From Prochlorococcus sp. AG-402-K21 (GTDB lineage Bacteria; Cyanobacteriota; Cyanobacteriia; PCC-6307; Cyanobiaceae), in NCBI GenBank assembly GCA_003216775.1, contig QCII01000006.1, forward strand, positions 1 through 64,000: 64,000 nucleotides of DNA, written 5' to 3'. The translations under genes and the position numbers were made by a program. Positions 1 through 64,000 of this stretch are shown piece after piece. The notes under the pieces were generated by a model. It worked only from the letters and a program-made list of their open reading frames with translations. It had not been told where the DNA came from and ran no database searches. Positions within the stretch are counted from its first letter, which is position 1; every line of letters starts with the position of its first letter.

Positions 1-561
1 TCTTCCTATCTTTATAAGGTCTTTCCATTCTTCACTTTTTTTATCAAGGATCTTAGTAAGTTCTCTTATCGTTGGAACTAAATTTTTGATTATTTCATTA
101 ACAACAGATATTTGAATAGCAGCAGGAAAAGTGTCATTAGTTGACTGAGATTTATTTACATCATCATTCGGATGAATTGGTTGATGACTGCCAAGCTCTG
201 AATTAGTTTTTAAAGCTGCAATATTTGAAATTACCTCATTAACATTCATATTTGTTTGCGTGCCACTACCTGTTTGCCAAACCTTTAAGGGAAACTGTGA
301 ATCGTGAAGCCCATCAAGTATTTCCGTACATGCCTCTACAATTAAATCTTTTTTCCTTTTATCTATTAAACCTAAATTGAAATTCGCAATTGAAGCAGCT
401 TTTTTTATGAGGGTGAGTGAATAAATTAACTCAATTGGAATTAATTCTTCTCCAATAGAAAAATTTATTATCGATCTTTGTGTTTGAGCGCCCCACAAAG
501 CTTCCATGGGAACCTCTATTGTTCCCATACTATCTTTTTCAATCCTAAATTTTTTTGTCAT
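1..561 (-). CDS. fumC: Fumarate hydratase class II, N-terminal part (cut by window edge)
   Basis: Interconverts fumarate and malate in the cytosol. The ATG is at 559-561 on the minus strand and the reading frame runs off the left edge, leaving about 187 residues. The protein starts MTKKFRIEKDSMG and contains the class II fumarase/aspartase-type blocks ALWGAQTQRS and, further on, GSGTQTNMNVNEV and HPNDDVNKSQSTND. The last is the substrate-binding stretch of class II fumarases. The catalytic SS loop lies outside the window. It is followed, on the same strand upstream, by purB, another member of the same superfamily. The fumC call over argH or aspA rests on these blocks, and I am confident of it. 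Confidence 0.93.
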   Translation of the reverse strand, partial: MTKKFRIEKDSMGTIEVPMEALWGAQTQRSIINFSIGEELIPIELIYSLTLIKKAASIANFNLGLIDKRKKDLIVEACTEILDGLHDSQFPLKVWQTGSGTQTNMNVNEVISNIAALKTNSELGSHQPIHPNDDVNKSQSTNDTFPAAIQISVVNEIIKNLVPTIRELTKILDKKSEEWKDLIKIGR

Positions 562-609
562 TATTCTTCTGAAAACACTGGTTTAACTTAGATAAGGTTT
601 TCAGTAATC

Positions 610-1905
610 CTAGATACCTAACTTCTCCCATATTACACTTAAATTATTGAGATGAATTGAAGGATTAAAACATTCTTCTAAGTCACTTTGATCAATAAGA
701 TCCATTATTTCATTATCTCTCTCTATATTTTGTTTAAAATTCCCATTCTGAGTATTCCAGGCCTGATGCGCATTTTTTTGTACTAATCTATAAGCTTTTT
801 CTCTAGAAAAGCCCTTCTCTACAAGCAAAAGTAAAACTTTCTGACTAAAGATTACACCACCATATATATTTAAATTTTTGAGCATATTTTTTGGATAAAC
901 TTCCAAATTGCTTACTATATCTTTCATTTCCCTGAGCATAAAATGCAAACAGATTGATACGTCAGGTAACATGATACGTTCATTTGAACTATGGCTTATA
1001 TCTCTTTCGTGCCAAAGTGGAACATTTTCCAGTGCTGTTAAGACATAACTCCTCAAAATTCTTGCTAAACCGCTTACTCTTTCACTTCGAATAGGATTTC
1101 TTTTATGAGGCATGGCAGAACTTCCTTTTTGTCCTTTTGTAAATCCCTCCTCAACTTCTAAAACATCAGTTCTTTGTAAATTTCTTATTTCAGTTGCAAA
1201 TCTATCTAAAGAAGCGCCAACTAGTGCAATAGTTTGCACATATTCTGCATGTCTGTCTCTCGATATAACCTGAGTACTTGCTGTATCTGGTTTTAAGCCG
1301 AGTAAATCACAAGTTATTTGTTCTACTTTGGGATTCGTATTAGCGTAAGTTCCCATTGCACCACTTATTTGTCCAATTGCTACAGATTCTTTTAGTGTTA
1401 ACAATCTTTTTTTGTTCCTTATTATTTCTGCTAACCATCCAGCAAGTTTAAAACCGAAGGAAATTGGCTCCCCATGAATTGCATGAGATCTGCCAATCAT
1501 TAATGTATTTTTATGCTTTCTTGCTAATAATCTGACTTCATTTTCTAATGTATCAATTTCTTCTAATAACAATTCGCAAGAGTCTTTTAACTGAAGAGAT
1601 AAGCCAGTATCAAGTACGTCACTACTCGTCATACCAACATGTATGTATCTTCCAGAATCCCCTACAAATTCATTAACGCTTGTAAGAAATGCTATGACAT
1701 CATGTTTAACTTCTTTCTCAATTTCTGTAATTCTAGATTCATCAAACTTTGCATTTGAACGTATATCTTTCATGGCATTCTCAGGAATTTTCCCGAGGGA
1801 AAAATTTGCTTCACATGCAGCTATTTCAACCTTAAGCCAACTCTGGAATTTTGCGCTTTCAGTCCAGATTTTCCCCATTTCGGGTAATGTGTAACGCTCG
1901 ATCAC
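610..1905 (-). CDS. purB: Adenylosuccinate lyase
   Basis: Purine biosynthesis enzyme that releases fumarate from SAICAR and from adenylosuccinate. At 431 aa it has the usual length for the bacterial short form. Visible motifs are TSSDVLDT (about 93-100), GRSHAIHGEP (138-147, with the general acid/base His) and the superfamily signature GSSAMPHKRNP (261-271, with the mobile catalytic Ser loop). It lies about 50 bases upstream of fumC on the same strand. The fumarate it releases is the substrate of that neighbour, but whether they are co-transcribed is not shown by the sequence. Confidence 0.97.
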   Translation of the reverse strand: MIERYTLPEMGKIWTESAKFQSWLKVEIAACEANFSLGKIPENAMKDIRSNAKFDESRITEIEKEVKHDVIAFLTSVNEFVGDSGRYIHVGMTSSDVLDTGLSLQLKDSCELLLEEIDTLENEVRLLARKHKNTLMIGRSHAIHGEPISFGFKLAGWLAEIIRNKKRLLTLKESVAIGQISGAMGTYANTNPKVEQITCDLLGLKPDTASTQVISRDRHAEYVQTIALVGASLDRFATEIRNLQRTDVLEVEEGFTKGQKGSSAMPHKRNPIRSERVSGLARILRSYVLTALENVPLWHERDISHSSNERIMLPDVSICLHFMLREMKDIVSNLEVYPKNMLKNLNIYGGVIFSQKVLLLLVEKGFSREKAYRLVQKNAHQAWNTQNGNFKQNIERDNEIMDLIDQSDLEECFNPSIHLNNLSVIWEKLGI

Positions 1906-2184
1906 AATTTTTATTTATTATCAATTTAAACTTTATAACAAAATCGAATTATTGCCCTATACATTGAAGATGTACTTGCCATTGAACATATTTGCCTGAT
2001 TATTATTTTCTTATGTAACATTTATCTAGCTAATAAAGAAAGCTTAAATATAAAAATGTTTGCATTTATTCCTTTCGTTAATAATGGGTAATTTTTTAGT
2101 TCTTATTTAAAATTGGAAGGTACTAAAGAATTTGGATCTTAATCTTATAGAAGTTCATTATTCAGTCTTTTTTTTGATTAATTG

Positions 2185-2997
2185 ATGATTAAAAAAAGTA
2201 GATTAGACCTTTATCTTCTGAATAAAGGTTTATGTGAAACTCGTCAAAAAGCCCAAGGTTTAATTCTTGCGGGCAAGGTTAGAGATATCAATGGAAAAGT
2301 ATTGGATAAACCTGGACAACAAGTATTAATTGGAGCTGACTTTTTTATTGATTCCGCACCTATGTTTGTATCAAGGGGCGGTGAAAAATTATTGGAGGCA
2401 TTTAAAAAACTTGAAATTAAAGTAAAAGACAAAATATGTATTGATGCAGGAATCTCTACTGGTGGATTTACTGATTGCTTATTGCAACAAGGAGCAAAGT
2501 TAGTTTATGGGATAGATGTTGGTTATGGACAAACTGCATGGAAGATTAGAAATAACCCAAAAGTCATACTTTTTGAACGAACTAATATTAGAAATTTAAA
2601 ACCTAATGATCTTTTATCTAGAAGTAATGAATTACCAAATTTTGTGGTTGCTGATTTGTCTTTTATTTCATTGAAGTTAGTTTTTAAATCTATTGGTAAT
2701 TTATTAGAAGGTGATTGCATTGAGGGAGTATTTTTAATTAAACCCCAATTTGAGGTGGGTAAAGAAAAAGTCAGCAAAGGTGGTGTTGTTCGTAATCCTA
2801 AATTCCATACTGAGGCTATAGAGTCTGTTATTGATTCTGCTAAGAATTTCCAATGGAATATAAAGAATTTGATAGCTTCTCCGCTAGTTGGTCCTGCGGG
2901 AAATCATGAATATCTAGCTTGGATGACCTTAGGAAATCAATCAAATAAAAGTATTAATAGTGAATATATACAAAATCTAGTAAAAGAAACTCTTTGA
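2185..2997 (+). CDS. tlyA: TlyA-family rRNA methyltransferase (S4 + FtsJ domains)
   Basis: Predicted cytosolic SAM-dependent 2'-O-ribose methyltransferase acting on rRNA; older annotations call the family hemolysin A. An N-terminal S4 RNA-binding domain (about residues 4-65, beginning KSRLDLYLLNKGL) is followed by a Rossmann methyltransferase with the SAM-binding motif DAGISTGGFTDC and later the VADLSFISL segment. I chose the ATG at 2185; a TTG directly before it at 2182 is also in frame. It is divergent from purB across a spacer of about 280 bases. The exact rRNA target is inferred from the family only. Confidence 0.9.
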   Translation: MIKKSRLDLYLLNKGLCETRQKAQGLILAGKVRDINGKVLDKPGQQVLIGADFFIDSAPMFVSRGGEKLLEAFKKLEIKVKDKICIDAGISTGGFTDCLLQQGAKLVYGIDVGYGQTAWKIRNNPKVILFERTNIRNLKPNDLLSRSNELPNFVVADLSFISLKLVFKSIGNLLEGDCIEGVFLIKPQFEVGKEKVSKGGVVRNPKFHTEAIESVIDSAKNFQWNIKNLIASPLVGPAGNHEYLAWMTLGNQSNKSINSEYIQNLVKETL

Positions 2998-2998
2998 A

Positions 2999-3361
<363 letters not shown>

Positions 3362-3619
3362 TTAATTGTTTTTTGGGAAAACATCCAAGATTGAAATATC
3401 AGAAAAACATTTAATATCAAGGCCTGCATTGGCGGCGTCTTCAATTAATAATTGGGAATTTTCTTCAGAAATTATTACTGTACTATTTGATAATGCTTCC
3501 CACTGATCATTCTCAAAGTGTGTTTGAAGCCATAACATTCCAATTGCGCTTTTCGGTTGAAGGGATTTATTTAAATTGTTATCGATAGTTATCAAACAAA
3601 TGTCCATTAATTTTTTCAT
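3362..3619 (-). CDS. Conserved-looking hypothetical protein, 85 aa
   Basis: I do not recognise a named family. The protein begins MKKLMDICLITIDNN and has a short region ending SDISILDVFPKNN, with no membrane segment or metal motif. An in-frame start 27 bases further upstream (3646) and an internal ATG at 3607 are alternatives. It lies 24 bases upstream of glnB on the same strand, so the two may be co-transcribed. Its fold is not evident. Confidence 0.7.
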   Translation of the reverse strand: MKKLMDICLITIDNNLNKSLQPKSAIGMLWLQTHFENDQWEALSNSTVIISEENSQLLIEDAANAGLDIKCFSDISILDVFPKNN

Positions 3620-3786
3620 TAAGCTAAACACATATAAACCCTTCAACCGACATTATGAATGTTATAGATGATACAAAAATAAGATTTAACAGCGTTTGAC
3701 TTATTCAATTGTAATACTTAAGCTTGTTGAGATTTTTGCGGATTTTGATCTTTTTATATAGGTTTAGTAAGTAAGTTCTACTAAAA

Positions 3787-4197
3787 ATGAGTACAGCTAA
3801 ATTAGATGATTCGACACAAAGACCGCTATATGGTGAAAGAATTATTGAAGAATCAAAAATAATTTGTTTCGAGAATCCAAATAAGAAAAGGATATATGAA
3901 ATTTCTATTCAGTTACCTGAATTCACATGTAAGTGCCCCTTTTCTGGTTATCCAGATTTTGCAAAACTAAATATTATTTATCAACCTAATTTGAGAGTCT
4001 ATGAGTTGAAGTCCTTAAAACTATATATTAATAATTTTAGAGATATGAAAATATCACATGAGGAAGTTGTTAATAGAATTATGGACGATTTAGTTAATGC
4101 AGGCTCACCTCACTGGATACATTTAAATGCTGCATTTAACCCCAGAGGAAATGTTTCTATGCAGTTAGATATATTTAGTGGACAGAAAAAAAATTAA
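3787..4197 (+). CDS. queF: NADPH-dependent preQ0 reductase QueF
   Basis: Reduces the nitrile of 7-cyano-7-deazaguanine (preQ0) to the amine preQ1 in queuosine synthesis. At 136 aa it is the short, unimodular QueF type. The nucleophilic Cys sits in [16 protein letters not shown]. The motif [14 protein letters not shown] is the family's QueF signature, and [14 protein letters not shown] follows near the C-terminus. It converges with ccs1; the reading frames overlap by four bases at the stop codons. Confidence 0.96.
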
Positions 4198-5480
4198 AAA
4201 TTTTTTATTTCTTGTGATAATTTAAAAAATTCTTTTTTAAAACCAACTAGATTTTTATTGCTTAGACCTCCAATGAATAACTTTTGTGATTCTTGATTTA
4301 CAAGAATCCATAATTGGTTAGTTGGTATGAGACTAATTATCGTTCCAAAAATTATTAAGATAAAAGAAAAGTAAATAAATGGTACCGACGGATCATTTTT
4401 AATTATTAATCCACTGCTTGGGATTATTTTTTTTAGAGATAATTTTGAAGAGTTAACTTCTAAGGGTTCGTCATTAATAAAGAGATTATCCTCGGAGAAA
4501 TTTTCTATATTGGAAACTTTGAGTGGACCATTTTCATTATCGATGGTTAGAAGGAAATTTTTTTTAGTCTTTGAACCTAATTCAACCAAAACTCCCCAAA
4601 CCTGATTCCCGATTTCAGGAATCTCTTTTAATTGTAATTGATAAAGGATATTGTCAATTTCTAAAACTACATTAGATATTGCCCAATCAGCTTGATAAAT
4701 AGTTAATCCTTTAAACCTTATTGGGTGATTAACTTTGGCAGTTTTTATTTCATTTAATTTTAAATCTTCAGAAGAAAAATCTAGTTTTGAAATAAACTGC
4801 TTTGGTATACCATCACTTTCTCGTTCTATAGAAAAATCAACTAATTTTACAATGGCTTTTGAGTTTGTGCTTTCATTTATAAGATCCAAGCCTTCTCCAG
4901 GCAACAAATACTGTTCTTTTGATTGACTTGTAAAACTTCCATATGCTGAACCTATAAGTAAGACTATTAATCCAATATGAACAACTAAAGGACCGATTTT
5001 GCCAATTAAACCCTTTCTTGCAGAAATATGACTCTTATATTTGTATGTTTTCCATCCTCTGTTTTTAAGTAATAAATCAGCTTTTAATATGTGGTCTTGA
5101 TTTTCATTGATTTGGTGACTTGAATTTAATTTCAGTTTGCTAAATTTTTTCTCGCTTTTATATTCAATCCATTTTAATGAAGCTTTTAAAGAAGGGACTT
5201 GCCTCCTGAAACTACAAGCTGCGAGAGAAATGCAAAGAAGAATTAATGTAAATAAAAACCAAAAGCTTGTATATATATGATCCAATTGAAGTTTTAAAAC
5301 TTTTTCTCCATTTAAAAATCCAAAAATCGGAGCATCATCAAAAATATCAATATAAAAATTTTTATTGTTACCTTGAGGTATGAAAGTTCCTATGCCACTG
5401 GAAATGGCTATGAAGATTATGAGTGATATAGCGAATCTTAAACTTGATATTTTGAAAATTAAATTCTTAACAATAGTCAT
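4194..5480 (-). CDS. ccs1: Cytochrome c biogenesis protein Ccs1 (ResB-like)
   Basis: Thylakoid membrane component of system II cytochrome c maturation, which works with CcsA to attach haem to apocytochromes. At 428 aa it has a ResB architecture: three membrane segments in the N-terminal 200 residues (about 10-30, 70-90, 165-185), a large lumenal domain, and a final membrane segment near 365-385. The motif [22 protein letters not shown] carries the conserved His. The next gene upstream, ccdA, stops one base before the start codon, forming a cytochrome-assembly operon. Confidence 0.94.
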
Positions 5481-6137
5481 TTAAATCCAATTTGAAAATA
5501 AATTTAATAATCCTAGGGAAACTAAAAATATCCCACTTAGCGTAGGAATTATTTGACTAAATTTTCTAAGCTCTAAAAATTTTTTTAAGTTTTCTGCAGT
5601 AGCTCCCGCAATGATTAGTGGAGTTACTTGGCCTATTCCAAAGAAAAATAAAAAAATAATAGATATTGTTGGGTTTTTAGCTTGCGATACCCATGCCAGA
5701 AGAGTTGCTAAAACTGGAGTAATGCAAGGTGAAGAGGCTAGTCCAAAAGTAGTTCCTATCGCAAATGGCGCTAGAAAGGATGGTATTTTATCTTCAATTA
5801 TTTTTAAATCAGGTCCATTCGGGAACTGAAACTTTAGGATCCCTAGTAAATTTAAGCCCATTATTATTGCTATTAAGGCAACAAATGAAGTGTAATAAGA
5901 TGGAATTTTTCCATATATTTTACCTAAAAATCCACTAGCGGCCCCTAGTACCACGAGTGAAAAAACGACTCCTCCTGAAAAACTAATAAGTTTAAATTTA
6001 TTTTTCTCTGTTCCTCCTATGTAAGCAATTGTGATTGGAAGTAATGATAATGAACATGGTCCAAGACTCGTTAAAAGTCCTGCGCTGAAAACCAAAAAAA
6101 TAGTCAATGGGCCAGGATTATTTAGACCATCCTGCAT
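5481..6137 (-). CDS. ccdA: Thiol-disulfide transporter CcdA
   Basis: Polytopic membrane protein that carries reducing power across the thylakoid membrane to keep apocytochrome c haem-binding cysteines reduced. It has 218 aa and about six membrane helices. The two redox cysteines are visible in SLGPCSLSLLP (helix 1) and SSPCITPVLA (helix 4). It directly precedes ccs1, whose start codon abuts its stop, so the pair is almost certainly co-transcribed. Confidence 0.95.
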   Translation of the reverse strand: MQDGLNNPGPLTIFLVFSAGLLTSLGPCSLSLLPITIAYIGGTEKNKFKLISFSGGVVFSLVVLGAASGFLGKIYGKIPSYYTSFVALIAIIMGLNLLGILKFQFPNGPDLKIIEDKIPSFLAPFAIGTTFGLASSPCITPVLATLLAWVSQAKNPTISIIFLFFFGIGQVTPLIIAGATAENLKKFLELRKFSQIIPTLSGIFLVSLGLLNLFSNWI

Positions 6138-6219
6138 AAGCAGATTGCCTCTTTGAGATAATTCTGAGATAACTAAATTAAATGATTCGATAGCTTGACT
6201 TAAATCTATTAAATTCTAA

Positions 6220-7455
6220 CTAATTAAGAGTCTTTCGTGTACTAATCATACCAGTGAATCCTGTTGATTCTAATGAACATCTCAGTAACATCCCTGCAAT
6301 AAAAAAAGATGCTATTAATGAATTCCCACCATAACTAATGAAAGGAAGTGGTAAGCCTGTAGTAGGCATTGAACCTGTTGCTACAGCAATATGCATTATT
6401 GATTGACCTGCTAACAATACACAACATCCTATGGCAACTAATTTTGTATAATTATTCCTGCACTTAAGACTAATTCTTAGGCTTATATATAAGAAAACTG
6501 CTAAAAATCCTAAGAAAAAAGTACATCCCAACAAACCGAATTCTTCAGCAAAAATGGCAAAAATAAAATCTGTATACATAAATGGTAGGTATTGTAATTT
6601 TTGTATAGAAAGCCCAAAACCTTGTCCGAATAGACCACCTGAACCTATGGCTAATAAACTCTGAATTAATTGAAATCCACTTTCTTGTTGATCCTTCCAA
6701 GGATTAATAAATGAAGTAACTCTAAGTCTTTGGTATTCATTTTTAATAATACTTATGCTTCCAGTCATCAATCCTAAAGAGGCAAATGAACAAAGAGAAT
6801 TAAGTTTTACGCCCCCACATAAAGCTATAACCCAAAAAAGAATTCCAGTTAATGATGCAGTACTTAAATTAGGCTGCTTAAGTATTAATAAAATTAATAG
6901 ACTAAAAGATAATATAGAAATTAATTTTCTTTCATTTTTTACAAGATTCCAATGAGCGAAAAGGTTAGAAGATTCTAAAATCAGAAAAGGCTTAATTAAT
7001 TCAGATGGTTGCAAACGTAAATTTCCTAGTACGAGCCATCTTGAGGAGCCATTAACTGTAATTCCAGTAAAATTGGTAAGGAAAATCAAAAAGAATAAAA
7101 TATAAAAAATAATTTTTGAAAACTTTAAAAGATTCCTAATGTTTGTATTAAGAACGAAAAAAAATAGACCAATGCCTGGAATTGTCCAAATAATTTGTTT
7201 TTTTAAGAAGTAAGCCCAATTGCCCATTTCCTTACTAGCTACCCACCAACTTGATGATCCTAGAATGCATATTCCTAATATTGACCAAATGCCAATTAGG
7301 ACAATGAGGATTTTTGCCTCATAAGGCCATATTGTCCAAGGTAAGGGAAATATAGATACTATTAGATTGCTTTGATTCTTTTTGTTAAGGCAAGTAAGAG
7401 AGTTTTTTCTTTTAGAAATTCTTTTATATTTTATTTTTTCTTGACTTATCTCCAA
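6220..7455 (-). CDS. ftsW: SEDS-family cell division protein, FtsW-like
   Basis: Membrane glycosyltransferase that polymerises lipid II at the septum together with a class B PBP. The protein has 411 aa and about ten membrane segments, after a basic N-terminal tail of about 45 residues. SEDS blocks are visible: NGSSRWLVLG, LRLQPSELIKP, and MPTTGLPLPFISYGGNSLI near the C-terminus. RodA is the alternative. I prefer FtsW because of the GSSWWVASKEMGNWAYFLKKQ region and the N-terminal tail. It is divergent from the atp operon. Confidence 0.88.
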   Translation of the reverse strand: MEISQEKIKYKRISKRKNSLTCLNKKNQSNLIVSIFPLPWTIWPYEAKILIVLIGIWSILGICILGSSSWWVASKEMGNWAYFLKKQIIWTIPGIGLFFFVLNTNIRNLLKFSKIIFYILFFLIFLTNFTGITVNGSSRWLVLGNLRLQPSELIKPFLILESSNLFAHWNLVKNERKLISILSFSLLILLILKQPNLSTASLTGILFWVIALCGGVKLNSLCSFASLGLMTGSISIIKNEYQRLRVTSFINPWKDQQESGFQLIQSLLAIGSGGLFGQGFGLSIQKLQYLPFMYTDFIFAIFAEEFGLLGCTFFLGFLAVFLYISLRISLKCRNNYTKLVAIGCCVLLAGQSIMHIAVATGSMPTTGLPLPFISYGGNSLIASFFIAGMLLRCSLESTGFTGMISTRKTLN

Positions 7456-7651
7456 TTGTTTAGCTGTATATGTCCTATTGAGACGTCTAATTGAGATTTT
7501 GCCAAGTCTTTTATCAACGTTTTAAAGTGTAAATCAATTAAAAATCAAGATTATTTAGGATTTTTATTCTTAAGATGAAGTAAAAAATTGTTTATAAATT
7601 GATCATAAATCTTAAGAATTAATGTTTTACAAAAAAAAACTAGCTAAAAGG

Positions 7652-7709
7652 CCCCTCTCCGTGATAGATTCCGTGAGTTTATATACTTACTTCAAACCAT
7701 TCAGAGGGG
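7652..7709 (+). promoter_or_regulatory. Long-range inverted repeat sequestering the atp1 ribosome site
   Basis: CCCCTCT (7652-7658) is exactly complementary to AGAGGGG (7703-7709). The second arm contains the purine-rich stretch 11 bases ahead of the atp1 ATG at 7721, and it is the only ribosome-binding-like sequence there. If the arms pair in the mRNA, the ribosome site is covered. The loop of 44 bases contains two copies of CCGTGA. The pairing is read directly; the regulatory role is inference. Confidence 0.5.
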
Positions 7710-7720
7710 ATTTCTAAACT

Positions 7721-8197
7721 ATGTTCACAACAGTGGACTCAAATAGAAGAAAACTTAAGCATTCTTCTAATGAGAATGTTCAATTTCCTCAATCCCTTGA
7801 TAATTCGATCATCAAAGAAAGTAAATCCGGCACTGCCAATCCAATAGATAATTTTCTTTCTCAAAATGATGAATACACAAAATTGCAATTAACAATTTTT
7901 GGAATTACTTTTATTGTTTCCATTTTTTTAGCATCAATAACTGGAATTTTTCTTGGATTTACTTTTGGTTTAAGTATTTTTATAGGTGCAATTGCCGGTA
8001 TTTTTTACTTACGTTTGCTTGCTAAAAGCATTGGAAAACTTGGTAAAGAATCATCAGGTGTATCAAAATTGCAACTATTAGTTCCAGTTTGCCTCTTTAT
8101 TTTTGCGAGTAAGCTAGGATCTTTGGATATTTTTCCTGCAATGATAGGTTTTTTTATTTATAAACCTTCTCTAATTTTTTATTATTCACGTTCCTAA
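7721..8197 (+). CDS. atp1: ATP synthase protein I
   Basis: Small membrane protein encoded first in cyanobacterial atp operons and thought to help assemble the c-ring. It has 158 aa: a polar N-terminal tail of about 60 residues, then hydrophobic segments near 66-90, 90-110 and 125-150. It lacks catalytic motifs, as expected. It is the first gene of the block reaching at least to the gamma subunit. A GC-rich inverted repeat lies in its 5' leader. Confidence 0.88.
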   Translation: MFTTVDSNRRKLKHSSNENVQFPQSLDNSIIKESKSGTANPIDNFLSQNDEYTKLQLTIFGITFIVSIFLASITGIFLGFTFGLSIFIGAIAGIFYLRLLAKSIGKLGKESSGVSKLQLLVPVCLFIFASKLGSLDIFPAMIGFFIYKPSLIFYYSRS

Positions 8198-8243
8198 GTA
8201 AATTTTTTTATTCAAAAATTTACACATCTTTTTTTCAAATCAA

Positions 8244-8969
8244 ATGTTCTTTAATTCCTTGCTAACAAAATTTGCAGCATTAGAAGTTGGTCAACATCTT
8301 TATTGGCAAATTGGAAATATTAGAATTCATGGCCAAGTATTTTTGACATCTTGGATTTTATTAGGAGCTTTATTAGTTTTTATTTCTTTGGGAACTAAAA
8401 AAATGGAAAATGATCCTAAAGGTCTTCAAAACTTGCTTGAGTTTCTCTGGGATTATATAAGAGATCTCGCTAGGACTCAAATTGGTGAAAAAGTTTATAG
8501 AGATTGGATGCCATTTATAGGTACTTTATTTTTATTTGTCTTTGTTAGTAATTGGGGAGGAGCTTTAATTCCTTGGAGATTGATTAAGTTACCAAGTGGA
8601 GAATTGGGAGCACCTACAGCAGATATTAATACAACAATTGCCTTAGCTTTGTTAGTTTCACTATCTTATTTCTATGCCGGCTTAAGCAATAAGGGTTGGA
8701 GATACTTCGAATACTACGTTCATCCAACTCCGATTATGCTCCCTTTTAAAATTCTAGAAGACTTTACTAAACCTTTATCACTATCTTTTAGGCTATTTGG
8801 AAATATTTTGGCTGATGAACTTGTTGTTGGTGTTTTAGTCTTTTTAGTTCCACTAATTCTACCAATACCTGTTATGTTCCTAGGGTTGTTTACGAGTGCG
8901 ATTCAGGCATTGATTTTTGCAACTCTCGCTGCTTACTACATTGGAGAAGCTGTTGAAGAACATCATTAG
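8244..8969 (+). CDS. atpB: ATP synthase F0 subunit a
   Basis: Membrane stator subunit that forms the two proton half-channels against the c-ring in thylakoid and plasma membranes. It has 241 aa and five to six membrane helices. The essential Arg is R183 in [12 protein letters not shown], and the following stretch [12 protein letters not shown] matches the family. It sits between atp1 and the c subunit in the standard cyanobacterial order. An alternative symbol in cyanobacteria is atpI. Confidence 0.98.
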
Positions 8970-9036
8970 CTGCCTTCTAATACATTAAGAAGCTTTTACA
9001 AAGGGTCTGTAATCTGGCAAAATATCTAATCGCGTA

Positions 9037-9056
9037 GGTCTGAAAAATATCAGACC
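9037..9056 (+). other. Intercistronic hairpin between subunits a and c
   Basis: GGTCTGA (9037-9043) and TCAGACC (9050-9056) form a perfect 7-bp stem with a six-base A-rich loop, in the 165-base gap ahead of the c-subunit gene. No run of T follows, so it is not a typical terminator. Such hairpins can mark RNA processing or stabilise the downstream message, which suits the high c-subunit stoichiometry. That role is inferred. Confidence 0.55.
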
Positions 9057-9116
9057 CATTCTTAAATTAAAGGATGTCCAAGCGTGTATGACAAAAAGAT
9101 TTATCACAAGTATTAA

Positions 9117-9380
<264 letters not shown>

Positions 9381-9386
9381 AAGTTA

Positions 9387-9415
9387 ATATTGCTTCTAAT
9401 CCTTATTAGCAATAT
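9387..9415 (+). other. Hairpin downstream of the c-subunit gene
   Basis: ATATTGCT (9387-9394) pairs perfectly with AGCAATAT (9408-9415) across a 13-base loop, starting seven bases after the c-subunit stop codon. It is followed by CTAAATTTAATTTTTT, so it could act as a weak terminator or as a 3' stabilising structure that gives the c message a separate abundance. The function is inferred. Confidence 0.5.
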
Positions 9416-9448
9416 CTAAATTTAATTTTTTAACTTCAACTGAATCAT

Positions 9449-9910
9449 ATGTTGGCCTTTAATTTTTTTGGTGCTACAGAAGGTGGATTATTTGATATAA
9501 ATGCCACTTTGCCACTAATGGCGATACAAGTAGTTGCGCTTACTTACATATTAAATTCTCTCTTTTTTAAGCCTGTCGGTAATGTTGTAGAAAAAAGAGA
9601 AAAGTTTGTAAGTAATAATATTATTGAGGCCAAAAATAAACTTTCTGAGGTTAAAAAATTAGAAGCTGATTTATTAACTCAGCTTCAAAGTGCGCGTACA
9701 GAAGCCCAAAGAATTGTGAGCGAAGCTGAGAATGAGTCTGACAAGCTCTATAAAGAAGCACTAGAACTTGCTAACAATGAAGCAAATGTTTCAAAAGAAA
9801 AAGCAAGACTGGAAATTGAAAGTCAGACGTCTGCTGCTCGTGATCAACTTTCTAAACAGGCTGATGATCTAAGCGAACTTATTGTTAATAGATTGATTCT
9901 AGAAAAATGA
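9449..9910 (+). CDS. atpF2: ATP synthase F0 subunit b'
   Basis: Peripheral stalk subunit; cyanobacteria use a b/b' heterodimer instead of a b2 homodimer. It has 153 aa: one membrane helix near 20-42, then a long charged coiled coil ([24 protein letters not shown] onward, rich in A/E/K/Q). The stop codon overlaps the b-subunit start by four bases (ATGA), which points to translational coupling and paired synthesis. The cyanobacterial alias is atpG. Confidence 0.96.
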
Positions 9911-10419
9911 ATTTAACTCTTTTAGCTACAGAAGGTTTTGGATTGAACTTCAATTTATTCGAAACTAATATCCTTAATTGGGCTGTAGTGGTTTTCGGTC
10001 TTTATAAATTTTTGCCTGGTTTCCTAGGTAAAATGCTTCAAAAAAGGAGAGAAGGAATCCTTTTTGAATTAAAAGATGCTGAAGATCGACTCTTAAATGC
10101 AACTCAAGCTTTAGAAAAGGCGAAGAAAGATTTATCTTCAGCAGAAGAGAAAGCTTATCAAATAAAAGCAGATTCCTTTAAAAGATCTGAATCAATCAGA
10201 ATGGAAAGTGAGAAAAAAGCGATAGAGGAGATGGCACGAATTAAACAAAGTGCAATCTCTGATGAGAGCTCTGAAGCATCCAGAGCAATTTCTCAACTTC
10301 GAAAAGAAGCTGTTGAACTAGCAATTAAGAAAGCTTTAGATTCTCTCCCAAATCGACTTGATAAAACAACACAAGAAAATTTGGTAACTCAATCAATTAA
10401 CAATATTGAGGTGAACTAA
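9907..10419 (+). CDS. atpF: ATP synthase F0 subunit b
   Basis: Second peripheral stalk subunit, 170 aa. A membrane helix near 22-42 ([17 protein letters not shown]) is followed by an extended coiled coil starting at about residue 50 ([24 protein letters not shown]). Its start overlaps the b' stop by four bases, and its stop overlaps the delta-subunit start by one base (TAATG). This is tight operon packing. Confidence 0.97.
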
Positions 10420-10961
10420 TGCCACTTTTAAATTCAGTTACTACACCATACGCAGAGGCATTACTTCAAGTTGTGAATGAAAATTCGCAAACTGAAGAGA
10501 TTGTTTCTGAGGTTAAACAACTCTTGGAATTAATAAATGATTCTCCTGAATTGGAGAAGGCACTATCCTCTCCCATTTTAGAGACAGATGCTAAGAAGAA
10601 AATCATTATTGAAATTTTTTCAAATAAGGTTAATTCTTCTTTACTGAATTTCTTGAAATTATTGGCCGATAGGCAAAGAATTGGAATCCTTACTTCAATT
10701 CTTGGTAGGTTTTTAGAGATTTACCGAGAAAATAGTAATATTGCTTTGGCAACTGTTACTTCTGCTGTCGAGCTTACTGATGAACAGAAAGGTTTAATTA
10801 CCAAAAAGATCATCAATATTGCTGGAACAGAAAAATTAGAACTTGTAACTAAAATCGACCCATCTCTTATTGGTGGTTTCGTCGCCAGTGTAGGATCAAA
10901 AGTAATTGATGCTTCCCTTGCTTCACAAATAAGAAAACTTGGCTTATCTCTTTCCAAGTAA
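10419..10961 (+). CDS. atpH: ATP synthase F1 subunit delta
   Basis: Links the stalk to the top of the alpha3beta3 head. It has 180 aa, with the OSCP-type start TPYAEALLQVV and the C-terminal signature KIDPSLIGGFVASVGSKVIDASLASQIRKL, of which the GGFVASVGSKVIDAS part is the family hallmark. It is directly coupled to atpF and is followed after 30 bases by the alpha gene. The cyanobacterial alias is atpD. Confidence 0.97.
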   Translation: MPLLNSVTTPYAEALLQVVNENSQTEEIVSEVKQLLELINDSPELEKALSSPILETDAKKKIIIEIFSNKVNSSLLNFLKLLADRQRIGILTSILGRFLEIYRENSNIALATVTSAVELTDEQKGLITKKIINIAGTEKLELVTKIDPSLIGGFVASVGSKVIDASLASQIRKLGLSLSK

Positions 10962-10979
10962 CTTTTAAATCAACCTTAA

Positions 10980-12509
<1,530 letters not shown>

Positions 12510-12528
12510 ATTTATTTAAGGAGATACC

Positions 12529-13479
12529 ATGGCAAATCTTAAAGAGATTAGAGATCGAATCGTTTCCGTTAAAAATACAAGAAAAATAACGGAGGCTATG
12601 AGACTTGTTGCAGCTGCAAAAGTTAGGAGAGCACAAGACCAAGTTCTTAAGAGTAGACCTTTTGCAGATAAACTTGCACGGGTCTTAGAAAATATTCAAT
12701 CTAGAGTACAATTTGAGGCTGTCGACTCTCCTCTATTATCCAAGAGAGAAGTAAAGAGCATCACCTTGGTTTGCATAACTGCGGATAGAGGTTTATGCGG
12801 TGGTTACAACACAAATATAATAAAAAAGGTAGAAATAAGATATGCAGAATTAGTCAAACAAGGGTATCAGCCAAATTTAATTTTGGTAGGGAAGAAAGCT
12901 ATTGGATATTTTCAAAATAGGAAGGATAGATATGTAATTAAAAGTACTTTCAAAGAACTAGAACAGGTACCCACAGTCAAGGACTCTGAAGGAATTACAA
13001 ACGAAATTTTAGCAGAATTTCTTTCAGAAAATTCTGATAGGGTGGAAATTATTTATACGAAATTCATCACTCTAGTTAGCTGCGCCCCTGTCGTTCAAAC
13101 ACTATTGCCACTTGACCCTCAAGGAATTGCTGAGGAAAACGATGAAATTTTTAGGTTGACTACAAAAGATAGTAAGTTACTTGTTGAAAAATCAAATCTT
13201 GAAAAAAGTGATTCGGAGAAGTTGCCATCAGATATTGTTTTTGAACAAAGTCCTGATCAACTATTAGATTCTTTATTACCCTTATATTTACAGAATCAGG
13301 TACTAAGAGCTCTTCAAGAGTCGGCAGCTTCAGAACTCGCTTGCCGGATGACTGCTATGAATAATGCGAGTGATAATGCTAAAGAATTAGCAAGTACTTT
13401 GAATCTAACCTATAACAAAGCCAGACAAGCAGCAATTACTCAAGAAATATTAGAAGTTGTAGGAGGTTCAGTAGTTTAG
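12529..13479 (+). CDS. atpG: ATP synthase F1 subunit gamma
   Basis: Central rotor shaft, 316 aa. The N-terminal helix ANLKEIRDRIVSVKNTRKITEAMRLVAAAKVRRAQ and the C-terminal helix ending in the TQEILEVVGG region form the coiled coil. The middle holds the insertion of about 35 residues typical of photosynthetic gamma subunits (about 195-235), here rich in Ser, Lys and Glu. I see no regulatory Cys pair, as is usual for cyanobacteria. It is preceded by AAGGAG six bases before the ATG. The cyanobacterial alias is atpC. Confidence 0.98.
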   Translation: MANLKEIRDRIVSVKNTRKITEAMRLVAAAKVRRAQDQVLKSRPFADKLARVLENIQSRVQFEAVDSPLLSKREVKSITLVCITADRGLCGGYNTNIIKKVEIRYAELVKQGYQPNLILVGKKAIGYFQNRKDRYVIKSTFKELEQVPTVKDSEGITNEILAEFLSENSDRVEIIYTKFITLVSCAPVVQTLLPLDPQGIAEENDEIFRLTTKDSKLLVEKSNLEKSDSEKLPSDIVFEQSPDQLLDSLLPLYLQNQVLRALQESAASELACRMTAMNNASDNAKELASTLNLTYNKARQAAITQEILEVVGGSVV

Positions 13480-13495
13480 CTTTAAGATTTAGGAT

Positions 13496-13822
13496 ATGCC
13501 TGAATACAATATCAAAGTTCAATTTGAGAAAAAGACTTTTAGTTTTTTATGTTCTGAAGATCAAGATATTATTTCAGCGGCAAAAATGAATGGAATAGAT
13601 TTACCAAGTAGTTGTTGTTCAGGAGTTTGTACAGATTGTGCGTCCATGATAGTGGAAGGATCTGTAGATCAAGAAGATGCTATGGGATTAAATGATGATT
13701 TGAGGGAAAAGGGCTTTGCACTTTTATGTGTGGCATATCCCAAGTCAGATTTGAATATTATTATTGGTAAGGAAGTCGAAGATGATTTATATAATGATCA
13801 ATTTGGTAAATATCAAAAATGA
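13496..13822 (+). CDS. 2Fe-2S plant-type ferredoxin
   Basis: Soluble one-electron carrier, 108 aa. The cluster ligands are in SSCCSGVCTDCASMIVEG (CxxxxCxxC pattern near 41-49) with the fourth Cys in ALLCVAYP (about 79). The Pro-Ser lead-in before the first ligand is typical, but the C-terminal extension of about 12 residues and the sequence KTFSFLCSEDQD differ from the main photosynthetic PetF. It is probably an accessory ferredoxin. It lies 16 bases behind atp gamma and overlaps the next gene by four bases. Confidence 0.9.
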   Translation: MPEYNIKVQFEKKTFSFLCSEDQDIISAAKMNGIDLPSSCCSGVCTDCASMIVEGSVDQEDAMGLNDDLREKGFALLCVAYPKSDLNIIIGKEVEDDLYNDQFGKYQK

Positions 13823-14010
13823 AATTAAGTTCAGTTGATTATTATTTAGATTGGCCAGTTTCAATAAAATTAAAACATTTAAGGGGATTTATCATTACAA
13901 ATTTAGAAAAAAAAGGTGATTTAATTCGATGGTCAATTGTTGATATTCAATGTTCTATTGACTCTTTTGGAACAAAAAAACTTAAAATTAAAGCAGTCTT
14001 AGCTAATTAA
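13819..14010 (+). CDS. Small hypothetical protein linked to ferredoxin
   Basis: A 63-aa protein beginning MKLSSVDYYLDWPVSIKL. I recognise no family and see no membrane segment or cysteine-rich motif apart from one Cys near residue 47. Its start overlaps the ferredoxin stop (ATGA), so it is probably translated with the ferredoxin, and a role alongside it is a reasonable inference. The DUF3326 gene follows 24 bases later. Confidence 0.8.
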   Translation: MKLSSVDYYLDWPVSIKLKHLRGFIITNLEKKGDLIRWSIVDIQCSIDSFGTKKLKIKAVLAN

Positions 14011-14034
14011 AAGATATAAATTGAAATATTTTTA

Positions 14035-15099
14035 ATGATGGAAAATTCACCAACAATATTCATTGTTCCAACTGGTATTGGTTGTGAAGTAGGAGGTTTT
14101 GCTGGGGATGCACTTCCTACCGCCAAATTATTAGCATCGGCAAGTGGATGTTTAATTACTCATCCAAATGTTATGAATGGCGGTACTCTTGCTGAAAAAG
14201 ATAAAAATATTTTTTATGTTGAGGGATATAGTCTAGACCGACTTGCTAAAGGAGAAATCGCTTTAAAAAGTGTAAAGCAACAGAAAATTGGGATAATTTT
14301 TGATTCAGCCATTGAAAAAGAAATATTAGTAAGACATTTACAAGTTGCTGATGCATGTGTTTCTACTTTAGGGATTAATGTTCATTCTTATGTGATTACA
14401 AAAAAGCCATTAAACATAGTTATCGAGTCTGACTCTTCAAAAATCAGTGGTGGCACAATTGAAAATCCTGATACTCTAATTGATGCTGGAAAATGTTTAA
14501 TAGAAAAAGGAGTTACGGCAATAGCAATTGTGGCAAAATTTCCAGATGATTCAGATTCTTTAGAAACAAATATCTATCGAGAGGGGAAAGGGGTTGATCC
14601 TATTTCTGGAGTCGAAGCAGTTATAAGTCATTTAATAAGCAAATTTTTAAAAGTTCCCTGTGCTCACGCACCTGCTTTAAATCCAATTGAATTGAATGAA
14701 AAATTAGATCCTCGTGCAGCTGCAGAAGAAATAGGATACACCTTTTTACCATCAGTACTGATTGGGTTAAGCAATGCACCTGACATTGTTGAATTGCCTG
14801 CTAAAAATGAATCAATCTCACTACACCCTGATCAGATTGAATCAATTGTTGTTCCTAATGGGGCACTAGGTGGAGAAGCAGTACTAGCAGGGATTGAAAA
14901 AGGTTTAAATATTATCTCTGTAAAAAATCAAAATAAATTAAAAGTGACAAATGAGTTTTACGATTATCCTAATCTTTTTGAAGTGGATAATTATTTAGAG
15001 GCTGCAGGCATAATTCTTGCCTTCAAAAAAGGTATCAACCTTGATTCAGTTAAAAGGCCTTTAAAAAAAATCCAACAGCTTTCTTATAGTGATTTATAA
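14035..15099 (+). CDS. DUF3326 domain protein
   Basis: A cyanobacterial/plastid-lineage protein of unknown function, 354 aa, spanning one DUF3326 domain. Recognisable parts are the start ENSPTIFIVPTGIGCEVGGFAGDA and the stretch LTHPNVMNGG-like (here ITHPNVMNGGTLAEKD). The glycine-rich N-terminus suggests nucleotide or cofactor binding, but I cannot assign a reaction. It is on the same strand as the ferredoxin pair and converges with nadE, with a 16-base overlap of the 3' ends. Confidence 0.85.
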   Translation: MMENSPTIFIVPTGIGCEVGGFAGDALPTAKLLASASGCLITHPNVMNGGTLAEKDKNIFYVEGYSLDRLAKGEIALKSVKQQKIGIIFDSAIEKEILVRHLQVADACVSTLGINVHSYVITKKPLNIVIESDSSKISGGTIENPDTLIDAGKCLIEKGVTAIAIVAKFPDDSDSLETNIYREGKGVDPISGVEAVISHLISKFLKVPCAHAPALNPIELNEKLDPRAAAEEIGYTFLPSVLIGLSNAPDIVELPAKNESISLHPDQIESIVVPNGALGGEAVLAGIEKGLNIISVKNQNKLKVTNEFYDYPNLFEVDNYLEAAGIILAFKKGINLDSVKRPLKKIQQLSYSDL

Positions 15100-16790
15100 G
15101 ATATTGCTATGGGAACTCTCCAGTCACTGCCTAATGATTGACTGCTTAGTTTTAGTATTGGAGGAGCCTGCTTTCTTTTGAATTCTGCTTTTTTAATGAG
15201 TGAGATAATTTTTAAAATTAAATCTTTTTCATAACCATCTTCTTCTAGCTGTTGTAAATCTTTTTTCTCTTCAATAATTCCTTTAAGAATATTATCTAAA
15301 ATAGAATAAGGTGGGAGAGAATCAGTATCTAATTGATTAGGACCTAATTCGGCACTTGGAGCTTTCGAACGTATATTTTCTCCAATTATATCTAAATTAG
15401 TATCTAACATATATGATTTTCTATGATAAATTGAATCTTCACTATCAAGCCAATTGCATAATTTAAAAACATTTGTTTTATATAAATCCCCAATTACCGA
15501 TAATCCCCCATTCATATCACCATAAAGTGTGCAATATCCTACAGCTAGCTCTGATTTATTTCCTGTTGAAAGTAATAAATGCTTTTCTTGATTTGCTAAA
15601 GCCATCAGAAGCGTTCCTCTGATTCTTGATTGAATATTTTGATTTGTTATTTCAGCCATCTTGAAAGATATGGTATTTATAAAAGATTCTTCAAAAGAGC
15701 TCATCAAATTTTCAATTGGGATGCTATTGAAATTTATTTTTAATCTTCTCGCTAAATCTTTCGCATCACTCTTTGAATGAGATGAGCTCCACTTAGATGG
15801 CATTGAGACGCAATAAATATTATTTCTGCCAAGAGCAGCTGTCGCAATTGCTGAAACTAGTGCTGAATCAATGCCACCACTTAGTCCAATTAAAGCTGTT
15901 TTAAAACCGCATTTTTGAGCATAATCCCTAACACCAAGGACTAATGCATCAAAAATTGATGACATCTCAGACTTTTCAAATTTATTTTTTTGAGGTTTTG
16001 TTTGCGCAATGTCCCAACTGGAGAGGTCTTCTGAAAAAGATTTTAATTGCTTAATTTTAGATCCATTTTTGTCAAGAATAAAACTATTCCCATCAAAAAT
16101 TAAATTATCATTTGCTCCAATCTGGTTTACATATATCAGCGGTACTTGCAGATATTTAGCAGCAAAACTGGAAACTTTGGATCTTAGCTTTAACTTTTTG
16201 AAGGTATATGGGGAAGCCGATAAGTTCACTAAGATATCAACTTTTTTTTTCTTTAAATCAAAAATAGGATTCTTTTTATGAATTCCTCTACCTTCTATAT
16301 TTTTGTTGACCCATAAATCCTCACATATAGTAAAGCCAAGTCGCCAAGTTTTATTATTAATTTCTTTTGTTAATACGGAAACTTTTTCTTCTGATCTAAA
16401 GTATCTTTTCTCATCAAATACTTCATAGGTGGGAAGAATAATTTTACGAGCAATTATTTTCCACTCACCGCGCTCAAGCAATGCAATAGAATTATAAAGA
16501 TTTGGGAAAAAAGAATCATTTATTATCTCAGCTATCCCCACTGTGATACTCAAGTTTCCATATTTTTTATTAATATCTAATGCTAATTGGTCAAGAATTT
16601 GATATTGATTTTTGATTAAATTTTTTTTTAGAAGTAGGTCTTTTGCTGGATATCCCCATAGTGATAATTCTGGGGTAAGAACTAAATCAGCAGAAGTTGA
16701 GCTAGCTTTCGAAGCAGTATAAAGTATTTTTTTTGCATTACCCTTTAAATCTCCAACAACTGGATTAATTTGAGCAAGTAAAAATTTCAT
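15084..16790 (-). CDS. nadE: Glutamine-hydrolysing NAD+ synthase
   Basis: Final step of NAD synthesis: amidates deamido-NAD using ammonia from glutamine. It has 568 aa and two domains. The N-terminal nitrilase-fold glutaminase (1-260) has the E41/K116/C156 triad in TPELSLWGYP, ARKIILPTYEVF and TICEDLW. The C-terminal ATP-pyrophosphatase synthetase has the P-loop SGGIDSAL (304-311). Its start overlaps the nadD stop by four bases, so two consecutive steps of one pathway are translationally coupled. Confidence 0.97.
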   Translation of the reverse strand: MKFLLAQINPVVGDLKGNAKKILYTASKASSTSADLVLTPELSLWGYPAKDLLLKKNLIKNQYQILDQLALDINKKYGNLSITVGIAEIINDSFFPNLYNSIALLERGEWKIIARKIILPTYEVFDEKRYFRSEEKVSVLTKEINNKTWRLGFTICEDLWVNKNIEGRGIHKKNPIFDLKKKKVDILVNLSASPYTFKKLKLRSKVSSFAAKYLQVPLIYVNQIGANDNLIFDGNSFILDKNGSKIKQLKSFSEDLSSWDIAQTKPQKNKFEKSEMSSIFDALVLGVRDYAQKCGFKTALIGLSGGIDSALVSAIATAALGRNNIYCVSMPSKWSSSHSKSDAKDLARRLKINFNSIPIENLMSSFEESFINTISFKMAEITNQNIQSRIRGTLLMALANQEKHLLLSTGNKSELAVGYCTLYGDMNGGLSVIGDLYKTNVFKLCNWLDSEDSIYHRKSYMLDTNLDIIGENIRSKAPSAELGPNQLDTDSLPPYSILDNILKGIIEEKKDLQQLEEDGYEKDLILKIISLIKKAEFKRKQAPPILKLSSQSLGSDWRVPIAISYKSL

Positions 16791-17365
16791 TCAACTAATT
16801 TAGTGGATTCATATAAATTATTCTTTTTAACAATATCTATTAATGAAGTTGGTAAATGAGAATAATTAAAATTTGACCTGAGCTTAGAACTAGAAATGTT
16901 TGGGATTTTTATTGTTGAAATCTTAAATTTCACTTTATAAGTTTCTAACATTTTAAGAGTATTTGATTCAACAGGGTATCCCTCTCTTAAAATTACTAAA
17001 AAACTAATCTCATCAGTAATTTTATCAAAGTTTTTCCAGTAGAAAATATCTTTAATTAAATCGCTCCCAATAACAAAATCTAAATTATTTAATTCATAAA
17101 TTCTTTTACATTTTTTAATTGACTCTACTGCCCATTGGCTACTAACATTTTGATTAAATAAAATTTTAGGATTATTTAAATCTTCAATAAGAGTTTTTAA
17201 TAAATGGCTACGAATTGAGATATCCTCTTTGTGATTTTTGTTGGGGTTATTACTAACATAACCAATTGTAAAAGAATATATTTTGGATAATTCTTCAAGT
17301 ATTTTTTTATGTCCAATGGTAGGTGGATCTGCACTGGTACCAAATAATGCGATGCTTTTTCCCAT
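16787..17365 (-). CDS. nadD: Nicotinate-nucleotide adenylyltransferase
   Basis: Joins ATP and nicotinate mononucleotide to make deamido-NAD, the substrate of the next gene's product. It has 192 aa, with the nucleotidyltransferase motif FGTSADPPTIGHKK (8-21, HxxH-type) and the C-terminal ISSSKLRS corresponding to the family ISSTxIR. It is preceded by a GTPase gene six bases upstream, so GTPase-nadD-nadE look like one transcript. Confidence 0.95.
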   Translation of the reverse strand: MGKSIALFGTSADPPTIGHKKILEELSKIYSFTIGYVSNNPNKNHKEDISIRSHLLKTLIEDLNNPKILFNQNVSSQWAVESIKKCKRIYELNNLDFVIGSDLIKDIFYWKNFDKITDEISFLVILREGYPVESNTLKMLETYKVKFKISTIKIPNISSSKLRSNFNYSHLPTSLIDIVKKNNLYESTKLVE

Positions 17366-17371
17366 TTAAGT

Positions 17372-18613
17372 TTAAGGAAGAATCTTAACAAAATTATTAT
17401 TTAAATTTCTATTTGAAAAATAAATACTTATGTGGTTTAAAATCTCTGGGTCATTAAAAGTCATATTTTGGATTATAACTGCGGGTTCTATAAAAGAAGC
17501 TTTGCTTCTTATAAATATCTCTTTTGCTGCTAATTTCCCTAGGATTTTTGTAGAATGAATCGCAATTGCTGCTTGAATAATTGCTATGGGTCCATAGGGT
17601 AATAATGAAAGCCCGCTTGTAAAAGGTGCTGTTAATAGAATTACTTTCTTAATAAGGTTGAAAGAGGTATTGACGCCGACTTGAGTGACTCCCAAACATA
17701 AATTATTAATGGATATATTTTTAAATATTTTTCTTGTAGATTCACTTTTCAACTTTAAGCCGTAAATCTTACTTAATTCGCTAATCAATGCAGTATCTAT
17801 TGCGAAACTGCCAACAACATCAAATAAAATAAAAGGATTAAGAGCTACTGTAGATGCTTTTATAGTCGAATATTTACCAATAGTTGATTGAGCTAATTTC
17901 TGCCTTCTTTTCAATCGTAGTTCTTTTATTCGTTGAAACAATTTGTCAGCTAATTGAATAGAATTTAGTGTTAATAGTAAATCACCATATTGATTTATTA
18001 ATTTTGTTATGTAATTTTTCAGATTGTTTTCATTATTAATTATTACTGGAATATTTAAATCTTTTGGAAGCTTAAACTTTATACTTTCAATTATTTCTTT
18101 TAGGTCATTTTTATTAAATAGATCGATTTTGTTTAAAATTACAATAATTTTTTTCCCATCTTTTATAAAAGAGCTGATTTCGCTTAACTCGTTTCTATTT
18201 AAATCTCCCGAAACTATAAATAAAATAAGATCTGAATGATTTATACAAGAGTAAACTTTATCAGGGAATTTAATATTGCAGAAATCAAATCCTGGAGAAT
18301 CTAGCAACTCTAAACTATTGAGTGTTTGATCTTTAAGAGTGCAAGTTTCCGATTGTATTTCTTTTGTGGTCCCATTAATAATATCTGTTTTGAATATATT
18401 TTTTTTTAATAAAGAATTTAAGACGGAGGATTTTCCTACACCTGATTTACCATATGCGCCAATTCTTATTTTTTTTTCTTTGAGTCTTAAAAGTTGTTGA
18501 TTAAAAGAAATTATTTCTCTATTAAGAAAACTTTTTTCATAATTGGTAAGATCAATAGTCTCCCACCATTTTTTTAACAGTAAATAATTTTCTTTAATTT
18601 TAAATTGTTTCAT
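17372..18613 (-). CDS. Era/dynamin-like GTPase with hydrophobic C-terminal domain (DUF697-like)
   Basis: A 413-aa GTP-binding protein. The G motifs are visible: G1 GKSGVGKSS (55-63), G3 DSPGF (105-109) and G4 NKID (161-164). The C-terminal half (about 245-370) holds hydrophobic stretches like those of DUF697/YcjF-type membrane-associated GTPases. It probably acts at the membrane, but no target is known from the sequence. Its start overlaps the CNNM gene stop by four bases. The biological role is not assignable. Confidence 0.85.
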   Translation of the reverse strand: MKQFKIKENYLLLKKWWETIDLTNYEKSFLNREIISFNQQLLRLKEKKIRIGAYGKSGVGKSSVLNSLLKKNIFKTDIINGTTKEIQSETCTLKDQTLNSLELLDSPGFDFCNIKFPDKVYSCINHSDLILFIVSGDLNRNELSEISSFIKDGKKIIVILNKIDLFNKNDLKEIIESIKFKLPKDLNIPVIINNENNLKNYITKLINQYGDLLLTLNSIQLADKLFQRIKELRLKRRQKLAQSTIGKYSTIKASTVALNPFILFDVVGSFAIDTALISELSKIYGLKLKSESTRKIFKNISINNLCLGVTQVGVNTSFNLIKKVILLTAPFTSGLSLLPYGPIAIIQAAIAIHSTKILGKLAAKEIFIRSKASFIEPAVIIQNMTFNDPEILNHISIYFSNRNLNNNFVKILP

Positions 18614-19593
18614 GATTTATTTTTCCACCAACCGGCTAATACAGATAACACAGCTTCTGCACCAATAATTCCCACGAATCCCCCGAATTCATCTACTACT
18701 ACTTTCACTCCTTTATGATTCTTGTCAAATTTAGTTAATAATTGATCTGCTTTAATCATTTCGGGAATGTAGTCCACAGGTTCGCAAATTTCTGATAATA
18801 ATTTTTTATTTTCCCCATTAATTAATTCTCCCAACATTTTTTCACGCTTTACTACCCCTTGTATTTTGTCAACTTTATCTCCCAAAATAACCCACCATGG
18901 AGAGTTGTTAGACATTATAAGTTTTGAAATTTCATCAAGATTTGAAGACCCATCAAGACAAGGTGCCGATACTCTAGGGATCATTAAGTCTTTAGCTTTT
19001 AAATCATTTAATTGAAAAACCTTAAATATCATTGCTGCCTCATCAGCTTCAATAAAACCTTTCTGACTTCCAATTTTTGCCATTTGTCTAATTTCTTCTT
19101 CATCAGTTGAAATTTCGTTTTCTGCGGTAATAACTGGAAATATCTGTTCAATTAATATTAAGAATGGCCTCATTAAAGTATTCAATATTCTCAAGATAGG
19201 GACCGATAATAATGCTATTTGAACTGAAAATCTTGTGCCAAGAGCTTTGGGTAATACTTCTCCTACTAAAACAACTAGTATGTAGAAAGCTATTGAAAAA
19301 AGGGTTAAACCAAAACTGCTATTTATTACCAATGCTCCGTATACTCCTAAAATAAGACTGCCAATTATATTAAATCCATTATTAGTAATAGTAATTACAG
19401 TTAGTGTCCGTCCAAGATGTTTTCTAAGTTTTAGAAGTTGATTAGCAGAACTTTTTGGCTTTTGTCTAGAGGCAATTTCTATAATTCTAATTGAATTTAC
19501 AGCTAAAAAAGCTGCTTCTACTCCCGAACAACATGCTGATCCAATTAAAATAACTATTATTAGTAAAATTAAACCGTAAACACTTGGTTCCAT
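18610..19593 (-). CDS. CNNM/CorC-type membrane protein with CBS pair (TlyC-like)
   Basis: A 327-aa integral membrane protein. An N-terminal CNNM (DUF21) domain has three to four helices (about 5-25, 60-80, 90-110, 120-145). The linker AENEISTDEEEIRQMAKIGSQKGFIEADEAAMI is the family's conserved segment. It is followed by a CBS pair (about 200-320), with LMIPRVSAP at its start. Members of this family handle Mg2+ or Co2+ export, and the old name is hemolysin. The large CorC/HlyC C-terminal domain is absent. It is the first gene of the block running to nadE. Confidence 0.88.
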   Translation of the reverse strand: MEPSVYGLILLIIVILIGSACCSGVEAAFLAVNSIRIIEIASRQKPKSSANQLLKLRKHLGRTLTVITITNNGFNIIGSLILGVYGALVINSSFGLTLFSIAFYILVVLVGEVLPKALGTRFSVQIALLSVPILRILNTLMRPFLILIEQIFPVITAENEISTDEEEIRQMAKIGSQKGFIEADEAAMIFKVFQLNDLKAKDLMIPRVSAPCLDGSSNLDEISKLIMSNNSPWWVILGDKVDKIQGVVKREKMLGELINGENKKLLSEICEPVDYIPEMIKADQLLTKFDKNHKGVKVVVDEFGGFVGIIGAEAVLSVLAGWWKNKS

Positions 19594-19672
19594 TTAAAGT
19601 AGGTTAGTTAGATACTAAATCTGTTTTAATTCATTCTTCCATTTTTTTTTAAAACACGCCAATACACAATTT

Positions 19673-20998
19673 ATGTTTAAACCTGATCATAAAGTTTTTG
19701 AAGAAAGAAGAGAAATTTTTCTAAATAAATTAGATGGGAAAGCTGCCATTATCCCAGGAGCTAAGCTTGTAAATCATCATGCCGATTGTGAATACCCTTT
19801 TAGACAAGATAGTAATTTTTGGTATTTAACTGGTTTCGATGAGCCTGATGCAATTGCTCTTTTCTTGTCGCATAAGCCAAAGGGAGAGAGATTTATTATG
19901 TTTGTTGCTCCCAAAGATGTTTTAAGTGAAGTCTGGCATGGCTTTAGATGGGGTTTAGAAGGCGCAGAAAAAGAGTTTAAGGCTGATAAGGCTCACTCAA
20001 TAACTGCACTAAGAGATTTACTTCCAGGTTACATAAATGGTTCCGATGAACTTGTTTTTTCAATAGGTAAGTATCCATTAATTGAGAAAATAGTCCTCGA
20101 GATATTTTCACAACAACTTGAAAATCGATCAAGATCAGGTATTGGTGCAAATTCTATTAAATCTCCAGAAATTTATTTAAATGAGATGAGATTAATTAAA
20201 AGTGAATTTGAAATTAACAGAATGAGAGAAGCTGTACAAATTTCAGCAGAAGCTCATGAACTAGTAAGAGAATCTATCTCGTCAAAGAAAAATGAAAGGC
20301 AAATTCAGGGTCTTCTTGAGGGATTCTTTTTGGAAAAAGGGGCTAGAGGACCTGCGTATAATTCTATTGTTGCTTCAGGAGATAATGCTTGTATTTTGCA
20401 TTACACTTCAAATGACTCACCTTTGAAGAAAGAGGATTTATTGTTAGTAGATGCTGGCTGCTCATTAACTGATTATTACAATGGAGACATAACAAGAACC
20501 ATCCCAATAGGTGGAAAATTTTCTAAAGAGCAAAGAGTTATTTACGAAATTGTATTAAGTGCGCAGAAAAATGCAATTAAAAGTGCCGTAACTGGATCAA
20601 ATTCTAGTACTGTTCATAATGTTGCTTTAACAATTCTGATAGAAGGATTAAAGGAAATTGGTTTATTATCGGGCAGCACTGAGGAGATAATAGATAATCA
20701 ATTATATAAACATCTATATATGCATAGAACTGGACATTGGCTAGGTTTAGATGTTCATGATGTTGGAGCATATAGAATGGGAGACTATGAAGTGCCATTA
20801 CAGAATGGAATGATTCTTACTGTAGAGCCTGGAATATATATAAGTGACAGGATCCCTGTACCTGAGGGACAACCTAAGATTGATGAAAAATGGAAAGGCA
20901 TTGGGATAAGAATAGAAGATGATGTTCTGGTTAAAGATGCAAACCCAGAAGTTTTAAGTATTGCTGCACTCAAAGAAATTTCTGATTTAGAATTTTAA
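19673..20998 (+). CDS. pepP: Xaa-Pro aminopeptidase P
   Basis: Cytosolic metallopeptidase that removes an N-terminal residue ahead of proline. It has 441 aa: an aminopeptidase P N-domain (1-170, with HHADCEYPFRQDSNFWYLTGF) and an M24 pita-bread catalytic domain. Metal ligands are visible as the two Asp in LLVDAGCSLTDYYNGDITRT, the His in MHRTGHWLGLDVHDVG, and the Glu residues in VEPGIYIS and GIRIEDDVLV. It is complete, with an ATG start. Confidence 0.97.
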   Translation: MFKPDHKVFEERREIFLNKLDGKAAIIPGAKLVNHHADCEYPFRQDSNFWYLTGFDEPDAIALFLSHKPKGERFIMFVAPKDVLSEVWHGFRWGLEGAEKEFKADKAHSITALRDLLPGYINGSDELVFSIGKYPLIEKIVLEIFSQQLENRSRSGIGANSIKSPEIYLNEMRLIKSEFEINRMREAVQISAEAHELVRESISSKKNERQIQGLLEGFFLEKGARGPAYNSIVASGDNACILHYTSNDSPLKKEDLLLVDAGCSLTDYYNGDITRTIPIGGKFSKEQRVIYEIVLSAQKNAIKSAVTGSNSSTVHNVALTILIEGLKEIGLLSGSTEEIIDNQLYKHLYMHRTGHWLGLDVHDVGAYRMGDYEVPLQNGMILTVEPGIYISDRIPVPEGQPKIDEKWKGIGIRIEDDVLVKDANPEVLSIAALKEISDLEF

Positions 20999-21051
20999 AA
21001 TTTGACTAATCTAGTTAATAGATTTATTTTTATAAAGTTTAAAGTTCAAAA

Positions 21052-21210
21052 ATGAATAAGTCAGATTCATATGATTCGAAACTCTCTCAAGCTAGAGGCT
21101 TGGCTAGTCAGCTTGGAATGTTTGCAGAAGAAAACGATATCCCTAAAGATCTTTGGGATTCATTGGAAGCTACAATTTATGATTTTTATCAAGTTCCTCA
21201 TGATAGATAA
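21052..21210 (+). CDS. Small hypothetical protein, 52 aa
   Basis: The ATG at 21052 starts MNKSDSYDSKLSQARGLAS and the frame ends in DFYQVPHDR. It is soluble, slightly acidic and probably helical in the middle (AEENDIPKDLWDSLEATIYDF). I do not know the family. It sits between pepP and the PSRP-3 gene on the same strand, 53 bases after pepP. It is not seen as a shadow of another frame, and its codon use matches the neighbours. Confidence 0.7.
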   Translation: MNKSDSYDSKLSQARGLASQLGMFAEENDIPKDLWDSLEATIYDFYQVPHDR

Positions 21211-21316
21211 AAATTCTATATAGAAAGTATGAATAACTAAAATCAAGAAATTTTGAGCAAATCAATTAAAATGTGACCATTAACTGATAAATTATTTATT
21301 AAACATAAATACGTGA

Positions 21317-21784
21317 ATGACCTCCTCAGATAAGTTAAATCAAAATTCAAAAGAAAAAAACAGTGATGACTTAAAGTCTAAAAATTCTTCTCCTAATTCG
21401 GGAATGATGGGTGCTTCAGCTGTATTAGCGTCTGCAACAATTGATGAGGATGGAGTCCCTACTGGTTATACCCCTAAGCCTGACGAAGGGAGGTTTATAA
21501 TTAAAGTATTATGGTTGCCTGATAACGTCGCTTTGGCTGTAGATCAAATAGTGGGGGGTGGCCCAAGTCCTCTTACTGCTTATTATTTCTGGCCAAGAGA
21601 TGATGCTTGGGAAAAATTAAAAAGTGAACTAGAGAATAAAGGTTGGATTACAGATAATGAAAGAGTAGAAATATTAAATAAAGCTACTGAAGTAATAAAT
21701 TATTGGCAAGAAGAGGGTAAAACAAAAAAGTTAGAAGAGGCCAAGTTAAAGTTTCCAGAAGTAACTTTTTGTGGAACTGCTTAA
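21317..21784 (+). CDS. Probable 30S ribosomal protein PSRP-3 / Ycf65
   Basis: A ribosomal protein shared by cyanobacteria and plastids, part of the small subunit. It has 155 aa: a low-complexity polar N-terminus of about 50 residues, then the Ycf65 domain with [23 protein letters not shown] and [18 protein letters not shown], both diagnostic, and [12 protein letters not shown]. It converges with the atpC gene, with a three-base gap between stops. The N-terminal tail is Asn/Ser/Lys-rich and probably disordered. Confidence 0.93.
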
Positions 21785-21787
21785 AAA

Positions 21788-22192
21788 TTAGTTCTTTGCA
21801 GCTTGAATTCTCGCCTCAGCCTTCGAAATCTCTTTCAAGGCTTTTATTTTCTGTGGATTTTTTTCATTTTCAGAGAATTTGTTAATTGCTAATTTTGCTT
21901 CTTTAAGATCTTGTTCAGCATCTTGAACATTAATTTCAGATCCAATTTCTGCATTGTTTACTAAAACTATGACTTCATCTGATTCAATTTCAGCGAAGCC
22001 ACCCATTAAAGCAATTGATTTCCACTGAGAATTCATTCTTAGCCTTAAAACGCCAATATCTATAGCCGTAACTAAAGAAATATGTCCTGGAAGTACTCCA
22101 AGCTGACCAGTGGTACTAGGAAGGATAACTTCTTCAGCTTCGCCTTGGTAAACATTTTTATTAGGAGCTAAAACTTTAAGAGAAATTGCCAT
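21788..22192 (-). CDS. atpC: ATP synthase F1 subunit epsilon
   Basis: Rotor-associated subunit that can inhibit ATP hydrolysis. It has 134 aa: an N-terminal beta sandwich ([45 protein letters not shown], of which LPGH is the family mark) and a C-terminal helical hairpin rich in Ala/Lys/Glu. It follows the beta gene after about 40 bases, giving the separate beta-epsilon operon usual for cyanobacteria. The cyanobacterial alias is atpE. Confidence 0.98.
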
Positions 22193-22231
22193 TAATTTAA
22201 TTTATTGAAGGTTAAATATTTATGTAGAAAT

Positions 22232-23695
<1,464 letters not shown>

Positions 23696-23848
23696 TTATT
23701 GATTTAGTGATGAAAAGCTGATTTTTTTCAGCTCATAATCCGAAAATACTACCACCTCATGGGTAGATTCGTTAAATGGGTTCGGCCACCCGCACAGTTA
23801 AAGTATGGTTTAATTGCTGCTTCGCGCATTATGTTGTTGATGTTACGG

Positions 23849-23893
23849 ATTGAGAATTTCTCTTTCCAATTTTATGACGCAAAGCGTCTCAAT
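23849..23893. promoter_or_regulatory. Inverted repeats in the groESL leader
   Basis: ATTGAGA (23849-23855) is complementary to TCTCAAT (23887-23893). Inside them, GACGC (23876-23880) and GCGTC (23884-23888) form a small hairpin that shares two bases with the outer arm, so the two structures are alternatives. They end 20 bases before the groES ATG. The sequence does not match the CIRCE consensus (TTAGCACTC-N9-GAGTGCTAA). Whether this is a heat-shock control element is open. Confidence 0.4.
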
Positions 23894-23912
23894 CATGATC
23901 CTCCATTAATTT

Positions 23913-24224
23913 ATGGCAGCTGTTTCACTTACCGTCTCTACAGTAAAACCACTGGGAGATAGAATATTTATTAAAGTTTCCGCATCTGAGGAAAAAACTG
24001 CTGGGGGCATACTTTTGCCTGATACAGCCAAAGAAAAACCACAGGTTGGAGAAGTTGCTCAGGTAGGTCCTGGGAAGCTTAATGACGACGGTTCTCGACA
24101 AACTCCAGAAGTGAGTATTGGCGATAAAGTTTTGTACAGCAAATATGCTGGAACAGACATTAAATTGGGAGGAGATGAATATGTCTTGCTCTCAGAAAAG
24201 GATATTTTAGCTGTTGTAGGCTAA
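23913..24224 (+). CDS. groES: Co-chaperonin GroES
   Basis: Heptameric lid of the GroEL folding chamber, 103 aa. It has the conserved start [31 protein letters not shown] with the mobile loop [11 protein letters not shown], and the C-terminal [17 protein letters not shown]. It is followed by groEL after 52 bases. A longer frame opening further upstream is out of phase and not real. Confidence 0.98.
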
Positions 24225-24249
24225 AATATTTGTTTTCAAAAATTATTAA

Positions 24250-25914
<1,665 letters not shown>

Positions 25915-25941
25915 CTAAACAATAGTTATTAAATTTAATTT

Positions 25942-25980
25942 TTAATTCAAGGGATTATTCAAAATAATCCCTTGAATTAA
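25942..25980. terminator. Bidirectional terminator between groEL and secG
   Basis: The 18-base arm TTAATTCAAGGGATTATT (25942-25959) is perfectly complementary to 25963-25980, with only three loop bases. The flanks are T-rich on both strands, so it can end transcription of groESL from the left and of secG/gpmI from the right. Confidence 0.85.
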
Positions 25981-25988
25981 TTTAAATT

Positions 25989-26216
25989 TTATTTAATCCA
26001 ACCTGCGCTTAGAATAATTGCAAGAGACAAAAATATAATTAAAAAAGTCCAAGTTATTTTATTTAAAGATGCTTCTGCGCTGCTGGCACTATTAAACATT
26101 GAGCTTCCACTAGCAGCTATTCCTCCCATTCCATCACCTTTGGGACTATGCAGCAAAACTAAAATTATCAGAATAATTCCAGAAAATACCCATATCCAAT
26201 TAAAAATTTGAATCAT
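25989..26216 (-). CDS. secG: Preprotein translocase subunit SecG
   Basis: Small membrane subunit that assists SecYEG export and thylakoid insertion. It has 75 aa and two helices (5-22 and 53-73) with the SecG loop LHSPKGDGMGGIAASGSSMFNSASSAEASLNK in between, of which KGDGMGG is characteristic. It lies 23 bases downstream of gpmI on the same strand. This pairing with gpmI occurs in cyanobacteria, but the link is positional only. Confidence 0.94.
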   Translation of the reverse strand: MIQIFNWIWVFSGIILIILVLLHSPKGDGMGGIAASGSSMFNSASSAEASLNKITWTFLIIFLSLAIILSAGWIK

Positions 26217-26239
26217 CGATCAAAATACCTTTATTAACT

Positions 26240-27862
26240 TTAAACATGCTGAACGACTTTATTATAACCTCTCAACTCGATTCCTTTGATAAGGGATTTT
26301 CCTGTCATCTCTTTTGGAATTGGAAGATCTAATAACTGTAATAAAGTTGGTGCGATATCTGCTAGGCCAGCATTATCTCTTAAGAAAATTTCATTTCCCA
26401 TATTCGGAATTTTTCTTTTTTCACCCTCAATAAATATTAGGGGAACTTTGTTTGTAGTATGAGCTGTCCATGGTTCTCCCGTAGGACCTTTCATGACTTC
26501 TGCGTTACCATGATCAGCTGTTATCAGAATGCTTCCACCCATTTCTCCCGTCGCATTAACTATCTGTCCTACACATTTATCTACCATTTCAATAGCTTTA
26601 ATAGTGGCATTCATATTGCCTGTATGCCCAACCATATCAGGATTAGCAAAATTGATTACAACAAAAGCATATTTTCCACTTTTTATAGCTTTAGAGCAAC
26701 TAATAGTTAATTCTTCTGCAGACATTTGAGGCTCCATATCATAAGTTGCAACTCTCGGAGATGGGATTAAATGTCTTTCTTCTCCTGGTAAAGGGATTTC
26801 TACTCCTCCATTAAAAAAGTATGTTACATGAGGATATTTTTCTGTTTCTGCTGTTCTGTATTGCTTAAGACCATTCTCAGAAACTATTTGACCGATAAAA
26901 TTGTTGAGAGATTCAGGTGGAAATGCAACTTTAACAGGTAAGTTTGGATCATATTGAGTAAAAGTGAGTAAATCCAAGTTTGGAACATTTTTTCTTTCAA
27001 ATTCAGCGAATTTTTTCTCTGAAAGTGATTTGATTATTTGTCTTGCTCTGTCTGGACGGAAATTAAAGCAAATTAAACTATCCCCATCTTTAAGATAGTT
27101 TTCAGACATTCGTATTGGTTCAATAAATTCATCGGTTATGTTTTTGTCATAACTTTTTTTGATGTAATCCTGAGGAGAAATATCTGTTATTTTAATATTT
27201 GGATCAGTCAAATTAGCATGTGCTTTTTCTGTTCTATCCCATAAAAGATTTCTGTCCATTATCCAGTATCTTCCACATATGGAGGCTATTTCACCTGTAT
27301 TAAATTTTTTTATGCATGACTTTATTTGATTTAGATATTTAGATGCACTTTTTGCGGGAGTATCTCTTCCATCGGTAATGATATGAATTGCAACTTTTTT
27401 AATGCCATTCTCAGAAGCCCATTTTATTAAACCTAGTAAGTGATCAATATGACTATGAACGCCTCCATCAGAACATAATCCTGTTATGTGCAACGTAGAA
27501 TTGTTTTTCTTTAATGAGTCAGCCATCTCCTTTAACTGATTAACCATGACTAATTGATTATTTTTTACAACATTTGAAATTCTTACAAGTTCTTGTTGAA
27601 TTATTCTTCCCGAACCAATGGTAAGGTGCCCTACCTCTGAATTACCCATTTGACCATCTGGGAGGCCTACATCAGATCCACTAGCGCTTATTAGAGTATG
27701 AGGATATGCGTGCCATAATGAGTCTATAATTGGTGTATTTGCGCTTTTTATAGCATTGTTAGATATCTCATCTCGATATCCCCATCCATCTAGTATTGCT
27801 AGAACTACAGGGCTCTGAGGAACACATAATCTATTTATATTTTTGCTGCTAATCTTTGACAT
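26240..27862 (-). CDS. gpmI: 2,3-bisphosphoglycerate-independent phosphoglycerate mutase
   Basis: Glycolytic/gluconeogenic interconversion of 3- and 2-phosphoglycerate, cytosolic and Mn-dependent. It has 540 aa. The alkaline-phosphatase-type metal site is visible: Asp in LDGWGYRDE, catalytic Ser in [10 protein letters not shown], and Asp/His in [10 protein letters not shown] and PDMVGHTG. The inserted phosphotransferase domain spans about 90-310. It is divergent from pyrR. Confidence 0.97.
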
Positions 27863-28000
27863 ATTTTGATCAAATTCATTTTTAAGTTACCCATCATAAA
27901 TTTAGCTTTAAACGCTACTCTTTAACAATTTATATTTAACATCGTTAGCTTTTGCTAATTTATAAAAATATTGAACGAATTTTATTTCATTAATAAAGTA

Positions 28001-28537
28001 ATGCCAAATAAAACAAAAAGGATCACGATACTTACTGAAGTAGAACTCAGAAAAACGCTTTCTCGTTTAACTTCAGAGATTATTGAAAAAGTAAAAAATT
28101 TGGACAACCTTCTTTTGGTTGGTATCCCCACCAGAGGAGTTGATTTGGCAAAAGTCTTAGAAAAAGAATTATTCTCTGAGACGGGTTTAAAAATAAAAAA
28201 AGGAATAATTGATCCAACTTTTTATAGAGATGATCAAAATAGAGTTGGAACTCGACTAATAAAGGCAACAGATATCCCCGCTCCTATTGAGAAACAAGAG
28301 ATTCTCTTGATAGATGATGTAATTTATACAGGTAGAACAATTAGAGCTGCAATTGATGCTTTATATTCATGGGGAAGACCTCGAAGAGTGATGTTGTTAG
28401 TTATGGTAGATAGAGGCCATAGAGAATTACCTATTCAACCTGATTTTTGTGGTACTAGGGTACGAACTAGTAAAAAACAAATTATTAGTTTACGCTTAAA
28501 TAATATTGATAACGAAGAAGGGGTTTTTCTTGAGTAA
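28001..28537 (+). CDS. pyrR: Bifunctional pyr operon regulator / uracil phosphoribosyltransferase PyrR
   Basis: PyrR proteins bind pyr mRNA leaders in Firmicutes and have uracil phosphoribosyltransferase activity. In cyanobacteria the salvage role is more likely. It has 178 aa with the PRPP-binding motif ILLIDDVIYTGRTIRAA and the ends DPTFYRDDQ and LPIQPDFCGTRVRTSK typical of the family. I prefer the ATG at 28001 over an in-frame TTG at 27971. It converges with the Hsp70-like gene after seven bases. Confidence 0.93.
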   Translation: MPNKTKRITILTEVELRKTLSRLTSEIIEKVKNLDNLLLVGIPTRGVDLAKVLEKELFSETGLKIKKGIIDPTFYRDDQNRVGTRLIKATDIPAPIEKQEILLIDDVIYTGRTIRAAIDALYSWGRPRRVMLLVMVDRGHRELPIQPDFCGTRVRTSKKQIISLRLNNIDNEEGVFLE

Positions 28538-28544
28538 CTTTGGT

Positions 28545-30113
28545 TCAATAAATACTTCCTAAATTATATTCTCCTAAAAATTGATCTTTGATATCGAAAC
28601 AATTAACTAAAAGTTCGGCCTTTGTAGTGATTTTAAAGAAAAGTTTTAGGGTATTTTCTCCAAGATTAGATTTATTTTTTATTTCGATTTTTAATGGTTT
28701 TTTATCCCATTTTATAATTTTCTCTTCACTTTGAACTTCAGCTAATTTTGGTAATCCATTTTCGAAAATTACGTCATACTCTCTTTCTTTTTTTGTTTCT
28801 CCAATAATTATTTCAAATATTGTCTGATTATTTTTACTCGCTTGAAGTATGAGCTTAAATGGGGCTTCAGTGGGCCATGTTTGACCTTTGCAAAAAATAG
28901 GATGCCAGAAGTGTTTTTGTTCTCTTTTATTTAATAGTCTTATTAATAATCCTTTGTTTAGAATGTCTTTAATTTTAACGCCTGGAGTCATTGCTAAAGC
29001 TCCAAGAGCAATTGATTCAATAGGAGGAGGCGATTTTATTGGAATTTTTGGAATCTTTTTTGTTATCCATTCTTTAATTAATGGTATTTGAGTACCGCCT
29101 CCAACCAAAATAATTCCACTTAAGTCATCTATTGTGCAAAACTTGCCTCTTGCTTCATTTAATAAATCTTTTAGTAAGGAGTTAAGATGCTTAAGGAGAT
29201 TATTATCAATAATAATTTTCTCAAGCATTTCTTTACTAAGGTAAAAATCTTTTTCTTTATATCCTTCAGTTAATAATTTTGTTGGATACTTATTTTCATT
29301 CTTTATTGCATATGAGCTAAGTTTACATTTTATTTCTTCTGCTCTTAAAAGATTAATTGGATATTTATTGTCAGGAATAAAATAATCAACGATCCATTGA
29401 TCTATATCTTTACCACCTATTTTTGAGCCAGTTTTACTTATTATTTCAGCACATCTTATTTTTTGTTTTGAAATTAAGCTGACATCATTTCCTTTGAATT
29501 TTAATAGTTCTGCTATTGGGCTGGATTTACCTTCTCCTCCTTCAATTTTTACTATATTCATATCGATAGTACTTCCTCCAATATCTATTGTCATAATTTT
29601 GGAGCCAAATGGTACATTAATCCCTAAACTTGCTGCAGTAGGCTCATCAACGAGCGCTATATCTTCAACAGAGATTTCCCCGCAAAGGTTAATTAACCAT
29701 TCTCTATACCCCTTGTATGTATCAATCGGTGCAGTTAAAACAAGCCTTTTGACTTGATAATTTTTAGGTATGCTTGCCCATAACGATTTAAAAAAAATTT
29801 CACCACATTCAGAAGGTTTTAGGATATTTTTTTGGTTAATATTTTCAATAGGATTTCCAATTAATCTTTTAAAATTTGAATGAAAAAACAAATCAGAATT
29901 AGATTCCTCTCTCATCTTTAAAGCATTAATACCTATTTTAATAATTTTTGAATATTCATCGAACCAAACTGCTGTAGGGATAACTCCTGGAGATGATGTA
30001 ATGTTAGGTATTTCAACTAAGTAAGGATTTATTTCTTTTTGTTCCTGAAAAGCAACTACAGTATTTGTATTGCCTAAATCAATAGCAAGTGTTCCAGACA
30101 AAAGTTTTTCCAT
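28545..30113 (-). CDS. Hsp70-family (DnaK-like) protein
   Basis: A 522-aa actin-fold ATPase related to Hsp70. The phosphate 1 loop is LAIDLGNTNTVVAFQ and the phosphate 2 loop DIGGSTIDMNIV; VDEPTAASLG and the adenosine motif GIILVGGGTQIPLI are also visible. The substrate-binding half is short (about 130 residues after the ATPase domain, against about 250 in DnaK) and lacks the helical lid and EEVD-type tail. It is therefore a divergent DnaK-like protein and not the housekeeping DnaK. The ATG at 30113 (MEKLLSGTL) is a better start than the upstream one at 30134. Confidence 0.88.
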   Translation of the reverse strand: MEKLLSGTLAIDLGNTNTVVAFQEQKEINPYLVEIPNITSSPGVIPTAVWFDEYSKIIKIGINALKMREESNSDLFFHSNFKRLIGNPIENINQKNILKPSECGEIFFKSLWASIPKNYQVKRLVLTAPIDTYKGYREWLINLCGEISVEDIALVDEPTAASLGINVPFGSKIMTIDIGGSTIDMNIVKIEGGEGKSSPIAELLKFKGNDVSLISKQKIRCAEIISKTGSKIGGKDIDQWIVDYFIPDNKYPINLLRAEEIKCKLSSYAIKNENKYPTKLLTEGYKEKDFYLSKEMLEKIIIDNNLLKHLNSLLKDLLNEARGKFCTIDDLSGIILVGGGTQIPLIKEWITKKIPKIPIKSPPPIESIALGALAMTPGVKIKDILNKGLLIRLLNKREQKHFWHPIFCKGQTWPTEAPFKLILQASKNNQTIFEIIIGETKKEREYDVIFENGLPKLAEVQSEEKIIKWDKKPLKIEIKNKSNLGENTLKLFFKITTKAELLVNCFDIKDQFLGEYNLGSIY

Positions 30114-30208
30114 AAAAAGCTTTTTATTAATCAATTAAGTTCTTTTTGTAATTTATGTTTTGAATCGTCCAAATAAATTGTAAAATACAAATAGTATAAA
30201 AACTTTTA

Positions 30209-30445
30209 ATGAACATAACGAATAATGCTGGTATTGACCCTAATGATCTTGCCAAAAGAGGCGAAAGTCTAATAAGAAAATCAACAAATAGATACTTAAC
30301 TACAGTTAAAATTGCTTTCAGAGCAAAACAGAGGCGTTTCGATGATTTTGATGGACTATTGGAGGAGTCAACTATTAAGCCTGTTCAAAGGTCAATTATT
30401 GAACTAAGTGATGAACAAGATCAACCAGATTTACTTCCTGGATAA
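30209..30445 (+). CDS. rpoZ: RNA polymerase omega subunit
   Basis: Small assembly factor of RNA polymerase, 78 aa. The conserved region [33 protein letters not shown] matches cyanobacterial omega, with the short acidic C-terminus. Two bases separate it from the following DUF1818 gene. It is divergent from the Hsp70-like gene. Confidence 0.95.
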
Positions 30446-30447
30446 CG

Positions 30448-30819
30448 TTGTCGGAAGATCATAAAGGATGGAGATTACTTAGAGATTTTAAAAAAGGTAA
30501 ATTTTGTTATTTGATTGGGGTTGATAATTGGTCTGTTGAGTTACAGAAAAGTGAATTTGATTCACTTTGTGTTTTACTTTTAAAAATCAATGAACAACTT
30601 TTTGGCATCAAGGGTGAATTAATGGATGAAGAGTCAATTACTTTAGAATTAGAACAACTACCTTGGTACATTGAGTTGGAAGGAACAAAGGATCAATGGA
30701 GTTTAAGGTTTGTCTTTGAAAGTCAGGATCAAACCAGATCCTTCGAAATGTATTGGCCGATACCAATAGCACAAAATTTATTTTTTGAAATAAAAAAAAT
30801 GTGGGAATCAATGGATTAA
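30448..30819 (+). CDS. DUF1818 family protein
   Basis: A 123-aa cyanobacteria-specific protein of unknown function. Family features are GWRLLRDFKKGKFCYLIGVDNWSVELQ near the start and the ELEGTKDQWSLRFVFE stretch. The start is TTG (30448), two bases after the rpoZ stop, so it is translated with rpoZ. Cyanobacterial genomes commonly keep this pairing. The role is unknown. Confidence 0.85.
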   Translation: MSEDHKGWRLLRDFKKGKFCYLIGVDNWSVELQKSEFDSLCVLLLKINEQLFGIKGELMDEESITLELEQLPWYIELEGTKDQWSLRFVFESQDQTRSFEMYWPIPIAQNLFFEIKKMWESMD

Positions 30820-31131
30820 AAGATAAATAAAATTGGAAATTTTTCATAATATTTCCCCCTACCAAAAAAAATTTTTCACAGGTTTTCCACAATATTTTTC
30901 TAAAAGATATCTTTTGATCTAAAGTATGTGGAAAACTTCTTATTTTATATAAATCTTTATATTTCCGTAAAATTTAATTTTCAAAAATGAATTTCCATAA
31001 ATTCCCCTTTCATCACTGGATTCTCATTATTCTATGACCTGAGACTGTTAATTAATAATACTTGTTGACGATTTTGTAATTTTGAAGAAAACTGGAACTT
31101 GTAGATTTTAATTTTAATAGGTTTTTTGGAT
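30820..31131. other. 312-base intergenic region with DnaA-box sequences
   Basis: No credible gene lies here. The left half holds two exact TTTTCCACA boxes in opposite orientation (30883-30891 plus, 30927-30935 minus) and the near match TTTTTCACA (30872-30880). TTTTCCACA is the cyanobacterial DnaA-box sequence. The right half holds a TTGACG hexamer that may be the -35 box of the DUF2811 gene. Confidence 0.6.
30872..30935. promoter_or_regulatory. Cluster of DnaA boxes
   Basis: TTTTTCACA (30872-30880, one mismatch), TTTTCCACA (30883-30891) and its reverse complement TGTGGAAAA (30927-30935) lie within 64 bases. Two exact nonamers facing each other in a non-coding gap are unlikely by chance even in AT-rich DNA. 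The cluster may titrate DnaA or regulate the neighbours. It is too small, and too far from any dnaA or dnaN gene visible here, to call it oriC. Confidence 0.55.
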
Positions 31132-31383
31132 ATGCAAAAGTTAAATTCTGACGAAAATCGAATAGTCATGAATCAAAAAGAAGATGTAATTAGTTTCAAA
31201 TGTGAGCTTCAGGAAAACCTTCAAAATGCTATGAAAGAATTTGTTGAGGAACATCCCAACTGGGATCAATACAGGATCCTGCAAGCTGCTATTGCGGGAT
31301 TTTTGATGCAAAAAGGATTTCAAAATAGGGATTTAACGAGACTTTATATTGGAAATATGTTTTCAATGAATTTTAAGGACTAA
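31132..31383 (+). CDS. DUF2811 family protein
   Basis: A small cyanobacterial protein of unknown function, 83 aa, with the domain stretch CELQENLQNAMKEFVEEHPNWDQYRILQAAIAGFL and the tail LTRLYIGNMF. I chose the ATG at 31132. A TTG six bases upstream and an internal ATG (starting NQKEDV) are alternatives. It converges with the EVE gene after six bases. Confidence 0.85.
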   Translation: MQKLNSDENRIVMNQKEDVISFKCELQENLQNAMKEFVEEHPNWDQYRILQAAIAGFLMQKGFQNRDLTRLYIGNMFSMNFKD

Positions 31384-31389
31384 AAATTT

Positions 31390-31848
31390 TTAAATTTTTT
31401 CTATTAGTATTTCTGCTATATCATTTTGGATAGGTAATATTGATAACCTATTTCCTTTTTTTACAACTAACAACTCATCCTCATTAAATAAAAATTTTAA
31501 TTCATTTAGACTTAGAATCTTATTTGACTTATATAAGTATTTTACTTTTACACAATCCCATCTAGGATTTTCAGGCTTAGATTTTGGATCAAAATATTTT
31601 GAATTCTTATCAAATTGAGTAGGATCAACAATATTTAGATCTATCACTTCCATAAGACCTACAATACCTGGAGGTTTACAGTTCGAATGATAGAAAAAAA
31701 CCTTATCTCCTTTATTCATTGTTCTCATAAAATTTCGAGCTTGATAATTTCTTATTCCGTCCCATAAAGTTACCCCGTCATTTTTTAACGTATCTATGCT
31801 ATACGCATCAGGTTCACTTTTCATTAGCCAAAACTTTTCTTCAGTCAT
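31390..31848 (-). CDS. EVE domain protein (intact copy)
   Basis: A PUA-like fold that binds modified bases in nucleic acids, 152 aa. The family start FWLMKSEPDAYSIDTLKNDG and the motifs WDGIRNYQARNFMR, GDKVFFYHSNCKPPGIVG and FDPKSKPENPRWDCVKVKY are all present, so it is intact. Two shortened copies of its first 8 to 14 codons, together with the upstream region, lie near 35.55 and 37.75 kb. This gene is therefore the source of a repeat family. Confidence 0.93.
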   Translation of the reverse strand: MTEEKFWLMKSEPDAYSIDTLKNDGVTLWDGIRNYQARNFMRTMNKGDKVFFYHSNCKPPGIVGLMEVIDLNIVDPTQFDKNSKYFDPKSKPENPRWDCVKVKYLYKSNKILSLNELKFLFNEDELLVVKKGNRLSILPIQNDIAEILIEKI

Positions 31849-31964
31849 ATCAATGGATTTGGGCGGAAAATAGGGTTTGAATAAAGTTTGGATAACTTTT
31901 TCTTATCTAACTTTATTATCCATTAAAGTTCTTATTTAGGAAAGTGATGTGTGGTGTGGGAAAA
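31811..31964 (-). repeat. EVE-gene 5'-end repeat, copy 1 (source copy)
   Basis: It covers the first codons of the EVE gene and about 115 bases upstream. The shared marks are TTCATTAGCCA, TCAGTCAT, TTATCCA, CTATTTAGG-like sequence (here CTTATTTAGG, 31931-31940) and AAAGTGATG.GTGGTGTGGG (31941-31960). Copy 2 shares all of these. Copy 3 shares them up to TTTAGG and then switches to an hli remnant. Confidence 0.7.
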
Positions 31965-31989
31965 CTTCATTATTTTTTGGATACCTATC

Positions 31990-32856
31990 CTAATCTGAGA
32001 TATTTGATGATTTGATAATTTCCCATGCTTCGGATGCGGTGTCTGCATATTCAAAAAGATTTAAGTGCTCATCTGAAATTAATCCAAGATCAGCTAGATA
32101 TTCAAAGTTAATTATCTTATCCCAATATTCTCTTCCAAAAAGTATTATTGGGATTTTGTTTTTCATTCCTGTTTGACGAAGTGTTAATAGTTCAAATAAT
32201 TCATCTAATGTTCCAAAACCCCCAGGAAAGAATACAGCACCTATTGAACGCATGACGAAATGGATCTTTCTTAATGCAAAATAATTAAATTTAAAGCATA
32301 GACCTGGAGTTATAAAAGCATTGGGGATTTGTTCATTGGGAAGACTGATATTTAACCCTATAGATTTACAATTTGCTTCAAACGCACCCCTATTAGCGGC
32401 TTCCATAATCCCTGGACCCCCACCAGTCACAATCACATGAGAATTACAGGATTTACTTTGATTGTTTATTGAAGCAAGTTTAGAAAACTCCCTTGCGGAT
32501 TGATAATAGTGACTCATTGATAGCAAATTTTCTAATCTATTTAAATTTCGTTTAAGCAAAACCGATGAAGGATTTTTTTTAATTAACTTTTTTATATCGT
32601 CTATTTTCTTTTTTGTTTTTGATTCTTCTGCAATACTTGCGCCTCCAAAAATTATTATGGTTGAAAGAATTTTATTTTCTTCTAGGATTAAATCTGGTTT
32701 AGTAATTTCAAGTAGCATTCTGACCCCGCGCATTTCGTTTCTGTTGAGCAAACCAATATCTTCATAAGCCAATTTATAGGTATCAGAATTAATAATTAAA
32801 TTCAGATTTTTTGAATTATTAATTTTGGTTGAAATACCTTTTTGTGTTTTGTTCAT
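31990..32856 (-). CDS. LOG-family protein (TIGR00730-type)
   Basis: A Rossmann-fold nucleotide-binding protein of the LOG family, whose members include cytokinin-riboside 5'-monophosphate phosphoribohydrolases. It has 288 aa with both signatures, GGGPGIMEAANRGA and PGGFGTLDELFELL. An extra N-terminal region of about 115 residues is longer than in the 190-aa plant-type enzymes. The ATG at 32856 leaves one base after the upstream cupin gene's stop; a TTG at 32865 would overlap it. The substrate is uncertain. Confidence 0.88.
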   Translation of the reverse strand: MNKTQKGISTKINNSKNLNLIINSDTYKLAYEDIGLLNRNEMRGVRMLLEITKPDLILEENKILSTIIIFGGASIAEESKTKKKIDDIKKLIKKNPSSVLLKRNLNRLENLLSMSHYYQSAREFSKLASINNQSKSCNSHVIVTGGGPGIMEAANRGAFEANCKSIGLNISLPNEQIPNAFITPGLCFKFNYFALRKIHFVMRSIGAVFFPGGFGTLDELFELLTLRQTGMKNKIPIILFGREYWDKIINFEYLADLGLISDEHLNLFEYADTASEAWEIIKSSNISD

Positions 32857-32857
32857 A

Positions 32858-33376
32858 TTAAGCAAGGGTCTTAATTCTTCGTTCTAGGGGATTAAATCCC
32901 ACTCTCTTAATTTGATCATTTTCCCAAACCCAATAAACAGGTGGAGTTTTTCTTGCCTTTATTAAACTTATTTGGTCTAATTTTTGTGGGATAAATTCTT
33001 TATCTGGATCAAAAAATTCATCTCTTGTGGGTTGATTTAAAACAATACTACCTTCTTTGCCTGAGATTGATCTGTGATAAGTTCCAACAGGAATTTCTAA
33101 TGCTCCCATAGATCTATTTAAATAAATCACATGATGAGGTTCATCCCATGCAGGATTTATTAAAACAAATGTTCTTTCCCCAGTAATAACTAAGTTGTGA
33201 TCAATTTGATGATTGTGAACGTAATATTGTTCATCTTTAAAATCATCTGGAGGAGATGTAGCTTCTTCAGAATGAATTACTACATCGCAACCATTAGATG
33301 CCCCCAACCCTGCATCAAAGAATGTCACTTTTGGAGTCTCTCTAAAAATTGTTGTTGGCATGAATTTTAATTTCAT
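32858..33376 (-). CDS. Cupin-like hypothetical protein
   Basis: A 172-aa soluble protein that looks like a single RmlC/cupin barrel: VIHSEEATSPPDD, HNHQIDHNLVITGERTFVLIN, DEPHHVIYLNRSMGALEIPVGTYHRS. The last stretch resembles the sugar 3,4-ketoisomerase/WxcM type. A good ribosome site (GGAGAGG) precedes the ATG at 33376. It is followed directly by the LOG gene. The specific function is unknown. Confidence 0.75.
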   Translation of the reverse strand: MKLKFMPTTIFRETPKVTFFDAGLGASNGCDVVIHSEEATSPPDDFKDEQYYVHNHQIDHNLVITGERTFVLINPAWDEPHHVIYLNRSMGALEIPVGTYHRSISGKEGSIVLNQPTRDEFFDPDKEFIPQKLDQISLIKARKTPPVYWVWENDQIKRVGFNPLERRIKTLA

Positions 33377-33448
33377 AGTTAAACCTCTCCTTAAAAATTT
33401 ATGAATATTTTTAAAATTTATAAGCTATGAAAACCGATTAATGAATAG

Positions 33449-33595
33449 TCAGTTACAACAAACTAAACAATCTTCTTTAGTTGGGTAATCTTGACATTCC
33501 CTCTTAAAAGTTGCTTCTAAAACTTCTACTTTATTGACATAATCAAGATCTCGCAGACCTTTGTTTGGAACTGTGAATTGTGTTTGAAGTTTCAT
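33449..33595 (-). CDS. Cys-peptide A1, 48 aa
   Basis: A small peptide starting MKLQTQFTVPNKGLR and ending ECQDYPTKEDCLVCCN, with four cysteines in the last 17 residues. The ATG is preceded by an exact GGAGGG ribosome site seven to twelve bases upstream. The C-terminus matches those of the peptides at 33797-33949 and 38212-38376 (pattern EC-x4/5-P-x4-C). It is third in a run of three minus-strand mini-genes. The function is unknown; a redox or metal-binding role would be a guess from the cysteines. Confidence 0.75.
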   Translation of the reverse strand: MKLQTQFTVPNKGLRDLDYVNKVEVLEATFKRECQDYPTKEDCLVCCN

Positions 33596-33608
33596 TTTTC
33601 CCTCCTAA

Positions 33609-33710
33609 TTAATGCTGTTTTTTGAAGCCATCCCAGGTTTTAGAAAATCTTAATCCCAGATAAGAAACTAAAATTGCCCAAAATAGAATTTCTATAGTTA
33701 AATTAGTCAT
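33609..33710 (-). CDS. Single-pass membrane peptide A, 33 aa
   Basis: Starts MTNLTIEILFWAILVSYLGLR and ends KTWDGFKKQH, with one membrane helix (about 4-22) and a basic/aromatic tail. It has a strong GGAGG site before the ATG. A near copy lies at 38022-38123 (MTNLSLEILFW and ending TWNGYKQQH), and the spacer to the next Cys-peptide gene is conserved too. That conservation in two places is the main support for it being a real gene. Confidence 0.75.
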   Translation of the reverse strand: MTNLTIEILFWAILVSYLGLRFSKTWDGFKKQH

Positions 33711-33796
33711 CTGCTTTTCCTCCTTTCTATCTGACTATGCTTTAGTACGGATGATATATAAAAATCAAGCGTAAGAATACTTAAAAAGTTCGAGTA

Positions 33797-33949
33797 TTAA
33801 TCGCAAAAAATTTTGCAATGGTTATTACTAGGATGCTTTTCGCATTCTTTATTCCAGTAAGCTTCAAGTTCTTTCGCCTTAATATCGTATGAAAGATCTT
33901 TTGTATCTAAGTCCATCTCTTGGATGGTGAATGTGTCGTTTAGTGCCAT
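33797..33949 (-). CDS. Cys-peptide A2, 50 aa
   Basis: Starts MALNDTFTIQEMDLD and ends NKECEKHPSNNHCKIFCD. It aligns along its length with the 54-aa peptide at 38212-38376 (shared KELxxYWxxEC-x-HP-x3-HCK). I chose the ATG at 33949 from that alignment; the open frame extends to 34054. A GAGG sequence lies 11 bases upstream. It heads the A cassette, transcribed leftward toward the membrane peptide. Confidence 0.75.
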   Translation of the reverse strand: MALNDTFTIQEMDLDTKDLSYDIKAKELEAYWNKECEKHPSNNHCKIFCD

Positions 33950-34115
33950 AAGACTTACCTCTTGACTACACTTATGTTCTAATTCATTTGAATAGTTAAT
34001 CTCAAGTTTTATGTGTGCGGTTAGAGGAACAAAATTGTACGGATTAAGGATCAAAAAAAACTCTCAAAGTAAAAATAATCACCAGAAAAATATCTTCAAA
34101 GGTATTAATTTTAAA

Positions 34116-34259
34116 TTACTTTTTATAAATAAATTTTTGTATGTCTTCGAATAGGTTAGATTTTGATTTAAAAAATCCATTATTTTTTAAATAAGATTTT
34201 CCTTTCTCTATATTTTTAATTCTTTTTTTATAAGAATTTTCATCTAAATCTTTTTGCAT
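34116..34259 (-). CDS. Small basic hypothetical protein, 47 aa
   Basis: Starts MQKDLDENSYKKRIKNIEKG and ends FEDIQKFIYKK, Lys-rich and probably helical. It lies 160 bases upstream of the Cys-peptide cassette on the same strand. No family is recognised. It is supported only by a clean frame and typical codon use. Confidence 0.5.
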   Translation of the reverse strand: MQKDLDENSYKKRIKNIEKGKSYLKNNGFFKSKSNLFEDIQKFIYKK

Positions 34260-34523
34260 AAAAAAATAGCTGGAACCTCATTCTGATTAGTGCTCACAAA
34301 AAAGTGGTTACCTTAAATACAAAATTTAAGTTTTTCTTAAACTACTTCTCATTCAAACTAAAGATCTGTAAAAATAGTTTCTTTACTTAAATTTTGTGAA
34401 TTAATAATGAAAAATAAATTAAAAATAAAATTCTTAGAAAAAAGGTGATTTAGGTAGGAAACACTACATCAATTACCTATTAGGAATAATTAGTTTGTAA
34501 ATATTAAATCCAAATTACTTATT

Positions 34524-34652
34524 ATGGAATTCGCAAAAAAATTCATGACCGAAAAAGCTGAAAAGCTTAACGGTAAAGCTGCAATGCTTGGAATGTTTGC
34601 TCTTATAGGGGCTTACTATTTTACTGGTCAAATTGTTCCAGGTATCTTCTAA
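34524..34652 (+). CDS. hli: High-light-inducible protein (one-helix)
   Basis: A chlorophyll a/b-binding-like one-helix thylakoid protein that protects photosystems during light or other stress. It has 42 aa with the Chl-binding signature EKLNGKAAMLGMFALIGAYYFTGQ and the end VPGIF. It is followed by a perfect terminator. It is one of four intact hli genes in this window and lies alone on the plus strand between minus-strand genes. Confidence 0.95.
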   Translation: MEFAKKFMTEKAEKLNGKAAMLGMFALIGAYYFTGQIVPGIF

Positions 34653-34679
34653 AAAAAATTATTTTTGTAATTTTTTGAG

Positions 34680-34700
34680 GGGCTTTATTAAGCCCTTTTT
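34680..34700 (+). terminator. hli terminator
   Basis: GGGCTT (34680-34685) and AAGCCC (34690-34695) form a 6-bp stem around a TATT loop, followed by a run of seven T. It is a textbook factor-independent terminator, 27 bases after the hli stop. Confidence 0.9.
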
Positions 34701-34729
34701 TTAATTTTCTAATAATTCAAACAATTTGC

Positions 34730-35020
34730 TTATGACAAGCTGATTTCATATTGATTAATTAATTTTGTAAAATCATCAACTCTTTTTTTTCCGTTCTTTA
34801 ATGGTCTTGAGGAGTCAAGTACAACTGCACAACATAATTGCCAACAAGATTTTTCATCTAGGTCTAATTTCTCGCAAATATTTTTTGGGGCTTTAAAAAC
34901 TGTAGTTATTTCTTCAATATGTTGAGTGGTTTCCCATAACTCTCCTTCAAGAAAGTCAAGCTCAATATTTGATAATAATTTTGTCGCTACGTAATCTTTG
35001 ATTAGCTCAGTTAATTCCAC
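34730..35020 (-). CDS. Hypothetical protein, 96 aa
   Basis: Starts MELTELIKDYVATKLL and contains KSCWQLCCAVVLDSSRPLKNGKK. It is soluble and mainly helical, with three cysteines. No known family comes to mind. It is the first gene downstream of the GACAGTCGATCT-terminator element at 35077-35119, whose T-run ends 57 bases ahead of its ATG. Confidence 0.65.
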   Translation of the reverse strand: MELTELIKDYVATKLLSNIELDFLEGELWETTQHIEEITTVFKAPKNICEKLDLDEKSCWQLCCAVVLDSSRPLKNGKKRVDDFTKLINQYEISLS

Positions 35021-35076
35021 AATATTTCTTAAAGCAAAAGAAGTTAAATTACATCTTAGTATTTATATAGCAAGAT

Positions 35077-35119
35077 AAAAAAAAAGGAGCTAATTGCTCC
35101 TCATTTTAGATCGACTGTC
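35077..35119 (-). ncRNA. GACAGTCGATCT-terminator element, copy 1
   Basis: Read on the minus strand: GACAGTCGATCT, seven bases, stem GGAGC-AATTA-GCTCC, then a run of nine T. The gene to its right (35209) is on the opposite strand, so this cannot be the terminator of an upstream minus-strand gene. It must belong to a transcript starting within the 90 bases between them. It is either a tiny RNA or a leader attenuator for the 34730-35020 gene. Confidence 0.5.
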
Positions 35120-35208
35120 AATTAATTATTCCATCTAATATCAACTTAATATAAGTAATCATTCAATTAAATTTATGCTTAAATATTTCAGTTCTCATTA
35201 ATTTAAAA

Positions 35209-35427
35209 ATGTATTATTCAGAAACTAAAGTGATAATGGGTGGTCTAGCCCATGTTCCAATATTAATCTTCATAGTAAATTTAATTAAAGGTAAGTTTGA
35301 ATCTATAGCAGCAAAAGTAGTTGAGGTTAAAACGGAAGAGCCAAAGGTAAAAGTAGTTGAAGCAAAAGAAGAAGAAGTAAAAGCGGAAGAGTTAAACGCA
35401 AGTGAAGTTAAAGAAGAAGCAGAATAA
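35209..35427 (+). CDS. Membrane peptide with Lys/Glu/Val-rich tail, 72 aa
   Basis: An N-terminal hydrophobic stretch (about 10-28, GGLAHVPILIFIVNLIKG) is followed by a tail of imperfect VxEVKxEEPKxK-type repeats ending EVKEEAE. It is likely a single-pass membrane protein with a charged, extended tail, which resembles low-complexity linkers. The ATG is at 35209. The family is unknown. Confidence 0.65.
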   Translation: MYYSETKVIMGGLAHVPILIFIVNLIKGKFESIAAKVVEVKTEEPKVKVVEAKEEEVKAEELNASEVKEEAE

Positions 35428-35540
35428 CAGTAAGAAATAGTTAAAAAAGATGTTTTTATTTCTCTAGTTTAGATAGATTTTTAATCAAAAAAGTTTGAGT
35501 AAAGTTTGAGTAAAAAATTACGATTCCTTGAGATCCCAGT

Positions 35541-35717
35541 TATAACTAGTCGCGCTCACTTTTCATTAGCCAGTAATTAACATCAGTCATATCAGTACTT
35601 TAGGAGAAAACTACAATTTGTGAACGGTGTTTGAACAGAATATTAAAAACGTTCAATATTAGCTTTATTATCCAACAAATTTTCTATTTAGGAAAGTGAT
35701 GGGTGGTGTGGGGAAAA
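35541..35717 (-). repeat. EVE-gene 5'-end repeat, copy 2
   Basis: On the minus strand the EVE start region reads MTDVNYWLMKSERD and stops, against MTEEKFWLMKSEPD in the intact gene: a truncated gene start. The upstream part matches copy 1 through TTTAGGAAAGTGATGGGTGGTGTGG (35688-35711). Two direct-repeat pairs lie nearby: AGTTTGAGTAA twice (from about 35491) and GTGAACGGTGTTTGAAC (35621 region). Confidence 0.75.
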
Positions 35718-35806
35718 ATTATACTCTTTATGATGTAGGTACTGATAATACTCAATTCGTACAAGCAGGATATCAAACAGAAAAAATGATTAAGGGATTT
35801 GGATAA
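35699..35806 (+). CDS. Possible 35-aa peptide at the repeat boundary
   Basis: An open frame starting MGGVGKNYTLYDVGTD, ending MIKGFG. Its first codons lie in the EVE repeat (copy 1 has the parallel frame MCGVGKLH). A GGAAAG sequence lies just upstream. Support is weak, and it could be chance. Confidence 0.3.
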   Translation: MGGVGKNYTLYDVGTDNTQFVQAGYQTEKMIKGFG

Positions 35807-35890
35807 TTTAAAATATTTAATTAAATAAGGATTTAACTAATACTTAATAAAACTGCCTTATAAGTTAACTATATATAACAACTTTTGACT

Positions 35891-36208
35891 ATGAAAAAAC
35901 TTCTTTTAATAGTATTTTCTTTATCTTTTCTGTACTCATGCAGTAATGATAAAGATTTTTTTGTTACCAAAGAAAATGCATTAATTAGTTGCGGTGGTAA
36001 ATCTCGTATTATTGAAAATGAAAATGAAGAGATAATTAATACAGAAGTTAAGGATTTAATAGATGGAATAGGTAAGTATGTGGAATTTACAGTTGTAGAG
36101 ACTGATAAGAAAGGCGGAAAATATAGAATTATTAATTGTTTTCCAAGTGAAGAACCACAAGATTCAATAATAAAAACTATAAAAACAAATTATAAATTGA
36201 ATAATTAA
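35891..36208 (+). CDS. Putative lipoprotein, 105 aa
   Basis: Starts MKKLLLIVFSLSFLYSCSND, a lipoprotein signal peptide with the lipobox LYSC (cleavage before Cys17 or so). The mature part is hydrophilic with two further cysteines (LISCGGK, IINCFPSEE) that may form a disulfide in the periplasm. It lacks a recognised domain. It lies in the segment between repeat copies 2 and 3. Confidence 0.75.
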   Translation: MKKLLLIVFSLSFLYSCSNDKDFFVTKENALISCGGKSRIIENENEEIINTEVKDLIDGIGKYVEFTVVETDKKGGKYRIINCFPSEEPQDSIIKTIKTNYKLNN

Positions 36209-36265
36209 AAGATTTTTTGGAGTGAGGGACTTGCATTTAAAGAAATTAAAGGGAATATAAAGAAA

Positions 36266-36460
36266 ATGATAATTCCAATGGAATCAATTAAAACCCCAAA
36301 AAGAATTATTAAGAAACAGCTTAAAAATGTTAATAAAGCAATTATTGAAATTGCAGAAATGAAATTTGTAAATATTGAAGAAAAAGAAGAAAAATTAGAC
36401 GCTCTTGTTTTTTTGAAGAATCAAATATTGAGGAAGGCGGAGAAGTTAGAAATAAAATAA
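36266..36460 (+). CDS. Small Lys/Ile-rich hypothetical protein, 64 aa
   Basis: Starts MIIPMESIKTPKRIIKKQ and is probably one long amphipathic helix pair (NVNKAIIEIAEMKFVNIEEKE). It lies 57 bases behind the lipoprotein gene on the same strand. No family is recognised. Confidence 0.55.
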   Translation: MIIPMESIKTPKRIIKKQLKNVNKAIIEIAEMKFVNIEEKEEKLDALVFLKNQILRKAEKLEIK

Positions 36461-36488
36461 CTACATAATTGTAGATATTGAATCGTTA

Positions 36489-36731
36489 CTATTTTGTATC
36501 AGCTACATTCTTAAAGAAATCACAATAAGTCATCAATTCTGATTCAGTTTCAATTTTGAGATTTAAATCATTAATTGCTTTCTTGGTATCAATTCTGTAG
36601 CCATACCAATCTAAACAAACTTCTCTCTGTCTTTGGGTGTCTGAAATCTCAGGGGTATCTAATTTATTCGATGTATTGGAACAACCCCACATCAAAGCCA
36701 TAAATGGGATAAATAAAATTAAGCGTTTCAT
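36489..36731 (-). CDS. Putative lipoprotein, 80 aa
   Basis: Starts MKRLILFIPFMALMWGCSNTS, a lipoprotein signal with the lipobox LMWGC. The mature part has two cysteines (REVCLDWYGYRID and MTYCDFF). Its start overlaps the stop of the membrane-protein gene upstream by four bases (ATGA), so the two are coupled. The function is unknown. Confidence 0.75.
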   Translation of the reverse strand: MKRLILFIPFMALMWGCSNTSNKLDTPEISDTQRQREVCLDWYGYRIDTKKAINDLNLKIETESELMTYCDFFKNVADTK

Positions 36732-37123
36732 TTTTTCCTTTTAACTAATCCATAAGTACAAAATATAGGGTTCAATATTAAAACAACCCAAAAAGGAGGT
36801 GGAGGACCTCCATCAACAATTGTTCCAGCATTAAAAGTATTGAATAAGGCTACTGCTAATAAACAAGCCATTAAAGCTAGTTCACCTGATAAAACTTTTT
36901 TTAAAGATTTTTTATCTTTGATAGAGCTGCAAATAATCAATAAGAAACCTATCCCTAAATTACTAGCTGCTACAACATCTGCAGTCCCTCTTACAAGAAG
37001 CAATGTTTCACTTGAAGCGTTGCCTGCGATAGTTTCCACAGAAAAAATTAGTAGGAAAATAATTAATAAACCCAATAGGATATGAAGACTCCCAGTAGTT
37101 ATTAAAATATTTTTTAACTTCAT
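36728..37123 (-). CDS. Four-helix membrane protein, 131 aa
   Basis: Four hydrophobic segments (about 8-30, 42-66, 76-96, 108-125), with the loop NAGTIVDGGPPPPFW before the last. No named family is certain; it has the look of small integral DUF4345-type proteins. It has no ribosome site: the T-run of a GACAGTCGATCT-terminator element ends three bases before its ATG, so the hairpin sits where the ribosome should bind. It is coupled to the downstream lipoprotein gene. Confidence 0.75.
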   Translation of the reverse strand: MKLKNILITTGSLHILLGLLIIFLLIFSVETIAGNASSETLLLVRGTADVVAASNLGIGFLLIICSSIKDKKSLKKVLSGELALMACLLAVALFNTFNAGTIVDGGPPPPFWVVLILNPIFCTYGLVKRKK

Positions 37124-37126
37124 AGT

Positions 37127-37165
37127 AAAAAGGAGCTAATTGCCCCTTAGTTAAGATCGACTGTC
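37127..37165 (-). ncRNA. GACAGTCGATCT-terminator element, copy 2
   Basis: Minus strand: GACAGTCGATCT, seven bases, stem GGGGC-AATTA-GCTCC (one G-U pair), then five T, three bases before the ATG of the 36728-37123 gene. A TAGAAT hexamer 11 bases upstream of the motif could be a -10 box. It could also end transcription of the 37217-37372 gene, but the copies at 35.1 and 41.9 kb have no such gene. Confidence 0.5.
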
Positions 37166-37216
37166 AAACAGTATGTATTCTAGATTTTCAGCTTCTCTTG
37201 TAAACAAGCATTTTAT

Positions 37217-37372
37217 TTAGCCAGAACAAGAAAAAGCACCTGCAAGAATATTCTTAAAAATTGGTGCTTGACCTAATGCGTATAAGAAGAAAGTGGATGA
37301 TGCGAGAGTAATAGCTATTTTAGAAGCCCTGTTAACTTTCAAATTTGAGACTTTTGTAAATGCAGAATTCAT
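37217..37372 (-). CDS. Small membrane protein, 51 aa
   Basis: Starts MNSAFTKVSNLKVNRASKIA, then a hydrophobic helix (about 20-34) and a tail ending NILAGAFSCSG. It is single-pass with a basic N-terminus. It is of unknown family. The 76-aa EQQ-repeat gene lies 76 bases upstream on the same strand. Confidence 0.65.
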   Translation of the reverse strand: MNSAFTKVSNLKVNRASKIAITLASSTFFLYALGQAPIFKNILAGAFSCSG

Positions 37373-37448
37373 TTGTTCATAAATGTGATGAAATTATAAT
37401 AGCTGAATAGAAAAAATGTTCAGCATCAAAATTTACCAAACATTAATT

Positions 37449-37679
37449 TTATTGCTGTTGCTGCTGCTCCTGCTGCTCCTGCTGCTCCTGCTGCTCCTGC
37501 ATTTTTATATGTTCGAATTCTTTTTTAGAAACTATTCTCATTTTGAACTCTGGATACCTTGTCTTCCACCATTTATTTATTGAAATTGCTACACCCGTTA
37601 AATCTTGGGTACAAATATGTACCCATAAAATCTTAGTTTGTTCTTCTTTATAGAATTCCCAACTCGAAGGTGAAGTCAT
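37449..37679 (-). CDS. 76-aa protein with C-terminal Glu-Gln-Gln repeat
   Basis: Starts MTSPSSWEFYKEEQTK. The N-terminal 58 residues look like a small globular domain (LWVHICTQDLTGVAISINKW). The last 18 residues are four EQQ units followed by QQQ, encoded by tandem nine-base units. The family is unknown. Confidence 0.65.
   Translation of the reverse strand: MTSPSSWEFYKEEQTKILWVHICTQDLTGVAISINKWWKTRYPEFKMRIVSKKEFEHIKMQEQQEQQEQQEQQQQQ
37452..37500. repeat. Nine-base tandem repeat (TGCTGCTCC)
   Basis: Four nearly exact tandem copies of TGCTGCTCC inside the 3' end of the 37449-37679 gene, bordered by TGCTGTTGC. The unit is GC-rich against its surroundings and a multiple of three, so copy-number change would keep the frame. 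Confidence 0.85.
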
Positions 37680-37730
37680 TAAATCGTGAACATATCGTGA
37701 ACATTTTTTACGGGCTTTTGAAATCCATTG

Positions 37731-37881
37731 CTATAACTACTGGCACATGGTTCATTAGCCAGTAATTAATGTCAGTCATATTAATAATTTAGAAGAAAAC
37801 TACAATGTGTGAACGGTGTGTGAACAGAATATTAAAAATATTCAATTCTAGGTTAATCATCCATCAAATTATCTATTTAGG
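37731..37881 (-). repeat. EVE-gene 5'-end repeat, copy 3
   Basis: On the minus strand the EVE start region reads MTDINYWLM and then continues into unrelated codons. The upstream part follows copy 2 closely (ACTACAATGTGTGAACGGTG against ACTACAATTTGTGAACGGTG). It ends at TTTAGG (37876-37881), where the hli remnant starts. The direct repeat CGTGAACATATCGTGAACAT (37685-37704) lies on the far side. Confidence 0.75.
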
Positions 37882-37955
37882 TTGCTCTTGTTGATCTAAT
37901 TGCTCTCGTTGGAGCATACATAACAACTGGTCAAATTGTACCAGGAATAATTTAA
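37881..37955 (+). pseudogene. hli remnant (C-terminal half only)
   Basis: The frame reads VALVDLIALVGAYITTGQIVPGII and stops, which is the second half of a high-light-inducible protein helix and its invariant end. There is an in-frame TAG directly before it and no start codon. The break coincides exactly with the end of EVE repeat copy 3, so the hli gene was cut by the event that made that junction. Confidence 0.8.
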
Positions 37956-37980
37956 TTTTTATCAACGAATATTTTCTTTG

Positions 37981-38013
37981 AGTCAGCTAGTAGTGATACA
38001 GTCTGACTTTTTG
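37981..38013 (+). terminator. Hairpin with TAGTAGTGATACA loop (copy 1)
   Basis: AGTCAG (37981-37986) pairs with CTGACT (38003-38008), followed by five T. The 16-base loop CTAGTAGTGATACAGT recurs in the hairpin at 46986-47015. It lies 25 bases after the hli remnant and presumably served as its terminator. Confidence 0.7.
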
Positions 38014-38021
38014 CCCTCCTA

Positions 38022-38123
38022 TTAATGTTGTTGTTTGTAGCCATTCCAAGTTTGATTCAACCTTAATCCAAAATATGCAATTAAAATTATCCAAAAAAGA
38101 ATCTCTAAACTTAAATTAGTCAT
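38022..38123 (-). CDS. Single-pass membrane peptide B, 33 aa
   Basis: Starts MTNLSLEILFWIILIAYFGLR and ends TWNGYKQQH. It is a clear paralogue of the peptide at 33609-33710, with the same length, helix and tail. A GGAGG site precedes the ATG. It is transcribed leftward behind its Cys-peptide partner (38212-38376). Confidence 0.75.
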   Translation of the reverse strand: MTNLSLEILFWIILIAYFGLRLNQTWNGYKQQH

Positions 38124-38211
38124 CTACTTTCCTCCTTTTTTTTACTAACTGAGCTTTACTACGGATTAAATATAAAAATCAAGGGTAAGAATACTTAAAA
38201 TAGACCGGATA

Positions 38212-38376
38212 TTAATCATAATAAAGTTTGCAATGACTATTAGTAGGATGCTCAATACATTCTTGATCCCAATAATTTTTTAATTCTTTTTTGGGTAATT
38301 GATAATTGAAATCATGCATTCTCCACATGTCTGAAGTTACATTCCTGAGAGCTGTGAATGGAGTGGTGAGTTTCAT
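38212..38376 (-). CDS. Cys-peptide B, 54 aa
   Basis: Starts MKLTTPFTALRNVTSDMW and ends DQECIEHPTNSHCKLYYD. It is a paralogue of the 50-aa peptide at 33797-33949; the spacer to the membrane peptide is also alike in both places (shared TATAAAAATCAAG.GTAAGAATACTT). A strong AGGAGG lies eight bases before the ATG. It has two cysteines, where the A2 copy has three. Confidence 0.75.
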   Translation of the reverse strand: MKLTTPFTALRNVTSDMWRMHDFNYQLPKKELKNYWDQECIEHPTNSHCKLYYD

Positions 38377-38535
38377 AAAACCTCCTTTATCTCTGCTTCT
38401 TAATTATCCTCCTTTTAACTTGAAATTAATAGAGTATTAATACCCGAGTAGAAATAACTCAGGAGTCAAAAGTACAACATCGACTTTGTGGACAGTGAGG
38501 TGCATACGACACGAAGAGGACAAAAAAATGCCCTC

Positions 38536-38706
38536 TTATTTTAAGTTATTTGAATGTTTTGATGGAGACCCCCAATTACAAGACTCTAAACATTCTTCCA
38601 ATAATTTTTCAGAGGGAATCTCTAGTGCGCAGCTTCGAAGGCAATCATAGAAGGCATACCTAGGATCCAATTGATTTTTGAATTGTTTATTTCGAAAAGT
38701 ATTCAT
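38536..38706 (-). CDS. Twin CX3C peptide, 56 aa
   Basis: Starts MNTFRNKQFKNQLDPRY. Two CX3C motifs, DCLRSC and ECLESC, are separated by 12 residues, the layout of a disulfide- or metal-bridged helical hairpin. It follows the 35-aa gene at 38709 by two bases. Another twin CX3C peptide lies at 50547-50705. The function is unknown. Confidence 0.7.
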   Translation of the reverse strand: MNTFRNKQFKNQLDPRYAFYDCLRSCALEIPSEKLLEECLESCNWGSPSKHSNNLK

Positions 38707-38708
38707 AT

Positions 38709-38816
38709 TCAAACTCCCTTTGCTTGTTTTCCAAGTTGATTAATTAATCTGTCCAACCATAAAGTGTTGTCAATCTTTTTTGCTTTTTTAAAGTATTTTG
38801 TTTTATACGTACTCAT
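38709..38816 (-). CDS. Small basic peptide, 35 aa
   Basis: Starts MSTYKTKYFKKAKKIDN and ends NQLGKQAKGV, strongly basic. Its stop is two bases from the start of the twin CX3C gene, and its last codons supply that gene's GGGAG ribosome site. The two form a mini-operon. No family is recognised. Confidence 0.6.
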   Translation of the reverse strand: MSTYKTKYFKKAKKIDNTLWLDRLINQLGKQAKGV

Positions 38817-38970
38817 GAAGTTGTACCTCAATCATTGAAACTAACTTAGATGTAATGACTTAAATTTCCCAGAGCAAAAATACTGATTGTGAAAATAATG
38901 AAATGTTTAAAAGTCTTATGTAATAAAAAGGAGTAATATCAGTATTTTTTTTATGCAGAGGATATAAAAA

Positions 38971-39066
38971 TTAGCGTTTTATTTTAAAAGTAAAGTATGC
39001 AAACGCACTAAGCAATAAAAGACTCAGAACCCCATAAGTAATAGCGATCCCGTACATGTGCGTCAT
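38971..39066 (-). CDS. Tiny membrane protein, 31 aa (third in operon)
   Basis: Starts MTHMYGIAITYGVLSLLLLSAF and ends FKIKR. One membrane helix occupies most of it. Its ATG overlaps the stop of the preceding gene (ATGA, 39063-39066). It is comparable in size to photosystem or cytochrome small subunits, but I cannot match it to one. Confidence 0.7.
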   Translation of the reverse strand: MTHMYGIAITYGVLSLLLLSAFAYFTFKIKR

Positions 39067-39203
39067 TTATTTATAAAGACATAAGCAGAATATAAATAAA
39101 CTAAGAAAACTCCAATAGCAATGGAACTTCCAAAAATAATAAAGTTCCAAATTTTATATAATTTAGGTTTTTTAAATTCTTTTTCTTCTTCTTTAATAAT
39201 CAT
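39063..39203 (-). CDS. Small membrane protein, 46 aa (second in operon)
   Basis: Starts MIIKEEEKEFKKPKLYKIWN. The charged N-terminus is followed by a membrane helix (about 20-42, FIIFGSSIAIGVFLVYLYSAY). It overlaps both neighbours by four bases, so three tiny membrane proteins are made in coupled fashion. The family is unknown. Confidence 0.7.
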   Translation of the reverse strand: MIIKEEEKEFKKPKLYKIWNFIIFGSSIAIGVFLVYLYSAYVFINK

Positions 39204-39313
39204 TTATTTTCTTTTTTTCTGGCAGCATTACCTTTTGCTCTTAATACCAAAGTTATTGTAAGGGCAGTACTTAATATCACAACATCAATTAATAGGTGTG
39301 GGGAGATATTCAT
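39200..39313 (-). CDS. Small membrane protein, 37 aa (first in operon)
   Basis: Starts MNISPHLLIDVVILSTALTI and ends RAKGNAARKKENK: one membrane helix (about 8-24) and a basic tail. It is first of three coupled mini-genes. The GACAGTCGATCT-terminator element at 39373-39414 lies 60 bases upstream on the same strand. Confidence 0.7.
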   Translation of the reverse strand: MNISPHLLIDVVILSTALTITLVLRAKGNAARKKENK

Positions 39314-39372
39314 CAGCTGATAAGAGAAATAATAAGAGTCATTATCTTTTCAGCAATAAATCTATTAGACAT

Positions 39373-39414
39373 TAAAAAAGAGGGTATTAATCCTCTAAGT
39401 CTAGATCGACTGTC
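39373..39414 (-). ncRNA. GACAGTCGATCT-terminator element, copy 3
   Basis: Minus strand: GACAGTCGATCT, six bases, stem AGAGG-ATTAATAC-CCTCT-like, then six T. TAAAAT lies 11 bases upstream of the motif and fits a -10 box. Downstream is the three-gene membrane-peptide operon. The nearest minus-strand gene upstream ends 250 bases away and has its own terminator. Confidence 0.5.
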
Positions 39415-39550
39415 AATCACTGTCTATTTTAGCTTTTTATCTTCTCTATAAAAAACTTTAAACAAAAGATTTACAACACTTTTATCTTCTAGGAAAGTAT
39501 TATTATTTTTATTTTATAACGAGTTTCAATTAAAAAATATCTCCGGAAAG

Positions 39551-39573
39551 AAGGGGCCAAAAATTGACCCCTT
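39551..39573 (-). terminator. Terminator hairpin behind the 39662-39871 gene
   Basis: AAGGGG (39551-39556) and CCCCTT (39568-39573), with CAA/TTG pairs inside, form a strong stem in both orientations. On the minus strand it is about 90 bases after the stop of the gene at 39662, and is followed by CTTTCC. Confidence 0.65.
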
Positions 39574-39661
39574 TTGGTGAAACTCTTCCAAAGAAACACC
39601 AATAAAATCATACTCTACAAGATTAAAAGTTAAACATATTAACAAAATCAAGATAAACAAT

Positions 39662-39871
39662 TTAGGCGGCCTTTTTAAAAGGGTTCATATTCCTTAAAAA
39701 GTTATTACTTTTGCGGGTACTCATTTTTCTATATCTTTGATTTATATCTAGGATATATTTTCTGGCTTTCTTATCACTTTCAATTTTCTTTTTTCGAAGA
39801 CGTAAAGCCCTTAATTCTTCAATTGACATGAGGCTATCCTCTTCGTTGGGATTTAAATGATCAAATTGCAT
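39662..39871 (-). CDS. Basic hypothetical protein, 69 aa
   Basis: Starts MQFDHLNPNEEDSLMSIEEL. The middle is very basic (LRLRKKKIESDKKARKY) and the end reads FLRNMNPFKKAA. It is likely a helical, nucleic-acid- or ribosome-contacting protein by charge only. No family is recognised. Confidence 0.6.
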   Translation of the reverse strand: MQFDHLNPNEEDSLMSIEELRALRLRKKKIESDKKARKYILDINQRYRKMSTRKSNNFLRNMNPFKKAA

Positions 39872-40530
39872 CAGTTTAAGAAATGAAATATCTTCTTTAA
39901 GTGGAAGATTAACAACCTCATCTTTATTTGCAATAGAGATAATTAACCAACTTAACTCAAATAAATTATTTAAATGTCAAGATAGCTATAAATTTAAATA
40001 TTTAAACCTAAAAAAAACTTTTGATTGAATTAGATGGAACTTCTATAGATATAAATGATTCCCCATAATGAGATTCGGTTGATCTTATTAGTAACCAGTA
40101 AAAGAAATTTACTAAAGCTTTTTCCACGAGGATTTAGTAACTAGTTTAAATAACCCCATAATTTTTGTAATAGCAATATACAAACTAAATTTATTAAGCA
40201 ATCAAGATATTTATCTCATAAAGCATAGATTCATTTTTATTTAGAAAAATTTGTAATCTCAGGCTTTAGGCAGCGGATTAAATCCTCTTGGAGTATTGGA
40301 CTTTAGCCCGCTCTATTTTTTAGAAAAAGAAAAATGGCACTGCAAGGGAGCTTTATTCCTAATTGCGGTTGATTCTGCATTAGCCTTTAATTATTAATTA
40401 GATCAAGATTATCTGGGTATATATTTTGGTGTTATTTATTGTATAAATATGCTACAAAACTATCGTTATATCAATAGATTCGGTATTTTTGCTCATTGAT
40501 ATATTCATTCTTAGAATAATATTATTATTG
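39872..40530. other. 659-base region without a convincing gene
   Basis: Both strands are broken by stops, apart from a frame at 40452-40661 (minus) that shadows the plus-strand peptide gene. One GC-richer patch at 40261-40321 is listed separately. A loose direct repeat (TTAGTAAC...TTAGTAAC) lies at about 40090 and 40135. I see nothing else here. Confidence 0.5.
40261..40321 (+). ncRNA. Possible structured RNA ending in a T-run
   Basis: This is a GC-richer stretch in very AT-rich DNA. AGCGG (40272-40276) is complementary to CCGCT (40308-40312), and the second arm is followed by CTATTTTTT. The interior could fold further (ATCC/GGAT is not present, so only the outer stem is clear). It is a weak candidate for a small RNA or an orphan terminator. 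Confidence 0.3.
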
Positions 40531-40647
40531 ATGCCGAAAGAAGGTTTAATTTTGAAAAAAATAACTAAATTTTTTAAACTATTTAAGAGAAGAATTGATA
40601 TTCTCAATGCAGAGGCTGAATTAAAATTTATCTTGGAAAATAAATAA
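40531..40647 (+). CDS. Small basic peptide, 38 aa
   Basis: Starts MPKEGLILKKITKFFKLF and ends LKFILENK, an amphipathic basic helix. Its stop overlaps the next start by one base (TAATG), which supports both frames as genes. The family is unknown. Confidence 0.5.
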   Translation: MPKEGLILKKITKFFKLFKRRIDILNAEAELKFILENK

Positions 40648-40793
40648 TGGGATTCCCACATTGCCCAATTTGTGTAGTGCTAGCATTTTTTTCAGTTTTT
40701 CTAGGAGTTACTCGTAGTTATATGTTTTTTATTCTTTTTAGGGAGTACGTGAAAGCAGAATCTAATTTTAAATTTAAGCTTAGTTTTTATTAA
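40647..40793 (+). CDS. Small membrane peptide with CxxC, 48 aa
   Basis: Starts MGFPHCPICVVLAFFSVFLG. HCPIC is directly followed by a membrane helix, and the tail (REYVKAESNFKFKLSFY) is basic. It is coupled to the preceding peptide gene by TAATG. The CxxC next to the membrane suggests redox or metal binding, as inference. It ends four bases before the strong promoter at 40797. Confidence 0.55.
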   Translation: MGFPHCPICVVLAFFSVFLGVTRSYMFFILFREYVKAESNFKFKLSFY

Positions 40794-40796
40794 TTA

Positions 40797-40825
40797 TTGA
40801 CATCTAAGTATAAATACTTTATAAA
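40797..40825 (+). promoter_or_regulatory. Near-consensus sigma-70 promoter
   Basis: TTGACA (40797-40802), a spacer of exactly 17 bases, and TATAAA (40820-40825). This is the best sigma-70 promoter sequence I noticed in the window. It would start a transcript near 40832, with a leader of about 98 bases ahead of the ATG at 40930. Confidence 0.75.
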
Positions 40826-40830
40826 TAAAT

Positions 40831-40929
40831 TGTAGTGAATACTACATAATCGTCCGATCTACTATTTGATAGACCGCAGTACGACTCAAGCCATAGGACG
40901 GGGACTTGAGCAAGTCTAGGAGCTGCATC
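40831..40929 (+). promoter_or_regulatory. Structured 5' leader, possible pseudoknot
   Basis: Unusually GC-rich for its surroundings. Hairpin 1 is TGTAGT-GAAT-ACTACA (40831-40846). CGTCC (40851-40855) pairs with GGACG (40896-40900), and CTCAAG (40885-40890) with CTTGAG (40905-40910). These last two cross, so they form a pseudoknot if both exist. GACTTG/CAAGTC (40903-40916) offers a competing pairing next to the AGGAG ribosome site (40918-40922). The layout resembles a riboswitch or protein-binding leader, but matches no class I know. Confidence 0.5.
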
Positions 40930-41031
40930 ATGGTAAACATGTATTTTAATGGAAAGTCATTCGTATATTGTAAAAAACAAGAAGAAAAGATGATAAAGCT
41001 TACTTATAGAGGATCTATTTACTTGAAATAA
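40930..41031 (+). CDS. Small protein with DUF4278-like YRG motif, 33 aa
   Basis: Starts MVNMYFNGKSFVYCKK and ends MIKLTYRGSIYLK; the LTYRGxxY motif resembles the core of DUF4278 proteins, a small cyanobacterial family of unknown function. An AGGAG site lies seven bases before the ATG. It is driven by a near-consensus promoter through a structured leader, so high or tightly controlled expression is likely. The family match is tentative because the motif is short. Confidence 0.6.
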   Translation: MVNMYFNGKSFVYCKKQEEKMIKLTYRGSIYLK

Positions 41032-41222
41032 GATTTCTAATTTCTTTTTAAAAACTTTTGGAAATCCATTTAAGTTTTTTAACTCAGTATTTATTAATAC
41101 GTTATAAGAAAAACTTATTGTGAATATATTTTTTGCCTATTTAAAAATTTATATATTCGTATATATAGTAACGAGAAATTAATTTAGAAATAACTATTTT
41201 GTAATTAGATTTTTAAAAGGTT

Positions 41223-41350
41223 ATGCAACCTATTTCTGAAGAACTTTATAAAAAAATAGTTGAGAGTTCTAAAAAATGAATAAGTTACTAATTGCTTTAT
41301 TAGCTTTAGATATAGGAGTTAGTCTTTCTAAAGTTTTTATTTTTACCTGA
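41223..41350 (+). CDS. Two overlapping mini-frames (18 and 24 aa)
   Basis: MQPISEELYKKIVESSKK (41223-41279) overlaps by four bases (ATGA) a second frame starting MNKLLIALLALDIGVSLSK (41276-41350), which is hydrophobic. The overlap and hydrophobic character hint at real peptides, but lengths this short can arise by chance. Confidence 0.3.
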
Positions 41351-41430
41351 AAATCAAATTACTTATCAAAAAATAAGTAATTGTTTTCTAATAAAAGAAA
41401 TAGTTACTAAGTATTCTTTATTTGATGTAT

Positions 41431-41520
41431 TTATTTTATAAAATAATAAATTAAACCAACAAAAGAACTTCCTACAAGTAGTAGCACCATTAAAAGGGCT
41501 ATTAACTTTGCTAATCCCAT
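41431..41520 (-). CDS. Tiny membrane peptide, 29 aa
   Basis: Starts MGLAKLIALLMVLLLVGSSF and ends IYYFIK: a single membrane helix with a charged end on each side. It lies in a different frame from a longer, compositionally odd minus-strand frame at 41366-41563, which I consider spurious. No family is recognised. Confidence 0.45.
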   Translation of the reverse strand: MGLAKLIALLMVLLLVGSSFVGLIYYFIK

Positions 41521-41578
41521 AAAGATGAATCCGAATTTCCTGTAGATCTTTGAATCCAGTCAATTTTTCAAAAATTAT

Positions 41579-41877
41579 TTACTTTTTAAAAATTGACGTA
41601 ACTTTTGGCAAGTCATCGTTAGGTGACCCTTTATAAGTAAATTTTGAATTTAGTGTAAAAACACACATTACTATATTTTCACTTAAAAATTCGAACCGGT
41701 GAATTTTGGTTATTTCTGCCTTTTCTTGAACTATATCAACAGTAATCATTTGTTCGAATACTTTTGCATCTGTAGGATTACCACTTGCTCTTATGAATAA
41801 AAATCTGGAGTCGCATCGTCAACAAAAAATAAAACCATTTTCTTTGAATTAGCAAACTCATTTAATAATGAAATCAT
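41579..41877 (-). pseudogene. Frameshifted hypothetical gene, about 98 codons
   Basis: The frame starts MISLLNEFANSKKMVLFFVDDATPDF and then hits a stop. The continuation in the next frame is FIRASGNPTDAKVFEQMITVD and onward to SIFKK. The break is at the A5 run 41799-41803 (T5 on the coding strand); one more T would restore one open frame. It is either a recent inactivation, a sequencing slip, or slippage-dependent expression. The family is unknown. It is the first gene behind a GACAGTCGATCT element. Confidence 0.7.
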
Positions 41878-41895
41878 TGTTTATTTTTCATTCAT

Positions 41896-41946
41896 AAAAC
41901 AGAAGGCCATAACCCTTATAGTTAAGATCGACTGTTTTAAATGTAC
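41896..41946 (-). ncRNA. GACAGTCGATCT-terminator element, copy 4 (degenerate)
   Basis: Minus strand: AACAGTCGATCT, then a stem AAGGG-TTATGG-CCTT with a tail CTGTTTT. It is weaker than the other copies. The gene to its right (42018) is on the opposite strand, so the element must be transcribed from within the short divergent gap. The gene it leads into is frameshifted, which may explain the decay. Confidence 0.4.
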
Positions 41947-42017
41947 AAATCGAAATGAGATAATTTTAAAAAAAAATTCGTTAGGATAATCGAAGTTATT
42001 AGATTTTAATGTAAATC

Positions 42018-42140
42018 ATGATCAATTCATTAAACAAATTATTGCCCGTTGGCAAAAAGGTCAAAAAATATTTGCCTTTCTTTATTGGATTTAAATTACT
42101 TACATTTACCGGCTTTCTTACTTATTTAATGAATCAATAA
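42018..42140 (+). CDS. Small membrane protein, 40 aa
   Basis: Starts MINSLNKLLPVGKKVKKYLP with a basic, positive N-terminus, then a hydrophobic helix (about 20-37, FFIGFKLLTFTGFLTYLM). Single-pass, family unknown. It is followed after 43 bases by the 64-aa gene. Confidence 0.55.
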   Translation: MINSLNKLLPVGKKVKKYLPFFIGFKLLTFTGFLTYLMNQ

Positions 42141-42183
42141 TTAATATAACCTTAACAATAAAGTTTAACTAAATTAAGATCTA

Positions 42184-42378
42184 GTGAATAAAGAAGAACG
42201 AACTAAAAGATTTAAGTCTATGTCAAGTATGCAAAGACAACAATTGATATTAAAGAAGATGAAAGAGAGAGGCATAGAGGTAGGAAGTGGAATTCCTGAT
42301 AAAAAATATGAAAGTAAAGAGGTTTATGAATTAATTCATCTTACGAATTGCTTCCCAGAATTAAGAGAGAAAAAATAA
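42184..42378 (+). CDS. Hypothetical protein, 64 aa (GTG start)
   Basis: Starts MNKEERTKRFKSMSSMQRQQ at a GTG codon. It is a basic helical first half, then GIEVGSGIPDKKYESKEVYELI. It is soluble, with one cysteine near the end. No family is recognised. Confidence 0.6.
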   Translation: MNKEERTKRFKSMSSMQRQQLILKKMKERGIEVGSGIPDKKYESKEVYELIHLTNCFPELREKK

Positions 42379-42406
42379 AAAATATTTAGTTTTTTTATTA
42401 AGATAT

Positions 42407-42760
42407 TTATTTTGGTTCCCTAATTGCAGCAATAATTAATCCACCTATCAATCCGAGATTTATAAATACTGCTTTTTAATGGAAAGGGAATACATGAAAA
42501 ATTATTTTTGATGAAATAAGAAATAGTAATAAAAAGACTGAATCGATTTTTTGATTATCTCCAAATATAAAAAATCCAGAACCCAAGATAAGACATACAA
42601 TATCTAACACAAGATGGATAGATGAAATTGGTTGAGAAATACCTTTTGAAGAAATATATTCAACTGTTCTTTCAAAGTCATTTATTTTGCCTGGTATGGC
42701 TGAGAAAAATATTGCTGAAATTGATACTCTTGAAAAAAATCTAAAAAAGATTTGATACTT
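42407..42760 (-). pseudogene. DoxX-like membrane protein, decayed
   Basis: The minus-strand frame reads FFSRVSISAIFFSAIPGKIN, then ERTVEYISSKGISQPISS and hydrophobic helices, matching the start and second block of DoxX-type proteins. It has no start codon, and a TAA at 42476-42478 splits off the last part (KAVFINLGLIGGLIIAAIREPK). The acidic/polar stretch usual before that last helix is missing, so a deletion probably also occurred. Confidence 0.75.
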
Positions 42761-42958
42761 TTATTTTCAAAAAATAATTTTTTATAATCTTATCATAAGA
42801 AAAAAATTTTATGGGTTTATAAATACTTAATTAGTCCGAAATACTTTTAAGGTTTTCTTAAAGAGGTTTAGCTCAATTAATAGAAATCTTTTTAATTAAT
42901 GTGAATCTTTTTAAGGTAATTAATAGTAATTTATTAAATCTCTTTTTATATTTATGCG

Positions 42959-43459
42959 ATGATAAATCTAATTAAAATAAAAATGTTTAAAAAATTTCTT
43001 TTAATTTCTTTTTTACTTTTTAGTTCCCTCATAATTATATATCCTTCAAAAAAAGAAAAAACTAATTTTTTTGATTATTGTTTTTCCCTAGAAAAAATAA
43101 TTTCTAGAAATGCAATAGAAGAAAGTAAGAATATATCGAAGAATTTTAAGTCTTTAGCAAAAGATATTACTCTATTTGGGACTAACAAAACTAAAGGTAC
43201 TTTTGCTAATAAGATAATTGATCAATATAAAAATTCCAAAAAATTATTTATTATAACTTTTGTTCCAAACCAAATTTATTGTTTAGCAGGATATTGGATT
43301 GAGGTGACAAATCCTGGAAAATTTGAATCGATTTTCTATAAGAAAACCAAACAAAAAATAAATGAATATAAAAATATAAAAAAAGACGTTGACAAATTTA
43401 TTAAAGATATTAATCTCGAATATAAATCTATAAAAAAGGAAATTAACAATTTTTTTTAG
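42959..43459 (+). CDS. Exported or membrane-anchored hypothetical protein, 166 aa
   Basis: The N-terminus MINLIKIKMFKKFLLISFLLFSS continues into a hydrophobic stretch to about residue 29, which can act as a signal or anchor. The rest is Lys- and Ile-rich, with two cysteines (FDYCFSLEK, QIYCLAGYW) and a long helical end (KTKQKINEYKNIKKDVDKF). The family is unknown. Very low GC suggests relaxed selection or recent gain. Confidence 0.65.
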   Translation: MINLIKIKMFKKFLLISFLLFSSLIIIYPSKKEKTNFFDYCFSLEKIISRNAIEESKNISKNFKSLAKDITLFGTNKTKGTFANKIIDQYKNSKKLFIITFVPNQIYCLAGYWIEVTNPGKFESIFYKKTKQKINEYKNIKKDVDKFIKDINLEYKSIKKEINNFF

Positions 43460-43505
43460 AGAATTAAAATCCTTTTTCTAAGAAAGATGATTTATTTATT
43501 AAAGA

Positions 43506-44711
43506 TCATATGGAACTTGATTTTCTTAAGAAATATATTCCACCTCCCATAGAAATTAAAACAGGTAACCAAGCAGCAAAAACTGGAGTTAACAATCCTT
43601 TCACTCCAAATGAACTAAATACAAATGACATCACATAATAAATTAATATAAGAATCACGCTTAATCCAAAACCCTGACTTTTGGAAGATCTTAAATTAGA
43701 TTTAGATCCCAAACTGCTACCTATTAAACCAAAAACTAAGCATGCACAAGGTAGAGTAAATTTTTCTTGAATGCGAACTTGAATTCTTCTTATCTCTTTT
43801 AAGTTCCCAGTTTCTTTGTATATTTTCTCTGCTTGTAAAGCCTGCTTCAAAGTCATTTCTGTGGCATCTCTAGGAACTTTTGCTAATTCAATAGGTCCTT
43901 CTACAAATGGATATGTATATTCTTTAAATTGAATGTTTGTAGTTTGTCCATTGGGTGATATGGAAACAATACTTCCATCAGAAAATATCCAAGAAGAGTT
44001 TTTTTTATCAAATCTTCCTGTGTTTGCCTTCAAGATTTGTTGAATATCTTCTCTAGAAAAGTCTAATACCGTAACACCCTGCATAATATTATTTTCATAC
44101 CATGAAGCATAAAATATATGAGTAAGAAATGTATTTGTTTTTGTTGGTTTTTTAGTTGAAGCATCTATCCTCGAGCCATATCTTGAAAACATAATGTTAT
44201 CTTTTCCTTCCTCGCCGCTAAAAGAACTTCCTATCCCTCCCCTTAATGTTGTTTCAGCCAATTTGTTACTTGCTGGGACCAAGTTATCATTAAAATAAAA
44301 GGTCAATCCTGTCATAAATATTGAAAGAGCTATGGCTGGAGAAATAATTCGCGAAGTTTTTATACCTAAAGACTTCAATGCTAACAGTTCAGAATTGCTT
44401 GATAATTTGCCATAGGCTAATAATGTAGATAATAAAACTGCCATTGGGAAAGATAAAACTAAAAAGCTTGGTAAACTAAAGAACAGAACTTTTAAAGCCA
44501 AAAATAGAGGTAAACCAAATTCAACAATTTTTCTTATAAGATCAAACATTACTCCTACAGATAATGAAATAACACTAAAAGCAGAAATAGCGAATATCAT
44601 TGGAGGGATTATTTGCCCTAATATCCATCTATCTATTAAAGGTATTGAATACCAAGGATTAATTACAATTCTGAATGTTTTTTTGATAAGTGATTGATTT
44701 GAAAGTTTCAA
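43506..44711 (-). CDS. LptF/LptG-family permease (YjgP/YjgQ)
   Basis: Inner-membrane part of the ABC exporter that moves lipopolysaccharide to the outer membrane. It has 401 aa: three N-terminal helices (about 28-125), a periplasmic jellyroll domain (about 150-290), and three C-terminal helices. Family blocks are LSNQSLIKKTFR..DRWILGQIIPP, GGIGSSFSGEEGKDN and AKVPRDATEMTLKQ. Cyanobacteria often encode only one such protein. F or G cannot be told apart here. It is a core-type gene inside the accessory region. Confidence 0.92.
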   Translation of the reverse strand: MKLSNQSLIKKTFRIVINPWYSIPLIDRWILGQIIPPMIFAISAFSVISLSVGVMFDLIRKIVEFGLPLFLALKVLFFSLPSFLVLSFPMAVLLSTLLAYGKLSSNSELLALKSLGIKTSRIISPAIALSIFMTGLTFYFNDNLVPASNKLAETTLRGGIGSSFSGEEGKDNIMFSRYGSRIDASTKKPTKTNTFLTHIFYASWYENNIMQGVTVLDFSREDIQQILKANTGRFDKKNSSWIFSDGSIVSISPNGQTTNIQFKEYTYPFVEGPIELAKVPRDATEMTLKQALQAEKIYKETGNLKEIRRIQVRIQEKFTLPCACLVFGLIGSSLGSKSNLRSSKSQGFGLSVILILIYYVMSFVFSSFGVKGLLTPVFAAWLPVLISMGGGIYFLRKSSSI

Positions 44712-44901
44712 AAGGAATTTATTTGATTTTTACTTACTTTTTTAACATTATAAATTATTAATGATTTAGAAACCAATATAAAAATTGATAGTTAAGAAAA
44801 ATATTTTGACTTTTTAAATTTCAATAATAAATAAAAAAAATAATTTATTAATACTTGCAATAAAATAAAAAATTTGGTTTCTTTAAAAAAAGAGGTAAAG
44901 C

Positions 44902-45021
44902 ATGAAAAATAAAACTTTAATAAATGAATGCAATTGCATACACTGCCAACAAAAACTAGATCAAATTAATAATTCAAGACTATATTGGGGAAAACTAATT
45001 TTAAGAAAAAAGTTAGCATAG
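44902..45021 (+). CDS. Small Cys-rich basic protein, 39 aa
   Basis: Starts MKNKTLINECNCIHCQQK, with a CxCxxC cluster, and ends LILRKKLA. It is preceded by GAGGTAAAGC. The cysteine spacing could bind a metal. The family is unknown. Confidence 0.6.
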   Translation: MKNKTLINECNCIHCQQKLDQINNSRLYWGKLILRKKLA

Positions 45022-45146
45022 TTTCTTTAGTTAATCCTTTAAGATTAAAAATTTTTTAAACTAGCTATTTTAAAATCTATTATTTTCAAATAAAAAATAA
45101 AGTTTTTCTATCTTTAAATAAGTGTCTTTTAAAATAATTGAGGAAA

Positions 45147-45248
45147 TTACTTAACTTTTTGATTTTTTTTGTAGATCATATTTTCTCGACTTAAAAGAAA
45201 AAGGATAATAAATATACAGGAAGGAATAAGAATAAAATCCAAAGACAT
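45147..45248 (-). CDS. Tiny membrane peptide, 33 aa
   Basis: Starts MSLDFILIPSCIFIILFLLSR and ends KKNQKVK: one membrane helix, then a basic tail. The build resembles the 43-aa peptide at 49681. No family is recognised. Confidence 0.55.
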   Translation of the reverse strand: MSLDFILIPSCIFIILFLLSRENMIYKKNQKVK

Positions 45249-45274
45249 ACATATTTGTTTATTCTATTTTCTAT

Positions 45275-45420
45275 TTAGCAATTAAATAAATTTATGTCAT
45301 TATTTTTTTGACTTTGAGATTTTATTTGAAAGGTAAAATAATACTTGGTTGTTAATTTGATTGCTTTAAAAATGAAAGAGCCTGCAAGTATCCCACCAAC
45401 AAGCTCATGACGATCCAGTT
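45275..45420 (-). pseudogene. Decayed small membrane protein gene
   Basis: Minus strand: one frame gives NWIVMSLLVG, and the next frame continues GGILAGSFIFKAIKLTTKYYF, which together read as one hydrophobic peptide. The shift is near 45393-45400, and no ATG opens the first part. It is a probable relic. I cannot name the parent family. Confidence 0.4.
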
Positions 45421-45477
45421 AATTTAAATTGTCTGAAATTAACCAGCTAAGCACTTCCTAAATGCTGCAATAATTCT

Positions 45478-45497
45478 AATAAGTAAAATTACTTATT
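45478..45497. repeat. Perfect 20-base palindrome
   Basis: AATAAGTAA-AA-TTACTTATT: two 9-base arms around two A. It lies 205 bases upstream of the hli gene at 45703, in an otherwise gene-free stretch. It could be an operator for a dimeric regulator or a small hairpin. Confidence 0.6.
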
Positions 45498-45702
45498 GTG
45501 AGTATAAATGCTCATTCTTTATTATTTATCTGCAAATTTGACAATGTAGGGACGATTTAATTAAAAAATGCTCGCCGTTAATTGCTTTAAGCAAAAATGT
45601 CACAAGTTGACCCATAAATGCTTAGAGATGAATGATTAAAGCCCTTTTGGTTTACATAAGTTAATATTTGTGTTACTTTAGTTAACAATTATTATCTTGT
45701 TA

Positions 45703-45909
45703 ATGACAAAATCAGGAGTTACTACAGAATCAGGTGGAAGACAGAATATGTTCCCATCAGAAACTAGGCCTTATATTGATGAATCTGTGTCTTACGATGG
45801 ATACCCTCAAAATGCAGAAAAAGTAAATGGTAGATGGGCTATGGTTGGTTTCGTTGCGCTATTAGGTGCCTATGTAACAACTGGACAGATTATTCCAGGA
45901 ATTTTTTAG
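45703..45909 (+). CDS. hli: High-light-inducible protein, 68 aa
   Basis: A longer hli form: a polar N-terminal half (MTKSGVTTESGGRQ, then YPQNAEKVN) and the Chl-binding helix NGRWAMVGFVALLGAYVTTGQIIPGIF, of which GRWAMVGF is the E/N-R motif. I start at the ATG at 45703; two codons further upstream a TTG is in frame. No clear terminator follows. Confidence 0.93.
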   Translation: MTKSGVTTESGGRQNMFPSETRPYIDESVSYDGYPQNAEKVNGRWAMVGFVALLGAYVTTGQIIPGIF

Positions 45910-45984
45910 TACCTAGATAACTGTTTTAATAACCTTTTTGTTTAAGCTATATTATTTAATTCTTTTAAACGAAAAATTTAGATT

Positions 45985-46113
45985 TTATTTTAAATTTGAA
46001 AAAAAGAAAAACCAAATAAAAGTTATGGCATTTAGGCTGAATATTATTCCTAGAAATATATAAGCAAACTTTTTGCCAATGAATGCTGTCTCCGGTTCAA
46101 GCTTTACTCTCAT
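45985..46113 (-). CDS. Small membrane protein, 42 aa
   Basis: Starts MRVKLEPETAFIGKKFAYIF and continues in one hydrophobic helix to FWFF-like residues, ending SNLK. It has a charged N-terminus and a single pass. It converges with the hli gene to the left. The family is unknown. Confidence 0.6.
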   Translation of the reverse strand: MRVKLEPETAFIGKKFAYIFLGIIFSLNAITFIWFFFFSNLK

Positions 46114-46492
46114 TAAATCCTCTAATTATCTTGGTAAAGATAGCATCAATTAAATAATAAGTTTAAGTTTTAAAGAAGAAGAATATTCAAATTAATATTT
46201 CTTTGGAAAATGTTATTTATTATTATCATTTTTCTTCATCATCTTAGTCGTTTCCTGTAAATGTAGATTTATAGAATTAGCCAAAAATCTCATTAATTAA
46301 GTTTCCTAAGTGATATACCTAGAAACTATTAAAAATTTGAATTTAATTTTAGAAATAAAATGGTGATTTTATACTGATTTTTAGCCTATTTTTCGCTCAA
46401 AATAAGATTTTTCAAAACTTAATTAATACAAACCTTTGATTATCAATAAAAAACCTAATTTAATTATAAATTAGGCTATTTGGAAATTTATA
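46114..46492. other. 379-base gap with the hli-pair terminator
   Basis: No gene with a start codon is visible. A plus-strand frame near 46205-46300 codes a hydrophobic stretch but lacks a start. The right end contains the terminator of the hli pair (listed separately). I see nothing else here. Confidence 0.5.
46454..46475 (-). terminator. Terminator of the hli pair
   Basis: CCTAATTTA (46454-46462) and TAAATTAGG (46467-46475) form a 9-bp stem with a four-base loop. On the minus strand it is followed by six T. It lies 18 bases after the stop of the hli gene at 46493. Confidence 0.9.
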
Positions 46493-46633
46493 TTAGATAA
46501 AACCAGGAATAATTTGTCCTGTAGTTAAATATGCTCCAATAAGAGCAATAAAACCTAACATGGCAAATCTACCGTTAAGCTTTTCAGCAACGATTTTTTC
46601 TTTTTCAACTATTTTTGAATCGTTATTTTTCAT
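46493..46633 (-). CDS. hli: High-light-inducible protein, 46 aa
   Basis: Starts MKNNDSKIVEKEKIVAEKLN and has the helix NGRFAMLGFIALIGAYLTTGQ ending IIPGFI. Its ATG overlaps the stop of the second hli gene by one base (TAATG), so the two are coupled. A longer upstream frame to 46711 is an artefact of that overlap. Confidence 0.95.
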   Translation of the reverse strand: MKNNDSKIVEKEKIVAEKLNGRFAMLGFIALIGAYLTTGQIIPGFI

Positions 46634-46740
46634 TAGAACCAACCTGGAATGATCTGGCCTGTAGTGACGTATGCACCAACAGCTGCAACGAAACCTAACA
46701 TTGCTGCCCAACCGTTAAAACGTTCTGCTTCTGGAGTCAT
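46633..46740 (-). CDS. hli: High-light-inducible protein, 35 aa
   Basis: Minimal hli form: MTPEAERFNGWAAMLGFVAAV continuing GAYVTTGQIIPGWF. It is shorter than usual and close to the lower limit for one helix. It is first of the pair, with TAATG coupling to the second. Two tandem hli genes are a common stress-response arrangement in Prochlorococcus. Confidence 0.93.
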   Translation of the reverse strand: MTPEAERFNGWAAMLGFVAAVGAYVTTGQIIPGWF

Positions 46741-47102
46741 TTTTTTTTGTGATAATTGTTAAAAAATATAACATATTTATTTAATAATGTAAAGAAAGTT
46801 AGAGATTATTCTTTTTTTTGCCAGGAAAATTTAAAAACTGCTACATATATGTGTCGAAATATACCTTATCGGTGTTTTTTGTTTTTGTTTTGATTTTTTA
46901 AATCTGAAAAAAAAAATAAGCTTTTCATCCTATTTTTTTAGAGGTATATCCTCATTTAGAGGTAATTTAAATTAATATATCACTAGAGTCAGCTAGTAGG
47001 GATACAGGCTGACTCTTTTCTTTAGAATTTTTTGTTTTTTGACTAAAAATAGTTTTTAGAATTCAAATAATTGCTATTAATAGATTACATATAAATGTGA
47101 TT
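46741..47102. other. 362-base gap: hli promoter region and a repeated hairpin
   Basis: The left part is the promoter region of the leftward hli pair. The right part contains the hairpin at 46986-47015. I see no open frame with a start codon and no other structure. Confidence 0.5.
46986..47019 (+). terminator. Hairpin with TAGTAGGGATACA loop (copy 2)
   Basis: GAGTCAGC (46986-46993) and GCTGACTC (47008-47015) form a perfect 8-bp stem, followed by TTTTC. The loop TAGTAGGGATACAG matches that of copy 1 at 37981 save for one or two bases. No plus-strand gene precedes it, so it may end an unannotated short RNA. Confidence 0.65.
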
Positions 47103-47267
47103 ATGTCATTCGCGATTTACTACATGCATGTAATTTTTGGAGAGATTCCCTCTCTAATTAGTTCTGATTCAATACTTTATATCTTGCCTGCGCTTACAAT
47201 TTCAATATTATTCTTTAGCCTTAAAATAATGTTTTTCAAGACTCCTAAATTGAGAAAGGTTAAATAA
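47103..47267 (+). CDS. Small membrane protein, 54 aa
   Basis: Starts MSFAIYYMHVIFGEIPSLI, with a helix about 25-45 and a basic end (KTPKLRKVK). It lies 52 bases ahead of the methyltransferase gene on the same strand. The family is unknown. Confidence 0.6.
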   Translation: MSFAIYYMHVIFGEIPSLISSDSILYILPALTISILFFSLKIMFFKTPKLRKVK

Positions 47268-47318
47268 TTAAGGATTTTAGAATTATTCTTTTTACTGAAA
47301 CGCCCAATTTTTTAAATT

Positions 47319-47936
47319 TTGGATAATAGACTTTTTTTTTCGGCAACTCAAAGAAATAGAGACTGCATTGGTGATGTACTATCCAGAATTCTAAAAAAAG
47401 GTTCAATATTGGAAATTGGGAGTGGCAGCGGTGAACATGGAGTTATTTTTCAAAAACGCTTTCCTGGAATAATTTGGCAAACAAGTGACCCAGAATTAGT
47501 GCATAGAAAAAGTATAAGTTCTTGGATTGAGTATGAAGACCTCGCTAAGAAAATGCCCCAGCCTCTTGAGATTGATGTAGAAAAAATGCCTTGGAAAATT
47601 CCATTGAGATTAGCTCATTCTTTGCAAGGAATAGTCTCTATAAATATGATTCATGTAGCGCATTGGTCATGTACTGTAGCACTCTTTAGAGAGTCAGGAA
47701 AATTACTCAATAAGGGGCAATTTTTGATTTTGTATGGGCCATTTAAAATTTGTAATAAACATACAAGTGAAAGTAATTATTTTTTCGATAATTCATTAAA
47801 AATGCAAAATGATCTTTGGGGTATTAAAAATCTTGAGGAAGTTTGTGATGAGAGTAAGAAAAATGGTTTTTCTCAAGAGGATATTATTAGGATGCCTGCA
47901 AATAATTTTTCAGTAATTTACAGAAAAGTTTCTTGA
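47319..47936 (+). CDS. DUF938 SAM-dependent methyltransferase-like protein
   Basis: A 205-aa cytosolic protein of the DUF938 family, with a Rossmann SAM-binding motif LEIGSGSGEHGVIF (about 31-44). The family start RLFFSATQRNRDCIGDVL and the block INMIHVAHWSCTVALFRESG are also there. The start codon is TTG at 47319. The substrate is unknown. It lies alone between small genes. Confidence 0.88.
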   Translation: MDNRLFFSATQRNRDCIGDVLSRILKKGSILEIGSGSGEHGVIFQKRFPGIIWQTSDPELVHRKSISSWIEYEDLAKKMPQPLEIDVEKMPWKIPLRLAHSLQGIVSINMIHVAHWSCTVALFRESGKLLNKGQFLILYGPFKICNKHTSESNYFFDNSLKMQNDLWGIKNLEEVCDESKKNGFSQEDIIRMPANNFSVIYRKVS

Positions 47937-47987
47937 TAAGGTAAATATAAATATCAATAAGTTATTAAAATTCATCATATTAGATGT

Positions 47988-48149
47988 TCAACCTAATAGT
48001 TTTTTGCTCCATTCTTTATGCTTTTGATCTAAATCTGAAATTTTTTCGCCTAAGCTCAACTGTCTTTCTAATAATTCAACTTTTGTAAGTGTGATTTTTT
48101 CCGAATAAAATTTAATAGGCTGCTTACCATGCAAATTGTCGCCACTCAT
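47988..48149 (-). CDS. Small hypothetical protein, 53 aa
   Basis: Starts MSGDNLHGKQPIKFYSEKI and continues with a helical, charged stretch (VELLERQLSLGEKISDLDQK), probably a short coiled coil. It lies downstream of nothing on its strand but desA, from which it is separated by 118 bases. The family is unknown. Confidence 0.6.
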   Translation of the reverse strand: MSGDNLHGKQPIKFYSEKITLTKVELLERQLSLGEKISDLDQKHKEWSKKLLG

Positions 48150-48266
48150 AGAATTATTAATTTGTAAGTATTTTCTAAGATGAAAAATTTGTTATTGCTA
48201 ATTCTTTTATATTCTTTTCAGATTTGCGCAAATTAATGTGATAAAAAATTGATGATTATTGTGTTT

Positions 48267-49433
48267 TTAATCCACCATTTTGTATGAAGATTGCCATGTA
48301 TATCTTCCTCTCTTGATGTCTGACTCAACAGCAACGCAATTGCATGCAATATTCCATAGAGCTTTGTGTATTGGATCAGGATTAAAAAGATATGCTTTTT
48401 TAAAGGCTTTTTTAATTAAGACAGTTGCCTTTTTTGCATGATAATGAGGAATCGTCGGACATACATGATGAACGACATGGCTAGAACCTATGTTATGGTG
48501 AAGAAAATTAAGGACACTACCGTAAGGTCTGTCAATAGATAGAAATGCGCCTCTCATAAAGGAAAATTCCGTATTTGAAAGATGAGGTACATCTGAATCT
48601 GTATGATGAAGCCATGTATAAACTACTAGCCAACAATTAACCACTAATAAAGGACCAAAATATAGAGCAATTACTGGAAATAATCCATACTTGAAAACTA
48701 AATAAACAATGCCCACTAATGTCAAACCTACACCAATATCTGATATCCAAACTTTCTTGGCCCATATTGATGGCCATAATGCTTTAGAAAATGGTTTAAT
48801 TGGCCAAAAATGATTTGAAGTACCATATTTAATACCTCCTGTACTCCCCGTAAGTAAATAAGCAGGCCAGCCAAATATTAGATGTAAAACAAGTTGAAGA
48901 ATTCCATAATTCTTTTTACCTAAGGAATTTGAAAAATGTAATTCTCTTTCTCCTCCAACTTTTTCTGTAACTCCATTCCCTTTAATGACTAAAGGTACGT
49001 GAGTTTCTCCATTTGTTATGTTATTTGTGAATCGATGATGCACTGCATGAGAACGCTGCCAAGAAAAATAAGGCACTAGAAGTAACGAATGTAGTAAATA
49101 ACCAGTTATAGATTCCAATGTCTTGTTTTTAGAGAATGCTCCATGCCCACATTCATGGGCAATTACCCAGAATCCCATTGCAGTGGTACCTGATAGTAAT
49201 GCGTAAATAATCCAAATTGGGATCATTTTTGGGGTAAATGGAATAGATAACCCTATCGCAACTACTAATGATTGAATTAAAGCTGATTGTAAAAGATACC
49301 TCAAAGAAGTTTTAGTATTGCATTTAAAGTAGTGATCTGGGATAACATGCTGAAATTCTTTTATGCTTGGAATATCTTTATCCTCTATTACAAGCGCTTG
49401 GCCTTTAAGACCTGAAAGTTTTATATTGCTCAA
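48267..49433 (-). CDS. desA: Fatty acid desaturase, delta-12 (DesA-type)
   Basis: Membrane di-iron enzyme introducing double bonds in acyl lipids, which tunes thylakoid fluidity. It has 388 aa. Three histidine boxes are visible: HECGH (93-97), HAVHH (about 129-133) and HVVHH near 333. Helices lie around 55-85 and 215-250. The ferredoxin electron donor is expected from the family. A second, more divergent desaturase lies at 51147. Confidence 0.93.
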   Translation of the reverse strand: MSNIKLSGLKGQALVIEDKDIPSIKEFQHVIPDHYFKCNTKTSLRYLLQSALIQSLVVAIGLSIPFTPKMIPIWIIYALLSGTTAMGFWVIAHECGHGAFSKNKTLESITGYLLHSLLLVPYFSWQRSHAVHHRFTNNITNGETHVPLVIKGNGVTEKVGGERELHFSNSLGKKNYGILQLVLHLIFGWPAYLLTGSTGGIKYGTSNHFWPIKPFSKALWPSIWAKKVWISDIGVGLTLVGIVYLVFKYGLFPVIALYFGPLLVVNCWLVVYTWLHHTDSDVPHLSNTEFSFMRGAFLSIDRPYGSVLNFLHHNIGSSHVVHHVCPTIPHYHAKKATVLIKKAFKKAYLFNPDPIHKALWNIACNCVAVESDIKRGRYTWQSSYKMVD

Positions 49434-49574
49434 ATTTTTTTGTTAAGAATTTTGTTAAATAAAAGTGAATTTATATATTCTATTATCCATCACAGGATCT
49501 CATAATGAAAAGAATTTATAATTTTTTTGGTAAAGTTTTTATAATTTAAATTTCATTTTCAAATTAAATTATTT

Positions 49575-49679
49575 GTGCAAAACATTCTTTTATTTAATTT
49601 TTTTATCGCAATCTTTTTAATTATCTATTTAATTCTTTTTTATGCTGATTGTCTTTGCTCTTCTTTAAAGCTTAATTAA
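49575..49679 (+). CDS. Possible small membrane peptide, 34 aa (GTG start)
   Basis: A frame with a GTG start, reading VQNILLFNFFIAIFLIIYL and ending CSSLKLN; hydrophobic. It converges with the gene at 49681 with one base between the stops, a spacing seen for real gene pairs here. Support is weak. Confidence 0.4.
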   Translation: MQNILLFNFFIAIFLIIYLILFYADCLCSSLKLN

Positions 49680-49680
49680 T

Positions 49681-49812
49681 TTAAAGACCGCGTATATACC
49701 TCTTAGGTAAACCAGATTGTTTACGTGGCTTTACTAGAATTGGTAAAGCAATAACTCCTACCGTAAAAAGACAGATTGGAGCAACTACCATCAATATAGA
49801 TTCTAGAGACAT
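49681..49812 (-). CDS. Small membrane protein, 43 aa
   Basis: Starts MSLESILMVVAPICLFTVGV and continues in one helix, ending QSGLPKRYIRGL. Single-pass with a basic C-terminus. No family is recognised. It lies behind the desA promoter region on the opposite side from desA. Confidence 0.65.
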   Translation of the reverse strand: MSLESILMVVAPICLFTVGVIALPILVKPRKQSGLPKRYIRGL

Positions 49813-50000
49813 GAATTATTTTGAATTTATTAATAAATAGCAGGATTTTTTTTTTAAGTCATGCGTATTTATATCTATTTTGTGAGAATAGATTCAAAAT
49901 TTTTATAAATTATTAAGTAAAAAAGAAAAAAAGATTAAAAAAAATCAATTTTTTCATAATTCATCCTATTTACTTAATCATTACTTAAAAGAGATTAGTT

Positions 50001-50141
50001 ATGGATGAAGAAAAAAAATGGATGCTTATGACTTATTATTGTCCAACTCATGGAGATTCGGGTTTTGTAAAACCTATTCAACTAACAAAAAAAGAAATCA
50101 GTAAAAGATTCTTAACAAAAAGAAGGAGTTCTAAAAATTAA
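50001..50141 (+). CDS. Small basic protein, 46 aa
   Basis: Starts MDEEKKWMLMTYYCPTHGDS and ends TKRRSSKN. It has a lone Cys-x-x-His pair (CPTH) and a very basic tail. It could be nucleic-acid binding by charge alone. The family is unknown. Confidence 0.6.
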   Translation: MDEEKKWMLMTYYCPTHGDSGFVKPIQLTKKEISKRFLTKRRSSKN

Positions 50142-50401
50142 TTTTTTATATGGAAAAACTTAATTATTTTGAAAAGATTTTAAATCTTGATTAAAGGCTG
50201 GTTAATTAAGTATTAATGTCCTAAAAAATCCCTTGGCTGCTTTTTTATTAGAAGCACGGATCTAAATATTGAAATAGAAATTTTTAAATCTAGTCTGACT
50301 TCAGATTATTAAAAATAAAGATTAATAGAAATATTTTCTTGATACTAATATCAAATTTTTTGCCTAATTAATAATTTCAAAAGATCTAGAAATAATTAAT
50401 T

Positions 50402-50554
50402 TTAAAATTGATCAGAATCGCATGTTAAATCACATTGATTAAGATGAGGAGATGATATCTTTTCTAAAATTCTTAACATATCAATCTCCGAAAGCTCTCC
50501 ATTCGTGTTCCATTTTAAAGTTGTTTTCCTTTGAGGTGAATTTTTTTTATTCAT
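50402..50554 (-). CDS. Small hypothetical protein, 50 aa
   Basis: Starts MNKKNSPQRKTTLKWNTNGE and ends NQCDLTCDSDQF (CxxxC pair). Its ATG lies inside the preceding gene's last codons (eight-base overlap), so it is coupled to the twin CX3C peptide gene. The C-terminal CDLTC repeats the CX3C spacing of its neighbour. Confidence 0.65.
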   Translation of the reverse strand: MNKKNSPQRKTTLKWNTNGELSEIDMLRILEKISSPHLNQCDLTCDSDQF

Positions 50555-50705
50555 TTTGATCATCCCCCTTTAAATGCACTTCTAAACAACGAGTAATACA
50601 TTCTTGATGACCATCCACAATACTGCATTCAGTAATACACTCAAAATATGAATTAATAGAATCTATTTCTGTATTCTGGTTTGTAGAAACAAGTGAATCA
50701 TTCAT
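50547..50705 (-). CDS. Twin CX3C peptide, 52 aa
   Basis: Starts MNDSLVSTNQNTEIDSI. It has FECITECSIVDGHQECITRCL, with two CIT-x-C motifs eight residues apart, and ends KGDDQNE. I chose the ATG at 50705; the frame continues upstream to a TTG at 50756. The architecture matches the other twin CX3C peptide at 38536. It is coupled to the 50-aa gene behind it. Confidence 0.7.
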   Translation of the reverse strand: MNDSLVSTNQNTEIDSINSYFECITECSIVDGHQECITRCLEVHLKGDDQNE

Positions 50706-50990
50706 AATATCATTAGATTTATTTGGAATAGAGATATAGCATGAAAGTATGGTCAATAATTTAATTTATTAAGTTAATTAGAGAAAATAAGTATTATTTA
50801 CTAAATTTAGTTTGCACCTAGTTTACCTTTAAAAAGGTAGTAATATTTTTTTAAAACAGAAAAGGAAACAACAATTTGAACATTTCATATTAATTTTATA
50901 AGGTAATCTTCTGAAAAAATCAGCATAAAGACTGATTTACTTTTCAGTAATTTAGTTAGATGATAAAAAAGTACACTTTTAGATTTTCAA

Positions 50991-51143
50991 ATGAAATCAG
51001 TAATTAATTGGCTTTCGAAAATGTTAGAGAGTATGGCAAATGCTTTTATGCATCCTTTAAAGAATGACTTGCCTCCATCTATTGGTACTCATGCATATAG
51101 CAGTGTTCCTCTAAAAAGAAAATTGAGAAGAAGGTTGAATTAG
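50991..51143 (+). CDS. Small basic protein, 50 aa
   Basis: Starts MKSVINWLSKMLESMANAFM, contains HPLKNDLPPSIGTHAYS and ends KRKLRRRLN. An amphipathic N-terminal helix and an Arg/Lys-rich end suggest membrane-surface or nucleic-acid contact. It converges with the second desaturase, with three bases between the stops. Confidence 0.6.
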   Translation: MKSVINWLSKMLESMANAFMHPLKNDLPPSIGTHAYSSVPLKRKLRRRLN

Positions 51144-51146
51144 GTT

Positions 51147-52253
51147 TTAACTTATTGGAATTAATTTTTCATTTTTATTATCCCAAATAATATATTTGAA
51201 GCAGTTTGAAAAATCGCTTAATTTTAAGAACTTTGATTGCTGTAGTAAATGAATATTTGCTTTATGACAAGCTCTTAAGTTGTAATTTGGTATTCTCTCA
51301 GAGAGATGATGAATGCTATGGAAAGATATGTCTGCTAAAAACCAATTTAGCCAATTAGGGATATCTAAATTGCTACTACCTAAAATCGCTCCATCCATAA
51401 GATCCCAATTTTTTGTATTTTTAGCATATGCATTCTCATAATTATGTTGTACGAAAAAAACACATATTAAAATTGCTGCTGATAAGGTTAATACCATGGA
51501 ATACAATGATAAGAAAAAAACTAAGCCCAACCATTTACACATAAAAATCCACCCTACTATTACCACTATGTTATTGATTATTAATTCGCATATTTCACTG
51601 AAATTATCCCCATAATCAGAAAAAGGTGGTTTAAGTCTTGAATTAATAGCTAGAAGTTGATAAATTTCTTTGTTTTTTATTTTGATAAAAGTCTCTTCTA
51701 ATATATCTTTAGTGAAATTAAAAATAATAATAAGCAGTCCTAATCTAGGTTTTAAAACTAAGTAAAAAAAACCGCCAGGGAAAAGCATCATCCAGTTTCG
51801 ACTTACTTTGTAAAATATTTGCTCTCTTTTTGTAAGGGAATTATAATCTTCAAGACTTAAAACATCTATCGGACCTTTGTAAATTTCCCAATTTCCATTA
51901 TTCCTATGATGAAATGCATGATCAATTGACCATGACTTCTGAGGAATACCATTAACCAAGCCAAGCAAAAATCCAAAAAAGCGGTTTAATTTCCGTTTTG
52001 TAAAAAGGGAATTATGACCGCAATCATGCATTAATGAGAATGTTCGAGAAGAGAACAGAGTTAGAAGAACTATAAAAGGTATCATTAGAAATCCTTTTAT
52101 AAATAATGAAAAAGGTTGATTTATTATTTGGTAGATGATTAACCAAATAGAAATTATAGGGAATATGGTAGAAATAATTTGATAGGAAGCTCTAATATTA
52201 TTTCTTTTTAGAAATGGCTTTATTAAAAAATCACGTCTATTTACTTTACGCAT
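51147..52253 (-). CDS. Fatty acid desaturase family protein
   Basis: A membrane di-iron desaturase/hydroxylase of 368 aa. The histidine boxes HDCGH (76-80), HHRNN (about 115) and HSIHHLSERIPNYNL (about 320) are intact. The sequence is divergent from DesA at 48267, and a sterol- or carotenoid-type substrate cannot be excluded. Closest in style are plant-like delta-9/omega desaturases of marine cyanobacteria. It is monocistronic. Confidence 0.88.
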   Translation of the reverse strand: MRKVNRRDFLIKPFLKRNNIRASYQIISTIFPIISIWLIIYQIINQPFSLFIKGFLMIPFIVLLTLFSSRTFSLMHDCGHNSLFTKRKLNRFFGFLLGLVNGIPQKSWSIDHAFHHRNNGNWEIYKGPIDVLSLEDYNSLTKREQIFYKVSRNWMMLFPGGFFYLVLKPRLGLLIIIFNFTKDILEETFIKIKNKEIYQLLAINSRLKPPFSDYGDNFSEICELIINNIVVIVGWIFMCKWLGLVFFLSLYSMVLTLSAAILICVFFVQHNYENAYAKNTKNWDLMDGAILGSSNLDIPNWLNWFLADISFHSIHHLSERIPNYNLRACHKANIHLLQQSKFLKLSDFSNCFKYIIWDNKNEKLIPIS

Positions 52254-52334
52254 ATTTCACTTATTTTATTGATAGTAACAATTTTTAAAAAGTATTGATT
52301 ATTTAATAAACAATAATATATTTACAACATCATA

Positions 52335-52490
52335 CTAAAGAATAAATTCTTTAGACATAGTTCTCAATTGATCTAGATTTAATCTTGTTAAGTAATTTTT
52401 AAAGTCACTAAGATTCTTAGTAGAGTCAGAATTTTTACTCTCATAAAGAAGGCTATTAGAAATTAACTCAATAAGATGATCTTTATCCAT
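52335..52490 (-). CDS. Small hypothetical protein, 51 aa
   Basis: Starts MDKDHLIELISNSLLYESKN and ends QLRTMSKEFIL, helical and acidic-neutral. It lies 81 bases upstream of the second desaturase on the same strand, and could be co-transcribed with it. The family is unknown. Confidence 0.6.
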   Translation of the reverse strand: MDKDHLIELISNSLLYESKNSDSTKNLSDFKNYLTRLNLDQLRTMSKEFIL

Positions 52491-52574
52491 AACTCCTTAT
52501 AGACCATAATTCCTGTTTAAAAAATTAAGGTCTTGAATTCGAGATCATTTACTTATCTCTTTAAGAGTAATTTT

Positions 52575-52794
52575 TTATAAATTTTTTAAATCTTGCTCTA
52601 TTTTTTCTAATCTTTCATTTAATTCGTTTTGATCCTTAATTAAGGCTTTTTTATTTGCTGCAAGCTCTTCATTCAAAGGAGAATTGAAATCTTTTTGGTA
52701 AGATACAAAAAAAAACTGCTATTGCTACTGCAATACCAAGAGCACCAATTATTAAAATTGGAGATGAAGGAAACTCATAAAATGGAATTGACAA
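52575..52794 (-). pseudogene. Frameshifted small membrane protein (A9 run)
   Basis: From a TTG at 52794 the frame reads SIPFYEFPSSPILIIGALGI then a hydrophobic helix, and breaks at a nine-base T run (plus strand A9, 52707-52715). In the shifted frame it continues VSYQKDFNSPLNEELAANKK and a coiled-coil end (NERLEKIEQDLKNL). With eight T the two parts form one 71-aa protein: helix plus coiled coil. Confidence 0.65.
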
Positions 52795-53001
52795 TGTACT
52801 TTAATAAAACAAATACTAGTTATCTCATAAACAAAAAAATGAGTAATAAATACTTATTTTTTAAAAAGCTTTATGGTAATTAGCTAGTTATTTTGTAAAA
52901 AATAAATAAGGTTTATCTTTAATTAATTTTTAAAAATAAGTAATTGTACAGGTGTCAAAGAATTAATAACTAATAATGATTAAACTAGTAAAAAATTTTT
53001 C

Positions 53002-53319
53002 ATGAAGAAAATCATAAATAAAAAAAATAATAAAAATGAACCATGGTTTAAATGGTTAACAAGAGAACTTAATTCTTATGAAGCTTTTCAGGATTTCGAA
53101 TCAGGCAAGAATCCTCGAGATGTTGCAGAGGATTTTATTTCTAGAAATAGTATTGCTATTTCAGAAGTTTTCGAGGATTTTGATCAAGAAGATAAAGATA
53201 CACTCGATCAGTTTCTTAAATTAACCGAATGCGAGATGCATGTGTTTAGTATTCTTGAAAAACATTTAGAGTTAAGAAACAAGATAAGATTTGTAGACTT
53301 CAAAAACAAGAAAAAATAA
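53002..53319 (+). CDS. Hypothetical protein of a paralogous pair, 105 aa
   Basis: Starts MKKIINKKNNKNEPWFKW and contains RDVAEDFISRNSIAISEVFEDFD and LTECEMHVFSILEKHLEL. It aligns with the partial gene at 63748 (shared WFxW, ESELHI-type ending, a central A-E-x-F-x-x-x-N motif). It is acidic and helical. No named family is known to me. The pair suggests a family specific to these genomes. Confidence 0.7.
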   Translation: MKKIINKKNNKNEPWFKWLTRELNSYEAFQDFESGKNPRDVAEDFISRNSIAISEVFEDFDQEDKDTLDQFLKLTECEMHVFSILEKHLELRNKIRFVDFKNKKK

Positions 53320-53331
53320 AGAGGTAATTTT

Positions 53332-53658
53332 CTATATAAGTTTATTATTCCCATTACCGGTCTTACCAAAGCCTAACCAGATGAACCACAATATCCATCC
53401 GAAGATAGGTATTTAATTAATAAAGATCCATTTCCAATCTTTTCCAAAATCTCTTATTCTTCTTATATCAATAGCTATTTGAGGAACTATACAAACTAGT
53501 CCATAAGCATAGAAACCAAAGGTTTTTAAAAATATTGGGATACTTAGGAAAGAAATTATAAGATTAGCTAATTGAACTAACCACAATTCCAATCAAGATG
53601 TGAATCCTTTGAAGTATGTAGCTTTAATCCAAAACTCCTTATAAGCATTCCAAATCAT
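53332..53658 (-). pseudogene. DUF805 family membrane protein, two nonsense mutations
   Basis: The minus frame starts MIWNAYKEFWIKATYFKGFTS, then a TGA at codon 22 (53593-53595). It resumes in frame as LELWLVQLANLIISFLSIPI and reaches IRRIRDFGKDWKWIFIN, then a TAA at codon 82 (53413-53415), and resumes IPIFGWILWFIWLGFGKTGN. The arrangement of helices and the RRxRDxGK motif are those of DUF805. Both stops can come from single C-to-T changes (CGA, CAA). Confidence 0.85.
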
Positions 53659-53728
53659 TAAGAAAAAAAATTCAAATAATTTAAAATTATCAATTTAATC
53701 TTTAATTTATCAAAATATTATTTATTTA

Positions 53729-53893
53729 CTAAATAGGATCAAATAAATTCATATCATTTGAATCTTGCTTTGAAATCTCATCTTGATTTGGTAATGAACA
53801 GAATCCGTCTTTGCAAATCATCTTTTCTTTTGCAATACCGTTAGTTTTTGAGAATATGTTTTTGTTATTGTTATTTGAAGATTCTTTCAGCAT
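53729..53893 (-). CDS. Small Asn-rich protein with CKDGFC motif, 54 aa
   Basis: Starts MLKESSNNNNKNIFSKTNGI and has EKMICKDGFCSLPN (CxxxxC), then an acidic end. It is probably soluble and flexible, and the cysteine pair could be redox-active. The family is unknown. Confidence 0.6.
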   Translation of the reverse strand: MLKESSNNNNKNIFSKTNGIAKEKMICKDGFCSLPNQDEISKQDSNDMNLFDPI

Positions 53894-53975
53894 TTATATA
53901 AAAAAATTAAATCCAATATTAAATTAATAACTCAATTTATTTTTATAAGCAACAAAATTAATATTAATTATTTAT

Positions 53976-54071
53976 TTACTTTTTTTGATTTGGCAAGTCT
54001 CTCCAAAAAAGCGCCATTATATAAATGAATAAAGATATAGAACAAATATAAAGTAAAGAATTTAGATGCAT
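53976..54071 (-). CDS. Tiny membrane peptide, 31 aa
   Basis: Starts MHLNSLLYICSISLFIYIMA and ends FWRDLPNQKK: a single membrane helix. It lies 83 bases upstream of the 54-aa gene on the same strand. It is a candidate gene on the basis of a clean frame and hydrophobic profile only. Confidence 0.5.
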   Translation of the reverse strand: MHLNSLLYICSISLFIYIMALFWRDLPNQKK

Positions 54072-54316
54072 TTTTATTTATTAAAGTAATAACAAAGAAG
54101 TCCTTTCATAAAAATGGGATTTCAACAGATTGGTAATTTTTTGACTTAGCAATCAAACAAATTCTAGTATTTATTTAAGTTTTTTATGCTTTTCCCAAAC
54201 TTTGAGAAGGAAAAAGTTTTTTAATTTTGGAATATATCTATTAGTTAGTAAAACTTATAAATCTAAGAGTTTTATAAATCTAATCAAATTCTACATTTTT
54301 GAATGTTTATTGTATT

Positions 54317-54457
54317 TCACGATCTATCCTTATTTATTTCTGTCAAAGCTTTTCTACCTTCCTTAAGGGTTCTTAAGACGAGCCAGGTTAGAGAGGAAAT
54401 CATAATGATGGTAAGTGTAATTAGAGAAACATGAGTTGTATCAATATTGTTCGACAA
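54317..54457 (-). CDS. Small membrane protein, 46 aa (TTG start)
   Basis: Starts at TTG: MSNNIDTTHVSLITLTIIMI, then helix to about residue 28 and a basic-acidic end (LKEGRKALTEINKDRS). It lies 37 bases behind the 60-aa gene at 54495 on the same strand. The family is unknown. Confidence 0.5.
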   Translation of the reverse strand: MSNNIDTTHVSLITLTIIMISSLTWLVLRTLKEGRKALTEINKDRS

Positions 54458-54494
54458 TTTAATTAAATTCCTTATGAGTTTTTAATTCAAAAAT

Positions 54495-54677
54495 TCAAAC
54501 GTCTGATCTAGAGTAAGCAGGTATTAGCATTCCACCATCTTGATCGTCATTATTGTCATCATCAAACCCACCCCCCAGAAGTAATTCAATAATTACAAGT
54601 ACAGCTACTGGATAAAGGCACCATAATATCGCTGTAAAAGGACTTACTGAGGAAGAAGCTGAGTAAAATTCTGTCAT
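54495..54677 (-). CDS. Small membrane protein with DDDNNDDQDGG tail, 60 aa
   Basis: One helix (about 14-37, PFTAILWCLYPVAVLVIIELLLGGG), then an Asp/Asn/Gly segment DDDNNDDQDGGMLIPAYSRSDV. The acidic Gly-rich end resembles that of the 44-aa protein at 55815 (DDDDQDGGKLI). Acidic ends of this kind can bind divalent cations. The function is unknown. Confidence 0.7.
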   Translation of the reverse strand: MTEFYSASSSVSPFTAILWCLYPVAVLVIIELLLGGGFDDDNNDDQDGGMLIPAYSRSDV

Positions 54678-54962
54678 TTACTGATATTAATCTAAAGAAA
54701 CAACAATTGTGGATCGTCTGGGTAGTGTTTTATTAAATATTTCGATAAATATTTTTTAAAAACTTTTCTCTTTAGCACGAATAGATCTTTGGTATGTATT
54801 GATATTTTTATTCTTAAAATCAATTTGAATAATAATTTTTTTTGAACCTACTGAGAAACTAATAATGACATAATGAATCGCGCAATTGTTATTTTTTATA
54901 CTTAACAATAATTGTACAATTTTGATTCAAAAACTATTATTTATCTTGGTTTTATAAATTCT

Positions 54963-55094
54963 ATGTTTTCTTTCACTTTTGATCCTTTGGCTGCGATATT
55001 TGGTATATCAGGAATTGTAGGCTTCTTTTTCTTCGTTTCTGCTGCTAAGGGAACTTCCAGTATCAACACAAAACCAAAAAAGGAATTAGATTAG
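54963..55094 (+). CDS. Small membrane protein, 43 aa
   Basis: Starts MFSFTFDPLAAIFGISGIVG, with a helix about 8-27, then AAKGTSSINTKPKKELD. I prefer the ATG at 54963 over an in-frame TTG at 54912. No family is recognised. Confidence 0.6.
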   Translation: MFSFTFDPLAAIFGISGIVGFFFFVSAAKGTSSINTKPKKELD

Positions 55095-55158
55095 AACTTA
55101 TTGTCTCAGAAAACTAAATTGAAATTTTAAATTTAGTATTTAAAAGGCTTTTTAATTA

Positions 55159-55329
55159 TTACTTATTCCATTGTTTAGAAATAAATTCAAGAAAATCTTT
55201 TAGATCCTCTTCAGGACAATTTGTTTGTTTTTGTAAATCAATGCAAATTTGCTTAATATTTTCAAAGGCCTTTTTTACTATTTCGTTTTTTTCAATAACC
55301 TCAAAATATTCTTGATCAGTAAAAGGCAT
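55159..55329 (-). CDS. Small helical protein, 56 aa
   Basis: Starts MPFTDQEYFEVIEKNEIVKK and contains QICIDLQKQTNCPEEDLKDF. It is soluble, with two cysteines and no membrane helix. The family is unknown. Confidence 0.65.
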   Translation of the reverse strand: MPFTDQEYFEVIEKNEIVKKAFENIKQICIDLQKQTNCPEEDLKDFLEFISKQWNK

Positions 55330-55424
55330 AATATTAGTTTCCTTCTTGAAAATTATTTATTAACCATATTTTATCTACATTGACTTAACAGTAAAGAAGA
55401 AAAAATCTTTTTTCTTAAATTTAG

Positions 55425-55695
55425 CTACCCAATCGATAATGTTTTTTAATACTTTTGGTTACTTCCCATTCGCAGTTAAGTCCAGCAGGAAACTCAACTA
55501 GATCTCCAGCTTTAATCAAGAAATGTCAACGTTTTGGGTACTTATTTTCGCTTGACCTTCAATAATTAAGCAAATTTCCTTATCATCGTAATTCCATTGA
55601 AATTTGCTTGGCTCACATTCCCAAATAGGCCAACTTTTTATTCCATACTGAATTATTACGCTTGCACTACAGGGGGAAGTTATTAGAACTTTCAC
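55425..55695 (-). pseudogene. Cupin_3 (DUF861) protein, frameshifted
   Basis: From a GTG at 55695: VKVLITSPCSASVIIQYGIK, then WPIWECEPSKFQWNYDDKEIC and LIIEGQAKI, then a stop; the next frame gives FLIKAGDLVEFPAGLNCEWE and VTKSIKKHYRLG. Together these are a whole cupin_3 domain (the family's WECxPGxFxWxYxxxE and GDLVxFPAGxxCxW blocks). The break lies at about 55511-55530. Confidence 0.85.
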
Positions 55696-55814
55696 GAGAT
55701 AGTTCGGATGTGTTTTTTCATTTTACAAATAAAATAAATATTTATTTTCGAGAATGTGTATTTCTTTACTGTCTTTTATTTTTTTTCGTTTATCATAAAA
55801 AAAATTTCTAATTT

Positions 55815-55949
55815 ATGGATGAGCTTTCTGTATTGTCAATTTCGCTATCTATAGCTTCTTTAGGAATATTTTTTTTATTTTTCGGTTCAAATGATGATGA
55901 TGATCAAGATGGAGGTAAGTTGATTAAATCATTAGAAAGAATTAATTAA
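55815..55949 (+). CDS. Small membrane protein with DDDDQDGG tail, 44 aa
   Basis: Starts MDELSVLSISLSIASLGIFF, with one helix to about 24, then GSNDDDDQDGGKLIKSLERIN. It shares the acidic Gly-rich segment with the 60-aa protein at 54495. It converges with the next gene, the stops overlapping by four bases. Confidence 0.65.
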   Translation: MDELSVLSISLSIASLGIFFLFFGSNDDDDQDGGKLIKSLERIN

Positions 55950-56068
55950 TTCCAAGTAAATAAAACATTTAATAGAGATTTATAACCTATAAAGCCTGCA
56001 TAAATGCAGCTTAAAAAAATAACATAAACTTCCAATGTGCCGAGTCTTTTTTTCTTTAATGTTTTCAT
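55946..56068 (-). CDS. Small membrane protein, 40 aa
   Basis: Starts MKTLKKKRLGTLEVYVIFLS: a very basic N-terminus, a helix about 12-28, and an aromatic end NVLFTWN. It is tail-to-tail with the 44-aa gene with a four-base overlap. The family is unknown. Confidence 0.6.
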   Translation of the reverse strand: MKTLKKKRLGTLEVYVIFLSCIYAGFIGYKSLLNVLFTWN

Positions 56069-56145
56069 TGTTTTGAGTGTTTATAGGGTAATTTTATTTA
56101 ATTTGATTTTTATTAACATGAGTATTTTTTACATTAACTCAGAGA

Positions 56146-57018
56146 TTAAAGAATTATTAATGTCAAGCCAAAAAATAAAAAACAAGTAAAAAATATTATT
56201 TTTTTGGTAATTTCTCTTTCCTCAGTCTTAGCAAAAAATAAGGAAATTACTGGAGATATGCTTAATAAAGCCCATCCTACTCCTATGGGAAGGGTTTTAA
56301 ACACAACTTGTTGTAGAAATATTCCTACATTTGTTCCAAGAAGTATTGAAATAAAAAATCTTTTTTGTTGTTTTTTGTCTATGTTTTTTAAGAAAAAATT
56401 AATCTTAAATCCTTTTAGACTAATTAAAAAAATTATTGCACCTAATAATCTTATTTCAGTTGTAAGGAAAGGAGATAAATTGCTTTGAAGGAAAACCATC
56501 CTTGATAAAAGACCTCCAAGAACAGCACATAAAACTGATAAAAAAGGAAAAGCAAAAATCTTAAAGTTATTTTTTTCTGAGAAAGAGGAGTTTTCCTCTT
56601 TAAAATCGTTACCTTTTCTGAGAATTATGAATAGCGAAATCGTTATTATAATTATTCCAACCCATGACTTAGTTGTTAAATTTTCATTAATAAAAAATTC
56701 CCCTGATAAAGCTGCCATTAACGGAGAAAGAGTTTCTATAGATAAAGTTTTTCTTGTGCCAATTGTTTGTAGTGACTTTAAATAGAAAGTATCACCTAAA
56801 CCAATACCTATTATTCCACTAATTAGTAGGATAAATATGTTTTTTAATTCAGTTGTAGAACTTAGATTGATAAAAGCAGGTATAAAAATTAAAAAAGCTA
56901 TTATATTTTTTATTAAATTAATATCTATTGATTTATATTTTTGAGTTTGCGAGCGCCAAATAAAGCATGCATATGTCCAAGATGTAGCAGCTCCAAAAGC
57001 AGAAAGGATTCCAATCAA
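56146..57018 (-). CDS. EamA/DMT-family transporter
   Basis: A ten-helix membrane permease of the drug/metabolite transporter superfamily, 290 aa, with two EamA repeats (1-135 and 150-288). Landmarks are the start MIGILSAFGAATSWTYACFIW, the helix-4 GLGDTFYLKSLQTIGTRK, and the second-repeat GTNVGIFLQQVVFKTLPIGVGWALLSISPV. The substrate is not predictable. It is the left neighbour of two small membrane protein genes on the same strand. Confidence 0.9.
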   Translation of the reverse strand: MIGILSAFGAATSWTYACFIWRSQTQKYKSIDINLIKNIIAFLIFIPAFINLSSTTELKNIFILLISGIIGIGLGDTFYLKSLQTIGTRKTLSIETLSPLMAALSGEFFINENLTTKSWVGIIIITISLFIILRKGNDFKEENSSFSEKNNFKIFAFPFLSVLCAVLGGLLSRMVFLQSNLSPFLTTEIRLLGAIIFLISLKGFKINFFLKNIDKKQQKRFFISILLGTNVGIFLQQVVFKTLPIGVGWALLSISPVISLFFAKTEEREITKKIIFFTCFLFFGLTLIIL

Positions 57019-57039
57019 AACGAATAATTTTTAAAAATT

Positions 57040-57138
57040 TTATTTTATAAATTGAGTAAATGCTAAAAAGAATACATAAATAAGAATCAAAATCCCCGGT
57101 AAGTACTGAATTAGTGATTTGAAATTATTTTTTTTCAT
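57040..57138 (-). CDS. Tiny membrane peptide, 32 aa
   Basis: Starts MKKNNFKSLIQYLPGILILI and ends FTQFIK: a single membrane helix with basic ends. It lies between the transporter and the 78-aa gene on the same strand, 19 to 21 bases from each, which is an operon-like spacing. Confidence 0.6.
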   Translation of the reverse strand: MKKNNFKSLIQYLPGILILIYVFFLAFTQFIK

Positions 57139-57157
57139 GTTCCTAAAATAGTTTATT

Positions 57158-57394
57158 TTAAACAGTTTTTTTATTAGTAGGGTACAAACTCTCTAACTTC
57201 TTTCTTCTTTGAACTTTCTCATTAATTCTTTCTTCTTTTTCTTTTTTCTTGATCTCATCATTTATCTTATTTTGTCTATATCCAAACCAAAGTAGAACCC
57301 AAATAACAGAAGTTATTAAAAGAAGAGCAGTATATTGACCAGTCATAGGAAAACTGGCCTCAGAATATTTAACGTAAGAAAATAACAAACTCAT
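57158..57394 (-). CDS. Small membrane protein with charged coiled tail, 78 aa
   Basis: A membrane helix about 20-40 (QYTALLLITSVIWVLLWFGY) and a very charged helical tail (NDEIKKKEKEERINEKVQRR). It is first of a possible three-gene operon with the 32-aa peptide and the transporter. The family is unknown. Confidence 0.7.
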   Translation of the reverse strand: MSLLFSYVKYSEASFPMTGQYTALLLITSVIWVLLWFGYRQNKINDEIKKKEKEERINEKVQRRKKLESLYPTNKKTV

Positions 57395-57579
57395 TTAATT
57401 AACTTAAAGCATAAAAATAACGACTGTGTTGATTTTTCTAGAAATTTAAAAATTAGCGAATCGTAGCTATTTATTATGTAGTTTTAAAGTTTTATATTTA
57501 TTTTTTTATGGTTTTTGGACTAATTTTTCTTTATAACTACTTGCTATTATCAGATTGAAGCATATTAAATAATAAGTTT

Positions 57580-58812
57580 TTGGAACCTTTTGATTTAGCA
57601 GTTGTTGGGGGCGGTGCAGCCGGTTTTATGACAGCAATAACTGCTGCTGAAAATGGAGTAAAAAGAATAATAATTCTTGAAGGAACTTCAAAACTTATGG
57701 AGAAAGTAAGGATTAGTGGAGGGGGAAGATGTAACGTCACTAATGCGACATGGATACCGAATGAACTAATTGAGAATTACCCCAGAGGTGGAATTCAGCT
57801 CTTGGAATCATTTAATCGTTTTGCTGCTGGAGATGTATACGATTGGTTTGAGAAAAAAGGTTTAAAATTAAAAATTGAGGAAGATCTAAGAGTATTCCCA
57901 GTGTCTAATTCTTCTTCAGATGTTATTGATTGTTTGAGAAAAAGTGCTTTATCAAAAAACGTAGAGATAATAACAAAATTTTTTGTAAAAGAAATTGCAA
58001 AAACTCCAGATAATATATTCAATATTTTTAGTCTTAAAAAAGCAAAGGTAACTGCAAAAAATATTATTCTTTCAACTGGAGGTAATCCAAGCGGATATAA
58101 ATTAGCTCAAAATCTTGGACACACCATTGTTAAAACTGTACCATCGCTTTTTACTTTTTCCACAAAAGAACCAAATTTGGATGAATGTAGTGGGGTATCG
58201 ATAAGGGGCATAGATATAGAAATTAATTTAAACAATAAAAATTTTCAAAATAGAGGCGATTTACTAATAACGCATTGGGGGTTTAGTGGGCCAGCAGTAT
58301 TAAAACTTTCATCAATTGCAGCAAGGGAACTTTATAGCCAAAAATATAAATTTAATTTAATCATTAAATGGTCTTCTTTAAGTTATGAGGAGTTAAAAGA
58401 AAAAATTAATTATTTAAGATTAAATAAAGGCAAGGTGAATCTTATTAATAGTAGACCTGTTCCACTATTAACAAAAAGATTATGGATTTTTTTATTAAAG
58501 AAAATAGGTATTGATAAAGAGAAAAAGTGGGCTTATTTACTGGCGGATGAAAGAGAGAAAATGATAAATATTCTAATGAGGGATAAATATATAATTTCGG
58601 GCAAAGGTCCATTTGGAGAGGAATTTGTTACTTCAGGAGGCGTAAAAATTAATGAGGTTAATTTTAAAAGTATGGAGAGCTTAATTTGTCCAGGGTTATT
58701 TTTTTCTGGAGAAGTTTTGGATGTTGATGGTATCACTGGTGGATTTAATTTTCAACATTGTTGGACAAGTGGATGGATCGCTGGGATGGCAGTCTCAAAG
58801 TTAAATCATTAA
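57580..58812 (+). CDS. NAD(P)/FAD-dependent oxidoreductase, HI0933/BaiN-like
   Basis: A flavoprotein of 410 aa. The N-terminal FAD-binding motif is VVGGGAAGFMTAITAAENG. The HI0933 family blocks are KVRISGGGRCNVTNA, LITHWGFSGPAVLKLS and GEVLDVDGITGGFNFQHCWTSGWIAG. The start is TTG. The physiological substrate is unknown for most members. It marks the return to dense core-type genes. Confidence 0.93.
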   Translation: MEPFDLAVVGGGAAGFMTAITAAENGVKRIIILEGTSKLMEKVRISGGGRCNVTNATWIPNELIENYPRGGIQLLESFNRFAAGDVYDWFEKKGLKLKIEEDLRVFPVSNSSSDVIDCLRKSALSKNVEIITKFFVKEIAKTPDNIFNIFSLKKAKVTAKNIILSTGGNPSGYKLAQNLGHTIVKTVPSLFTFSTKEPNLDECSGVSIRGIDIEINLNNKNFQNRGDLLITHWGFSGPAVLKLSSIAARELYSQKYKFNLIIKWSSLSYEELKEKINYLRLNKGKVNLINSRPVPLLTKRLWIFLLKKIGIDKEKKWAYLLADEREKMINILMRDKYIISGKGPFGEEFVTSGGVKINEVNFKSMESLICPGLFFSGEVLDVDGITGGFNFQHCWTSGWIAGMAVSKLNH

Positions 58813-58914
58813 GTAACAAATCAATAAGTTTATCTTTTTTTTATTAAGTATTAGACGGAAAAAGTTTTTTGAAGAAACTTTAATTTTAAAGTTTTTAATT
58901 ATTGGTGAAGATTA

Positions 58915-59664
58915 ATGCAGAATCTTGTATCAAAAAAAGAAGAAGAGGAAAGAAGATTAAAAGCTTTAGCAGAATATAGGATTTTGGGAACCAAGCCAGA
59001 ATCCTGTTACGACGATATTACAAAAATTGCTGCTACAACCTGTAATGTGCCTATTTCTTTAATGACTTTGGTAGACAAAGATAAACAATGGTTTAAATCC
59101 AAAGTAGGACTTCAAATATCAGAAACTAAAAGAGATTGGTCTTTTTGTACCCATGCAATAAAAGAAAATAGTCCATTAATTATTCATGATGCTTTCCAAG
59201 ATGAAAGATTTATAAATAATCCATTGGTAACTGGAGATCCAAAGATTCGTTTTTATGCAGGTTTCCCCCTTAGAAATACTGATGGTAATAAGCTTGGAAC
59301 TCTTTGCGTAATAGACAGAAAGCCAGGAAATCTAACTACACAACAATTTAATATTATGGAATTATTATCCAAGCAAATAGTTTCATTTTTAGAGCTTAGA
59401 AAAAAGTCATTAAACTTGCTAGATGCATTGTCTAATTTGCATAAACAGGAAGGTATTTTATCTGTATGTTCATATTGCAGAGAAGTGAAAAATAAGGAGG
59501 GCGATTGGATGCATTTAGAAAAATATCTTTCGAAAATTAGTGATATTAGATTCAGTCATGGGGTTTGTGATAATTGTATGGAAAAACATTTCCCAGATGT
59601 AATCGAAGTATGGAATAAAAAGGATTTTTTTGAAGATGGTCAAAAAAGGTTTTTAGAGTCCTAG
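58915..59664 (+). CDS. GAF-domain protein with C-terminal CxxC pairs
   Basis: A 249-aa likely cytosolic sensor. The GAF domain is at about 20-165 (DITKIAATTCNVPISLMTLVD, WSFCTHAI, DAFQDERFINNPLV, FYAGFPLRN, GTLCVID). A C-terminal segment (about 185-235) has CSYCREVKNKEGDWMHLEKY and GVCDNCMEKHFPDV, two CxxC pairs that would bind zinc or iron. This ending also occurs behind receiver domains in other bacteria. No output domain is present, so it probably acts by protein contact. The ligand is unknown. Confidence 0.9.
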   Translation: MQNLVSKKEEEERRLKALAEYRILGTKPESCYDDITKIAATTCNVPISLMTLVDKDKQWFKSKVGLQISETKRDWSFCTHAIKENSPLIIHDAFQDERFINNPLVTGDPKIRFYAGFPLRNTDGNKLGTLCVIDRKPGNLTTQQFNIMELLSKQIVSFLELRKKSLNLLDALSNLHKQEGILSVCSYCREVKNKEGDWMHLEKYLSKISDIRFSHGVCDNCMEKHFPDVIEVWNKKDFFEDGQKRFLES

Positions 59665-59752
59665 ATTCAATACCTAGCTTTTTATTATTTAATCTATTAT
59701 CTAAACAAATTCTTTATTTGGTAGTTAGTATTGTATAAATTTTGACTAGAAA

Positions 59753-60238
59753 ATGTTATCAGGAACTTTATTAACAGGGGAAATTGCTAAAAGTGCATTA
59801 GTAGCATATGTTCATTATTTAGGAATTATATTGTGTTTTGGGTCTCTTTTGTTTGAAAGATTGACTCTCAAAGTAACTCTTAATAGAAATGAGACGATCT
59901 CAATGATAATTGCAGATGTGGTTTATGGTTTAGCAGGAGTTGCAATATTAGTTACTGGGATTTTGCGTGTTAAATACTTTGGTCAAGGAGGTGATTTCTA
60001 TACAAGTAATCCTGTGTTTTGGATAAAGGTTTCTCTTTACATTTTGGTCGGATTACTTTCTTTATACCCAACAACAACCTATATCTTATGGGCCATTCCA
60101 TTAAGTAAGAATAAATTACCTGAAATTTCAGAAAACCTAGTTAAGAGGTTTAGATTGATCATTACCACAGAATTAGTTGGCTTTGCAACAATACCTTTAT
60201 TAGCAACTCTTATGGCTAGAGGTGTAGGTTTAGGTTGA
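59753..60238 (+). CDS. DUF2214 family membrane protein
   Basis: A 161-aa protein with four membrane helices (about 15-35, 48-72, 86-112, 135-158). The family features are AYVHYLGIILCFGSLLFERLTLK and IADVVYGLAGVAILVTGILRVKYFGQG. The function is unknown. Its stop overlaps the TTG start of the next gene by four bases, so the two are coupled. Confidence 0.88.
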   Translation: MLSGTLLTGEIAKSALVAYVHYLGIILCFGSLLFERLTLKVTLNRNETISMIIADVVYGLAGVAILVTGILRVKYFGQGGDFYTSNPVFWIKVSLYILVGLLSLYPTTTYILWAIPLSKNKLPEISENLVKRFRLIITTELVGFATIPLLATLMARGVGLG

Positions 60239-60771
60239 AAAATTTATTTCTAGAAAGAAATTGTTCAATAAGTGCTAACAAACTATATAGATGGAGTTTA
60301 AGTTATAAGATTTCTAAATCAACAAAGGAAATTATTTTTATTGGTTTAAATCCATCGCTATCTGATGAATTTTTCTTAGATAATACAACAAAAAAGATAA
60401 TCAAAATTTCGAAAAACAATAATTATGGCAAATTAAAATTAATCAATCTATTTGCTCTTATTTCAAGCAAACCAGAAAAACTTTTTAATCATAAAAACCC
60501 TGTGGGTTATCTAAACAATAATCATATTTATAAAAACTTAAAAGAATGGTCTGAAAATAAAAATTGTGATTTATGGTTAGGTTGGGGTAACAAAGGGAAA
60601 TTTCTAAATAGAAATCAAAGAATATCAAAAAAAATAATGCAATATAACTCAATTAGGAAAAATAATTTTGATAATCCTCTTGGACCGCTTTTAATTAAGA
60701 AAACAATCAAAGATAATCCAATACATCCTCTATACTGTTCTGATAATTCCATCCTCCAATCTTATTTTTAG
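60235..60771 (+). CDS. DUF1643 family protein
   Basis: A 178-aa protein with the domain marks FIGLNPSLSDEFFLDNTTKKI, LKLINLFALISSKPEKL and LWLGWGNKG, typical of DUF1643 (a predicted nucleoside/nucleic-acid-related fold of unknown activity). The TTG start overlaps the DUF2214 stop. It is very Lys/Asn-rich. Confidence 0.85.
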   Translation: MKNLFLERNCSISANKLYRWSLSYKISKSTKEIIFIGLNPSLSDEFFLDNTTKKIIKISKNNNYGKLKLINLFALISSKPEKLFNHKNPVGYLNNNHIYKNLKEWSENKNCDLWLGWGNKGKFLNRNQRISKKIMQYNSIRKNNFDNPLGPLLIKKTIKDNPIHPLYCSDNSILQSYF

Positions 60772-60853
60772 GTAGTAAAGCTCAAATGCAAACCAGTATT
60801 TTTAGCTATTCCGTATAATATGTGTTAATTTCTAGTTGTTAAGTTAACTTTAT

Positions 60854-60982
60854 ATGAAAATTTCAAAGCAATTAAATAAACTAAAAAACTTGAATGTTGA
60901 GGCAGAAAAATGTTCTACAAGAGAACAAGCAAAAAAAATAATTAATAAAGCAAATAAAGCACAAAGTAAAATTAACAAATAA
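60854..60982 (+). CDS. Small basic protein, 42 aa
   Basis: Starts MKISKQLNKLKNLNVEAEKC and ends KAQSKINK. It is Lys/Asn-rich and helical with one Cys, in 5'-to-3' order with its neighbours. It could bind nucleic acid. The family is unknown. Confidence 0.6.
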   Translation: MKISKQLNKLKNLNVEAEKCSTREQAKKIINKANKAQSKINK

Positions 60983-61069
60983 ATAAAAAGTAATTTCCCT
61001 TATTCGTAATTTATAATTTTCAAAAATCGTTAATTTACACAAATACACCATATTTAGTTCTTAGTATTT

Positions 61070-61801
61070 ATGTCTTTGAAAATAATTAAAATAAGGAAAT
61101 CGCACGAAAGATTTAGATCAAATAGAGCATGGCTTAATTCGATGCATTCATTTTCTTTCGCAGAGCATAGAGATCCAAGATGGGATAATTTTGGAAAAAT
61201 AAGAGTTATAAACGAAGATATTATTTCTCCTAATGCAGGATTTAATACACATTCTCATGCAAATATGGAAATAATTACTGTAGTAACAAAAGGAGCAATA
61301 ACTCATAGAGATTCGTTAAACAACCTTGGAAAAATTTACAAAGATGAAGTGCAAGTTATGTCTGCAGGTACTGGTATCTCTCATAGCGAGAAGAATGAAG
61401 AAAGTGAGAACTGTAAGTTGTTCCAGATTTGGATATACCCTCAAAAAGAAAATATCAAACCTCGATATGATCAAATTTCATTAAATGATAAGTTGTGGGA
61501 CAATCTTATTTTTAATTACAAAAACGGTCAAAATAATAAGCTTTTTCTAAATCAAGATATCTCTTTATGGCGTTGTAAATATAAACCTATTAAAGAAAAA
61601 AAATTGCCATTAAAAATCGATAAATATAATTGGATACAAATAATAGAAGGTAATCTTTTATTAAAAAGTAAAGACTCTAATTCAAATTTATGTATCGAAT
61701 CTGGAGATGGCCTGGGATTTGAAGTTAATAATTATGATGATGTCTTTATAGATACTGAAAAAGAGCTAGATTTTCTTTTATTTTCGATGCCTTCCTTATA
61801 G
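61070..61801 (+). CDS. Pirin family protein
   Basis: A bicupin of 243 aa. Metal-binding residues are visible in FNTHSHANMEIITVV and AGTGISHSEKNEE, and the family start SHERFRSNRAWLNSMHSFSF is present. Some pirins have quercetinase activity; here the role is unknown. It converges with the 104-aa gene. Confidence 0.92.
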   Translation: MSLKIIKIRKSHERFRSNRAWLNSMHSFSFAEHRDPRWDNFGKIRVINEDIISPNAGFNTHSHANMEIITVVTKGAITHRDSLNNLGKIYKDEVQVMSAGTGISHSEKNEESENCKLFQIWIYPQKENIKPRYDQISLNDKLWDNLIFNYKNGQNNKLFLNQDISLWRCKYKPIKEKKLPLKIDKYNWIQIIEGNLLLKSKDSNSNLCIESGDGLGFEVNNYDDVFIDTEKELDFLLFSMPSL

Positions 61802-61815
61802 TTTATCTGTTACTA

Positions 61816-62130
61816 TTACCCATCAACTCCTTTATTAAATGCATTTAGGGCTTGCAAAGCCATATTAAGGTGAACTTCCATAGCACCAAGAGCAATTAAA
61901 GAATTTGGTGATTTATCTTTTAGTAAATTTTCTTTTCTTTTTGATAACTCATTAACTACTTTTTTGGTTGAAACTTCCCAATTGTTTATTAACTCCTCAA
62001 ATTCTCTTTTTTCGGGGCTTTCTATTTCTGCTAATTCATCAGAAAAATGAGAATCTTTCTGTGCCTTAAGCATTAAGTGACTTAATTTTTTATGACTTAT
62101 TGCTTGAGGTAAATTGTTAGATTCACTCAT
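61816..62130 (-). CDS. Hypothetical protein, 104 aa
   Basis: Starts MSESNNLPQAISHKKLSHLM. It is soluble, charged and helical (EKREFEELINNWEVSTKKVV), ending with ALGAMEVHLNMALQALNAFN. No named family is certain; the conserved-looking C-terminal stretch suggests a cyanobacterial DUF. It lies downstream of murD on the same strand, with a GC-rich hairpin in the 86-base gap. Confidence 0.7.
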   Translation of the reverse strand: MSESNNLPQAISHKKLSHLMLKAQKDSHFSDELAEIESPEKREFEELINNWEVSTKKVVNELSKRKENLLKDKSPNSLIALGAMEVHLNMALQALNAFNKGVDG

Positions 62131-62189
62131 TGCTAGTAGTTAATTTATAGTCAAAATCTAACTAATTAAGTGAATATTTGCTAGGGGGG

Positions 62190-62211
62190 AGGCGGTTGTA
62201 ATGACCGACCT
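62190..62211. other. GC-rich hairpin between murD and the next gene
   Basis: AGGCGGT (62190-62196) pairs with ACCG-A-CCT (62204-62211) with one bulged A, around a seven-base loop. A run of six G lies just before it. No run of T follows on either strand, so it is not a simple terminator. Such GC content is out of place here. It is a candidate for a short RNA or a leader of the 61816-62130 gene. Confidence 0.45.
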
Positions 62212-62216
62212 GAAAA

Positions 62217-63647
62217 TTACGAAATGATATTTGAACAAAAAATGGATTTATTAACCTCAATTTTTTCACTTATTAGTTTCTTGAAATAATCTCCACGCTC
62301 TTCATAATTTTTAAATTGATCAAAACTAGAGCATGAAGGTGAGAATAATAATGTTCCAACCCTATTATTTTGTAAATAATCAAAAACAAAATTTAAAAGG
62401 TCTTTTAGTTCTGAAAATTCAAAAATATTTTTTTTAAATCCCTCATTAATAAGCGCCATTTTTAGGACTTTTGAGCTTTCTCCAAAAAGGAAAACACATT
62501 TTACTTTTTTCTTTAAAACTTTTATCCACTCACTATATTCATTACCTTTTAATCTACCCCCAGCAATAATAATTATTTGACCTTCAATTGAACTTATTCC
62601 TGCAATAGATGAATCAAAATTTGTAGCTTTACTATCATTAATTATTTCTAGATCATTATTTTTATAAATTGTTTCCATTCTATGAGGTAATTGTTTGTAA
62701 TTAGATAAAGAATCTTTAATCTTCTTTCCAGATAATCCAACTTTTCTTGCTGCTGCTATTACCAATAAAAGATTTTGAAGATTATGCATTCCTTTTAAAG
62801 AAAAATGTTCAAGTTTGAATAGCCTCTTTCCTCTCTCAACAATGTATGCTTGATTATCTATCCAATAATCGCACTGAATAAAATTTGATTTATCAAAACT
62901 AGTTGTTATCCAAACCCCTCTTGATAGTGAACTGTATTGATCTCTTAGGTTTTTATCGTCATAATTATAAATTCTAAAATCTGATTTTTCTAGCAAGCTT
63001 TTTTTAATGTTGAAATAGTTTTCAAGTGTTTTATGTCTTTCAAGATGATCTTCTGTGAAGGTTGTCCATATTCCAATATTAGGTTTTACTTCTGGAGATA
63101 TTTCTATTTGATAACTGCTTAATTCAGCTACAACCCAATCGATTTTTTCATGTTTTTTGGAGTGAGCATATTTACACAAAGGTGTACCAATATTTCCAGC
63201 AAAAGGAGCATATAATCCAGCATCACAGAGTATATGGCTTAGTAGATGAGTAACAGTAGTCTTGCCATTAGTGCCAGTAATACCTATCCAATTTGTGTCT
63301 TTTAAAATTTCCCATGCAACATTAATTTCTCCAATTACTTTAATTCCCTTTTTTTTTAATTCAATAATAGTTATATGGTCATAAGGTATTGATGGACTTA
63401 CAACAACAGATTCGATCTCTTTCACAAAAGGTTGAATTTCTTCAAATACAAATTCTTTATTCAGAGAAACTAGTATATTAAGTTCTTCTAATTTTGTTTT
63501 TCTTTCTAAGAATTCTATCCCATCTTTACTTTCCCAAACAATTACTCTCTTATTGATGCTTCTCAAGTACTTGGCAGACCAAAATCCAGATTTACCTAAT
63601 CCAATTACAAGATTAATATTTCCTTTACTAGAATGATTATCTATCAT
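62217..63647 (-). CDS. murD: UDP-N-acetylmuramoylalanine--D-glutamate ligase
   Basis: Adds D-Glu to UDP-MurNAc-L-Ala in the cytosol. It has 476 aa from the ATG at 63647 ([21 protein letters not shown]); a longer frame opens at 63695. It has an N-terminal Rossmann motif [13 protein letters not shown], the ATP loop [15 protein letters not shown] (122-136), the centre [20 protein letters not shown] with the catalytic His, and the C-domain [11 protein letters not shown]. It is complete. Confidence 0.97.
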
Positions 63648-63747
63648 TAATTTTATAATTGCATTTATATTAATTGTGTTTAAGGGGTAATTCAATCATG
63701 AGATCTTTCTTCAGTATTTATAGTATTTGCCAAAGACAAGTTAACTA

Positions 63748-64000
63748 ATGGAAGAAAATACTGCAAAATATTGGTTCTCTTGGTTTTATGAAAAGTGGGA
63801 GAAAAATGCTCCAGGTGAATTAATTGAAAAGGGTTTAACTCCGTCTCAGATTGCTGAACGCTTTGTTAATGAAAACCATGATAGTTTTATTAAATTGTCA
63901 AAAAAAATTGATGAAAAAAATTATGATGCCTTAACAGAATTTATGAAACTCTCAGAGAGTGAATTACATATCTTGAAGTATTTTCTAAAGTTAGTAAAAA
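63748..64000 (+). CDS. Hypothetical protein, paralogue of 53002-53319 (cut by window edge)
   Basis: Starts MEENTAKYWFSWFYEKWEKN and reaches SESELHILKYFLKLVK at the right edge. It aligns with the 105-aa protein at 53002: WFxW near the start, AERFVNEN/AEDFISRN in the middle, and SE-L/M-H in the last part. Since 84 residues are visible and the paralogue has 105, the gene is probably almost complete. It is divergent from murD. Confidence 0.7.
   Translation, partial: MEENTAKYWFSWFYEKWEKNAPGELIEKGLTPSQIAERFVNENHDSFIKLSKKIDEKNYDALTEFMKLSESELHILKYFLKLVK

Follow-up and report, generated by a model that had tools for sequence, protein, structure and literature searches.

A conserved Glutamine-II riboswitch leader and an NtcA-type palindrome precede a 33-amino-acid YRG peptide at a Prochlorococcus locus that fits yfr6

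We found that positions 40797–41031 of the window (the whole 64,000-nt stretch of DNA that was analyzed) form a genuine, conserved regulatory unit that belongs to a known class and agrees with a transcript already described. With a probability of roughly 0.9, we regard it as the yfr6 locus: a short mRNA in which a Glutamine-II (type 2) leader would activate translation of a 33-amino-acid YRG protein in response to glutamine, and whose promoter is probably repressed by NtcA. Class membership, conservation, the coding frame, and an operator-like motif at fixed spacing were observed in our analysis, while glutamine binding, activation (from a Prochlorococcus member of the class), and a decrease in Yfr6 RNA upon nitrogen depletion come from the literature.

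The first-pass annotation had described a promoter, a 98-base leader richer in GC than its surroundings, several complementarities, an AGGAG ribosome site, and a 33-amino-acid frame, and we confirmed that each of these is present in the sequence. The −35 element (TTGACA, 40797–40802) and the −10 element (TATAAA, 40820–40825) are separated by a 17-nt spacer and are kept in 69/71 and 60/71 aligned rows, respectively (the 71-row set retains 85 of 89 named loci, the dropped ones being loci that run off their ends). A scan for consensus promoters required T at the last position of the −10 element, which is why this promoter is absent from its list. The leader spans 40832–40929 (98 nt), and the GC content at 40850–40949 is 45%, compared to 17–35% in the other overlapping 100-base steps of 40300–41399. 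The frame starts with the ATG at 40930 and ends with the stop codon at 41029–41031. The features of the unit are as follows.

40797–40825, + strand: promoter TTGACA-N17-TATAAA, seen in the sequence and conserved in aligned rows
40832–40845, + strand: GTAGTGAATACTAC, a GTA-N8-TAC palindrome, putative NtcA-type operator that is also capable of forming a 5-bp RNA hairpin; conserved, with fixed spacing
40848–40910, + strand: Glutamine-II riboswitch aptamer (RF01704), scoring 59.7 bits (gathering score, 33) over model positions 1–60 of 60
40851–40855, + strand: 5′ arm of the pseudoknot PK (CGTCC), pairing with 40896–40900; 5/5 pairs in 105/106 rows
40858–40873, + strand: P1 stem-loop; 4/4 pairs in 106/106 rows
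40875–40877, + strand: CGC strand, placed by comparing the Rfam alignment with the structure of PMC6698751
40876–40880, + strand: GCAGU, candidate off-state arm predicted by the MFE fold to pair with 40922–40926
40885–40890, + strand: 5′ arm of P2 (CTCAAG), pairing with 40905–40910; 6/6 pairs in 104/106 rows
40896–40900, + strand: 3′ arm of PK (GGACG), pairing with 40851–40855
40905–40910, + strand: 3′ arm of P2 (CTTGAG), pairing with 40885–40890
40918–40922, + strand: ribosome-binding site AGGAG, seen in the sequence
40922–40926, + strand: GCUGC, candidate off-state partner predicted by the MFE fold, sharing base 40922 with the ribosome site
40930–41031, + strand: 33-amino-acid frame MVNMYFNGKSFVYCKKQEEKMIKLTYRGSIYLK, stop included, a Yfr6-type YRG peptide by pN/pS and length conservation

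A search with Infernal against Rfam 15 matched 40848–40910 to RF01704 (59.7 bits, with a gathering score of 33 and an E value of 6.5e-12 over the 64-kb window), the Glutamine-II family formerly named "Downstream-peptide," which is the type 2 glutamine riboswitch (Rfam RF01704). On the strength of this match we assign the stretch to the known Glutamine-II class. The window copy shares with the family P1, PK, P2, the CGC strand, and a location within the 5′ leader that precedes a short frame, the aptamer ending at 40910 and the peptide ATG lying at 40930. The base of P1 has an A/C opposition (40857/40874), and there is no departure from the family definition. In this class, the crossing pairings CGTCC/GGACG and CTCAAG/CTTGAG noticed in the first-pass annotation are the helices known as PK and P2. 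Its proposal of a riboswitch or regulatory leader therefore stands, while its view that the leader does not match the glutamine riboswitch gives way to the full-length match. The fold and binding site of Glutamine-II have been solved by crystallography (PMC6698751), and selective binding of L-glutamine has been reported for members of the class (PMC6698751; PMC6316151). In the crystal structure, G18 makes a base triple and C19, as C19:G41, closes the pseudoknot helix (PMC6698751). Comparing the alignment with this structure, we map CGC 40875–40877 to C17-G18-C19 and C19:G41 to C40877:G40901.

The Rfam E value of 6.5e-12, together with matches to the DNA at 40780–41031 in 188/266 genomes of the genus (E ≤ 1e-8; 72/87 among the more complete ones), places the stretch beyond chance. 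The peptide was matched in 194/266 of these genomes (E ≤ 0.01; 71/87 among the more complete ones). At least one RF01704 copy was present in 99/101 genomes drawn from the genus and in 30/30 of the drawn genus genomes that are ≥90% complete and ≤5% contaminated, and none was found in 14 control genomes. The window's own genome (1.64 Mb in 20 contigs) carries four copies, all above the cut-off; the three outside the window are called C7, C11, and C12 here after their contigs. A 19-base leader pattern occurred in 118 stretches, and the 80 whose titles were listed are nearly all Prochlorococcus or uncultured Synechococcaceae; among these titled matches is Prochlorococcus marinus MIT 9302, whose leader is row L154. 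Numbers of loci are not numbers of genomes, one place being able to carry several locus ids. One genome (G039) has two yfr6-like copies approximately 16 kb apart on its contig C1 (L104 and L124; 88% and 85% identity to the window), and several other genomes likewise have two matches to the window DNA. A contig titled as a Crocinitomicaceae MAG carries a yfr6 leader (L149) with 95% identity to the window across 93 nt, which is probably a binning error.

To follow the pairings across the genus we used an alignment (A1) of 106 distinct leaders representing 206 locus hits; left out were sequences with a query start >12, an end <92, or an overrun of the locus edge. For 62 of the rows, the records had been selected with a pattern in which the 3′ arms of PK and P2 are fixed (some of these sequences also occur in whole-genome loci). 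The other 44 rows, the window included, came from whole-genome searches that did not use this pattern, which makes them the fairer test of those arms, although they are still a chosen set of best matches and genomes selected for divergence. All pairs were present for P1 in 44/44 pattern-free rows (106/106 overall), for PK in 43/44 (105/106), and for P2 in 42/44 (104/106), and the equivalent of C19:G41, C40877:G40901, was present in 44/44 (106/106). Over 21 pairs, the first hairpin included, 99.5% of cells were paired, compared to 29.5–40.4% with a slid partner. P1 and PK show hardly any variation in the 106 leaders, so this set neither proves nor disproves PK by covariation. The survival of P1, PK, and P2 throughout the 106 leaders, in an established riboswitch class, bears out the earlier claim of a pseudoknotted cis-regulatory leader of the 33-amino-acid frame.

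The same annotation had proposed that the leader switches through a rival pairing beside the ribosome site, GACTTG (40903–40908) with CAAGTC (40911–40916), for which five of six pairs are possible with two bases between the arms. We rejected this helix as the switch: all five pairs are available in only 22/44 pattern-free rows and 56/106 overall, and no change on both sides was found in the 106 leaders. Arm-breaking changes without compensation, which the annotation had named as the observation that would count against it, occur in this rival helix only. An unclassified or new riboswitch whose crossing stems switch through GACTTG/CAAGTC is thus a reading to which we give almost no credence, for although all of its pairings exist in the window sequence, its rival helix is incomplete in much of the set and the full-length RF01704 match above the gathering score led us to reject a new RNA class.

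A different candidate for the off-state came from MFE folding without the pseudoknot, which pairs GCAGU (40876–40880) with GCUGC (40922–40926) at the end of AGGAG. These arms are kept in 43/44 pattern-free rows and 103/106 overall, with no joint change in the 106 rows. In this predicted fold AGGA (40918–40921) is almost unpaired (0.00–0.12), only the last G of AGGAG is paired, and a CAUG-GUAAA-CAUG hairpin sequesters the start codon. The pairing would use bases that we map to G18 and C19, which are needed for the ligand, so the two states would be mutually exclusive. Compared with shuffled sequences, GCAGU/GCUGC did not beat chance in the window copy (p = 0.14). A common off-state rule for the four copies of the genome (16 nt beginning with CGCA versus the last 18 nt up to the ATG) was unsupported and was set aside (p = 0.14, 0.31, 0.34, and 0.31; combined 0.22). 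With the pseudoknot bases reserved, the computed openness of the final 16 nt up to the ATG was no higher in the window copy, going from 0.67 to 0.59 at 22 °C and from 0.66 to 0.65 at 37 °C. At 22 °C it went from 0.83 to 0.95 in C7, from 0.45 to 0.46 in C12, and from 0.54 to 0.83 in C11. GCAGU/GCUGC would be the best candidate for the off-state, an assignment that we make tentatively and with more doubt than confidence.

Upstream of the aptamer, 40832–40845 reads GTA-N8-TAC, which we take to be the NtcA consensus; the arms of the first hairpin, GTAGT and ACTAC, occupy 40832–40836 and 40841–40845 within it. The motif is present in 44/44 pattern-free rows and 105/106 overall. It lies 19 nt before the aptamer in 32/33 RF01704 loci, including three of the four copies in the window's own genome, although 29 of the 33 loci are the best-scoring family matches, all encoding the same peptide type as the C7 copy, and so are not independent. 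GTA-N8-TAC alone is unspecific, since the 64-kb window contains 13 such sites where approximately 7 are expected by chance (4/100 shuffles reach 13). Here it lies near the expected transcription start, as in an NtcA-repressed promoter: if transcription starts at G40832, the center of the palindrome is at approximately +7. An ntcA gene is present in the genome. NtcA bound near the transcription start is held to repress gifA, gifB, and pirA (PMC8092223); the sites of those genes lie upstream of the start, at approximately −33.5 (PMC8092223), as opposed to approximately +7 in the window copy.

What the first-pass annotation had called a perfect first hairpin is present as a pairing, and an operator rivals a reading of the palindrome as a hairpin only. 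On that reading, the palindrome would be just a hairpin at the 5′ end of the riboswitch RNA, without serving as an NtcA operator. The innermost pair (palindrome positions 5/10) speaks for it: of the 106 rows, 55 have U-A, 26 have U-G, 17 have C-G, and 8 have no pair there. In 17 rows both positions are changed, an observation that an RNA hairpin would also explain. The two inner pairs are broken in 8/106 rows, however, and GTA-N8-TAC survives in 7 of these 8; moreover, according to the review PMC6316151, the promoter of PMM1846, a sister riboswitch gene, contains an NtcA motif. We therefore consider a hairpin without an operator possible, yet clearly the less probable account. Judged from its sequence, an NtcA operator, which NtcA would bind, appears to account for the first palindrome no less well than an RNA hairpin does, and the palindrome may be both. 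A fixed GTA-N8-TAC on the expected yfr6 start was not found stated in the excerpts of the Yfr6 literature used here, and we do not claim that the observation is unpublished.

The anatomy of the unit is that of Yfr6, which was described in 2005 in Prochlorococcus MED4 and SS120 by Axmann et al. (PMC1242208). That paper places it at complement(627729..627972) in MED4 and at complement(923780..924018) in SS120. Its RNA starts at a mapped G after a TATA element, measures 244 nt in MED4, and contains a conserved 33-amino-acid frame from nt 97; the RNA has a half-life of about 2 minutes and is lower upon nitrogen depletion and high light (PMC1242208). Weinberg et al. (2010) identified the leaders of yfr6 frames as Downstream-peptide RNAs, with transcription starting approximately 20 nt before the motif (PMC2864571). 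The window unit has the same TATA element (TATAAA, 40820–40825), a leader of about the 97 nt of Yfr6, the 33-amino-acid frame, and the motif in the leader. The fitting first G after the TATA element is G40832, which puts the ATG at nt 99, and by analogy with Yfr6 we infer that transcription starts at this G. By its anatomy and the published description, the window locus fits yfr6. Rfam also matched an ATPC RNA motif at 8995–9086 (+ strand, 99.7 bits) and Yfr20 at 45379–45467 (− strand, 72.7 bits) in the window. Yfr20 is approximately 4.4 kb from the riboswitch unit, whereas Yfr20 and Yfr6 are approximately 700 kb apart in MED4 by published coordinates; MED4 Yfr20 is a high-light-responsive RNA of genomic island 5 (PMC2518516).

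Steglich et al. (2008) reported an antisense RNA, Yfr14, found the 33-amino-acid frame to be widespread among Prochlorococcus strains, and suggested a possible toxin–antitoxin role for Yfr6/Yfr14 (PMC2518516). Yfr6 could accordingly be a bifunctional regulatory RNA or an antisense-controlled toxin–antitoxin system, in which the leader is structural for the RNA regulator and the peptide is the toxin. That proposal draws on Yfr14 and the suggestion made for MED4, and also on the high conservation of Yfr6 homologues over the complete RNA, including downstream of the peptide (PMC2518516). Our alignment differs from the latter statement: mean identity over the 71 rows is 0.94 in the aptamer and 0.91 in the frame but 0.64 in the stretch after the stop, which favors an mRNA. 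Because the leader is, in addition, a glutamine aptamer of the family that precedes DUF4278 genes, we judge a toxin or regulatory RNA very improbable and prefer the reading of yfr6 as a riboswitch-controlled mRNA.

The frame at 40930 is coding, as judged from its pattern of substitution. We obtained a pN/pS (the ratio of mean uncorrected proportions) of 0.18 over 4788 orthologue pairs from 100 distinct full-length frames, and minor-letter counts at codon positions 1, 2, and 3 were 78, 204, and 435. The product is exactly 33 amino acids in 186/192 loci, with one locus giving 21 and five giving 34, 36, or 37. Before the coding test, 16 loci outside the ribosome-site-and-frame pattern were dropped (192 kept); two of them, L074 and L091, have intact 33-amino-acid matches, so being dropped is not evidence of a broken frame. 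Outside the genus, the peptide was matched in 2/59 genomes drawn from other genera of the family.

No family was found for the window peptide in Pfam (0 families at E up to 10) or NCBIfam, and it does not reach the Pfam score for DUF4278 (PF14105; >25.3 bits). Two PHROGs families, both without a known function, came up at E 0.049 and 0.075, and we do not count these hits as recognition. The riboswitch paralogues C7 (33 amino acids) and C12 (57 amino acids) of the same genome have two and three YRG-type repeats, respectively, and both pass as DUF4278 (33.3 and 42.9 bits). A profile comparison of the window peptide with these two paralogues aligned 29 columns (probability 73.9, E 2.8e-5), which suggests that it is a probable diverged relative of the DUF4278 paralogues while not a member by the Pfam test. 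Type 2 glutamine riboswitches are linked with DUF4278 genes (PMC6316151). With the PMM1846- or gifB-type genes (DUF4278 behind glutamine riboswitches, IF17) the window unit shares the riboswitch leader, the NtcA-type motif, and a YRG small protein; it differs in that its 33-amino-acid peptide falls below Pfam DUF4278 detection. The fourth Glutamine-II copy of the genome (L004, C11:46178–46240, − strand) precedes a 53-amino-acid frame without YRG repeats and is without the GTA-N8-TAC palindrome; 52 residues of that frame were searched against Pfam, with no match. Glutamine riboswitches have been reported in phages. A phage origin of the window copy had no support from our searches of phages: the peptide had no match in the phage collection, and the DNA had only 26–33-nt matches, which came from two Sulfolobus phage records and one Staphylococcus phage record.

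According to a review (Bolay et al., 2018), glutamine binding to a type 2 glutamine riboswitch from a Prochlorococcus strain switches expression on (PMC6316151). We infer that the window copy would behave in the same way, that a competing pairing would form its off-state, that NtcA would bind the palindrome, and that the peptide would act in nitrogen metabolism. With nitrogen in good supply, glutamine would fix the PK pseudoknot and the adjacent CGC strand, favoring translation of the small protein; at low glutamine, a competing pairing near the ribosome site would reduce translation. Under nitrogen limitation, NtcA at the GTA-N8-TAC on the transcription start probably represses the same promoter, so both controls would point the same way. 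By analogy with the known members, the likely function of the leader is that glutamine switches on translation of a nitrogen-status small protein. A more specific proposal, which we offer as a speculation and consider improbable, is a two-input gate for nitrogen sufficiency: NtcA would leave the start site (at low 2-oxoglutarate) and glutamine would open the leader, releasing a minimal two-repeat YRG peptide as a picocyanobacterial stand-in for glutamine synthetase inactivating factors, with GCAGU/GCUGC as the off-state acting via G18/C19.

Together, a leader that had been flagged as possibly new is a catalogued riboswitch that fits a transcript described in 2005. The fixed layout of operator, aptamer, and ribosome site makes this unit a clear test case for nitrogen control in Prochlorococcus.
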